DNA from: a virus
Virus record (IMG/VR): IMGVR_UViG_3300048839_000632
Span: 1 to 35,676 of that record
Strand: one strand, 5' to 3'
Length of the DNA: 35,676 nt
Shown here: positions 1 to 35,676 of the stretch, piece after piece
How positions within the stretch are numbered: the first letter of the stretch is position 1
Layout of the letters: each line of letters opens with the position of its first letter
The notes under the pieces: generated by a model
The model's database searches: none
The model's input: only the letters and a program-made list of their open reading frames with translations
Told to the model about the DNA's origin: nothing
Translations under genes and position numbers: made by a program

Positions 1-90
1 AGCAAAGTAATTTTTTTGCGCTTGCCTTAGTACTTTTGAACAGAGGATCAGATCTCTGAGATCCTGCTGCATTTCGGAATTTGTTTTCAT
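1..90 (-). CDS. N-terminal 30 codons of the KTSC-like protein (duplicate of the gene at 35151-35639)
   Basis: This is the 5' part of the 162-residue gene that starts at 35639, seen again because the contig ends overlap. Its start codon at position 90 is preceded on the minus strand by AACCCCTGTA, a version of the start-codon box found before many genes here. It is not a separate gene: the reading frame continues at 35549 once the circle is closed. Confidence 0.95.
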   Translation of the reverse strand, partial: MKTNSEMQQDLRDLILCSKVLRQAQKNYFA

Positions 91-127
91 TACAGGGGTT
101 TAGTTTAATAAATTAATGAAGCAGAGG
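1..127. repeat. Terminal direct repeat, left copy
   Basis: Bases 1-127 are identical to 35550-35676. A perfect repeat of exactly 127 bases at both ends of a contig is the usual mark of a circular assembly graph closed on a k-mer of 127, not of biological terminal repeats. The true circular length is then 35,549 bp. Circular permutation (headful packaging) would produce such a map. Confidence 0.95.
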
Positions 128-184
128 CCCGGCCTGATGGGATACTCCGCAGGCCATCTGGCCAGGTTGCTCATGCTTCTGCTT
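119..184 (-). promoter_or_regulatory. Structured leader of the late transcript
   Basis: On the minus strand a 7-bp outer stem (AAGCAGA at 184-178 with TCTGCTT at 125-119) encloses a second stem, GGCCTG (155-150) with CAGGCC (136-131), whose 13-base loop could close a further GGA/TCC. An alternative GGCC-AGAT-GGCC hairpin lies at 163-152 and shares bases with the second stem. The element sits between promoter 193-222 and the first late gene (start at 90), so it would be the 5' leader of the late mRNA. No long T run follows, so it is not an obvious terminator. I tested it as a tRNA and found no T-arm. The role is unknown; an antitermination or riboregulatory leader is a guess. Confidence 0.55.
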
Positions 185-192
185 TTGCTTTT

Positions 193-222
193 GTAAATGT
201 AGGTTTATTTCTGAATTGTAAA
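193..222 (-). promoter_or_regulatory. Promoter of the late block
   Basis: On the minus strand a -7 box TACATTTAC (201-193) follows a -33 box TTTA (222-219, within GTTTAC) with a 17-base spacer. This is close to the Bacteroidota consensus TTTG-N19-TAnnTTTG and matches the other promoters in this genome, which share GTTTACAAT at -33. It lies just past the stop of the gene ending at 236 and points to the first late gene. The half-sites TGTAAA and TTTAC around it form an imperfect palindrome that could bind a regulator. Confidence 0.65.
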
Positions 223-235
223 CGTATATTTACTA

Positions 236-1117
236 TTATTTTTTAACTGCTGCAGGAACCGGATCCCGGAATGAATAACTCCGCTCAGTTTGCGCTGTAG
301 TTAATAACCAATCAGCATGCCTCTGATCATCAATTTTCATCAATCCATTGAATTCCTTTGGAGATTTTGCCTCGATCTCCTTTTCAATCCTGGAGGAGAA
401 CCATTCAGCATCCCTGGTTGCAAAAACATTATCAGCCTTTGGCTTTGCTGCTTTCTTTGCTTTGGCTTTGGATCCTGCTTTGGGCTTTTCAATTACTGAA
501 ACCTTTACATCCTGGAGCGGTTTATCCGGCCCGGTTATTTCTGTAGCTGCAGAATCTCTCTCCTCGAATTCCTTTACATCCAGATCTGCATCCTCAGAGC
601 TGACCTGGAGAATATCCTCCTCCTTTTGAGCTGGGAATGGAGCCTCCGCTGCTGCAGCTCTCAGATCTTCATACTCCTGCTCCTGCCTGTTCCTTTCTAC
701 ATCCTCAATACTGAGCTGGATATGCCTGGAGATGTGAGCTGGAGCATCTGCCTGCTGGATATCAGATAGGCCATCAATGAGCAGCTGGCGCTCCTCTGCA
801 TTCATTTTAAGGGTTTCAACATGCTCTCCGGAGTCCAGGCGATAAACAGATTTCATTCCAGGCCGGGGATCGTTCATTCTAACTTCACATTGTACCGGAA
901 AATAATCATATCCATTATTCACATGATTGGCCAGCTCCTTTGAATCTTTGGATTTGGCATCAATCTGAGATTTGAAAGCAGATGCTGCTGCCTTTGCCTC
1001 AGATTTCAATCGATCAAGATCTGCCAGGGTTTTTGCCAGAGCAATTCCTTTATCCTTTAATTCCTCAGGAGTGAAATCAACTCTGAGATGTTCTGTGATG
1101 ATTTTGTTTTGGTTCAT
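236..1117 (-). CDS. Conserved phage protein with Lys/Ala-rich linker, function unknown
   Basis: This 293-residue protein is the last gene of the early block. Residues 1-110 resemble a common phage protein whose signature is a short helical region, a G-x-D/E-x2-P-V-x-C stretch (69-77) and R-L-D-S-G-E-x-V (93-100) followed by M-x2-E-E-R-Q (105-111); I know that pattern from many phages but not its function. Residues 150-190 are acidic, 211-228 are a Lys/Ala/Pro-rich linker (likely disordered), and 232-283 form a second small domain. The start is fixed by ACCCCCTAAAA directly upstream. It is cytoplasmic, with no membrane segments. Confidence 0.8.
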   Translation of the reverse strand: MNQNKIITEHLRVDFTPEELKDKGIALAKTLADLDRLKSEAKAAASAFKSQIDAKSKDSKELANHVNNGYDYFPVQCEVRMNDPRPGMKSVYRLDSGEHVETLKMNAEERQLLIDGLSDIQQADAPAHISRHIQLSIEDVERNRQEQEYEDLRAAAAEAPFPAQKEEDILQVSSEDADLDVKEFEERDSAATEITGPDKPLQDVKVSVIEKPKAGSKAKAKKAAKPKADNVFATRDAEWFSSRIEKEIEAKSPKEFNGLMKIDDQRHADWLLTTAQTERSYSFRDPVPAAVKK

Positions 1118-1158
1118 TTTTAGGGGGTTTTTTGGGGTTTATATTCAATTATGACTAT

Positions 1159-1245
1159 TCAGAGCAAGAAAATACTGGCTGGAGGGATTGCCTCACATTT
1201 ACCGAATATCGGGGATTCATCTGTGAGTTTTTGATTGTTTACCAT
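1159..1245 (-). CDS. Possible 28-residue peptide
   Basis: A short frame of 28 codons starts inside the stop of the Cys-rich gene upstream (ATGGTAA overlap, as also seen at 11755) and ends in TGA. Its composition is unremarkable and it has one Cys. The overlap with the preceding stop codon is the only support, so it may be chance. The remaining space to 1117 holds nothing else I can recognise. Confidence 0.3.
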   Translation of the reverse strand: MVNNQKLTDESPIFGKCEAIPPASIFLL

Positions 1246-1430
1246 CTGGGAGGATTATCAGCGCATCTGGTAAATGAGAGAGGCCTTTTGAATGGCAGCC
1301 AGCATTTACAGATCCAGCATAAACGGTTGTTTAGTCTTTGATGAGGGCATTCCCTGCAGATCTTTTTTCTCTCCTGCTCATCTTTCTCAAGGTTGCCAAT
1401 GATTGGCTTTGGATTTGGTTCCTGGCTCAT
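1239..1430 (-). CDS. Small Cys-rich zinc-binding-type protein
   Basis: This 63-residue protein carries C-x2-C-P (residues 25-28), then C-x2-C-x-C (38-43) and a last Cys near residue 56, ending in P-P-R-W. The spacing resembles the small DUF6171-like family of Bacteroidota phages (C-x2-C-P ... C-x2-C-G-C ... C-P-x-G-K-W), which probably holds one zinc ion. Its function is unknown. The start ATG overlaps the TGA of the upstream open frame (ATGA at 1427-1430), so it is translationally coupled to that frame, which is good evidence that the upstream frame is translated. Confidence 0.7.
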   Translation of the reverse strand: MSQEPNPKPIIGNLEKDEQERKKICRECPHQRLNNRLCWICKCWLPFKRPLSFTRCADNPPRW

Positions 1431-1564
1431 GATTCGAATTGGTTTAATTGGGTTCTGATCAATGGCTCCAGCAGATCTGCCAATATCTCAATCAGTTTAT
1501 CATAGGAGTTTTCCTTTTGGATGATACTAACAAGATCAACATTGTTATAAAGGCAGTACTGCTG
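1427..1564 (-). CDS. Start-less open frame, probable frameshifted C-terminus of the 1545-1883 gene
   Basis: Downstream of the CCC codon at 1568-1566, the +1 frame stays open for 45 codons to a TGA that overlaps the next gene's ATG. The product is helical and plausible (…LIEILADLLEPLI…). No ATG, GTG or TTG could start it before residue 28, so it must be joined to the 112-residue frame upstream. That could be programmed +1 slippage (CCC-T is a known +1 context), a real one-base deletion, or an assembly error. The joined protein would be about 151 residues. Confidence 0.5.
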   Translation of the reverse strand, partial: QQYCLYNNVDLVSIIQKENSYDKLIEILADLLEPLIRTQLNQFES

Positions 1565-1883
1565 AGGGAGCTGTGATCAGGAAATTGATCTTGTTTGAAA
1601 CGATCTCAGAAACTACATCCTCCAATTCTCCAACTGTAATAATTGATCTGGGAATTGAGTTTTTTACCAGAGTTTTTAAAATCTCATCCTCTGATATCTC
1701 GATCCATTCATTTCCTCTGCTGGAGCTTTCCCATGATACCAGGATGGATTCAGTATCCGATCTATAGAGGAATTGATACAAAACCAGGATTTCCTCCTTT
1801 GCCCTGAGGTTAATTTTATCCAGGAGGAATTCGAGCCTCATGGCCTCGAGCTGCTTTTTTTCTTTGTAGTTTAAAAATGCCAT
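1545..1883 (-). CDS. Hypothetical helical protein (frame-0 product)
   Basis: This 112-residue protein is helical and charged, with many Glu/Lys in the first 35 residues and alternating hydrophobic residues after 75. I do not recognise the family. It begins 10 bases after the stop of the upstream gene. Its natural end in this frame cuts across the start of a longer open frame (1564-1427) that ends coupled to the next gene, so the full-length product may be about 151 residues through a +1 shift. Confidence 0.65.
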   Translation of the reverse strand: MAFLNYKEKKQLEAMRLEFLLDKINLRAKEEILVLYQFLYRSDTESILVSWESSSRGNEWIEISEDEILKTLVKNSIPRSIITVGELEDVVSEIVSNKINFLITAPSAVLPL

Positions 1884-1893
1884 TGATCTGATT

Positions 1894-2136
1894 TTATATT
1901 TGGGGCTTTCTGAATGGATTCCTCCCTCGTTTATCTAATCTCCGATTGAATGCAGGGCCTGAGGTTTTTGCCTTGATCGGTTTTACTTTGCTCCGGATTA
2001 CCGGAGCCCGGATCTGATCCCTGGGATCCTGGAGATATTCACAAAGCTCCTCCATTTTTTTGGGACAGAGATTCAATTCGTTCTCCTCATCCTGCAGATC
2101 TTTCAGGAGATATACTTTATTTCTGATCAGTTCCAT
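1894..2136 (-). CDS. Hypothetical small basic protein
   Basis: This 80-residue protein has a helical, Leu/Glu-rich first half (residues 1-40, with two Cys at 24 and 32) and a strongly basic second half with Arg/Lys and Pro, ending near a P-F-R-K-P tail. I do not recognise it. It starts 20 bases inside the 3' end of the upstream gene, in another frame, as is common in this tightly packed block. The basic tail could contact nucleic acid, which is inference only. Confidence 0.6.
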   Translation of the reverse strand: MELIRNKVYLLKDLQDEENELNLCPKKMEELCEYLQDPRDQIRAPVIRSKVKPIKAKTSGPAFNRRLDKRGRNPFRKPQI

Positions 2137-2542
2137 CCAGCGGAGGTTTTATGGCCAGGAGCTTTGTATTGATTTCTACTGCCAAATTTTGATTTGTGGA
2201 TATCCTATTAAACATCTCAATAGTAAAGGAATGAACTATGAAATTTGCCTCTGCCAAAGTTTGAACCTCCAGCTCTGCCATGATCTCCAGGTATTTCCTG
2301 GGAGCTGTGAATTTGATCACCATATCCAGAACCTCCTGAAATTGTGGTTTATGCCTTTCAACTGGATTTTTTGGCAGGGCCTTGAGTTTTTTCCGGATCG
2401 GAGCCTGCTCTGATAAGTAAATTGCATCCAGGGCCTTTTTCAGATCCAGGGCTCTCCGCTTATCAATTCCAAATATTTGAGCAGAGGTTAATCCTTTCCC
2501 TGGCTCCGGGATTGTCATTTTCAAAAGTTCTTTGATTTTCAT
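2117..2542 (-). CDS. Hypothetical helical protein
   Basis: This 141-residue protein is all-helical by composition, with no Cys and no membrane segment. The start overlaps the stop of the VRR-NUC gene by an ATGA-type junction (2539-2542), so the two are probably translated together. I do not recognise the family. The first 60 residues (basic, with K-K-A-L and R-K-K-L-K segments) could form a small DNA-binding or protein-binding helical bundle, but nothing in the sequence proves it. Confidence 0.7.
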   Translation of the reverse strand: MKIKELLKMTIPEPGKGLTSAQIFGIDKRRALDLKKALDAIYLSEQAPIRKKLKALPKNPVERHKPQFQEVLDMVIKFTAPRKYLEIMAELEVQTLAEANFIVHSFTIEMFNRISTNQNLAVEINTKLLAIKPPLDGTDQK

Positions 2543-3057
2543 TCTGGTTTGTTTTTAGTGGGATAATATTTTTCTATTGCTTCATGAGGATATACATTGG
2601 AGGGATAAAAAATTTGAGATCTCTGCTCTGTGATTACTCTGGGCCTGGGAGGAGTTGATAATCGTTTATACAGAGCTGCAGTACTTTGATCCAGATTTTT
2701 GTAAACATCAGGAGCCTGCCTGATCAATTCCAGGATAAACATCTCATAAGATTCTGCAATGATTGAGATCCCTCCTCCCAATTTGATCTCCATTAAAAAA
2801 TCAGATTGAGCTGGAGAGAGCTTATCTCCTTTGCTGGCTTTGATTTCAACTGCAATGAATCTGCCAGATCCAAACTGCATTCCCAGAACATCAGAGATCC
2901 CTGGGAGGAGAGTTTTGTTTGGAGTAAACTTTCCAATCTCTTTGCGATATACAACATTGGGATTATTCCTCCAGGCCTTGAATCCTGAGAGGTTGAGAAA
3001 GGAAATGATCGTTCTCTGGAGAATGGTTGCTGGAGTTGCTGCTTTCTTTGCGCTCAT
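2539..3057 (-). CDS. VRR-NUC domain nuclease
   Basis: This 172-residue protein carries a PD-(D/E)XK-type active site in residues 50-105: G-I-S-D56, then V-E71-I-K73, followed by L-S-P-A-Q84-x2-F and a strand ending I-I-A-E. This order is that of the VRR-NUC family (phage-type Holliday junction resolvases and structure-specific nucleases). N-terminal residues 8-45 supply the usual helix and R-x-N-x-G-like loop. The likely role is resolving branched DNA from recombination or replication before packaging; that follows from the family. The start overlaps the stop of a 34-residue membrane peptide (ATGA). Confidence 0.85.
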   Translation of the reverse strand: MSAKKAATPATILQRTIISFLNLSGFKAWRNNPNVVYRKEIGKFTPNKTLLPGISDVLGMQFGSGRFIAVEIKASKGDKLSPAQSDFLMEIKLGGGISIIAESYEMFILELIRQAPDVYKNLDQSTAALYKRLSTPPRPRVITEQRSQIFYPSNVYPHEAIEKYYPTKNKPE

Positions 3058-3158
3058 GTTATTATCATAATTATGGTTGATATAATGGTTGCAATGATCC
3101 CGGATATCAGGAGGGCATCTGTGATAAAATGAGGATTGAAATTATTTTTTTTTCTCAT
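3054..3158 (-). CDS. 34-residue single-pass membrane peptide
   Basis: The frame reads M-R-K-K-N-N-F, then about 20 hydrophobic residues rich in Ile (D-A-L-L-I-S-G-I-I-A onward), ending in M-I-I-T. The positively charged N-terminus suggests an N-in orientation. It starts 17 bases inside the end of the zinc-protein gene and its TGA overlaps the ATG of the nuclease (ATGA at 3054-3057), so it fills the gap exactly and is very probably translated. The function is unknown: a small membrane effector, possibly acting on the host envelope. Confidence 0.65.
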   Translation of the reverse strand: MRKKNNFNPHFITDALLISGIIATIISTIIMIIT

Positions 3159-3291
3159 CTTTCTCAGGCTTTGGAATTGGAATCAATACAGTCATTTGAT
3201 TATCATTCTCGAGTTTATAACATTTGGCTCCAATGCCAATGCTCCTCCGGGGCTCCCTTTTTAATTCCCGGTGGCATCTCCTGCATTTCAT
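3142..3291 (-). CDS. 49-residue DUF6011-like zinc-finger protein
   Basis: The protein starts M-K-C-R-R-C-H-R-E-L and continues to a G-I-G-A-K-C motif around residue 26, matching the C-x2-C ... G-x-G-x2-C pattern of the small DUF6011 zinc-ribbon domain often found in phages. The tail ends in a Lys run. The start ATG overlaps the TGA of the 74-residue gene upstream (ATGA at 3288-3291). A fourth ligand could be the His after the second Cys. The biochemical role of this family is not known to me. Confidence 0.7.
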   Translation of the reverse strand: MKCRRCHRELKREPRRSIGIGAKCYKLENDNQMTVLIPIPKPEKDEKKK

Positions 3292-3512
3292 GAGTTGGAA
3301 TCAATTATGAATTTGAGATCTGCCATGGCCCGGATATCTGAGGATCCTGCAATTTGTTTCAGCTCTCGGAAATTGTTTACAATATATTTCTGCATCCTTT
3401 GCCTCCGGCCTGGCTTTGAGTAGTATTTTTTTACGATTACCGGGCATGATTCATCCCGGAGGATGGCCAGCGCTCTGGGAGTTGATATTGTTTCCATTTT
3501 GATTGCATTCAT
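3288..3512 (-). CDS. Hypothetical small protein
   Basis: This 74-residue basic protein has residues 20-45 rich in Arg/Lys/Tyr (V-K-K-Y-Y-x2-P-G-R-R-Q-R). I do not recognise the family. The start overlaps the TGA of the 52-residue membrane protein (3509-3512), so the two are coupled. The sequence before the start, AAAACCCTCTGAAAA, resembles the genome's start-codon box even though it also codes for the end of the upstream gene. A second ATG at codon 6 is possible. Confidence 0.65.
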   Translation of the reverse strand: MNAIKMETISTPRALAILRDESCPVIVKKYYSKPGRRQRMQKYIVNNFRELKQIAGSSDIRAMADLKFIIDSNS

Positions 3513-3667
3513 TTTTCAGAGGGTTTTTCAATTTGTTGATGTTGATGTTGTTTTTCCTTTCGATCCTGCAGCGCAATTGCCAGTACTGCAATCATGATGA
3601 TAAACATCCAGATAAATACATCAAAGGATCTGAGCTGCTTTGGGTTGATTTGATTGTTTGTTTTCAT
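3509..3667 (-). CDS. 52-residue membrane protein with a His/Gln tail
   Basis: A single transmembrane segment (about residues 17-36, starting near V-F-I-W-M-F) is followed by a charged tail containing alternating Gln-His pairs. It occupies a gap that otherwise would hold no gene, and its stop forms ATGA with the next start. Two such short membrane peptides lie within 600 bp of each other in this block. The function is unknown. Codon use (GGA-poor but GCA, CAG, GAT and ATC preferred) matches its neighbours. Confidence 0.65.
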   Translation of the reverse strand: MKTNNQINPKQLRSFDVFIWMFIIMIAVLAIALQDRKEKQHQHQQIEKPSEK

Positions 3668-3674
3668 GATGAAA

Positions 3675-3953
3675 TCAATTTAATCCTGGAGTGAGTATTT
3701 TGGCCAGATCCTCATTTACGGTTCTGCGGATTGTTGCAATTGTACTCTCATTTTTTATCCGCTCTGCCAGGGTTCCCAGGAAAAACAGATCAGCCATATC
3801 AATGAATGATACACAATACCAAACCAGGCCTCCATCAACTCTGAATCCAACCAGATCGAGCCTGCCATGAGCGATCTTTTTTGATCTGGCAATGGCTGCC
3901 TCAAAAATTTCTCTATCTACGTTTTGAATAGGGATTTCAGTTGTGTTTCTCAT
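3675..3953 (-). CDS. Hypothetical 92-residue protein
   Basis: I chose the start at 3953 (M-R-N-T-T) because it makes an ATGA overlap with the upstream stop; a longer version would start at 3971. The protein has a beta-strand pair around residues 35-50 (V-G-F-R-V-D-G-G-L-V-W-Y-C) and helices after it. I do not recognise the family. It is soluble, with no Cys pairs or membrane segment. Confidence 0.65.
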   Translation of the reverse strand: MRNTTEIPIQNVDREIFEAAIARSKKIAHGRLDLVGFRVDGGLVWYCVSFIDMADLFFLGTLAERIKNESTIATIRRTVNEDLAKILTPGLN

Positions 3954-4255
3954 TCCGGGATTTCCTTCCATTGGTTAAATCTGGAGAGGGCAAATTCTGC
4001 CAGATCTTGATTGGTTAAATTCCATGGATCAAAGAATGGCTTAACTGCCATCTGAAAAACATGATCAGGCTTTCCACAATCAATAATGCTCTCCGGGGTT
4101 GTTTTATACAAATATTCTGCTGCAATGTATCGAATATTTTCCTCCTCAATTTGATACAGCTTTTGCTCTGGGAGCAACTCAAAGGAGAGGGAATGGTTTT
4201 CCAAATTGATTATCTCAACATCATCAGGAAAATAGTGTTTAATTACTGTCAGCAT
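3950..4255 (-). CDS. Hypothetical 101-residue protein
   Basis: The first in-frame ATG at 4318 lies inside the promoter (its codons are the -7 box), so the real start is the ATG at 4255, which is preceded by AACCCCCCTGAGAAC, the start-codon box of this genome. The product begins M-L-T-V-I-K-H-Y-F. It is acidic and of mixed alpha/beta character, and I do not recognise it. As the first gene after its promoter it may be one of the earliest expressed proteins in this part. Confidence 0.7.
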   Translation of the reverse strand: MLTVIKHYFPDDVEIINLENHSLSFELLPEQKLYQIEEENIRYIAAEYLYKTTPESIIDCGKPDHVFQMAVKPFFDPWNLTNQDLAEFALSRFNQWKEIPE

Positions 4256-4306
4256 GTTCTCAGGGGGGTTAAATCTGGAGCAAACATAATCAGCCTGCTC
4301 CAGATT

Positions 4307-4338
4307 GTAAATATACAATTACAATATTTATCAACAAA
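4307..4338 (-). promoter_or_regulatory. Promoter for the 4255-to-236 gene set
   Basis: On the minus strand TTTG (4338-4335) is followed after exactly 19 bases by TATATTTAC (4315-4307), a near-perfect Bacteroidota promoter. It begins at the base after the stop codon of the 364-residue gene. The -7 box is part of TTGTAAATATACAA, an imperfect palindrome also present at the promoter near 5920. Confidence 0.75.
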
Positions 4339-5433
4339 TTAAATTTTATCTGAATAAAACTCCAGGGCTCCAACTATCTTTTTAAGCTCCTCAATTGTTA
4401 AATGCTGATCAGATGTAGGGATAAAGTAAATCACTCCATCAGCCTCAGATTTAACTGCAGATCCCAGCTGGATGAGATCTGATTGATCTGCTTTGATCCT
4501 GCTGCAGATGATCCATTTTTGTGGCTCTGTGATCTCCTGGGCTCTCCGGAGAAAATACTCTCTGGATGCAGCTGCAACCGGAGGAATATTTATTGGAGGC
4601 TTTGGTTGAGCAGATCCTGCTGGCTCCGGAGATTTTACGGTTGTACTATAAAAATCATTTCCGGATGGAGCTGGAGTTGTTTTGATTGTGATGTTTCCAA
4701 CTTTCTGCTCAGAGGGCTGCTCCGGTTCTGGATCCGGTTTGGGAGGAGTATTTTTTAATTTCTGCTCCTCCAGCTGCTTTCTCAGCTCCTCCAGCTCTGC
4801 AGCCTGCTTTTCATTTGCGATCCTGAGCTGCTCCAACCTCTCCTCCTCTGCTTTCTTTGCCAGTTGAGCCTGCTCATATTTCTCAGATACTGCCTGATGG
4901 AATTCCTCGAATGCTGCATCCTCGATCAACTTGAGATCCTCAAATGTGATTTTGTAGGTTTCGAAAAACCAGCAACTGGAATCCTGCATCATTCCAACCT
5001 GGATCAATCGCTTTACCCTGCCATCATATTTCTCTCTCTCCAATCGATCCCTCTCATCCTGCCAGTATGTTTCTGTTTTTTTCAAATCAGCCTCTGCAGG
5101 AGTCATGATATCCTCAATGTTTTTCCAATATGCATTTACTCCTCTTTGATATGCCAGAGCTGATGATACAAGGCCTTTCCGGATCTTATCTCCATTGTTT
5201 CGAATTCCAACCAGGTTGAGCCTGGCAGCCTTAACTGCAGCCATGCCATCCTTATCAAATGCATGGAGTACCTGGAGCTGCTTATACTCCTGAACCAGGG
5301 CTCTCACATTTGCCTCAATAGGATCGAAAATTACCAGATCGCTTTTGAGTTTTTCATCGAGCTGGTTTTCATTTGCTGGAGCATCCTGCTCCTGTTCTGG
5401 AGCTTTCTGCTCCGCTTTTTTTCTTGTTGCCAT
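4339..5433 (-). CDS. DUF1351-like coiled-coil phage protein
   Basis: This 364-residue protein has a helical N-terminal domain (about 30-175; F-D-P-I-E-A-N, A-A-R-L-N-L, R-D-R-L-E-R), a Glu/Lys/Gln-rich coiled coil (about 180-225), a Pro/Ser-rich linker (230-285) and a C-terminal alpha/beta domain (290-364). This layout fits the DUF1351 family found beside recombination and replication genes in many phages; its function is not established. The start is fixed by AACCCCTGATAAAA directly upstream. Upstream lies the GC-rich hairpin 5452-5471. It is probably a DNA metabolism accessory factor, which is inference from position. Confidence 0.7.
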   Translation of the reverse strand: MATRKKAEQKAPEQEQDAPANENQLDEKLKSDLVIFDPIEANVRALVQEYKQLQVLHAFDKDGMAAVKAARLNLVGIRNNGDKIRKGLVSSALAYQRGVNAYWKNIEDIMTPAEADLKKTETYWQDERDRLEREKYDGRVKRLIQVGMMQDSSCWFFETYKITFEDLKLIEDAAFEEFHQAVSEKYEQAQLAKKAEEERLEQLRIANEKQAAELEELRKQLEEQKLKNTPPKPDPEPEQPSEQKVGNITIKTTPAPSGNDFYSTTVKSPEPAGSAQPKPPINIPPVAAASREYFLRRAQEITEPQKWIICSRIKADQSDLIQLGSAVKSEADGVIYFIPTSDQHLTIEELKKIVGALEFYSDKI

Positions 5434-5451
5434 TTTTATCAGGGGTTTTGT

Positions 5452-5471
5452 GGCCCGGATCTCTCCGGGCC
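5452..5471. repeat. GC-rich hairpin, copy 1 of a 45-bp intergenic repeat
   Basis: GGCCCGG and CCGGGCC form a 7-bp stem around the 6-base loop ATCTCT. The hairpin lies within about 45 bp (5431-5475) that recur almost unchanged at 7695-7738, including the start-codon box. Both copies sit between a stop codon with TAATTAATTA and the next ATG. No T run follows on the minus strand, so an mRNA processing or stability role is more likely than termination. Confidence 0.75.
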
Positions 5472-5479
5472 TGGTTTAA

Positions 5480-5881
5480 TTAATTTTCTAAAACGAATAA
5501 AATAAATTGGCTGAAATCTGGAGCCTTTGTTGTTTTCTCATCAATAACAACTCCTCTCCTGGTTACTTTCAGATTTAGGGTTTGATCCTGCTGATTGATC
5601 GTTCTGAGATAAACCTCATTGGATCTGCTCCTTTTAATTTCATGCTTTCCATGATTGATTAAACTCAGCCAGAGATTTGAATCTCCTTTGCCAATTAACT
5701 CCGGCCTGCCAAACATGCAGAGCCTGGTTGATCCATTGTAAAGAGCTGCAACATAGGTGCGATCTGTTTTGATCGTATCAACCTCTGCATCTCCATAAAT
5801 CATTTTGTATCCGGTTGCTGTTTTTACCAGGGATCCGGTTTTGGTTCCGTTAAATGGATTGAAACATTGAATTTTGCTCAT
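5480..5881 (-). CDS. Hypothetical beta-rich protein
   Basis: I chose the ATG at 5881 (M-S-K-I-Q-C-F-N-P-F) because it follows AAAAACCCCTGAAAAA, the start-codon box; a longer frame from 5947 would read through the promoter. The 133-residue product has alternating hydrophobic strands (for example T-R-L-C-M-F-G) and ends in F-I-L-F-V-L-E-N. I do not recognise it. It is the first gene after a promoter cassette duplicated upstream of the PAPS-reductase gene, so the two genes are probably expressed together in time. Confidence 0.7.
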   Translation of the reverse strand: MSKIQCFNPFNGTKTGSLVKTATGYKMIYGDAEVDTIKTDRTYVAALYNGSTRLCMFGRPELIGKGDSNLWLSLINHGKHEIKRSRSNEVYLRTINQQDQTLNLKVTRRGVVIDEKTTKAPDFSQFILFVLEN

Positions 5882-6008
5882 TTTTTCAGGGGTTTTTGAT
5901 TGTTTATCAGATTGTAAATATACAAACGGAATTGAGATTGTAAACATTCATTTACACTTTCTTTGAACACTCCATGAGATTGCATGATTTTCTGAGAATA
6001 ATACAAAA
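5882..6008 (-). repeat. Duplicated promoter-leader cassette, copy A
   Basis: The whole intergenic region from the stop of the helix-turn-helix gene to the start at 5881 aligns along its full length with 10933-11057. The best-conserved parts are the 35 bases around TGTTCAAAGAAAGTGTAAAT, the -33 GTTTACAAT, the GTTTGTA before the -7 box, and the final CCCCTGAAAAAATG. By eye the identity is near 80%. Confidence 0.8.
5914..5944 (-). promoter_or_regulatory. Promoter A
   Basis: On the minus strand TTTA (5944-5941, within GTTTAC) is followed after 18 bases by TATATTTAC (5922-5914). Overlapping the -33 box is a palindrome TGTAAA-N6-TTTACA (plus strand from 5939), and the -7 box lies in TTGTAAATATACAA. 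Both are candidate operators, possibly for the 99-residue regulator encoded just upstream. Confidence 0.7.
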
Positions 6009-6308
6009 TCATTTCTGAGCAGCCTCTGCTTTGAGATTCTCCTGGAGGAGATACAGTTCTCCAAAGGATGTTTCTGGCCGGATGTTTCCGGTAATGATAT
6101 CATCCAGGAGCCTGGTTGTAATGTTGAGGGCATCAGATAATAAATCCCGATCATAACCATTTGCAACCTTTGGATCTGATAATATTTTCATGATGTAGGG
6201 CCTGGATAATCCGCAATTTTTTGCCAGAGTCATTATTGGTAATCGCTTAAATTTAAGCAATGCAAATAATACTGGATGATACTCTCTAAATTTGTAATTA
6301 CTTGCCAT
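6009..6308 (-). CDS. Helix-turn-helix DNA-binding regulator
   Basis: This 99-residue protein has a helix-turn-helix of Cro/CI type at about residues 24-44: L-P-I-M-T-L-A-K-N-C-G-L-S-R-P-Y-I-M-K-I-L, with the turn at C-G-L-S. Residues 45-75 add helices (L-L-S-D-A-L-N-I-T) that end the domain. It overlaps the end of the replication initiator gene by 11 bases, so it is expressed from the same promoter, and it lies directly upstream of promoter A. It may control the repeated TGTAAA-N6-TTTACA sites; this is inference from position and symmetry. Confidence 0.8.
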   Translation of the reverse strand: MASNYKFREYHPVLFALLKFKRLPIMTLAKNCGLSRPYIMKILSDPKVANGYDRDLLSDALNITTRLLDDIITGNIRPETSFGELYLLQENLKAEAAQK

Positions 6309-7473
6309 TTTTTTTTTGTTTTATGTACTGTTTAAAATGCTGAATCAAAAATTCCTTTTTACATCTGTAATCCAACCAGATCATCTCCTCTTTTAAAATT
6401 GATTCCTTTAGCAGAGGATCTGAGTTTTTGGATCTCAGATCAGCCTCAGCCTGGATCTGAGTTAAAACTTTTTTCCTGATCTGTTCCTTTTTTTCCTGAG
6501 GGATCCGCTTTCCTGCATTCCGTTTATTGAAATGCATCCAAACCTCATCCCATGGATACAGCTCCGGAAATGAATTGTTTTTCCTGATATCCATGATCAG
6601 CTCCAGGTATGTTTGCCGATTTCGCTCCTCTTTGCTCAGAGGTTGCTTTGGCGCTGGAGGCTTTGGCGCTGCCATTGCAGGAGCTGGAGCTGCAGGAGGA
6701 TTATCCCTCAGAAACTTGAGCCGGGCCTGCTCATCAAGCTCAAACAAGCCATCATATCCCTTATTCTCACTTTGATCCAGGATGGCCCTGGCCAGCTTCA
6801 TGGATCCTCTGGATAATTTCTCCAGCTCGATGATATTGGTTTCAATGGCCCGGAGGCTCATTTCCGATTTTTTTCCTTTGCTCCTCCGCTTTTCTCTCCA
6901 GTATGAAAAGGCAGCATAAACCTCCGGATCTGATAAATATTTTTTTATCAGGCCCTCAGTTTTTAAAGTACAATCCTGATTTATTTCAAAATCAAAAGGG
7001 CCTCCAGGCCCAGAGAGCTTTATTACTTTAGTAAGTTTATTATTCTTACTTGGTTTAGTAGGTTTAGGAATAGGTGCTTTATCAGTACCATTGGAAACCT
7101 CAATGATGGCTTTATCAGTACTCCTGGGATCTTCATTGGGTGCTTTATGAGTACCCTCTGAAACCGATAAATACAGCTTTGGGATCGAGAATGTTGAGGC
7201 CTGCCATTTGGAATGGCTCGGATGATAATGGATCATTTTTTCCTTTATCAGAAACTGGATTCCTTTATAATAAGTCCTTTTGGAGATTCCTCCTGCCAAT
7301 TTATTAATCTCAGCAAAGGTTCCTGTAAATTGTTTTTTCCAACCGGAATCATTATTGAGCTTTAAAAATGCCAGGTACATCAAACGAAACTGAGGAGAGA
7401 ATGCTTTGTGAGATTCCTCATCCAGCTCCTCGAGCATTCTCCAAAAGGCATTCAACTGTAGGATGTAATTCAT
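6298..7473 (-). CDS. Replication initiator-like protein containing the probable origin
   Basis: In this 391-residue protein, residues 15-100 look like a winged-helix domain (K-A-F-S-P-Q-F-R-L-M-Y, L-A-G-G-I-S-K-R-T-Y-Y-K-G-I, L-I-K-E-K-M-I). Residues 105-140 are three 11-residue repeats (G-T-H-K-A-P / S-T-D-K-A-I / G-T-D-K-A-P) encoded by three 33-bp DNA repeats. Then follow a Lys/Asn-rich linker over an AT-rich stretch, a helical region 180-260, an Ala/Pro linker near 270-285 and a charged helical C-terminus. This is the layout of lambda-O-type initiators that carry the origin in their own gene. The start is fixed by TATCCCCCTGAT and by the promoter upstream. Confidence 0.7.
   Translation of the reverse strand: MNYILQLNAFWRMLEELDEESHKAFSPQFRLMYLAFLKLNNDSGWKKQFTGTFAEINKLAGGISKRTYYKGIQFLIKEKMIHYHPSHSKWQASTFSIPKLYLSVSEGTHKAPNEDPRSTDKAIIEVSNGTDKAPIPKPTKPSKNNKLTKVIKLSGPGGPFDFEINQDCTLKTEGLIKKYLSDPEVYAAFSYWREKRRSKGKKSEMSLRAIETNIIELEKLSRGSMKLARAILDQSENKGYDGLFELDEQARLKFLRDNPPAAPAPAMAAPKPPAPKQPLSKEERNRQTYLELIMDIRKNNSFPELYPWDEVWMHFNKRNAGKRIPQEKKEQIRKKVLTQIQAEADLRSKNSDPLLKESILKEEMIWLDYRCKKEFLIQHFKQYIKQKKNGK
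7019..7070. other. AT-rich stretch beside the iterons, possible DNA unwinding element
   Basis: The stretch is nearly all A/T with a few G, unlike the rest of the genome. It contains an inverted pair AGTAAG (7030-7035) and CTTACT (7045-7050). It directly adjoins the three iterons and encodes only a Lys/Asn/Thr linker, so coding constraint does not explain it well. The iteron plus AT-rich layout matches known iteron origins. Confidence 0.55.
7073..7155. repeat. Three iteron-like direct repeats, probable replication origin
   Basis: The 17-bp units at 7073-7089, 7106-7122 and 7139-7155 share GCTTTAT(C/G)AGTAC and are spaced by exactly 33 bp, three helical turns, so an initiator would bind on the same face of the DNA. 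The unit includes AGTAC, and the first two share TTTATCAGTAC. No fourth copy is seen 33 bp to either side. Confidence 0.7.
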
Positions 7474-7492
7474 ATCAGGGGGATAATTACTG

Positions 7493-7523
7493 CAAACGTA
7501 AACAACCGTTTACACTTTACAAA
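7493..7523 (-). promoter_or_regulatory. Promoter of the replication initiator gene
   Basis: On the minus strand TTTG (7523-7520) is followed after exactly 19 bases by TACGTTTG (7500-7493). This is a perfect match to the Bacteroidota consensus TTTG-N19-TAnnTTTG. The spacer contains GTAAAC-AACC-GTTTAC (plus strand), a perfect palindrome of the same family as the sites near 5940 and 10990, placed so that a bound protein would block the promoter. Confidence 0.8.
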
Positions 7524-7697
7524 GTGCTTTTCTCTTTTATGAATTCGAATTCAGGAACCTCATGAGCGGTTTCCACAATTACCGGAGCCTTTGATTCAAT
7601 CCGATGCTCATGGATATGAACCTCCAAAATGGATCCTCCTGATGGCAGCTGGATGGATGTTAAATATTTCAGATGAGAGAAATTGTAATCCAGTCAT
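7517..7697 (-). pseudogene. Small gene with start and body in different frames
   Basis: The ATG at 7697 has the full start-codon box (AAACCCCTGATAAA) but its frame closes after 29 codons. The frame one base on is open for 58 codons from 7693 to a TAA at 7517 and looks protein-like (…GGSILEVHIHEH…, with an acidic end), but has no ATG. A single extra base just after the ATG would explain both. It may be a recent frameshift, a sequencing error or a +1 shift. The rest of the interval up to 7753 holds the hairpin repeat. Confidence 0.5.
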
Positions 7698-7714
7698 TTT
7701 ATCAGGGGTTTTAT

Positions 7715-7734
7715 GGCCCGGATCTCTCCGGGCC
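7715..7734. repeat. GC-rich hairpin, copy 2 of the 45-bp intergenic repeat
   Basis: This is the same 20-base hairpin as at 5452-5471 (7-bp GGCCCGG/CCGGGCC stem). Flanking bases match over about 45 bp, including the start-codon box that precedes the broken small gene. It lies between the exonuclease stop (with TAATTAATTA after it) and the ATG at 7697. Confidence 0.75.
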
Positions 7735-7753
7735 TGGTTAGTTGATTAATTAA

Positions 7754-8656
7754 TTATCTGGATACCCATCTGGGAGCATTTAGAGCATGATATCCAAACG
7801 GAGTTCTCCATTCATAACAAACATCAGGCGCTCCCATTTCCTGCCAGTAAAGGAAATCCTGGAGGCCCTGAGAGTATTGGTTCGTGCCTGCAGATAAAAA
7901 GCTCCTGGTTGCCTTGTTTACAGATACTCCATAAGGAGCCTCCTTTTCACATGCGATTAAATAAAAATCTCCCTTTGAGAGATTTACTTTCCTGCCATGC
8001 TGATCCTTTGCAATAGGCCTGGCATCGGAATAAAGAGCAGCCTGCTGATGATAATCCATGCTCCAGGCATGATTTGCAAAGGCCTGAGGTTTGGCATCCA
8101 TGCAGGATTTCAGATCAATAGTAATGGCAGGAGATACTCCATCAAGTTTGGCTTTCATCTTGATTCCGGTTTCCGGATCGCTCCAGAACAGAGATTTCTC
8201 CGTTTCGGTAATCTCCTCCAGTAATTCCCTGGCAGGAGGGCATGCATAAACAGCATCCCTCATCCGCTGAACTGTATCCAGAACCTGATCTGTGATCAGC
8301 GTTTTGGTTACGTTCTTATGGATTTGGAATTCTTTCCAGCGGATATTTATTTTGCTTGTCATGCCATGCTCAAGATCCGCTCTCTTTGATTCATCGATGA
8401 TAAAAAACTGATCCCAGAACAGATCCTCCTCCAGGATTAAGCAATGGAAAGCCCGGCCCAAAATAGTTGCTGGAGTATCCTCAAAAGGAGTTCTCAGATA
8501 ATGCAGATAATGCCTGGGAGATTGGATGAAATATTTGAGCGATGAGTTGCTCATCCGCTTTATTTTGTAATAATCCTGCTCCGGTTTAATTTCTGCAGCT
8601 GCAGATTTATCCTCATAGATAAATCCATCAGGAAACATCAGATCCTCTGTTTCCAT
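7754..8656 (-). CDS. RecE/YqaJ-type PD-(D/E)XK exonuclease (DUF3799-like)
   Basis: In this 300-residue protein the motifs are in order: S-N-S-S-L-K-Y-F near 37-43, G-R-A-F-H71 with L-I-L-E-E, E153-K-S-L-F-W, K-L-D172-G, I-D181-L-K183 and Q205-A-A-L-Y209. This is the pattern of RecE exonuclease VIII-like nucleases that resect duplex ends 5' to 3'. The start overlaps the stop of the annealing protein gene (TAATG). The pair should form a Red/RecET-type recombination system, active in early phage DNA processing. The family assignment is clear; processivity and polarity are inferred. Confidence 0.85.
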   Translation of the reverse strand: METEDLMFPDGFIYEDKSAAAEIKPEQDYYKIKRMSNSSLKYFIQSPRHYLHYLRTPFEDTPATILGRAFHCLILEEDLFWDQFFIIDESKRADLEHGMTSKINIRWKEFQIHKNVTKTLITDQVLDTVQRMRDAVYACPPARELLEEITETEKSLFWSDPETGIKMKAKLDGVSPAITIDLKSCMDAKPQAFANHAWSMDYHQQAALYSDARPIAKDQHGRKVNLSKGDFYLIACEKEAPYGVSVNKATRSFLSAGTNQYSQGLQDFLYWQEMGAPDVCYEWRTPFGYHALNAPRWVSR

Positions 8657-9543
8657 TATGCTCCTGGTTTTTTTGTGAGTTCTGCTTTCCTGGCAAATAT
8701 TACATCCTGGAATTGATGATCTCCATGCATGTGATTGTTTTTATCCCAGAAAACTTTTAACTCATCCAGCGTTTTACATTCCTTTATCATCTGAACAGTT
8801 GAGGGATCCAGGCCCTCTGCAACTTTCCTGGCAGTTGCCTCAGGATCCTCCGGATCATCATTTGATTTTTTGATCATATCCTCCTCCAGCTCCTCCGCTG
8901 GAGTACCTTCAAATCCTGCAGCATTCATAATGAATCCCAGGAGATTTTTTACCGTTTTTCCAACTGCTCTGGTTTGGGCCATGGATGCAATTGCATACTC
9001 ATCAAAACTGGCTTTTTTGATTTCTCCATTGGAGCATAATGCATATCCATATCCAATGATGGCTCCGGTTTTTAATGAGATCAGATCTGCCTCACATTCA
9101 TAAGTACAAAGCTCAACCAGGGCCATCCTGAATGGCTCCCTCTTTGCCCGGAGCTGAGAAACCAATTTCTCATCAGATCCGGAATAATAAATCCGCTCCC
9201 TCTCAACTTGCCTGGCCTGGTTTCCATTTCCCTCAACAAAAACATACTTTTCATAAAGGTTGTAATTGATGGCTCCAGGAGCATTGATCCGGATTGGTTT
9301 TTTGCAAACAACTGCCAGGCCAAAATTGATGGCTGCAAATTTCCATCCATCAACCATGGCATACTCTTTTCCCTGGATAAGGCAGGAGAGGCCATTGGTT
9401 GTGATGTAGGTTTTCAGAACAGATGAAAACTCTGCAATATGTTTGGGATTAGACAAGGCCAGCGGTTTACTACTGAGATCGCTGATCTTGATTTTTGCAG
9501 GCTTATTTTCTCCAGCTGCAGGAGATGCTTTTTTTGTTGCCAT
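8656..9543 (-). CDS. Probable single-strand annealing protein
   Basis: This 295-residue protein has a mixed alpha/beta core (about 30-215) that includes an R-x2-R-x2-E-P-F-R-M-A-L-V-E-L-C-T-Y-E-C segment (132-150), a glycine pair I-G-Y-G-Y-A-L-C (163-170), and helix S-M-A-Q-T-R-A-V-G-K-T-V-K-N-L-L-G-F (187-204). That helix resembles the A-x-T-R-A-x2-R helix of RecT/Erf/Rad52-like phage recombinases. C-terminal residues 240-295 are a small helical appendage, perhaps binding single-strand-binding protein. The assignment rests mainly on coupling to the RecE-type exonuclease. The start is fixed by AACCCCCCTGATAAA and promoter F. Confidence 0.65.
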   Translation of the reverse strand: MATKKASPAAGENKPAKIKISDLSSKPLALSNPKHIAEFSSVLKTYITTNGLSCLIQGKEYAMVDGWKFAAINFGLAVVCKKPIRINAPGAINYNLYEKYVFVEGNGNQARQVERERIYYSGSDEKLVSQLRAKREPFRMALVELCTYECEADLISLKTGAIIGYGYALCSNGEIKKASFDEYAIASMAQTRAVGKTVKNLLGFIMNAAGFEGTPAEELEEDMIKKSNDDPEDPEATARKVAEGLDPSTVQMIKECKTLDELKVFWDKNNHMHGDHQFQDVIFARKAELTKKPGA

Positions 9544-9568
9544 TTTATCAGGGGGGTTAATTAGGTTT

Positions 9569-9598
9569 CAAATATACAATCAGATTTTAGATTGTCAA
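9569..9598 (-). promoter_or_regulatory. Promoter of the recombination genes
   Basis: On the minus strand TTGA (9598-9595) is followed after 18 bases by TATATTTG (9576-9569), a perfect -7 element. The -33 region keeps the TTGnCAAT-like core seen at the other promoters but is less palindromic than at 5940 and 10990. Confidence 0.65.
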
Positions 9599-9615
9599 TA
9601 GGTATTAACACTTTT

Positions 9616-9930
9616 TTAATTGAGAGGCAAATTAAATAATCCCGGATTGAGGAATTCCATCAGCGGAGATTCCCAGGTGAATCCGGACTCATCCCGGCAA
9701 AATATCCGGATGATCCTTACATCCAGCAGATCTCCCTTTCGAGGCCCGGGCCAGCGGATCCAGGTTTTCATCCATTTCCTTTCTGCCTGATCATAAGATA
9801 TACATTCCAGCGTATCTCCAGGAGTAAAGTAAAAAGGAGTTTGCTGCAGCAGAGAGGTTCCTTTGAAAACCAGATCAACTGCAATGAACTTACCCTCTGC
9901 ATCAATTCGAATTTTGCGCTCAACTTCCAT
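9616..9930 (-). CDS. Hypothetical protein of 104 residues
   Basis: The protein has a beta-rich first half (R-K-I-R-I-D-A-E-G-K-F-I-A-V-D-L-V-F), a Trp-rich middle (R-K-W-M-K-T-W-I-R-W-P-G-P) and a single Cys. I do not recognise it. It starts two bases after the stop of the 74-residue gene and ends before promoter F, so it closes the transcript of the PAPS-reductase gene. The Trp/Arg patch could bind nucleic acid or a protein partner; this is a guess. Confidence 0.65.
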   Translation of the reverse strand: MEVERKIRIDAEGKFIAVDLVFKGTSLLQQTPFYFTPGDTLECISYDQAERKWMKTWIRWPGPRKGDLLDVRIIRIFCRDESGFTWESPLMEFLNPGLFNLPLN

Positions 9931-9932
9931 GG

Positions 9933-10157
9933 TTATTTATGTTTTTTACAAAATACAATTGATAAAGGAAATTGGAGAGTACCATTCCCAGAAATTTTAC
10001 ATCCACAATCATTGATTGATTGAACACAATTCATCAGATAAGGGGTTCCATCATCTGCCATCATCTTTCTGGCATAAGATGGGAAATCAATGAGCGATTT
10101 TTGGAAACCTTTGATTTTAATTTCGTTTCCATCTTTAGTGATTACTGTAGTTTTCAT
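9933..10157 (-). CDS. Hypothetical small Cys-containing protein
   Basis: This 74-residue protein has an N-terminal beta pair (T-V-I-T-K-D-G-N-E-I-K-I-K-G-F) and four Cys in the second half (N-C-V, D-C-G-C-K, F-C-K-K-H). The Cys/His set could bind a metal ion, but the spacing does not match a family I know. The start is fixed by AAACCCCTGAAAA. It lies between the PP-loop protein and the 104-residue protein and may work with the former, which is inference from adjacency. Confidence 0.65.
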   Translation of the reverse strand: MKTTVITKDGNEIKIKGFQKSLIDFPSYARKMMADDGTPYLMNCVQSINDCGCKISGNGTLQFPLSIVFCKKHK

Positions 10158-10180
10158 TTTTCAGGGGTTTAAATTGTTTG

Positions 10181-10188
10181 CAAATATA
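10181..10188 (-). promoter_or_regulatory. Possible -7 element before the 74-residue gene
   Basis: TATATTTG on the minus strand starts right after the stop of the PP-loop gene and matches the -7 consensus exactly. No TTTG lies 18-20 bases upstream (that region is the 3' end of the gene), so it may be weak or fortuitous. Confidence 0.35.
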
Positions 10189-10932
10189 TTACTCTGCTCC
10201 AACTATCTGCAGCAGGCTCATTGGATCCTTTCCTTTCTTTGGCATGATAAAGGAATAATTAATTTTTTTCTCCATATCAGAATATAAATCAAATGCTGAT
10301 CGATCTTTCTCATAAATGATTTTGACATCTTTCTCAGTTGAGAAAATACAGATTTTGCAGGAGCATCTGCCCAGGCCAATATCAGAATAAACAAAATGAG
10401 GTTTTTGCCCTGCATTTTTAATTGTGAGCATAACATCCCTGGTTGATTTACCATGGATTGGCAGCCATTCCAACCAGGTTCTCCCTGCAACTGATTGCTT
10501 TTTATTCATTGACCATGGAGCCAGCTTTTTTCTGGATGCAGATTCATCTGCTCTCAATCCCATGCAATTTACAATCAGTTTGCATCCTCTCTCTTTAGCA
10601 ATAGCCCGGATCTGTTTTTCAATTGGCCCTCGTTTGAGATCTGATGTACATTGTCTATACTTTGGAGATGGAAACATTCCTCTCCTCTCAACCATTTCAA
10701 AAAAAGTTTTTCCTGCTCTGCAAACATAAACCGGAATCCCAAATGAATTGGCATTGATATGATCAACCAGGCCCTCCCAATCTACTCCTGGCAGCTCTGC
10801 ATGAATAATCACAAGTTGATCAACTGGAATAACTTTAACAAGTCTGGCAGTCATAGCCTGGGAATCCTTTCCTCCAGAGTGATTGATCACAAATAAGGCT
10901 CCAGAGTTAATAAGGTTTCGAATTGATTTCAT
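10189..10932 (-). CDS. PAPS-reductase family PP-loop protein
   Basis: This 247-residue protein has the ATP-pyrophosphatase P-loop S-G-G-K-D-S at 19-24, R-Q-C-T-S-D-L-K-R-G-P-I at 93-104, G-L-R-A-D-E-S at 125-131 and a C190-x-C-x2-C195 cluster. These are the marks of the phosphoadenosine-phosphosulfate reductase/adenine nucleotide alpha-hydrolase fold, which includes sulfate assimilation enzymes, DndC of DNA phosphorothioation and many phage proteins of unknown substrate. The Cys cluster might hold iron-sulfur. It is first in its transcript, behind promoter B. A role in sulfur-based nucleic acid modification is possible but unproven; no DndD, DndE or DndA partner is present. Confidence 0.8.
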   Translation of the reverse strand: MKSIRNLINSGALFVINHSGGKDSQAMTARLVKVIPVDQLVIIHAELPGVDWEGLVDHINANSFGIPVYVCRAGKTFFEMVERRGMFPSPKYRQCTSDLKRGPIEKQIRAIAKERGCKLIVNCMGLRADESASRKKLAPWSMNKKQSVAGRTWLEWLPIHGKSTRDVMLTIKNAGQKPHFVYSDIGLGRCSCKICIFSTEKDVKIIYEKDRSAFDLYSDMEKKINYSFIMPKKGKDPMSLLQIVGAE

Positions 10933-11057
10933 TTTTTCAGGGGGTTGTTTTTAATCAGGTTGTAAACTTACAAACAGATTTTTGAATTGTAAACAAGTAT
11001 TTACACTTTCTTTGAACATTCCATGAGATTTAATCATTTTATGAGAATAGTACAAAA
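10933..11057 (-). repeat. Duplicated promoter-leader cassette, copy B
   Basis: This region aligns with 5882-6008 from the TTTTGTA(C/T)TATTCTCA end to the ATG. It separates the late terminator from the first gene of the early block. Spacer bases differ, but both promoter boxes and the start-codon box are kept, which suggests selection on the control elements. Confidence 0.8.
10962..10993 (-). promoter_or_regulatory. Promoter B
   Basis: On the minus strand TTTA (10993-10990, within GTTTAC) is followed after 19 bases by TAAGTTTAC (10970-10962). The -33 box lies in TGTAAA-CAAGTA-TTTACA and the -7 box in TTGTAAACTTACAA, both near-perfect palindromes and candidate operators. It drives the PP-loop gene and its followers. 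Confidence 0.7.
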
Positions 11058-11078
11058 CTGGATCCCTTGTAAGTTTAC

Positions 11079-11108
11079 AAAAAAAACGGCCTGAGTTGCC
11101 TCAAACCG
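11079..11108 (-). terminator. Rho-independent terminator ending the late transcript
   Basis: On the minus strand CGGTTTGAG-GCAA-CTCAGGCCG makes a 9-bp stem (two G-T pairs) with a four-base loop, followed by eight T. It lies after the stop at 11171 and before the promoter cassette of the early block. A second small hairpin (CTGATT/AATCAG) lies upstream near 11140-11155. Confidence 0.9.
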
Positions 11109-11170
11109 CTTTTGAGCTGCTTTCTGAAGGCAGCCCCCCCTGATTGAAAAATCAGACCGTAAAGATACAA

Positions 11171-11755
11171 TTAAAACCTGGCCAGGGATTTAAAGTATCC
11201 AAATTTTATATTTTTTCCAGGCATCCCATATCCAATGAGGAATCCATTTCCTTTGCGATCCTGGTATAAGCCATCAAGAAACAAAATGGATCGCTCCTGG
11301 GAGGCATTTGCAGCCATTCCTATGGAGAGGATCCTGCTCAGAGCCTCTGGCTCATATAAATTGATTACCGTTGCTGATGGCCTCTCAATTCTGCTGGAGA
11401 GCCTCCTGAATGTAATCCTATTGGCAAAGATGGAATCCTCAATGATTCCGGATGCAACTGCAGCTCCGGCTGAATCTTTGAGGTAAAATGAATCAACCTG
11501 GTAAAATGAATAATACATCCTCTGAGCAATCTCCATGGAATCAGCATGAGAGAGATTCAATGCCTTGCTGCTATCAATGTAATTATTTATGATGTTGGTT
11601 CCGGTTGCGATGTAAATGGTTGAATCATGGATCCAGGTTGTATCTGATGAGGAATGAGAGTAAATTGTTTCCGGTTTGATGCAGCTCCGCAAAAGGAGAA
11701 AGCATAATGCAAATCCCAGGAGAAAATATAAAGCCCGGCCCTCGTTTTTTACCAT
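11171..11755 (-). CDS. Membrane-anchored protein of the lysis region
   Basis: This 194-residue protein has one N-terminal transmembrane segment (about residues 8-24, with L-L-G-F-A-L-C-F-L-L-L) and a Ser/Asp/Ile-rich outer part, consistent with an N-in, C-out topology. It overlaps the end of the DUF5675 gene (ATGGTAA) and is the last gene before the terminator. Position and topology fit an inner-membrane spanin or lysis accessory protein, but I see no typical coiled coil. L-R-S-C near 22-25 looks slightly like a lipobox, but the context is poor. Confidence 0.65.
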   Translation of the reverse strand: MVKNEGRALYFLLGFALCFLLLRSCIKPETIYSHSSSDTTWIHDSTIYIATGTNIINNYIDSSKALNLSHADSMEIAQRMYYSFYQVDSFYLKDSAGAAVASGIIEDSIFANRITFRRLSSRIERPSATVINLYEPEALSRILSIGMAANASQERSILFLDGLYQDRKGNGFLIGYGMPGKNIKFGYFKSLARF

Positions 11756-12234
11756 GTTTTTGGAATGTAAAATTTCCCATTTGCATCGAGCTTTCCAATG
11801 CTCAAGTAAACCTTATGCAGTTTGAGAGATGCAGTTAATATTTTTCTGAATTTATTATTTATCGCTTTGCAATTTCCAAAGGGATCCTTTCTCTCTCCCA
11901 TCAATGGGCATCCCTCTGTATCATCCTCATCATTTCCTCCATGGATCCGGATTCCACAATTGGAAATATCAACTCCATGGAATAAAATTGGATTGGCTGT
12001 ATGCTGTATATTAAGCAGCAGAGGCATCACAACTCCAAACCGATTGGAGTAAGTCATTGCAAGCTCAAAGATTCCATAATCAATGGCAGTTTGTTTTTTA
12101 ACATACTCTCCCTTTGGCCTCACTTTATCCTCCAGGATGTGAGCAAAAAATAAATCATCAGCCAGAAACTCTGATCCGGTTTTATTGGGCCAGAAATCCT
12201 GCCTGATGATTTTACATTCTGAAATGATTTGCAT
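11749..12234 (-). CDS. DUF5675 family protein, probable cell-wall lysis enzyme
   Basis: In this 161-residue protein the family marks are H-I-L-E-D-K-V-R-P (32-40), T-A-I-D-Y-G-x-F-E-L-A-M-T-Y-S-N-R-F (49-66), P-L-L-L-N-I (71-76) and I-R-I-H-G-G-N ... D-D-T-E-G-C (95-109). The His and Cys of the last motif are the likely catalytic pair, as in L,D-transpeptidase/amidase-like folds. In Bacteroidota phages this family commonly stands beside the holin, as here, and is taken to be the endolysin. The start is five bases past the holin stop. Confidence 0.75.
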   Translation of the reverse strand: MQIISECKIIRQDFWPNKTGSEFLADDLFFAHILEDKVRPKGEYVKKQTAIDYGIFELAMTYSNRFGVVMPLLLNIQHTANPILFHGVDISNCGIRIHGGNDEDDTEGCPLMGERKDPFGNCKAINNKFRKILTASLKLHKVYLSIGKLDANGKFYIPKTW

Positions 12235-12239
12235 CCTGA

Positions 12240-12476
12240 TTATTTTCTCTCCTTAGCCATCAGCTTTCCTGATGAATTAGTTAGCCAATTTTTTACCAGG
12301 TATGCACAACCTCCTGCAATTCCTCCTGCAATTGAAACATTAAATGAATCTTTGAGAGAAACAAATGTTCCTGGAGTGAATGCTGCAGCTGCAGATAAAA
12401 GCAGTCCGGTTCCTACTGCAATTAACAAGCCTTTGCCAAAATCGACAATGCCCAATCTGAATAATTTACTACTCAT
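12240..12476 (-). CDS. Holin-like protein
   Basis: This 78-residue protein has two hydrophobic segments (about 14-34, G-L-L-I-A-V-G-T-G-L-L-L, and 46-66, I-A-G-G-I-A-G-G-C-A-Y-L-V) joined by a short loop, and a positively charged end (M-A-K-E-R-K). Size, two-segment topology and position directly before the DUF5675 protein fit a class II-type holin that makes the membrane lesion at lysis. Confidence 0.75.
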   Translation of the reverse strand: MSSKLFRLGIVDFGKGLLIAVGTGLLLSAAAAFTPGTFVSLKDSFNVSIAGGIAGGCAYLVKNWLTNSSGKLMAKERK

Positions 12477-12543
12477 GATTTAATTTATTAAGGTGAATGA
12501 ATAAGAGCAGGCCCATTGCAGAGCCTGCTCCCTTGATTAATCT

Positions 12544-13098
12544 TTAAACCAGGAACAAAGTATCCTGGGCTGCATTGTAAATCCAGGAACGGGTAAATGT
12601 TGTGGTTCCTGCAGTTGGTGCATTCTGGATTGTGGATGTACCGTTTGGCGTAATAGTCCAGGATGTGATCGTTTGAGTTGAGATCAGAGTGAGGATCTGG
12701 CCATCATTCATCGCTGGCATTGTAACTGTATTGGCAGCAATAGTTCCTGCTGGCTTTACAATCACAACCAATCTCCTGGCTTTACTTGCAACCGGAGCAA
12801 TGGTTACTCCGGTCAAAGGTGTGAACACTTGCATCTCAGGATTTCCGGAGATGTAAGAGTTTACAGTTGAGATCAGAGCTGCCTTACTTGCTGGAGATAC
12901 TGGCAGAGCTACTGCAGAGAGCAGAAACTCAAATGATTTTGATTCTCCATTACAAAACCCTGCCAGAACCAAAGTTGATTTTCTGGTATCCGGATGATTT
13001 TGAATTGAAACTGTATCCTTATCCAGGATAAACTCCTCTCCATCTGCCTCAACCGTTATGGAGTCAGCATTGGAATTTGTGATTTTGATTTTTGTCAT
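12544..13098 (-). CDS. Hypothetical beta-rich virion-type protein
   Basis: This 184-residue protein is rich in Thr, Ser, Val and Ala with short strands throughout and no membrane segment or Cys cluster. It starts with I-K-I-T-N-S-N-A-D-S and ends in a W-T-I-T ... S-W-I-Y-N-A-A-Q-D-T-L-F region resembling the C-terminal beta domains of fibre or decoration proteins. I do not recognise a family. It lies between the TIM-barrel-like protein and the holin. A weak promoter-like TATTTAC lies about 30 bases upstream. Confidence 0.6.
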   Translation of the reverse strand: MTKIKITNSNADSITVEADGEEFILDKDTVSIQNHPDTRKSTLVLAGFCNGESKSFEFLLSAVALPVSPASKAALISTVNSYISGNPEMQVFTPLTGVTIAPVASKARRLVVIVKPAGTIAANTVTMPAMNDGQILTLISTQTITSWTITPNGTSTIQNAPTAGTTTFTRSWIYNAAQDTLFLV

Positions 13099-13168
13099 TT
13101 TGTTAAGTGATTGAGGTTAATAATTAATTATTGAGAATTTGTAAATACTTGTTTCACATGGAACACAA

Positions 13169-14104
13169 TTAAGGCCGGGCCTTTGAGATATCCGATTCCT
13201 TAAACATCAGAAATCCCTTTGATAAATCAAGGCATTCTTTGTAAGGGAATGAATCGGATTGGAATCCATAAAGGATGGCATCATGAGCCAGCTCCGGATG
13301 ATTCCCGGAAAAATAATTGAAACCAAACTCCTGCTCTGAGGAATAGATTGGCAGAATTACCAGAGGCTTTAATGCAGTATATCCAAAGAGATGGGCCTGC
13401 TTTGCATACCATTGCAAACGGGTTCGGAGGTATGAATATGCTGGCTTTCCGTAGGTATAAACATGCAGGCATGGAATATCAACTCCCTGGATCGTTCCCA
13501 TTACATTGGCATCCGTATTGGTTCCATTGGGTTTGTGAGGCCATCCCAGGTATGCTCTTGTCTGGAATTGGAATAGGGATCCATAAGTTTTACTCTGGGC
13601 ATATTCCAGGAGATCAAAGAATTGCGCCCATGTAACTCCGGAGCTGGAAACCCATGGCTCATATTCAGAAATTACATTATCAATCTTTGTATTGGATGAG
13701 GTATGAATTGAGCTGGCATTAAATTTAATGAGCTTATCAATTCCGGATTTGCTGGAGTATGCCATGGAAACTCTGGTAATTCCTTTGGCTTTCTGCTCTC
13801 CAATAAAATCCCGGATGGCTTCATAATTGCTCGGAGTGAGGATGCCATCAACTCCATACATCAGAGATCCATTGTATCTCTCCTTTATCATGTAATCGAT
13901 CCGCTTTTTTCTCTCTGCAGTATTTTTGAAATAAGCATCAACCTTATTCAAATAAAGCTCCTGCATTGGATACTTTGTTGGAATGAGAGCAGGAATGAGT
14001 TTTGAGAGTGATCTCATTGGAATTGGCGCTCTCTCTGCAGTATCATTGGTTGATGTTTGACTGAGTGAGCTGTTTGCAATGGTTGCATTTTTTTGGTTAA
14101 TCAT
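13169..14104 (-). CDS. TIM-barrel-like protein, putative glycosidase fold
   Basis: I chose the ATG at 14104 because it follows CAACCCCC and the longer start lies inside the upstream gene; this gives 311 residues. An extended Ser/Thr/Asn-rich N-terminus is followed by an alternating helix-strand pattern: R-I-D-Y-M-I ... G-S-L-M-Y-G-V-D, then K-A-K-G-I-T-R-V-S-M-A-Y, then I-S-E-Y-E-P-W, A-Q-F-F-D-L-L-E-Y and K-P-L-V-I-L-P-I-Y. This resembles the TIM barrels of Bacteroidota glycoside-hydrolase-like proteins, with E-Y-E-P-W at a strand end as a possible acid. The role could be host-surface polysaccharide binding or cleavage. Confidence in the fold is modest. Confidence 0.55.
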   Translation of the reverse strand: MINQKNATIANSSLSQTSTNDTAERAPIPMRSLSKLIPALIPTKYPMQELYLNKVDAYFKNTAERKKRIDYMIKERYNGSLMYGVDGILTPSNYEAIRDFIGEQKAKGITRVSMAYSSKSGIDKLIKFNASSIHTSSNTKIDNVISEYEPWVSSSGVTWAQFFDLLEYAQSKTYGSLFQFQTRAYLGWPHKPNGTNTDANVMGTIQGVDIPCLHVYTYGKPAYSYLRTRLQWYAKQAHLFGYTALKPLVILPIYSSEQEFGFNYFSGNHPELAHDAILYGFQSDSFPYKECLDLSKGFLMFKESDISKARP

Positions 14105-14570
14105 GGGGGTTGAGTTTAAAGTTAGGCCTGAAAGATAAATCATTTTCAGGAGTGGAAATCAATCCTCCTGGATAACTTGTAAACCGGAACCTTTTATCAA
14201 ATCGATCCTGGAGCCTATCAAGATCTGCTTTGTTTGCTTTTTTTTCATCAATGTTTTCAATCAGCCTGGCCATCTCCTCCCTGTTTTTCTCCTGCTGCTC
14301 TGCCAGGAAAGTTAATTTTGAGAGTTGATAAATAATTGTATCCTGGTTTCGAATGGATATGATATCTTTCTGCAGCTGCAGAGAGTCCAGGGTGCTTTGT
14401 TTCTTTGCAATCTCCTCCGCTCGATCCATCCAGTATGATCCAATATAGGCCAGAAAAAAAAGGATCAGCAGAATTAAAACTCTGTATGAAATCAGAATTC
14501 CCTGCTTTGTTTTCTTTGCCTTTGGGCTCGAATTATCGGAGATGATCTCCTTTATGATATCTGCCATCAT
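14097..14570 (-). CDS. Single-pass membrane protein with coiled coil
   Basis: This 157-residue protein has a short polar N-terminus, a Lys cluster, one transmembrane helix at about 25-46 (L-I-S-Y-R-V-L-I-L-L-I-L-F-F-L-A) and a Gln/Glu/Lys-rich coiled coil at about 50-120, then a Pro/Asn-rich tail. This topology is that of inner-membrane spanins (Rz-like), and the gene lies just before the lysis genes, so it could be the i-spanin. A structural role is also possible because it is coupled to the tail fibre gene (ATGA at 14567-14570). Confidence 0.6.
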   Translation of the reverse strand: MMADIIKEIISDNSSPKAKKTKQGILISYRVLILLILFFLAYIGSYWMDRAEEIAKKQSTLDSLQLQKDIISIRNQDTIIYQLSKLTFLAEQQEKNREEMARLIENIDEKKANKADLDRLQDRFDKRFRFTSYPGGLISTPENDLSFRPNFKLNPHD

Positions 14571-15715
14571 GATCCTGGATAGTGTTTAATCAAATGGATT
14601 GCTCTATAAATTACTTCATCATTTTTTAAGCTCCCAGCATTAAAAAACAAATAAATTGACTGAGATGCATCCAGATTACTCTCAACTGCCATCTCAGAAA
14701 AAAGGCCATGCTTTCCGGTTGTGTTTCCAACCAGCTGAATTCCTCCATCCATGAAAAACATTTTTGTTGTATAAACTCCGGCCTGGCGATCTGGCCCATC
14801 TTTAATGGCCATCAGCAATACAGATCCTCCAAACTCATCCATTGGATCATTGCTGGCTCTTATTACTGCATATCGCTCATCTCCGGAGCCATCAGAGAAA
14901 TCAATCAAAACAGATAATTCCAATGCACATCCAACAAAAAACTCATCAGGCCTGATTTCATAGTTGTATATTGAGCCTTCGCTAATTGTATTGTAAAATA
15001 TTTCCTCATGATGTGAATGCAGCAACTTGATTGATGGAGGAATAAATACAGGAGGAATTGCATTGATCTGAGCCTGCAGTTTTCCCAGCGCAACCAATAC
15101 AGAATCAGTTGAGATAATTGCTGATGAATCTGTAAATACTATCCCGGTTAATGCAGAGGATAAAACTCTGGCAACTGTAAAATATTGATTTGATCCCTCA
15201 GCGATATGAGTAGTTGAGAGAGTTACGTTTCCATTTTGGCCATTTACAGAAACGACCAATCCAGGAGAAAGCAGTTCAGCCCAATGAGAGAGGTTTGATG
15301 GATCGGTTCCTTTGAGGATGTAACTTTTTGGCTCATCAGATCGAATGGCAACATCTCCGGTTTCTGCATCCAGGGCCAGCATCTCAGCCTGGGATGCAAC
15401 TGGAAATGTATCTGTAATTGCAATGGCTGGCAGGAGAGCTGATGGAATTTTTCCTGATCCATCCAATGATGCATATCCATCCGGCTGATCTTTCTCAGAG
15501 AGATCCTGCTTTGTACTGAGAGCTGCAATCAATGCTCCAACTCCCAGGCCCAAATCCCAATAAGGCAATAAGCTCCAGGCTGTAACTCCATCTCCGATTT
15601 TTGCCTTGAGAGTATCGGTTTCAAATCCGATCTCAGCCTCCAGGAGAATTGGATTTTCAGAGAGCCATAAGGAGGCCTCTCCGTTTCTGATTTGTATTTC
15701 AACTATTGCAGGCAT
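14567..15715 (-). CDS. Tail fibre protein
   Basis: I chose the start at 15715 because it overlaps the TAA of the small upstream gene (TAATG); a longer frame would cover that gene. In this 382-residue protein, residues 1-54 contain R-N-G-E-A-S-L-W ... L-L-E-A-E-I-G ... K-I-G-D-G-V-T-A-W-S-L-L-P-Y, the repeat seen at the N-terminus of many tail fibres. Residues 65-165 continue with L-D-G-S-G-K-I-P-S-A-L-L-P and an N-L-S-H-W-A-E-L region; then comes a beta-rich C-terminus (220-382) that probably holds the receptor-binding domain. It attaches to the baseplate and recognises the host surface. Confidence 0.8.
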   Translation of the reverse strand: MPAIVEIQIRNGEASLWLSENPILLEAEIGFETDTLKAKIGDGVTAWSLLPYWDLGLGVGALIAALSTKQDLSEKDQPDGYASLDGSGKIPSALLPAIAITDTFPVASQAEMLALDAETGDVAIRSDEPKSYILKGTDPSNLSHWAELLSPGLVVSVNGQNGNVTLSTTHIAEGSNQYFTVARVLSSALTGIVFTDSSAIISTDSVLVALGKLQAQINAIPPVFIPPSIKLLHSHHEEIFYNTISEGSIYNYEIRPDEFFVGCALELSVLIDFSDGSGDERYAVIRASNDPMDEFGGSVLLMAIKDGPDRQAGVYTTKMFFMDGGIQLVGNTTGKHGLFSEMAVESNLDASQSIYLFFNAGSLKNDEVIYRAIHLIKHYPGS

Positions 15716-15876
15716 TATGGGCTCCCTCCGTTTAATAAGCCATTTACTCCTCCATAAACTGATCCGGGATATCCTCCATGGATTCCGGTAATCAGAGGGC
15801 ATGGAGTATCAATTGCTCTGTGAATTTTTACAATCACTTTAATTTTTTTGCTAACTTTTACCGTAACCTTTGCCAT
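15715..15876 (-). CDS. 53-residue Gly-rich protein between baseplate and fibre genes
   Basis: The frame starts two bases after the stop of the upstream gene and its TAA overlaps the fibre start (TAATG). The first 20 residues are Val/Lys alternating strands (K-V-T-V-K-V-S-K-K-I-K-V-I-V-K-I) and the second half is Gly-rich (G-G-Y-P-G, G-G-V-N-G, N-G-G-S-P). It could be a small connector or a fibre attachment piece. I do not recognise a family. Confidence 0.65.
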   Translation of the reverse strand: MAKVTVKVSKKIKVIVKIHRAIDTPCPLITGIHGGYPGSVYGGVNGLLNGGSP

Positions 15877-15878
15877 TC

Positions 15879-16286
15879 TTATTCCGGGATTACAATATTT
15901 TTTCCAACTGAATCAGCAACCAGATCAACCTCGATCCCGGATGCAATTGTATAAAATCGATCATCCTCTGCTCCAATCAGCTCATCCGCTGCCAGAATCT
16001 CAAGAAAAAAACTATGAGAAACCATTGTTTTTGTGATCCTGCGAGGGATCATGATTTGGATCTCTCCATTTTCTCCATCGATATCGGTAATTGCCATATA
16101 CTCATCAGGATTGGGAAATGGAATGGCTTTGGAGAACCTTGCCAAAGGCTTTCCTTTTTGCTGGTATACCAAAACAACACATCCCTCCATGAGTTTGAAA
16201 TTGATTGGATCTCCTACAGATCCATCCGGCAAATCATCCTCCTGGAGGGTTATATCCAAATAAATATCCTGATGCTTAAAAACCAT
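15879..16286 (-). CDS. Baseplate/virion protein with BppU-like pattern
   Basis: This 135-residue beta-rich protein has D-I-T-L-Q-E-D-D near 10-17, a central strand pair, D-I-D-G-E-N-G-E-I-Q-I-M-I-P at about 68-81 and H-S-F-F-L-E-I-L at about 91-98. The order resembles the N-terminal domain of siphophage upper-baseplate proteins (BppU-like), placed directly before the fibre gene. It likely lies between tail tip and fibre. Sequence support is by pattern only. Confidence 0.55.
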   Translation of the reverse strand: MVFKHQDIYLDITLQEDDLPDGSVGDPINFKLMEGCVVLVYQQKGKPLARFSKAIPFPNPDEYMAITDIDGENGEIQIMIPRRITKTMVSHSFFLEILAADELIGAEDDRFYTIASGIEVDLVADSVGKNIVIPE

Positions 16287-16297
16287 TTTAAATAAGT

Positions 16298-16888
16298 TTA
16301 TTCACAATCATCTCCGGAGGATCTCCGGTTTCGATTGTTAAATTTTTTTAATCTGTGGATCCTTCCAACCTGAGGAGCGGATGATGGCTGATTGTCTGCA
16401 GGAGGAGCATTTTTCCAGAGAGTAAATGTTTCTCTCTTTGCATTGAGATACGTTTTGGCATCTGTGAGGGTTCTCAGCGCTTTCTCCCTGTAATTATTGG
16501 CAATCCTGGCCCTCTCAGCTCCGGATAATTTACTGCTGAAATCATTATCTTTCTCAAAGGATCCGGTTGCTGTATGATGGATATGGCCCTCTGATGTGAT
16601 CAGCTCCAGAACAAAGTATGCCAGGGCTGTGGAAATTCCCAGAAACCTTTTATCCTTTCCGGATCCAACCGGGCTCTCATAGGTTTCTCCCTCCAGGAGT
16701 TTTTGATATTTCTCATCATCATAATTCTCCAGGAAATCCATGTACAAAGCATCTCCCAGAAATGGCCTGAGTTCAAACTCCTGGGCATCCTGGATGAATG
16801 GATTAATCTGATCTCCTTTCAGGTTTGCGCTTATTTTCCTGAATGGGAGCAAATCATCTCTACTGATTAGGTAATGAATTTGCTGCAT
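16298..16888 (-). CDS. Head-tail connector-like protein (DUF6712-like)
   Basis: This 196-residue protein is helical with N-P-F-I-Q-D-A-Q-E-F-E-L-R-P-F-L-G-D-A-L-Y at about 29-49, typical of the DUF6712 proteins of Bacteroidota phages that follow the portal. Residues 85-150 form further helices; the last 30 residues are basic and disordered. The start overlaps the portal gene end by 29 bases. It is likely the adaptor beneath the portal. Confidence 0.7.
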   Translation of the reverse strand: MQQIHYLISRDDLLPFRKISANLKGDQINPFIQDAQEFELRPFLGDALYMDFLENYDDEKYQKLLEGETYESPVGSGKDKRFLGISTALAYFVLELITSEGHIHHTATGSFEKDNDFSSKLSGAERARIANNYREKALRTLTDAKTYLNAKRETFTLWKNAPPADNQPSSAPQVGRIHRLKKFNNRNRRSSGDDCE

Positions 16889-18137
16889 TTTGAGTTAATC
16901 TGGTTGCGATATCTTCTGAAACTCCAAAAATATCGATGAGGGTTTGTTTTTTATATTCAGGAGATCCGGCTCCTGCCATCAGAGTGATGTATTGAGGGAT
17001 CAGGCTCTCCTTTATTCCCAGGCCAGTTTGAATTCCTCCAACTGGCTGAATGGAATAATCATTGGAGATCAGGCCTGGAATTGCTGAGTTTGAAAACAGC
17101 TTTTTAAAGGATCTCTCCAGGCGCAATCTGTATTTTGCAGTATTATAATTATAAATATCAACTGCCTCATTATAATCAGGCGCTCCCAGCTTTCCTGGAG
17201 TCTGGAGCAATAGTACTGGAGGAATTATAAAGGCTCCAATTATATCATCCTTTGTGGTTTTCCTGGTAATGGTATGCAGTTTATCATCATAATTCCTCTC
17301 AATTGGTTTCAATTCAGGAACCTGATCAGCTTTCTCAGCGATTACCAGGAAAATGGATCCTGCTGCCTCCGGATCCTGCATCTCCTCCAGCTCCTCCTCC
17401 AGCTCCTCCCTGCCTTTTTTATCGAGCTTTCCCTTATGGATGTATACATGAGAGGCTGCAAATCCTGACTCAACTGTAGACTGTTTAAATAGCTTTATTC
17501 CGGTATCTGTAATGAGATCCTCCTGAACACAATCATAAATTGGTAAGGTGTATCCAATAGGATCAGCAAAAATCTGGCCTTTGTAATTGGCCCATCCTCC
17601 TGCTTTCTCAACCTGGGCCTGGATTACTTTGGGATCCGGATTATACAGATCGATGATTTGGAGATCATCCTCATCAATAAAATCATGTTTGTTTTTTGCC
17701 CAATCATTATACAAGGCAACCTTTGTAATTTTAGAGGATCCCTCCTCCGGTTTCATGTACCTTACATGAGAATATGGAACATAGGCAAAGGATGTTTTTT
17801 GATACAGAGCATTGTAATTAACATGAACATAGTATCCATCATGATATCCCATATTATCTCCAACTGATGCCAGGAGATCATCTGTGGTTTCTCCTTTTGA
17901 GTTGATTACAATATTGGAGAGCTTTACATCCCTGAATCCATTTCCAATGATGTAGGAAATGAACATCTCAACACAAGGCTTTGCAGATCCTGATGCATTC
18001 ACATAGGCCCGGCATCGCTGAGGATATGCATTATCCTTATCAAAATAGAGAATTCCCAGAGATTGATCGAGGAAATTTTCCTCGATCCTCCTCCGGGCCG
18101 GAACAATTGCTCTGGATGTGAATGTTTTTTCTGCCAT
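16860..18137 (-). CDS. Portal protein
   Basis: This 425-residue protein matches portal proteins of Bacteroidota phages: an N-terminal R-A-I-V-P-A-R-R-R-I region, A-K-P-C-V-E-M-F-I-S-Y-I-I-G-N-G-F (about 52-68), Y-V-H-V-N-Y-N-A (wing), a Glu-rich helix (E-E-L-E-E-E-L-E-E-M) near 250 and a stem-like A-F-I-I-P-P-V-L-L-L near 305-315. It forms the dodecameric DNA gate and docks the terminase. The length is usual. It is separated from the terminase genes by about 14 kb, unlike the common order terminase-portal-protease-capsid. Confidence 0.8.
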   Translation of the reverse strand: MAEKTFTSRAIVPARRRIEENFLDQSLGILYFDKDNAYPQRCRAYVNASGSAKPCVEMFISYIIGNGFRDVKLSNIVINSKGETTDDLLASVGDNMGYHDGYYVHVNYNALYQKTSFAYVPYSHVRYMKPEEGSSKITKVALYNDWAKNKHDFIDEDDLQIIDLYNPDPKVIQAQVEKAGGWANYKGQIFADPIGYTLPIYDCVQEDLITDTGIKLFKQSTVESGFAASHVYIHKGKLDKKGREELEEELEEMQDPEAAGSIFLVIAEKADQVPELKPIERNYDDKLHTITRKTTKDDIIGAFIIPPVLLLQTPGKLGAPDYNEAVDIYNYNTAKYRLRLERSFKKLFSNSAIPGLISNDYSIQPVGGIQTGLGIKESLIPQYITLMAGAGSPEYKKQTLIDIFGVSEDIATRLTQNAANSLPNQ

Positions 18138-18159
18138 GTTAAATCAGGAGATAAAAATA

Positions 18160-18804
18160 TTATTCCTCTTTGCCTCCTGTATCCGTTGCATCATCTGCAT
18201 CAGGGCCTGGAGGAGCTGGCTTTGCTGGAGCTACTTTCCCGGCTGGAGCTTTTGATGCTTTCCCGGCTGGAGCTTTGGCTGGCTTTGCTGGAGCTGCTGG
18301 TTTAGCTGCAGGCTTTGCAGGCTTTCCAGATTCCAGGGCCTCTGCAGCTTTGATTTTTGCTGCTTTGGCTTTCGCTGCTGCAGCTGATTTCCCTGCAGCA
18401 TATTCTGCAGCCTGAGCTTTCCAATCCTTTGGATAATTTTTAAACTGGCCAATTGATCGAGGATTTCTGCTCAGTAGATCCAGAGCATCCTCATCAGTAA
18501 TATTATTCTCAGTAAAAACTTTGCCTCTGCCTTGATCATGTACGGTTACATTGGCAGCGATTGTAAATTTTCCAGATTCGTTTTTCATTGGGTTTTGATT
18601 TTTTGGGGTTAAATTATTTATGAGGGTTCGAAGTTCGATAAAAATTTCCGCTTGTTCACTTGGGCAACCTTTGCAAGGTGCTTTTCCCAGGATCGCTGAT
18701 GATAATGAAATCAACTCATCTCGATCAGGTTTTTTAAATCCATGCAGGGCCGGATCCTTTTGGATGAGTTTTTGAGCCCTTTTGAGTAAAATTTCGTTTA
18801 TCAT
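18160..18804 (-). CDS. Ala/Lys/Pro-rich protein with KAPAG repeats
   Basis: The ATG at 18804 gives 214 residues (a TTG lies two codons earlier). Residues 1-65 form a small helical domain with C-K-G-C-P near 44-48; residues 75-125 form a second domain starting M-K-N-E-S-G-K-F; the rest is low complexity, with A-A-K-P-A and two K-A-P-A-G-K units and an acidic end. AACCCCAAAAA...CCCA before the internal ATG at 18588 suggests that the second part could also be made alone. It lies between the capsid block and the portal, and may be a head-associated or scaffold-related factor. Confidence 0.6.
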   Translation of the reverse strand: MINEILLKRAQKLIQKDPALHGFKKPDRDELISLSSAILGKAPCKGCPSEQAEIFIELRTLINNLTPKNQNPMKNESGKFTIAANVTVHDQGRGKVFTENNITDEDALDLLSRNPRSIGQFKNYPKDWKAQAAEYAAGKSAAAAKAKAAKIKAAEALESGKPAKPAAKPAAPAKPAKAPAGKASKAPAGKVAPAKPAPPGPDADDATDTGGKEE

Positions 18805-18812
18805 AAGCAAGC

Positions 18813-18843
18813 AAAAAAGCCGATTGAATGTAATTCATCGGCC
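18813..18843 (-). terminator. Intrinsic-terminator-like hairpin inside the late block
   Basis: On the minus strand GCCGATGAAT and ATTCAATCGGC pair (10 bp with one bulged A) around a 3-base loop and are followed by six T. It stands between the virion protein gene ending at 18882 and the gene starting at 18804. A perfect -7 element TACTTTTG lies at 18860-18853 but no -33 box precedes it, so the portal and downstream genes seem to need read-through. Confidence 0.75.
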
Positions 18844-18881
18844 TTTTCTGTTCAAAAGTATGTTAATAAAAAATGGCCAGA

Positions 18882-19499
18882 TTAAGATAATAAGGCATCA
18901 ACTCGGCCCTTTGTAGTTGCGAAATCAGTAAAGAACCAGGTATCCGGCAAATGAGGCTCCTTTGCTTTGTCAGGAGATCCAATTGTGATCTCATAACCAG
19001 GATTCTCATCATTATTTTTGTCGTGGATTAAATCTATTCCTATCAAACCAACCGCAACTCCAAAAACCTCATAAGCTCCATCTCCATTGGCATTATGCTG
19101 GTTATTATGAACGATGCCAAACATTCTGCCATTCATAATGCCCTCCAGCTGCAACTTGATTGCAGGAGAGTTATTAAAAACCAGGAATTTTATGATGTGA
19201 TCATAATTGCCTCCGTAGGTTTTTTTTATGTACTTAGCTGATGGCTGATGGGATCCTGCCAAACCTTGAAAGGCATAGGCCAGATTGGTTCCGCTCAAAG
19301 CGATATCCTCAATGATCCTGGCATTGGTTCCATTTCTGGAAACCGTTCCCTCCAGGAGATGTTTGTGATTTCCCAGGATCAGCTCATCATTTACTCCGGT
19401 GATTGATTTATATTCGCAATCAACCTCATATCCTGCAGTAAGCTCTCCGCAAAGATCAGGAGAGCGCTGGATCATTCTTAAAGGATTCCTTGTTTTCAT
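18882..19499 (-). CDS. Virion protein, possibly the major tail protein
   Basis: In this 205-residue beta-rich protein the stretch M-F-G-I-V-H-N-N ... A-Y-E-V-F-G-V-A-V-G-L (about 126-154), followed by Y-E-I-T-I-G-S-P and E-P-H-L-P, is a pattern I associate with virion proteins encoded beside the capsid gene in Bacteroidota phages. It may be the tail tube; no other candidate for that role stands out in the genome. It starts about 60 bases after the capsid stop and ends before the internal terminator. Confidence 0.55.
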   Translation of the reverse strand: MKTRNPLRMIQRSPDLCGELTAGYEVDCEYKSITGVNDELILGNHKHLLEGTVSRNGTNARIIEDIALSGTNLAYAFQGLAGSHQPSAKYIKKTYGGNYDHIIKFLVFNNSPAIKLQLEGIMNGRMFGIVHNNQHNANGDGAYEVFGVAVGLIGIDLIHDKNNDENPGYEITIGSPDKAKEPHLPDTWFFTDFATTKGRVDALLS

Positions 19500-19558
19500 T
19501 TGAATTGATTATAATATGATAAAATAATTGAGGAGATTTAAAGCAATTGGAGCCTAAA

Positions 19559-20767
19559 TTAATAGGCTACAATTGTCAGGAAATCATGAGGAATTTGTAC
19601 ATCCATTTTATACAAACCTTTCCAGTTGGTTTCCTCTGTATCATCATTATACCAAACTTTGAAATCTGCAACTGATTCTGTATCCAGTCCGATTTGCAAA
19701 TTTTCAACAAGCGTATACAGGGCTCTGTGAGGGATATCCCAAACAACTCCATCCTGATGATCTGCACGAATATGGCGATCCATGAAATGGCAATTCACAA
19801 TCATTACTCCTCTGTATTTATCAGTTGAGTAATATTCTCCCTGCCTTACAAAACTCATATCCATGGATTGGGTTTCTTTGTAAGTGAGCCAATTCTGCCA
19901 GAGGGAATTTGTGCAATAAATTACTTGCTTTCCTTTGAATCCGATCAAACGAGGATCCGCTTTTGAAAGCAATGCATTAAATGTTTTGTAAGCCTCATCC
20001 GCTGCCAGATCATCATCCTGATCAACAAAGGATGCAGATGAATTGGCAGCAATTGCCCTGGCATTGGTCATGGATCCGGCTCCAACTGCAGTAAATATTT
20101 TTTTCCAGAATCCATCCAGCTGATTATAATGAACGATATCAGCAGCATCCAATAAGGTTCCTCCGCTGCCATATTCATCAACTGTAGTATTTCCAAACCA
20201 TGCAATTCGAAGGGCATCCTCTTTAACTCCTGAGGTCATTATTTCCAGAGCATATTTTGCAAATTCTCCGGAATCCAATTGTTTGCGCTTGTATCCTTTA
20301 TCCAATCCCCAAACAAAGAAAGTGGCCTCCAGATCATCAGAACATTGAGCGCTCCAGATTTTCATCCGCTTTGGCTGCCATGTTTTTTCTGATAATGGAA
20401 TTGCTTTTGTTGTTTTACCGGATCCACAACCAGGATCCAGTTTGGTAATTTTACTGATCCGGCCCATGAATGCAACCTGAGTATCAGCGACAATTCCCGG
20501 CACAATAGTATGCAGATCCTTTAATTCAGGATCATTGAAAGCAGGATCAATGATGGCAACCGTTGCTGCTTTTTTGACAAATGTAATGGGCTCTCCTGCG
20601 ATCATTGAAATTGATAAAACTCCTTTTGGCATGAATCCATATTTCAGATTCAAACCATATCCGGCAAAGAGCAAAGCAGAAAGGCCAGGAGAATCAACTG
20701 AGGATCCTATCAGCAAAATGCAAAAGGATACCAGGAGGAAATTGAGAATGGATGAGGTTTTTTTCAT
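19559..20767 (-). CDS. Major capsid protein
   Basis: This 402-residue protein, by position after the ClpP-type head protease and by its late features (T-S-G-V-K-E-D-A-L-R-I-A-W-F-G-N-T, D-P-R-L-I-G-F-K-G-K-Q-V-I-Y, Y-R-G-V-M-I-V-N-C, C-terminal strand), is the HK97-fold major capsid protein of the kind seen in Bacteroidota phages. The first 45 residues are odd: a basic start and a long hydrophobic stretch like a signal peptide, perhaps removed by the head protease. M-N-like alternative starts downstream (M46, M55) would drop it. Confidence 0.75.
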   Translation of the reverse strand: MKKTSSILNFLLVSFCILLIGSSVDSPGLSALLFAGYGLNLKYGFMPKGVLSISMIAGEPITFVKKAATVAIIDPAFNDPELKDLHTIVPGIVADTQVAFMGRISKITKLDPGCGSGKTTKAIPLSEKTWQPKRMKIWSAQCSDDLEATFFVWGLDKGYKRKQLDSGEFAKYALEIMTSGVKEDALRIAWFGNTTVDEYGSGGTLLDAADIVHYNQLDGFWKKIFTAVGAGSMTNARAIAANSSASFVDQDDDLAADEAYKTFNALLSKADPRLIGFKGKQVIYCTNSLWQNWLTYKETQSMDMSFVRQGEYYSTDKYRGVMIVNCHFMDRHIRADHQDGVVWDIPHRALYTLVENLQIGLDTESVADFKVWYNDDTEETNWKGLYKMDVQIPHDFLTIVAY

Positions 20768-20834
20768 CGGTTTATAATTTATTAATGATTGATTTTTGAG
20801 TGTGATTTATTTCTGCTTTGGGAATCTGTTCTGA

Positions 20835-22118
20835 TTACCAGATTGATGATTTTTTTTCTGCAACCTTTTTATCAGCCTGGGTTTTTGCAGCAACTGCAGC
20901 CTCAGCGATATTTTTAGGCTTTGCCTTTCCAGCTGGAGTATGATGCTCCAGATCCAAATCCTCATCATCCGGAGAAAATGATGATCCTGTTCCTGCTGCC
21001 AGAGCTGTGTATTTTTTGCCCAGATCCTCAATGGTTTTGATCATTTTAGGGATCTCCGTTTCAAACTCCTCCAGCTCTTTGGTTTTTGCAACCAGAGATG
21101 CCTTGAGATTTTTATTGGTTGTTTCCAGGGCCTGAATTTTTGCTGCCAGTTTTACCGGATCCTTTGCATCCTTTGCAGCCTGTATTTTTGCTGCATCAGC
21201 TGCTGCCTTTGCAGCTGCATCATCTCCCTCCTCTGCCTTTGGAGTAATTGATTCAATCATTCCTCCTGCAATTGTGTAAACATTGCCATCCTTATCAGTT
21301 AAATCTCCATCCTCCGGAGCTGCTCCATCGATGGTTACGGAATCGCCTGCAGCAGGAGCATCTCCAGCAGCATCCACAATCATTATGCGATCATCATCCA
21401 GAGTGATTTCGATTACTGCATCCTCTATTTTTAGAGCTGCGTTAATTTCTTTGCCAATTGTGTTGAGCATGGAGCCCAATTTTTTGAGATGTTTGTTCAT
21501 TTCTGTAATATTTGGATCTGGTTTAGTATTTCGGGATCCTGGCAAAAATGCCAGTATTCGAGCTTGTGTATTGGTTTTGATGATTTCGGTTGAAAATTTC
21601 AACTCCTGAGCTAAATCTGCAGCCAGGGTTTTTTGTTCCTTCATGTAATCCTTTAGGATCTCAGGATCTGCTCCAGTTTTCTGGATGTAGAAATTGAGGA
21701 TTTTCTCCTCAGCCTGCCTGATTTCTTTGGCCATCTTATCATAATCATCAGCGGTGAATCCGCTCATCTGCCAGGGCTCTTCCCAGGGATTATGAATGAA
21801 AAAATCTGTATTCTCTGTGAGCTTTCTGGTTGAGCCTGCCAAAAATATTACAGTTGCAATTGATGCAACCAGGCCCTCTCCAATGGTTACTATTTTTTTT
21901 CCTGAGTTTACCAGGGCATCATGAATGGCAAATCCCTCAGCAACATCTCCTCCAACTGAATGGATTTTCACATGAAACTCATCAGCTGATTGATTTGCTT
22001 TAATAAAATCATCAACCTGGCGCTTTGTGATTACTCCGTAGTCCTCCGTTCCAATGGATTGCTCATTGTAAACGGTTCCGGATAAAGATAAATGAGCTAC
22101 TTTGATTTTCTTTGCCAT
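20835..22118 (-). CDS. ClpP-type prohead protease fused to a scaffold-like region
   Basis: In this 427-residue protein, residues 5-200 form a ClpP (S14) domain: I-H-S-V-G-G-D-V (52-59, oxyanion), G-L-V-A-S86-I-A (catalytic Ser) and F-F-I-H109-N-P (catalytic His). Residues 220-300 hold acidic strands with D-G-D-L-T-D-K-D-G-N, and 300-370 are an Ala/Lys/Glu coiled coil typical of scaffolds; the end is basic. The ATG at 22118 is used because the earlier in-frame start is a TTG. It matures the capsid by cleavage of scaffold and capsid N-termini. Confidence 0.85.
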   Translation of the reverse strand: MAKKIKVAHLSLSGTVYNEQSIGTEDYGVITKRQVDDFIKANQSADEFHVKIHSVGGDVAEGFAIHDALVNSGKKIVTIGEGLVASIATVIFLAGSTRKLTENTDFFIHNPWEEPWQMSGFTADDYDKMAKEIRQAEEKILNFYIQKTGADPEILKDYMKEQKTLAADLAQELKFSTEIIKTNTQARILAFLPGSRNTKPDPNITEMNKHLKKLGSMLNTIGKEINAALKIEDAVIEITLDDDRIMIVDAAGDAPAAGDSVTIDGAAPEDGDLTDKDGNVYTIAGGMIESITPKAEEGDDAAAKAAADAAKIQAAKDAKDPVKLAAKIQALETTNKNLKASLVAKTKELEEFETEIPKMIKTIEDLGKKYTALAAGTGSSFSPDDEDLDLEHHTPAGKAKPKNIAEAAVAAKTQADKKVAEKKSSIW

Positions 22119-22175
22119 CGGATCCAAATGTAAAAGGGATGGATCCGTTTATATTGCCCTAATTAGTTCAAAAAC

Positions 22176-22445
22176 TCATCTTTGTTTTTTGGAGGTTGCT
22201 TTCCCGGTTTTCAACTTTCCCATCTCCATCAGGTTTATTGATTTGTAAACGGTTCTCTCTGATCGATTTAAGGCATCGGAGGTATTGGTTACTGCAGTTG
22301 GTTTATCCTTAGTAATTAACATCTCATTGTTGAAAAAAAGATAATCAGCTCTTTTTTTCTTGATTGAGGAGCGTATGATTTTAGCCTCAATCAATTGATC
22401 AAGTTCTCCGGATTCCAGGAGTTTATTTATGATCTCAATTATCAT
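22176..22445 (-). CDS. Small protein with possible helix-turn-helix
   Basis: In this 89-residue protein, residues 50-75 (T-A-V-T-N-T-S-D-A-L-N-R-S-E-R-T-V-Y-K-S) read like a helix-turn-helix with a basic C-terminal tail. It follows the tape measure stop by TAAATG coupling and precedes the protease. A DNA-binding protein between tail and head genes might regulate the head genes or serve in packaging. The family is not recognised. Confidence 0.55.
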   Translation of the reverse strand: MIIEIINKLLESGELDQLIEAKIIRSSIKKKRADYLFFNNEMLITKDKPTAVTNTSDALNRSERTVYKSINLMEMGKLKTGKATSKKQR

Positions 22446-25328
22446 TTATCTGATTGCTCCTGCTTCAACATCTGCAACCTCTGCCTGTTTATCAGTAACT
22501 GAAACCACATCAATTACTGGCTTTGGCATCTGCCTGATGGCATCAATTAAACCAGCTCCAATTCCAACTCGATCCTCTATAGGGGTTGATAAGTAGGTTG
22601 CTGTGAATCCTCCATCTGCAAAAGGCAGCGGTTTGCCTTGCCTGTAATCCTCCAGGCCTGCAATGATTGGAGCTGTGGTTGGATCATTGATCATCCAGTT
22701 TGGAGAGATCCATTCCGGGCCTGCCTCTCCGATCAATCCCAATTTAGGAACCAATGCAGGCCCTCCAGATGCAAATGTTGTGAGTCCTCCCTCTGCAAAT
22801 TCTTTGGTTGAGTTGATCTTTGCAACATTGGCCAATCCTGCTGCAATTGCAGCTCCGGCTGCCAGAGGGCCTAAAATCCATCCTGCAACCGGGATCGCTG
22901 ATGCTGATGAATAGGCTGCAGTTGCTGATTTATAGGTGTCAATCAGGGCCTGAGCAGATGCAATGATTTTATATTCAGTTGATCCTTTTTTCAGGAGCGC
23001 TGAAACATTGGCCAGCATTCCCTGAGTTGCTGATAAAGTATTCTCAATGGTTTGATTTGCCAGCTGCTGCTTTGCCTTTTCATATTTGGCAGTAATGGCC
23101 AGGGTATCCGCTCCGCTCTTTTCAGCATTGAGCAGCTCTGCCTGATATCCAGATTCCAGCAGGGCCAGTTTATTCTCATATTCCAACTCCGGAGGAGATG
23201 CCTCCAGAGCCAGCTGCCTGGCTGCCAATTGAGCCTGAGTTGCATCATAGGAATTTTTGTAAGTAAGATCCGCAACTGCCAGGCCATGCTCTGCCAGGAT
23301 CTCCATTTCCTTTGTATGGCTTTCAACCTTGATCAGAGTTTTCTGCTCCTCAGTCAATCCCTCAGCTGCCAGATCTTGATCTCTCTTTGCCTTGAGTACT
23401 GCCAGCTCCTGATTGGCCTGATCGTTTATTATTTTCAGATTGATGATGAATCTCTCCTGATCGGTTTTGGCTTTTGCCAGGCCTGCAGCATTGAGATTGT
23501 TCTGGATGTTGATCTGAGATTGGATCCTGAAATTAGCCTCCTCTTGATCATATTTTGCATCAATCTCGAGCTGCTTTTTTCTGCTCTCCTCTCTGAGCAG
23601 GGCCTCCAGTTTTTTCCTTTGCTCTCCGCTTACTTTGATCGCTGCCAATTTATCTGCCAGAGCAGCCTGCTCCTTTTGCAGCTCCTGAGTTCTGGGATCA
23701 GATCCTCCTGAAATTTGGAGATCCCTGATCTGCTTATCAGCATCAGCCTGCTCCTTTGCAGCAGTTATGGCTGCAGCCTTTGCAGCATCTGCAGCAGCTT
23801 TGGCTTTGGCAGCCTTATCATCATCAATTTTTTTCTGATCATCAGCTCGTTTTTTTGCCTCTCTCAATGAGATGGCTGTGATCTCCGTTTGATTATCGAT
23901 TACTGCAGCCCGGTAATCATCCAGCTGTTTTTGCTGATCCTCTGAGAGCTTTCCATTTTCTTTGCGGAGGATCTCCAGATTCTCGATTTGCTTTGCCAGG
24001 GTAATATTGGCAGCGGTTAATTTCAACCTCTCGAGCCTGGAGGTTTCCTGGCCAGCTGCCTGAGCCAGTTTGATCTCTCTGTCATATCTGGCAGCAACTC
24101 CATCAGCGATTTTTTGCTGATCTTTAATTCCCTGCTCCGCTTGATTGGCTGCCTCTGAATTAACCAGGCCCATGGCAACTCCCAGAGCTTTAATTCCATC
24201 GATGAGCAGAAACAATGGAGCAAATGCCAGTTTGATTGCAGATCCAAATATTCCCAGGGAATCAATTATATCAGTTACTTTCTGCTTTGTTTCTTTGAAA
24301 TGGAGGATCAGCTCAACCAGCAGCAGAACCAGCAATCCAATCCCGGTTCCTGCCAGGGCCAATCTAAACAATTTCATTGCTCCGGTTGAGGATCCAACTG
24401 CCAGAGCATAAAGCGATTGAGCTGCAGATGTTGCTTTGAGTGCAACCGTTGAATCCTTTTGCAGGATATGGCTTATCTCCGTTAATGAGTTCAAAACTGC
24501 CATTGATGCCTGAACCTTTACCAATACAGCCATCAGCTCCTTTTGCTCTCCTCCAAAGAGAGCAGCGGATCCCTGGGCCAGAGTAAATCCAGCAGCAACT
24601 CCTTTGGCTCCCTGCACAATTGATAATAGGGTTGATTCTCCATCTGCCAGATTTTTTACAGATGTATTGAGTTCTGTGAGCTTATCCTGAGCCTCTGCAG
24701 CTTTCTCAATCAGCTCTCTGCCTATGAGGGAATTTAGGCCTCCCTGTTTGGCTGCCTCATCTTTCAGCTCCTTAATTGCTTTTTTTAAATCTCCAACTCC
24801 AGCAGTCGCAATTGTACTGGCAATCTCGGATTTATCTTTCATTTCAGTTAATGCAGCTCCCAGGCTTTTGATGGCTCCGCTTTCATCAATGGCTCCTTTG
24901 ATCCTGCTCTGGAATAGGGATGGCTGTTTTTGCCGGATATCGATTTCCTGCTGCAGGAGAGAGTTGAGTTTGGTTTCAACCTCTGCAAACTCATTGGATC
25001 CGATTACAGAATTTTTCAGCTCCAGCTGAGTTGCTTTGATTTGTTGCTGCAGCTCTCCAAAGGATCCCTCAGCAAATTTGGCTCCGGAGTTTACTCCTCC
25101 CAGGGCCTGAGTTTGTGCTTTGGTTGCATCCTGGAGCAATTTAATCTCCTGCTTTAAAGCCTGAGAGCGAACCTCCAGCTCCTCAAATTTCTGGGATCCT
25201 TTCTCAGTATTTTCAAATTCCTTTGTTGTTTCCTTGAGAGCATCCTTCATTGCTTTAATAGTGGGCAATGCCTTTGCTGCATCCAGCTCCAGGATAAACA
25301 GAGCTTTTCTGGTTTGTGAGTCTGCCAT
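22446..25328 (-). CDS. Tail tape measure protein
   Basis: This 960-residue protein is the largest in the genome: helical throughout, with long Lys/Glu/Gln coiled coils (20-130, 400-780), hydrophobic segments at about 321-344 and 362-386, and a Gly/Ala-rich hydrophobic region near the C-terminus (W-I-L-G-P-L-A-A-G-A-A-I-A-A-G-L) before a folded end. These are the marks of tape measure proteins, which set tail length and enter the host membrane. By the usual relation of about 0.15 nm per residue the tail would be about 140 nm. The start overlaps the previous stop (TAATG). Confidence 0.9.
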   Translation of the reverse strand: MADSQTRKALFILELDAAKALPTIKAMKDALKETTKEFENTEKGSQKFEELEVRSQALKQEIKLLQDATKAQTQALGGVNSGAKFAEGSFGELQQQIKATQLELKNSVIGSNEFAEVETKLNSLLQQEIDIRQKQPSLFQSRIKGAIDESGAIKSLGAALTEMKDKSEIASTIATAGVGDLKKAIKELKDEAAKQGGLNSLIGRELIEKAAEAQDKLTELNTSVKNLADGESTLLSIVQGAKGVAAGFTLAQGSAALFGGEQKELMAVLVKVQASMAVLNSLTEISHILQKDSTVALKATSAAQSLYALAVGSSTGAMKLFRLALAGTGIGLLVLLLVELILHFKETKQKVTDIIDSLGIFGSAIKLAFAPLFLLIDGIKALGVAMGLVNSEAANQAEQGIKDQQKIADGVAARYDREIKLAQAAGQETSRLERLKLTAANITLAKQIENLEILRKENGKLSEDQQKQLDDYRAAVIDNQTEITAISLREAKKRADDQKKIDDDKAAKAKAAADAAKAAAITAAKEQADADKQIRDLQISGGSDPRTQELQKEQAALADKLAAIKVSGEQRKKLEALLREESRKKQLEIDAKYDQEEANFRIQSQINIQNNLNAAGLAKAKTDQERFIINLKIINDQANQELAVLKAKRDQDLAAEGLTEEQKTLIKVESHTKEMEILAEHGLAVADLTYKNSYDATQAQLAARQLALEASPPELEYENKLALLESGYQAELLNAEKSGADTLAITAKYEKAKQQLANQTIENTLSATQGMLANVSALLKKGSTEYKIIASAQALIDTYKSATAAYSSASAIPVAGWILGPLAAGAAIAAGLANVAKINSTKEFAEGGLTTFASGGPALVPKLGLIGEAGPEWISPNWMINDPTTAPIIAGLEDYRQGKPLPFADGGFTATYLSTPIEDRVGIGAGLIDAIRQMPKPVIDVVSVTDKQAEVADVEAGAIR

Positions 25329-27322
25329 TACATTCGAATTAATATTATTTCTGTGAGCCTTCCATCATTCACATTTCGATCAATTTTGTTGAGGTAAAAA
25401 TTTGCAGCCTCCTGCTTTAAATATATTGGAATAAAATGATCCCTGGTTTCAACATCAACTGCTGAAATATAGGCCGGAACCTTGAGCAACTTTGCTCTAA
25501 ATAGCATTCTCTGGAGTTCTGTGTAATGATCCTGGAGCATGCTATCCCAATCAAGATACTTTAATGCAGGGCTGCCAGGAACCGGGAATGAGTGAGGAGT
25601 TACAAAATAACAAAAGGGAATATACATCCCTGCAGGAAATGCCAGAGAGTTGGTTCCATCTGTGAGCGTAAATGGATCTCCATCCAGATCATCTGCATCA
25701 ATAAATAAATCATACAAAACCCTGGGCAATACTTTTACCTGGAATGCAGGATCATCCGGAATGGAAATTGGTTTCTGCATCAGGATGGATGGAACCGGGA
25801 TCCCTGATCCGGATCCTGCCAGATATTCTCTGCTTTCAAAGGTTCCTGCAAATGGCAGGGTTGCAATTGTTTTCTCCTCCGGCAAATTCTGATCATCAAC
25901 ATCAAAAAAGCCATCTGCATCTCCTGGAATAAATCTCTCATATTCTGATGAATCAACTTTATACTTGAAATGATTCCTCTGAGCATATCCTGGAATTATA
26001 CTGGATCGCTTTGCTTTACTTATTACAACCTTTCCGCTCCAATCCTTTGCCAGATGTGAGTTTTCATAAAGGTTTTTGAACTGCTTAAAATAAACTATTT
26101 TATTCAGGGCATCAGTTGCAAATATTATCCCGGTCATTTGAGCAACTGCTTTCATAAAATCGATCTGAGTAAAATCTGGCAGATTGTATGATAATGATAT
26201 CCTGCTGCCATAAAATGCCTCCAGATCCTCTGCATCGTAAATCTCCAGAGAGGATCCTGAATGGATGTTGATGAATCCGATCCCTGTATTCCTCAGCAGC
26301 AGATAAAGCTCATCATCTTTCTCCAGAACATATTTTCCCTCATAAGTTCTCACTCCGGTTGTAATTCCCAGCAGCCAATTATCATAATCCAGATCATACT
26401 GATCCATGATTATGGTTGAGCCTCCTCTCTTTATCCAAACATCCACAACTCCGGAGGATCCTGAGAGGTTCTCATAATCCAGGATAAATCTGGCATAATA
26501 GGTTCCTGAGTATTGGGCCTTGTAATATCCATATCCTGCTCCGGATCCATATGTGATCAGGTTGTTTGGATCGATCAATACATTTGAATCATGGATCTCC
26601 ATTTTCTTAAATGGAAATAATCCATCAGGTACAACAAAATCAACATTGGTAATTCCTTTGGCTTTTGTATACTCCGGATCTCCCTCGAGCCTTTCATTTG
26701 TGAATGGCAGGATCTGCCTGGTAATTTCAAAACTATTGAGGATCTCTCCGGAGAAAGTATATCCTGATTCTGCCTCAATCTGATCCAGGATGGCCCTGGA
26801 GAAAATTGCAGGCCTGAGGTATCTCAGATCAACTGTTCTGGAGGTATTAAATCTGCCATAATTGATCAGAGGATATTTGTAAATATCTGCATAAGTATTT
26901 CCTCCTCTCAACCGGAGATCCCAATCAAATTCATGATCTCCTGCAGAGAGATCCAGATCTGAGATCTTTGATTTTCCCAGGATCCTGAAAAATGATTCAT
27001 TCCCTACAATTACTTTGATGAAATAATAATCATCATCCGCTCCGGTTAATTGAGCAATTGCCAGAGGTACGGTTGTAACTCCTCCCTGTATCAAATGGGC
27101 AATTGCGGTTCTGTATGCAATGGCAGAATCTGAGCTGGTAAGATCAGCCCATTCCATATTTTTGATGTTGCCTGGAGATTTTGGAACATTGAATATCTGG
27201 GAGAAATCTGAGTTCACATCAGTTACCTGAGCAATATCATTCTGAACATAGCTCATTGCAACCAGACTCTTTTCATCCAGCTCCATCCGCTTTCCATTGA
27301 TGAATAATTCAGTTTGATTCAT
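25328..27322 (-). CDS. Large tail-tip (distal tail/baseplate) protein
   Basis: In this 664-residue protein, residues 1-100 (L-F-I-N-G-K-R-M-E-L, D-F-S-Q-I-F-N-V-P-K-S) match the start of tail proteins typical of Bacteroidota siphophages, in which the S-x-I-F-x-V-P segment is constant. The rest is beta-rich with L-P-D-F-T-Q-I-D-F-M-K-A-V-A-Q-M (about 392) and several Tyr-rich strands. It precedes the tape measure in transcription. It probably forms the tail tip hub or distal tail ring. Confidence 0.7.
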   Translation of the reverse strand: MNQTELFINGKRMELDEKSLVAMSYVQNDIAQVTDVNSDFSQIFNVPKSPGNIKNMEWADLTSSDSAIAYRTAIAHLIQGGVTTVPLAIAQLTGADDDYYFIKVIVGNESFFRILGKSKISDLDLSAGDHEFDWDLRLRGGNTYADIYKYPLINYGRFNTSRTVDLRYLRPAIFSRAILDQIEAESGYTFSGEILNSFEITRQILPFTNERLEGDPEYTKAKGITNVDFVVPDGLFPFKKMEIHDSNVLIDPNNLITYGSGAGYGYYKAQYSGTYYARFILDYENLSGSSGVVDVWIKRGGSTIIMDQYDLDYDNWLLGITTGVRTYEGKYVLEKDDELYLLLRNTGIGFINIHSGSSLEIYDAEDLEAFYGSRISLSYNLPDFTQIDFMKAVAQMTGIIFATDALNKIVYFKQFKNLYENSHLAKDWSGKVVISKAKRSSIIPGYAQRNHFKYKVDSSEYERFIPGDADGFFDVDDQNLPEEKTIATLPFAGTFESREYLAGSGSGIPVPSILMQKPISIPDDPAFQVKVLPRVLYDLFIDADDLDGDPFTLTDGTNSLAFPAGMYIPFCYFVTPHSFPVPGSPALKYLDWDSMLQDHYTELQRMLFRAKLLKVPAYISAVDVETRDHFIPIYLKQEAANFYLNKIDRNVNDGRLTEIILIRM

Positions 27323-27702
27323 TTCCCAGAGAGTAGTTTATAAAATGAAAGATACAAATCCCGGAGCCAAAATATCAGCAGCGGTTTGTTTTCAATGGCT
27401 TTAATGGTTCTCAATACATGAGATCTACCTGATGATTTTTTTTGATTTACAAATGTTGCTGAATATGCCAATTTAGTTACTTGCTCAAACTCATCTCCAT
27501 GCAATTGGATATCCCTTTTTAAATTCATGTTTACTGCTCTGCAGCGGTTTGCCCATCGTCTGGAGAAATGGATATAAATTTCCCGGATCTCTTTGGGCTC
27601 CTTTTTTCTGCATGCAATAAAAAACTCCAGGGCCAGCAGTTCAATCTCCTTTGTAAATGCATTGGCCTGCCTCCTGGATCTTCGATGGCTCTCATGTATC
27701 AT
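27319..27702 (-). CDS. Hypothetical basic helical protein of the tail region
   Basis: This 127-residue, strongly basic, helical protein starts H-R-R-S-R-R-Q-A and contains F-S-R-R-W-A-N-R-C-R-A-V-N near 50-60. It overlaps the tail-tip gene start (ATGA at 27319-27322). No family is recognised. In this position a tail assembly or chaperone role is possible. Confidence 0.6.
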   Translation of the reverse strand: MIHESHRRSRRQANAFTKEIELLALEFFIACRKKEPKEIREIYIHFSRRWANRCRAVNMNLKRDIQLHGDEFEQVTKLAYSATFVNQKKSSGRSHVLRTIKAIENKPLLIFWLRDLYLSFYKLLSGK

Positions 27703-27705
27703 AAA

Positions 27706-28170
27706 TCAAGATTGGCTTTGGAGTAATGTTTCTGGTAATTTAATTGCAAAGGAATCCATTGAATATCTCTGATAGGATGTTTCCCTGGTTGTGAACTTTG
27801 CAGCTGGAATCAATACTGTGATCCAGATTGGAGGATAAACTCCTGGATCTGAAACCAGCATTCTCACTCTGGGAGAGGAGAGCATTGTTTCCAGGCCTTT
27901 GATATCTGAGATCTCCAGATTATCCCAGGAAAGGAGCATTTCAAAATTTGCTTTTTTACTGAGATAATCATTGATAGTACTGGCAGAGGAAAGCTCATCA
28001 ATGAATCTCTCAAAGATGATGGCCTCGCTTACATCAAAATTAACTTTCTGATTCCCTTCAAAAACCCAAACATCCCATCCTCCTCCTCGATTCCTCCATG
28101 AGAGGCAAACTGGATTCTCAATGCAACCAGAGTAAATTTTGATCCGTTTTTTTTCTGTGATTCTGCTCAT
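27706..28170 (-). CDS. Hypothetical tail-region protein
   Basis: This 154-residue protein has a first part that includes W-R-N-R-G-G-G-W-D-V-W-V-F-E-G (about 25-39), a pattern I have seen in Bacteroidota phage tail clusters without a known function, followed by a helix-rich middle (70-95) and a strand pair (W-I-T-V-L-I-P-A) near 120. It starts two bases after the nucleotidyltransferase stop and ends three bases before the next gene, so all are one message. Confidence 0.6.
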   Translation of the reverse strand: MSRITEKKRIKIYSGCIENPVCLSWRNRGGGWDVWVFEGNQKVNFDVSEAIIFERFIDELSSASTINDYLSKKANFEMLLSWDNLEISDIKGLETMLSSPRVRMLVSDPGVYPPIWITVLIPAAKFTTRETSYQRYSMDSFAIKLPETLLQSQS

Positions 28171-28172
28171 GA

Positions 28173-28583
28173 TTATGGAATTGAAACTGGATATTTCGCT
28201 CCAGGTAAAAACTTAAAATCAACTTTCTCTGCAAACTTCATCCCTCTGATCCGCTTTGCATAAATACTCTCATGCTCAATGGGAATAACTATATCATAGT
28301 CGCTCATGGCTCTATAATTTCCATTTACCCGGGATCCAAAAACATAAATTTCCGCTCCAGGATAAACTGAGCGGATCTGCTCTGCAATTTTGAGCAGTAC
28401 TTTTTTATTTCCCTCTGATAGCTCATCAAAGTTTTTGGCAGGAGAATGGATCTCAGTTCTGGAATGATAATCCTTTGCATGGCTCTGCTTTGTTTCAGGC
28501 CTATCTGCCAGGCTCCAGGTTTTTGGATTTGTATTGAGCAGGATCTCCTGCATCTGCTCATCTGTTGATTTATCGTTGCTCAT
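28173..28583 (-). CDS. Nucleotidyltransferase-fold protein (MNT-like)
   Basis: In this 136-residue protein the motif V-F-G-S-R-V-N-G-N-Y-R-A-M-S-D95-Y-D97-I-V-I with D122 in V-D-F-K-F is the complete catalytic set of Pol-beta-type minimal nucleotidyltransferases (G-S, D-x-D and third Asp). Residues 1-55 are a polar extension with no clear fold. Such domains transfer nucleotides to proteins, RNA or small molecules and are known as antitoxins and defence factors. No toxin partner (HEPN or alpha/beta) is beside it; both neighbours are tail proteins. Confidence 0.75.
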   Translation of the reverse strand: MSNDKSTDEQMQEILLNTNPKTWSLADRPETKQSHAKDYHSRTEIHSPAKNFDELSEGNKKVLLKIAEQIRSVYPGAEIYVFGSRVNGNYRAMSDYDIVIPIEHESIYAKRIRGMKFAEKVDFKFLPGAKYPVSIP

Positions 28584-28585
28584 AA

Positions 28586-30052
28586 TTAATAAGGATCATA
28601 TAAACTCGGAGTAAATATCATGGATGGCAGATCATAAAATCCGGCCTGGGTGTATTGGAAAGTCCTGGGAGTTGTTCCTGTAGGGGTTTCATAATCTATT
28701 TTGATGAGAAAGGTTGTACAATCTCTCCAATGAATTGCAAAATCATCATAGAACCGGAGAATCAATGGATCACAAATGGAGTTCACTTTATCCATCAGAT
28801 CCCTGAATTGTACCGATCCATTTAATCCAATGATGAAATGTATATCTGCAGGGCTTACAATATTCACAACCTGAGCAGGCAAAGCAGCCAGCTGATCAAC
28901 TCCATCAATTAAAAAGTTTGTGATTGTGAATTTGCATGGAACATTTATTGAGATATCTCTCTCAATTGAATGATAAGCATATCCATCAGGGCTGCCTGGT
29001 TCATCCTTTACTTTGTACCTGAACATTCCCGGAGGAGTTGTTAATCCATCTCCATTATCCAACCAGATATCCATGTACTTTGTTCCTGCAGGGATGTGAT
29101 CGGTTCCTGCAGGCAATGGATCCTCCAGGAGTAATCTGTTCACTCGATTCCTTTGAGTTTTATCCAGGAACGTAAAATCCGATCCGGTTGATGCTTTGTT
29201 GATATCCAAAAACTCCCTCACTCTGGCAACATCTGCAGCATCTGCATCCAGGAGGGTTTCATCATAATATGGGAATGATAATGAAAATGGAAACCCTACA
29301 AAGTAAGTAGGAACCTCAAAGGAGGAGATGAGTTTGATTTTGTCTGGAGGGAAAACTGATAAATAAATCTGAGGTACATAGTCAGCCATATTGCCTGAGT
29401 ATGGATCCAGGATCTGTTTTACTGAATTCATTATGTAATAATGGCCCAATGAGCTATAACTGGAGGAGTAACCTACAAAGCAGAATCTGTATGAAACCTT
29501 TACAGGCCATCCGGATTCCAGATCCATTTTATTGATGCAGTTGCTGTATAAAAATGTATTCTCATTTCCTCCAAATTCTTTAACGTATTTATGAACATCA
29601 CATCTCAGATCTCCATTTGCCTCCGGTCTAAATAAAGGAGATGCCAGGGTTGAAATTACAGAGAGATCCGTTGGATCCAGATGCTCAATCTTGAGCTGCA
29701 GATACCAATTTTGGAAAACTGTATCAGAGTTGATGAATCCATTTGAGCTGGCTCCCAGGTAAGGAATATCCAGCTCAACATGAGTATTATCAGGAACCGA
29801 TAAAACAAGTACTGCTTTATCATAGGCTGCTCCTGCCAGGGATTTCACATAAACCAAACTCCCTGCAGGGATCGCATGAGCTGCAGTTGTGGTAAATGTT
29901 GTGGATGCTCCTCCTCCGGAGGATGCTGCTGCTCCATAACCATAATCAAAACGAAAAAAACGAAACAATACAGCGTTATGCCCAGAGGTATGCCTGGATT
30001 GAATACCTGGATCAATGAATCTGGTTGGTGTATTTACTATGTTTACAGCCAT
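28586..30052 (-). CDS. Minor tail protein
   Basis: This 488-residue beta-rich protein starts I-V-N-T-P-T-R-F-I-D-P-G and has a Gly/Ser/Thr-rich loop (A-A-S-S-G-G-G-A-S-T) near 40-50 followed by strands (H-A-I-P-A-G-S-L-V-Y-V), many Tyr/Phe-rich strands and a final R-T-F-Q-Y-T-Q-A-G-F-Y-D-L-P-S-M-I. It lies between the tail completion genes and the nucleotidyltransferase in one message. It is a likely tail or tail-tip structural protein; I do not recognise a precise family. Confidence 0.6.
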   Translation of the reverse strand: MAVNIVNTPTRFIDPGIQSRHTSGHNAVLFRFFRFDYGYGAAASSGGGASTTFTTTAAHAIPAGSLVYVKSLAGAAYDKAVLVLSVPDNTHVELDIPYLGASSNGFINSDTVFQNWYLQLKIEHLDPTDLSVISTLASPLFRPEANGDLRCDVHKYVKEFGGNENTFLYSNCINKMDLESGWPVKVSYRFCFVGYSSSYSSLGHYYIMNSVKQILDPYSGNMADYVPQIYLSVFPPDKIKLISSFEVPTYFVGFPFSLSFPYYDETLLDADAADVARVREFLDINKASTGSDFTFLDKTQRNRVNRLLLEDPLPAGTDHIPAGTKYMDIWLDNGDGLTTPPGMFRYKVKDEPGSPDGYAYHSIERDISINVPCKFTITNFLIDGVDQLAALPAQVVNIVSPADIHFIIGLNGSVQFRDLMDKVNSICDPLILRFYDDFAIHWRDCTTFLIKIDYETPTGTTPRTFQYTQAGFYDLPSMIFTPSLYDPY

Positions 30053-30068
30053 TTTATTTCTGAATTAA

Positions 30069-30578
30069 TTATTTCACTTTATCGAAACCCTGGAGGATCT
30101 CCGATTGTACGAATGATAAAAATTTGGATCCAAATGTACCTATAAAGGCATCAATCCGCTTATCTGTAATGACTGAGGTAATGATTCCGGTTGGTTTCTG
30201 TAATCTGTATATCATATTTCCCTCCTGATGGATTCTCCTGGCAATCACATAAGCCAATCCGATATAATGATAATACTTAATTTCTCCTTTTGTGTTTCCT
30301 TTTGGCTTTATTCCTTTGGCAAAAATCCATCTCAGGATAATTGATTGGAGAGTTTGCCCTCCGGAATTTCCTTTCTGTGATGGCCCTCTGCCAGTATCCA
30401 GGGCCATGATGTAATCAGCAGCCCAGATTGTGAATCCTGTAGGCCTTATATCAGTAGTTATGGAATCAATTGTCATTCCAGTAACTCTCTGGCCATTTGA
30501 GAGCATCCTGGAGATGATCTCTCCGGTAATCGCTGAGGAGAGCTGAATTAATTCCTCTCTGAAATCCAGATTTAGCAT
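30069..30578 (-). CDS. HK97 gp10-like head-tail/tail completion protein
   Basis: I chose the ATG at 30578 because it overlaps the end of the previous gene (ATGCTAA); a longer start lies within it. In this 169-residue protein, A-A-D-Y-I-M-A-L-D-T-G-R-G-P near 54-67 and A-Y-V-I-A-R-R-I-H-Q-E-G-N near 110-122 match the core (edge loop and C-terminal helix) of HK97 gp10-like proteins that complete the tail or neck. The neighbour upstream looks like a tail terminator, which fits. Confidence 0.7.
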   Translation of the reverse strand: MLNLDFREELIQLSSAITGEIISRMLSNGQRVTGMTIDSITTDIRPTGFTIWAADYIMALDTGRGPSQKGNSGGQTLQSIILRWIFAKGIKPKGNTKGEIKYYHYIGLAYVIARRIHQEGNMIYRLQKPTGIITSVITDKRIDAFIGTFGSKFLSFVQSEILQGFDKVK

Positions 30579-30985
30579 TTTGAGAATGGTTCCTTTAACT
30601 GAACATAAACCCGGCAATTCATACCATAATAATTATCAGCCAGGAAATTGTAAAAGGGCTCCTTTTGCATCCTGGAAACCTCTTTCACTTTTACATGCTT
30701 TGCCAGGGCCTGCTCAAATAATAAAGCATATCCTCTGGCCTGATCGATGTAAGCCTGCTCCTGAGCTGTTCCTGGCTCCATCTCTCCTGGAATGGAGAAT
30801 GAAAGCACACAATCATAAACAGTAAGGATTGAGAGCGATTTATCAAAGGAATCATTTTCAATTACAGGATACAGCCAAACAAAAGGGCCTTTCCCATCAT
30901 AGATATTTTGATTTGGTTTCCTGCCATTATCAAAAGGCAGTTTGATTGATGCCTCAATTATTTCTCTGATTATTGGAACGATCAT
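30572..30985 (-). CDS. Tail terminator/completion-like protein
   Basis: This 137-residue mixed alpha/beta protein starts I-V-P-I-I-R-E-I-I-E with a central L-S-I-L-T-V-Y-D-C-V-L-S-F-S-I-P strand pair and a helix Q-A-R-G-Y-A-L-L-F-E-Q-A-L-A-K near 82-96. Size, fold pattern and position before the gp10-like gene fit a tail terminator (gpU-like). The start overlaps the TGA of the -1 frame extension upstream (ATGA at 30982-30985), which supports translation of that extension. Confidence 0.55.
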   Translation of the reverse strand: MIVPIIREIIEASIKLPFDNGRKPNQNIYDGKGPFVWLYPVIENDSFDKSLSILTVYDCVLSFSIPGEMEPGTAQEQAYIDQARGYALLFEQALAKHVKVKEVSRMQKEPFYNFLADNYYGMNCRVYVQLKEPFSKC

Positions 30986-31260
30986 TTCCGGCCCGGTTTA
31001 GTATGTTTCCTGATATGAATTTCATGCAGTTTTCTCTGATATTCGGAATCTGTTTTGAACAGCAGCAGCTTTGCCTTTACTGAATTGTACTGCATTTTCA
31101 GAACCGTTTCCCATTTGAGAATATCTCCTCCTGCCAATGCATCAACCAAATTCATTACTCCAAACTTTTTGAATTTATCAATCCCTGCCTCCTTTTGCTC
31201 TGAGGTGTACGATGGCTTTAAATTTTTTGATTCCCAGCTGATGATTTTACCGATCTCAGA
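30982..31260 (-). CDS. -1 frameshift extension of the tail assembly chaperone
   Basis: Starting from the T9 run at 31268-31260, the -1 frame is open for 92 codons and ends in a TGA that forms ATGA with the next start. Its residues (S-E-I-G-K-I-I-S-W-E-S ... L-V-D-A-L-A-G-G-D-I-L-K-W-E-T-V) look like a folded helical protein. There is no start codon before residue 36. A -1 slip on the T run yields a fusion of about 288 residues, just as gpG/gpGT is made in many tailed phages. Confidence 0.65.
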   Translation of the reverse strand, partial: SEIGKIISWESKNLKPSYTSEQKEAGIDKFKKFGVMNLVDALAGGDILKWETVLKMQYNSVKAKLLLFKTDSEYQRKLHEIHIRKHTKPGRK

Positions 31261-31847
31261 AAAAAAAACCTCCCGGCTGAATATACATCCAGGAAATTAC
31301 ATTGGAGGATCATCTCAGAAAAAGTTTTCAACTGCTCAGAATCCAGCGGAGCCTCGTAAAAACCAGGATAAGCATAAACAGCAACTGCCATCGGAGCGAT
31401 CTTGAGCATATCATGAGGCTTTCCCAGATGTTTGTTGATCTCCTCCTGGAGCATTACTTTCTGGCCAAAGGTTTGCAATCCCAGATTTGTTGGTAATGTG
31501 ATATTTTTTTCTCCAATCTTGATGCTCTTTGGCATTGGCAACTCTGCCAGGTTTGGAATTTCGCTGAGGAATTTGATATGAGATGAAATGTTTGCATCAA
31601 CATCTCCAATCGCATTAAACCAAACTTTATGAGATACTCCAGAGAGGATCTCCATCAGCATAAAAATATCATCTTTATCCTTTGTAAACCAATCAATGAA
31701 AAGCCTGGAGCCTTGTTCAAAAGTTAAATCCTGCCAGGAGGTTGGTAAATCAAACTCATAATCATGAATGGCTGGAGATCCTGGTTCATTTTCAACCAAT
31801 ATATCTCCAATCTGGATGAGGGATCTTAATTTGTATGGAATTTTCAT
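31218..31847 (-). CDS. Probable tail assembly chaperone (short form)
   Basis: This 209-residue protein contains D-L-P-T-S-W-Q-D-L-T-F-E-Q near 33-45 and L-M-E-I-L-S-G near 64-70, a pattern (proline-rich start, then W-x-D/E-L/V-T-x2-Q) that I associate with tail-chaperone-like proteins of Bacteroidota phages. Codons 194-196 are TTT TTT TTT; after them the frame ends in 13 residues, while the -1 frame continues for 92. The start is fixed by CAACCCCTGCC. Against this call, the tape measure lies 6 kb away, whereas most chaperone genes adjoin it. Confidence 0.55.
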   Translation of the reverse strand: MKIPYKLRSLIQIGDILVENEPGSPAIHDYEFDLPTSWQDLTFEQGSRLFIDWFTKDKDDIFMLMEILSGVSHKVWFNAIGDVDANISSHIKFLSEIPNLAELPMPKSIKIGEKNITLPTNLGLQTFGQKVMLQEEINKHLGKPHDMLKIAPMAVAVYAYPGFYEAPLDSEQLKTFSEMILQCNFLDVYSAGRFFFLRSVKSSAGNQKI

Positions 31848-32062
31848 GGCAGGGGTTGTTTATTAAATATCCTGGCCCTGGCTATAAATGTGATCATCAT
31901 TTAAAAATTAACTTTTCGTATCGATCCGAAAATTCAACTCTTTCACCAGGGCGCTCTTTCTGAGGTTTCGTTTTAATTGGCCCTCATGAAACCAGAGCAG
32001 GCATTACTCATGAATGCTGGATCCGATCTGGCTCATGCTGGCCTGGCAAATGTATCAAATAT
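31848..32062. other. Non-coding interval between terminase and chaperone genes
   Basis: The 215 bases hold no frame longer than about 10 codons with a start on the minus strand, and no supported gene on the plus strand. TACATTTG (minus strand, near 32050) matches the -7 consensus but lacks a -33 box. TTTTCG and CGAAAA near 31914-31933 could form a 6-bp hairpin. The start-codon box of the next gene closes the interval. It is the longest non-coding stretch inside the late block. Confidence 0.6.
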
Positions 32063-33283
32063 TTATCTCCGATTTCTCCGGATTAATTTTGATCTGGGAG
32101 ATTTAATAACATTGGATCCGGTAATCAAATGATAGGATCCATATCTGCCAGCATCCATCCCATCATCCCAGAGCTTTACTGGCTGATCCAGGATTGCCAT
32201 GGTATGAGGATTTTTTTTCCAGGAGTATTTTTTAGCCTCTTTGAGCAGGCCTTCGGATTCCTCTGTGATGCTGAGGCCTGCTGCTTTTACCTTGCCAATT
32301 CCAGCGCTTACATCGTTCTCAGCAGCCTCAATTGTGAATCCAGCATCAGAGATCTCTGAGATCAGATCCGGCCTGGATGGATCAGCCCAAATCATTACAT
32401 CTCTCTGGATGTTTCTCTCAATCATCAGAGCGATGATATCCTTTCCAGTTAAATAGGATTGATAAATTTCCTGCTGCCAAACCAATCCAACTCCATCAGT
32501 ATATCCGCATTTTACCAATGCAGTTGGATGATTGAATCCAAAATCCAATCCATAAGCAACCTCCTGCATCTCTGGGAATACCGGGATCTTTCTGTGATGA
32601 GGATAAATTTTCTCCAGTTTGATGGCTCGTTTTCCCAGGCCATATACTTGCCAATACTCTGGATCTGATTCCTCCAGGGCCTCAATCTCTCTGATTGAAT
32701 CCTCATCCAGGAACGGATTATCCAAATAAGTTGAGGGAATGATGAGAGATTCTGGCCTCTCATAAACTCTGGTATAAAGCCAATGATCATCATCCGGAGG
32801 ATTGAAATCCAGAAACAGCTGATTTTTCCTGCCATCCAGAGAGGGATTTGTGAGCCTGAGGTTGAATTGTACAAAATCATTATAAAAAAACTCATCAGCC
32901 TCATTCATCCAAACATAATTATGCCTCCGGCCTTTGATCTTTGTACTCTGATCAACTGAGTTGAAATAATAAATGTTTGAATTCAGGAAATAAATTCCCA
33001 CCGTTTTGTTGTGTTTATCCTCCTCATAAATATCATACAGTTTGAGGAAATCAACAAAATCCTTTTCTGCGGAGGCCTTGAGAGCTGGCCTGGTTTTCCT
33101 GGATACTGTGAAAATTTTGTTCTGCTCCTCCAGGCCCTTGAGGATAAAATGCTGGCAGAGTGAGAATGTTTTTGTACTCCTGGCAGATCCCTCCAATATA
33201 ATAAACCGATTTTTTTGAGCCTTGATGAGCTTGTTTAAAATCGGAGATCCTTTGAGATGGAGTTTGTGCTTTTCAATGGCCAT
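32063..33283 (-). CDS. terL: Terminase large subunit
   Basis: The ATG at 33283 (M-A-I-E-K-H-K-L) directly follows the small-subunit stop (TAG-G-ATG) and gives 406 residues. Walker A is E-G-S-A-R-S-T-K-T (31-39), Walker B is V-W-M-N-E-A-D-E (124-131) and motif III is F-L-D-F-N-P-P (157-163). The RNase H-like nuclease acids are D247 (G-L-D-F-G-F), D301 (A-D-P-S-R) and D377 (D-G-M-D-A-G-R). The arrangement is that of the PBSX/Terminase_3 type, which often packages by the headful route and fits the circular map. It cuts and pumps DNA into proheads. Confidence 0.93.
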   Translation of the reverse strand: MAIEKHKLHLKGSPILNKLIKAQKNRFIILEGSARSTKTFSLCQHFILKGLEEQNKIFTVSRKTRPALKASAEKDFVDFLKLYDIYEEDKHNKTVGIYFLNSNIYYFNSVDQSTKIKGRRHNYVWMNEADEFFYNDFVQFNLRLTNPSLDGRKNQLFLDFNPPDDDHWLYTRVYERPESLIIPSTYLDNPFLDEDSIREIEALEESDPEYWQVYGLGKRAIKLEKIYPHHRKIPVFPEMQEVAYGLDFGFNHPTALVKCGYTDGVGLVWQQEIYQSYLTGKDIIALMIERNIQRDVMIWADPSRPDLISEISDAGFTIEAAENDVSAGIGKVKAAGLSITEESEGLLKEAKKYSWKKNPHTMAILDQPVKLWDDGMDAGRYGSYHLITGSNVIKSPRSKLIRRNRR

Positions 33284-33284
33284 C

Positions 33285-33800
33285 CTATTTCTTTGCTCTG
33301 GCTTTTTTCTTTGCTCTGGCTTTTGGCTCAATGATCTCAACCACAACTCCAGTAATTACTTTATCATTGCTCCGGAGATCAACCTTTATCTGATCCGCAA
33401 TTCCCAGGGCATCTCTCTGCATTTGTACTCCTGCCTGCAGCATGAGCCTGGCCTCATAAACCGGGATCTCAGATTTTTTCAATTTATCCTTTGTGATCAA
33501 TTTAAACCTGGCCATTCCCAGATCAATCAGCTCCTGAGCCAGGGCCAGATGAGCCCGGTTTGCATCCCTTGCAACTGCTTTCATATCATCCAGCAGCTCA
33601 ACCTCTCTCTCCTGATCCCAGACTGAACAGCGATCAACCCAAAAGAATTTACTGCTCCATCGCTCCAGAACTTCTTTGCTTTTTTTTAGCTGATCCGCTG
33701 CTTTCTGCAGGGATCTGGCAGCTCCCATGGAGAGATAAACTGTAAATGCTTCATAAGCCTTTACAGATTCCTCTGGCAGTTTGTTGTAGTCTTTATTCAT
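33285..33800 (-). CDS. terS: Terminase small subunit-like protein
   Basis: This 171-residue protein starts M-N-K-D-Y-N-K-L-P (a start 6 codons earlier is possible). An N-terminal helix-turn-helix-like segment (A-F-T-V-Y-L ... A-A-R-S-L-Q-K-A-A-D-Q-L-K-K-S-K-E-V) is followed by R-W-S-S-K-F-F-W-V-D-R-C-S-V-W-D, a tryptophan-rich pattern common after the DNA-binding domain of small terminases. A helical oligomerisation region (65-125) and a basic A-R-A-K-K-K-A-R-A-K-K tail follow. It recognises the packaging site. It directly precedes terL. Confidence 0.8.
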   Translation of the reverse strand: MNKDYNKLPEESVKAYEAFTVYLSMGAARSLQKAADQLKKSKEVLERWSSKFFWVDRCSVWDQEREVELLDDMKAVARDANRAHLALAQELIDLGMARFKLITKDKLKKSEIPVYEARLMLQAGVQMQRDALGIADQIKVDLRSNDKVITGVVVEIIEPKARAKKKARAKK

Positions 33801-34014
33801 TGGATGGCAATTTACCACTTATTTGAGTTGGTAATGGAGAATGAACCAAAGAGCATGGAGGCCTGGTTGTAAATGTTCTCCCATCTTTCTGATAAGTGAA
33901 CACAATCCAACCTCCTGCCTTTGTTCCAATCCTTACAACTCCGCAATGTTTGCAGATTGCCCTGGATGCCATCGCTGGAGTATTTACTGCAGCAGCAGCC
34001 CATGAATGCCTCAT
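33793..34014 (-). CDS. Hypothetical small protein with one C-x2-C pair
   Basis: I chose the start at 34014 because it forms ATGA with the upstream stop; a longer frame from 34056 is less likely. The 73-residue protein has A-I-C-K-H-C-G-V-V-R-I-G near 20-31, then T-K-A-G-G-W-I-V-F-T-Y strands, and one further Cys. A zinc-ribbon-like fold with an incomplete ligand set is possible. The function is unknown. Confidence 0.6.
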   Translation of the reverse strand: MRHSWAAAAVNTPAMASRAICKHCGVVRIGTKAGGWIVFTYQKDGRTFTTRPPCSLVHSPLPTQISGKLPSNE

Positions 34015-34277
34015 GATTTTGATTTTTTCTTTGCTGCTTTGCGATCCTTCAACCATTGCGCTGGATCGGTTCTCCGGAGTACTTCAATTTTCCCTTTGCG
34101 CTCAGGATCTCTCATATCCAGGATCCGGTTGATGGCAATGTTTCTGCCTTGCCTTGTAGCACAATCAGAGGTATCAATTGAATTCTTTGGATCGTTTACC
34201 GGGCGCAAAGAATAATAAAACCTCTGGGAACATTTCTCTCCGGTTTTCCAGGAGAACAGATAATGAGTTGCTTTCAT
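34011..34277 (-). CDS. Hypothetical basic protein
   Basis: This 88-residue protein ends in R-K-A-A-K-K-K-S-K-S and has two Cys (near 15 and 39). Strands in the first third (H-Y-L-F-S-W, R-F-Y-Y-S-L-R-P-V) precede a helical basic half. It is coupled by ATGA to both neighbours. The family is not recognised. Confidence 0.65.
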   Translation of the reverse strand: MKATHYLFSWKTGEKCSQRFYYSLRPVNDPKNSIDTSDCATRQGRNIAINRILDMRDPERKGKIEVLRRTDPAQWLKDRKAAKKKSKS

Positions 34278-34546
34278 TGTTTTTGGTTTTTTATACTATG
34301 AATTAAAAAATCTGGTTTCAGCTCAGGCCATTTCATTGGGATCCATGTTTTCCCTTTCAGATGCTCTGGCATCGTTTCCTTTTCAATTGGATTTCCTGAT
34401 TCATCGATGTAAAATATTTTCTGAAAAACCATTCCATCCATCTCAGCGATCACTTTTTTTAGTGATTCGTTGGAATGCCTTATGAACTTTTTTGCTGCAG
34501 CTCGTTTCTGGAATTGGATCCATTTACTCTGGAGGGTTCTGCTCAT
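34274..34546 (-). CDS. Hypothetical small protein
   Basis: This 90-residue basic protein has a helical first third (W-I-Q-F-Q-K-R-A-A-A-K-K-F-I-R) and a strand-turn-strand middle (F-Q-K-I-F-Y-I-D-E-S-G-N-P-I). The start overlaps the end of the 54-residue gene (ATGA at 34543-34546), its end overlaps the next start, and I do not recognise it. It lies in the group of small genes before the terminase. Confidence 0.65.
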   Translation of the reverse strand: MSRTLQSKWIQFQKRAAAKKFIRHSNESLKKVIAEMDGMVFQKIFYIDESGNPIEKETMPEHLKGKTWIPMKWPELKPDFLIHSIKNQKQ

Positions 34547-34707
34547 GGCTTTCGTTTCTTAAATACTGGAGGGATTCCAGGAAATGCTCGATCAATAACC
34601 AGATACCAGGTTCCTGATGGATCTCTCCGGAATGCCTCATGAGATCGTTTATACTTATCGAGCTGCTGGAGCCATCTCCATTTTTTCAATACTTTCCTGC
34701 TGATCAT
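34543..34707 (-). CDS. 54-residue basic protein
   Basis: The frame lies exactly between the lipoprotein and the next gene, with ATGA overlaps at both ends (34704-34707 and 34543-34546), which is strong support for translation. It is rich in Arg/Lys and Trp (K-K-W-R-W-L-Q-Q-L-D-K-Y-K-R) with a strand W-Y-L-V-I-D-R-A-F-P-G near the end. It is short enough to be missed by length filters. The function is unknown. Confidence 0.75.
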   Translation of the reverse strand: MISRKVLKKWRWLQQLDKYKRSHEAFRRDPSGTWYLVIDRAFPGIPPVFKKRKP

Positions 34708-35093
34708 TGGAGAACAGTTGCTGGAATGGTATCTGTATAATTAGATCCTCCAATATTGGATCCCTCTTTTACGATGGAAACAATGGAGGAATCTGCAGCC
34801 AGGTAATCAATGGAGATGAGATATCCGGAGTACAAAGGCAGGGCCAGGCCTCCATCCCAAACAAATCCTGGAATCGGATCTCCATGCAGATTCATCTCAG
34901 GGCTCCAAACTTTGATCTGGTAAGCAGCTGTATCTGCTCCCTGAGGTACAATAAACCAGAGCCCGGTTTGGATCAGCTCTCTGGGAATTGGAACCTCAAC
35001 TCTCCTGGTTGGGCAATATTCCTCCTTTTTACAGCTGCTCAATATTGATACAAGGATGATAAGAGCAGCGATTGATTTGAATAGGTTTTTCAT
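34704..35093 (-). CDS. Phage-encoded lipoprotein
   Basis: This 129-residue protein has a signal peptide M-K-N-L-F-K-S with a hydrophobic core and the lipobox L-S-S-C21 followed by K-K-E-E, the usual Bacteroidota lipoprotein export context. The mature part (108 residues) is beta-rich with P-I-P-R-E-L-I and W-S-P-E-M-N-L-H-G-D-P. It would sit in the inner or outer membrane leaflet. Possible roles are outer-membrane spanin or superinfection exclusion; it lies at the head of the late block, not with the lysis genes. Confidence 0.75.
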   Translation of the reverse strand: MKNLFKSIAALIILVSILSSCKKEEYCPTRRVEVPIPRELIQTGLWFIVPQGADTAAYQIKVWSPEMNLHGDPIPGFVWDGGLALPLYSGYLISIDYLAADSSIVSIVKEGSNIGGSNYTDTIPATVLQ

Positions 35094-35150
35094 TTTTGAT
35101 TTTTATTTTTAAATGATTGAATGCCATCATCATTGCAGTAAATGCCATAT

Positions 35151-35639
35151 TCATTCTCCCTCCGCTTTTATGTACTTGAGTTTTGTACGAATGTTTCGAA
35201 TAAAGTAATCCATGAGCGCTGCAGGAGGTTGCTCCATCCATCTCCTCCAATCAGTATCCAGGGAATTGGATCCTGTTTGAAAATAATGATAGGTTGATCC
35301 GGATTTAAACAGAACCTCAATCCGCTCCGGGCCATCCGCTGGATTAATCTTTCTGGCTTTTATTATGTTTTGATTGAGCGGAAATAATTTCCAATCATTC
35401 TCTCCGGATCCAAATTCAAGCTCATCAGGAACCGGAGCCAGATCCAGGCTCTGCTGAATTCCATTGTATTTCTTATCCAGGGTTGAGTTTAAAATATCGA
35501 AATCTCTCTCGATTTTCTTTGCATCCTGGAGATTGTTTGGAGATCGATCAGCAAAGTAATTTTTTTGCGCTTGCCTTAGTACTTTTGAACAGAGGATCAG
35601 ATCTCTGAGATCCTGCTGCATTTCGGAATTTGTTTTCAT
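35151..35639 (-). CDS. First late gene, KTSC-like domain protein
   Basis: This 162-residue protein has a helical N-terminal half (1-60) with a basic K-N-Y-F-A-D segment. Residues 104-156 (P-E-R-I-E-V-L-F-K-S-G-S-T-Y-H-Y-F, ending in D-Y-F-I-R-N-I-R-T-K-L-K-Y) resemble the KTSC domain, whose core is a strand, V-x-F-x-x-G, Y-x-Y-F and a final F-x2-x-I-R-x-K-Y. KTSC is known from phage proteins and lysyl-tRNA synthetase; its role is unclear. The gene starts the late transcript, behind promoter 193-222 on the circle and the folded leader. The interval 35094-35150 before the lipoprotein holds no gene I can support. Confidence 0.7.
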   Translation of the reverse strand: MKTNSEMQQDLRDLILCSKVLRQAQKNYFADRSPNNLQDAKKIERDFDILNSTLDKKYNGIQQSLDLAPVPDELEFGSGENDWKLFPLNQNIIKARKINPADGPERIEVLFKSGSTYHYFQTGSNSLDTDWRRWMEQPPAALMDYFIRNIRTKLKYIKAEGE

Positions 35640-35676
35640 TACAGGGGTTTAGTTTAATAAATTAATGAAGCAGAGG
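35550..35676. repeat. Terminal direct repeat, right copy
   Basis: This is identical to bases 1-127 and shows that the contig is circular; it covers the start of the first late gene and its start-codon box. Confidence 0.95.

Follow-up and report, generated by a model that had tools for sequence, protein, structure and literature searches.

Can a run of nine Ts beside the terminase genes of a virus join two overlapping reading frames into one protein, and what would such a protein do at that place in the genome? The question arises in a 35,676-base virus record, IMGVR_UViG_3300048839_000632, analysed here over its whole length (the window), in which all the genes relevant here lie on the minus strand. 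An initial annotation had described the logic of a G/GT-like frameshift in this gene and had suggested a new family of frameshifted chaperones.

Anatomy of the gene

The gene comprises a short frame (G) and an extension in the -1 frame (T), which together would yield a longer product (GT). The features are as follows.

31218..31847 (-), G frame, short product of 209 aa with an ATG start and a TAA stop 13 codons after the slip site
31260..31268 (-), slip site T9, read as TTT TTT TTT in frame 0
31260..31266 (-), in-frame T_TTT_TTT heptamer within the T9 run
30982..31260 (-), -1 frame extension T, beginning at TCT, with 92 codons before the TGA
30982..31847 (-), GT, the predicted frameshift product of 288 aa

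Frame 0 reads AGG TTT TTT TTT CTG across the slip site and continues as LRSVKSSAGNQKI before the TAA at 31220-31218. The -1 frame encodes SEIGKIIS...KPGRK (92 sense codons), includes a GGDILK motif, has its first ATG at its 36th codon and closes with a TGA at 30984-30982, which overlaps the ATG of the next gene (30985-30983) as ATGA. The initial description of a T9 run joining a short frame, stopped 13 codons on, to a 92-codon -1 frame coupled to the next gene was thereby confirmed to the exact coordinate.

Codon usage favoured frame 0 up to the T run and, beyond it, the -1 frame. Past the run, the -1 frame scored a log-odds of 0.286 per codon, versus -0.099 and 0.090 for the two other frames, which contain 5 and 7 stops. 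The probability of 92 open codons arising from base composition alone is P ~0.002. Given this value and the gene-like codon usage, the open -1 frame is more than chance, the decisive test being its conservation in 98 other genes (see below). Computed run-length variants of the window gene showed that the frames would become continuous with either T10 or T7 and that T8 would lead to an immediate stop. The initial annotation had expected T8 or T10 to give a single plain gene; this is correct for T10 (and also for T7) but not for T8.

Detection of relatives

Relatives were detected with separate protein profiles of G and T, and detection was therefore independent of the T run and of frame. Single-query scans of IMG/VR with the window GT, TerL (terminase large subunit), P0001 and portal returned no usable relatives, with one 6.4-kb contig at most, and a single-sequence scan of genome contigs with the window GT returned none. 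A weak match led to the Elizabethkingia phage TCUEAP1, in which the T domain is encoded, in one frame, by the gene that immediately follows TerL. The productive route was to align the window T domain with that of the Elizabethkingia phage and then to scan viral contigs. The first such profile scan yielded 11 loci, among them three (L011, L012 and L013) with T9 and the identical -1 offset and two (L015 and L016) with both parts in one frame.

Further contig scans, about 1000 Bacteroidia genomes and two cultured phages completed the member set, which holds 105 distinct full-length genes with both parts. Of these, 99 encode the two parts in different frames and six in a single frame. The frame-shifted members come from metagenomes, from isolates, including the cultured Nonlabens phages P12024L and P12024S, and from many prophages. 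Within the order to which genome G205 belongs, the gene was present in 63 of 300 sampled genomes, almost always in two frames; prophages of this kind are thus very common in that order. In both Nonlabens phages the slip site reads ATA CTT TTT TTT TAT (T9), and each deposited pair of genes is one frame-shifted gene.

L117:3447-4141, P12024L frame-shifted gene, deposited as two hypothetical genes, gp40/gp41
L118:2637-3331, P12024S frame-shifted gene, deposited as two hypothetical genes, gp38/gp39

Clustering at 60% identity gave 36 clusters, 31 of which include frame-shifted members, and these are distributed over the whole tree. The frame-shifted state occurs in both main groups of the tree, and the single-frame state needs just one or two changes (under a midpoint root only). 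For this reason, loss of the frameshift by fusion would be the simplest reading of the tree as rooted. Separately, we observed three prophages (L154, L181 and L182) in which the G frame stops just short of the expected slip site and no T part was detected; these are perhaps decayed or recombined copies.

Conservation of the slip site

The offset from G to T is -1 in all 99 frame-shifted members and +1 in none. At the junction, T7 is found in 33 members, T8 in 4, T9 in 59 and T10 in 3, and every one of these runs (99/99) contains the slippery heptamer T_TTT_TTT in frame. When the window sequence is fused in silico at the predicted joint, its alignment to the single-frame members L015 and L016 runs unbroken straight across that joint; both parts are homologous on either side of it. 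The programmed -1 frameshift is almost certainly real and, as judged by sequence comparison, it is an old device, since the same slip recurs in 99 distinct related phage genes. The frameshift logic proposed at the outset is thus borne out by relatives compared for the run and for both frames. Relatives with one uninterrupted frame, which the initial annotation had regarded as evidence against frameshifting, do exist (six at full length and many with a shorter N-terminal part) but do not refute it, because the 99 frame-shifted members carry the site.

These comparisons also bear on two simpler explanations. If the true run in the window were T10, the locus would be a plain single-frame gene altered by an assembly or sequencing error; homopolymers are error-prone and six relatives are indeed single-frame, but 98 other distinct genes, of metagenomic, isolate and prophage origin, show the same -1 offset, which leaves this reading a negligible probability. 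Alternatively, T could be a separate small gene of 57 aa, initiated at the internal ATG (T codon 36) and unjoined to G, in keeping with the annotation of the Nonlabens phages as two genes. However, the 35 residues ahead of that ATG are conserved family-wide (AGI..F..FG), and six relatives encode G and T as one in-frame fusion, which makes an unjoined T very improbable.

Mechanism of slippage

The register of the run was examined together with its length. Every T7, T8 and T10 run is in register 2, and T9 occurs in register 2 (52 members), register 1 (6 members) and register 0 (one member, the window). A heptamer in register 0 requires T9 and one in register 1 requires T8; only T9 was observed in both. 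All T7 and T8 runs (37/37) have the register in which the heptamer forms. The T7 and T8 members belong mostly to one clade, and these 37 genes are consequently not independent events.

The confinement of all T7 and T8 runs to the one register that gives T_TTT_TTT favours ribosomal -1 frameshifting over slippage of RNA polymerase, and we infer that the slip takes place at the ribosome itself. Most ribosomes would terminate at the end of G (209 aa), and a minority would slip by -1 on the U_UUU_UUU that the U9 run contains in frame and would thereby produce GT (288 aa) with its T domain. The two proteins would in this way be made in a fixed ratio.

A different mechanism is known from Shigella mxiE, in which transcriptional slippage at a T run brings two overlapping frames together (Baranov 2005, PMC1088944); slippage at runs of nine As or Ts has also been described (Atkins 2016). 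Applied to the window, RNA polymerase would add one U on T9, and the part of the mRNA carrying U10 would be read through into T. The likeness is that a T run links two frames with an effect equivalent to one extra base, and further points in favour are that T9, the classic length, is the commonest run (59/99) and occurs in all three registers, and that no downstream structure able to stall the ribosome was found. The difference is that mxiE slips at transcription, whereas here 37 relatives have just T7 (33) or T8 (4), all in the ribosome's register, so that run length alone is insufficient. We therefore consider polymerase slippage an unlikely explanation of the joint. Ribosomal slipping accounts for every case, and the T9 sites may use both routes. 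Transcriptional slippage as the common mechanism had first been suggested by the exact T9 run in all early members; the T7 and T8 members found later argue against it.

RNA elements around the slip site

A downstream stem-loop or pseudoknot is common, though not universal, at sites of -1 programmed ribosomal frameshifting, which take the form X_XXY_YYZ. No conserved downstream stem-loop was detected over the 99 sites, the mean z being near 0 in a calculation restricted to nested structures.

Upstream of the run, the T7 and T8 genes (L097-L103 and L137-L185) carry an element, GGGTAACGGAGGCNCTGCCC, that ends 11 bases before the Ts. The same element, also written GGGUAACGGAGGCNCUGCCC, is present in 37/37 T7/T8 genes and is rare among T9 genes. 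Within it, the synonymous choice of codon is nearly fixed: ACG in 34/34 genes against a background of 0.20, GAG in 37/37 against 0.33, CTG in 35/37 against 0.28 and CCC in 34/37 against 0.31. Such near-fixed synonymous codons fit the expectation for a programmed site. The element could fold into a GGGUA/UGCCC stem with GGAGG in the loop, and its variants preserve the pairs. From these sequence patterns, it looks like a stimulator that compensates for the shorter run.

Sequence and predicted structure

Searches of the window proteins against Pfam, NCBIfam and PHROGs revealed no functional family match for this gene, and no known tail chaperone family in Pfam, NCBIfam or the functional PHROGs matched the G/T protein in sequence. 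A sequence search of the PDB was likewise without a match. The sequence was thus as unrecognised as the initial annotation had stated. Two PHROGs of 'unknown function' match relatives: phrog_32199 the G part of L109 (E 7e-19) and phrog_28240 the short single-frame homologue from BS-TP3 (E 1.6e-30). Neither detects the window protein and neither records a frameshift.

AlphaFold modelled the window G with a pLDDT of 89.2, and the natural fused member L015 was predicted as one confident fold (pLDDT 91.7, pTM 0.84). Foldseek against the PDB found no match for the fused member and none at E <= 0.001 for G, and structural alignment of the fused member with VIA gave no match. When the G model was compared by VIA with 274 PDB chains, the top row was the HK97 tail assembly chaperone 2OB9, yet with a Z of 2.5, tied with unrelated chains and far below the level of kinship; the alignment (rmsd 3.3 over 58 residues) covers part of G only. 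Matches in BFVD were to uncharacterised phage proteins. Only at E 0.22 and probability 0.14 did a Gordonia 'Pre-TMP frameshift protein' appear there, and it was set aside as a candidate relative on those values.

Genomic position and probable function

The G frame begins 215 bases after the end of TerL, and the TGA of the T frame lies 5654 bases, with several genes between, from the start of the tape measure protein gene (TMP).

33285..33818 (-), terminase small subunit (phrog_6299, E 5.9e-21)
32063..33346 (-), terminase large subunit, directly upstream of G (PHROG phrog_2, E 1.7e-34)
30572..30985 (-), next gene, in the tail completion place (DUF3168/DUF1834 in Bacteroides phages); matched in L012
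30069..30617 (-), HK97 gp10-like gene, by position; same place annotated in BS-TP3 and BU2-1, conserved order
22446..25328 (-), TMP (phrog_1538, E 8.6e-12)

The order TerL, this gene, tail completion, HK97 gp10-like gene, further genes, TMP, protease and capsid is found in the window and in most of the viral contigs tested, and it recurs in the Elizabethkingia phage and in annotated Bacteroides phages. The TerL match is 4.3-4.4 kb ahead of the junction in L061 and L062, where other genes may therefore intervene. Since the order is conserved across relatives, the distance to TMP is a feature of the group, in whose layout the G/T gene heads the tail block. The location next to the terminase and away from TMP, as initially reported, is thus accurate, but this edge of the tail block is usual for the group and the gene is not an isolated outlier. 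No second pair in the style of a frameshift was seen in the window, including the region before TMP, where the abutting gene is a single frame of 664 aa. Also within the tail gene block is a gene with a nucleotidyltransferase domain at 28173-28583 (-) (PF01909, E 9.5e-09).

In lambda, the slip site is G GGA AAG, in contrast to T_TTT_TTT in the present family. The pair resembles lambda gpG/gpGT in having a short product and a predicted minor -1 product with a C-terminal T domain, encoded in the tail gene block. The differences are that no sequence kinship is detectable and that the window gene neighbours the terminase and is separated from the downstream TMP by about 5.6 kb and several genes. 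As the fold match is weak, the chaperone reading depends on the gene's anatomy, namely a short product with a -1 extended form, a place in the tail block and no other such pair in the window. On this footing, the gene pair is probably a tail assembly chaperone of the G/GT kind. Its most likely job would be that of lambda G/GT, with many copies of G and few of GT on the tape measure protein and T recruiting tail tube subunits. We did not file it in a known chaperone family, because both sequence kinship and a position just before TMP were looked for and neither was found. Of the initial suggestion of a new family of frameshifted chaperones, the family and the frameshift are upheld, and the chaperone part derives from anatomy, the best fold match (Z 2.5) being weak.

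The frameshift could be real and the pair nonetheless serve in packaging or head-tail joining. Its place directly after TerL in isolated phages and most contigs would suit such a role, as would the absence of sequence kinship with tail chaperones. Against this, the tail block begins on the gene's other side, the best fold match, though weak, is to a tail chaperone, and in tailed phages a site of this type is usually explained by G/GT frameshifting, a scheme already described (PMC5009743). A packaging or joining function consequently appears rather doubtful. The explanation that we prefer as a whole, namely a ribosomal slip that gives G and a minor GT with the job of a tail chaperone, is a probable one.

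The G/GT-like device is itself already known; the family, its slip site, its position and the upstream element are new to the family databases and the open-access PMC literature searched, where no description of them was found. Most likely, this is a widespread family, previously unnamed in the databases searched, that works like tail chaperone G/GT, the latter being suggested by its anatomy. Existing annotations of the isolated phages examined here either divide the gene in two or call it hypothetical, and pipelines confined to the stretch immediately ahead of the tape measure gene overlook it. Should it prove to be the tail chaperone of Bacteroidota phages, an assembly factor so far missing in a very large phage group would have been identified. 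The natural series of T7, T8, T9 and T10 runs, with and without the upstream element, and of fused genes offers material on how frameshift efficiency is set.

Single-frame, possibly reversed and short relatives

The six members with G and T fused in frame are L015, L016, L022, L025, L062 and L096. Two of them retain a potential slip site. L096, a prophage in G059, has a T7 run with G and T in one frame, and a -1 slip there would lead to an immediate TGA and thus to G alone. L015 (L015:2764) has kept T_TTT_TTT in frame, and its -1 frame closes after 31 codons. In the dnaX scheme the long form is the default, and the anatomy of L096 and L015 resembles such a reversed arrangement, in which slipping would yield the short form.

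More tentatively, the genes might constitute a hitherto unrecognised, Bacteroidota-wide family of frameshift pairs with its own fold and without common descent with known tail chaperones, in which the two-product outcome would come about by interchangeable routes: an unaided long U run (T9/T10), a short run with an upstream hairpin (T7/T8) or the reversed scheme (L096). We regard this wider proposal as possible rather than likely.

L002:2164-2706, L006:44401-44937 and about 40 further loci encode in a single frame a different, shorter N-terminal part followed by the same T domain. Where checked, these short homologues also lie after TerL. One of them, BS-TP3 gp55, is annotated as a 'TrkA-N domain protein'.
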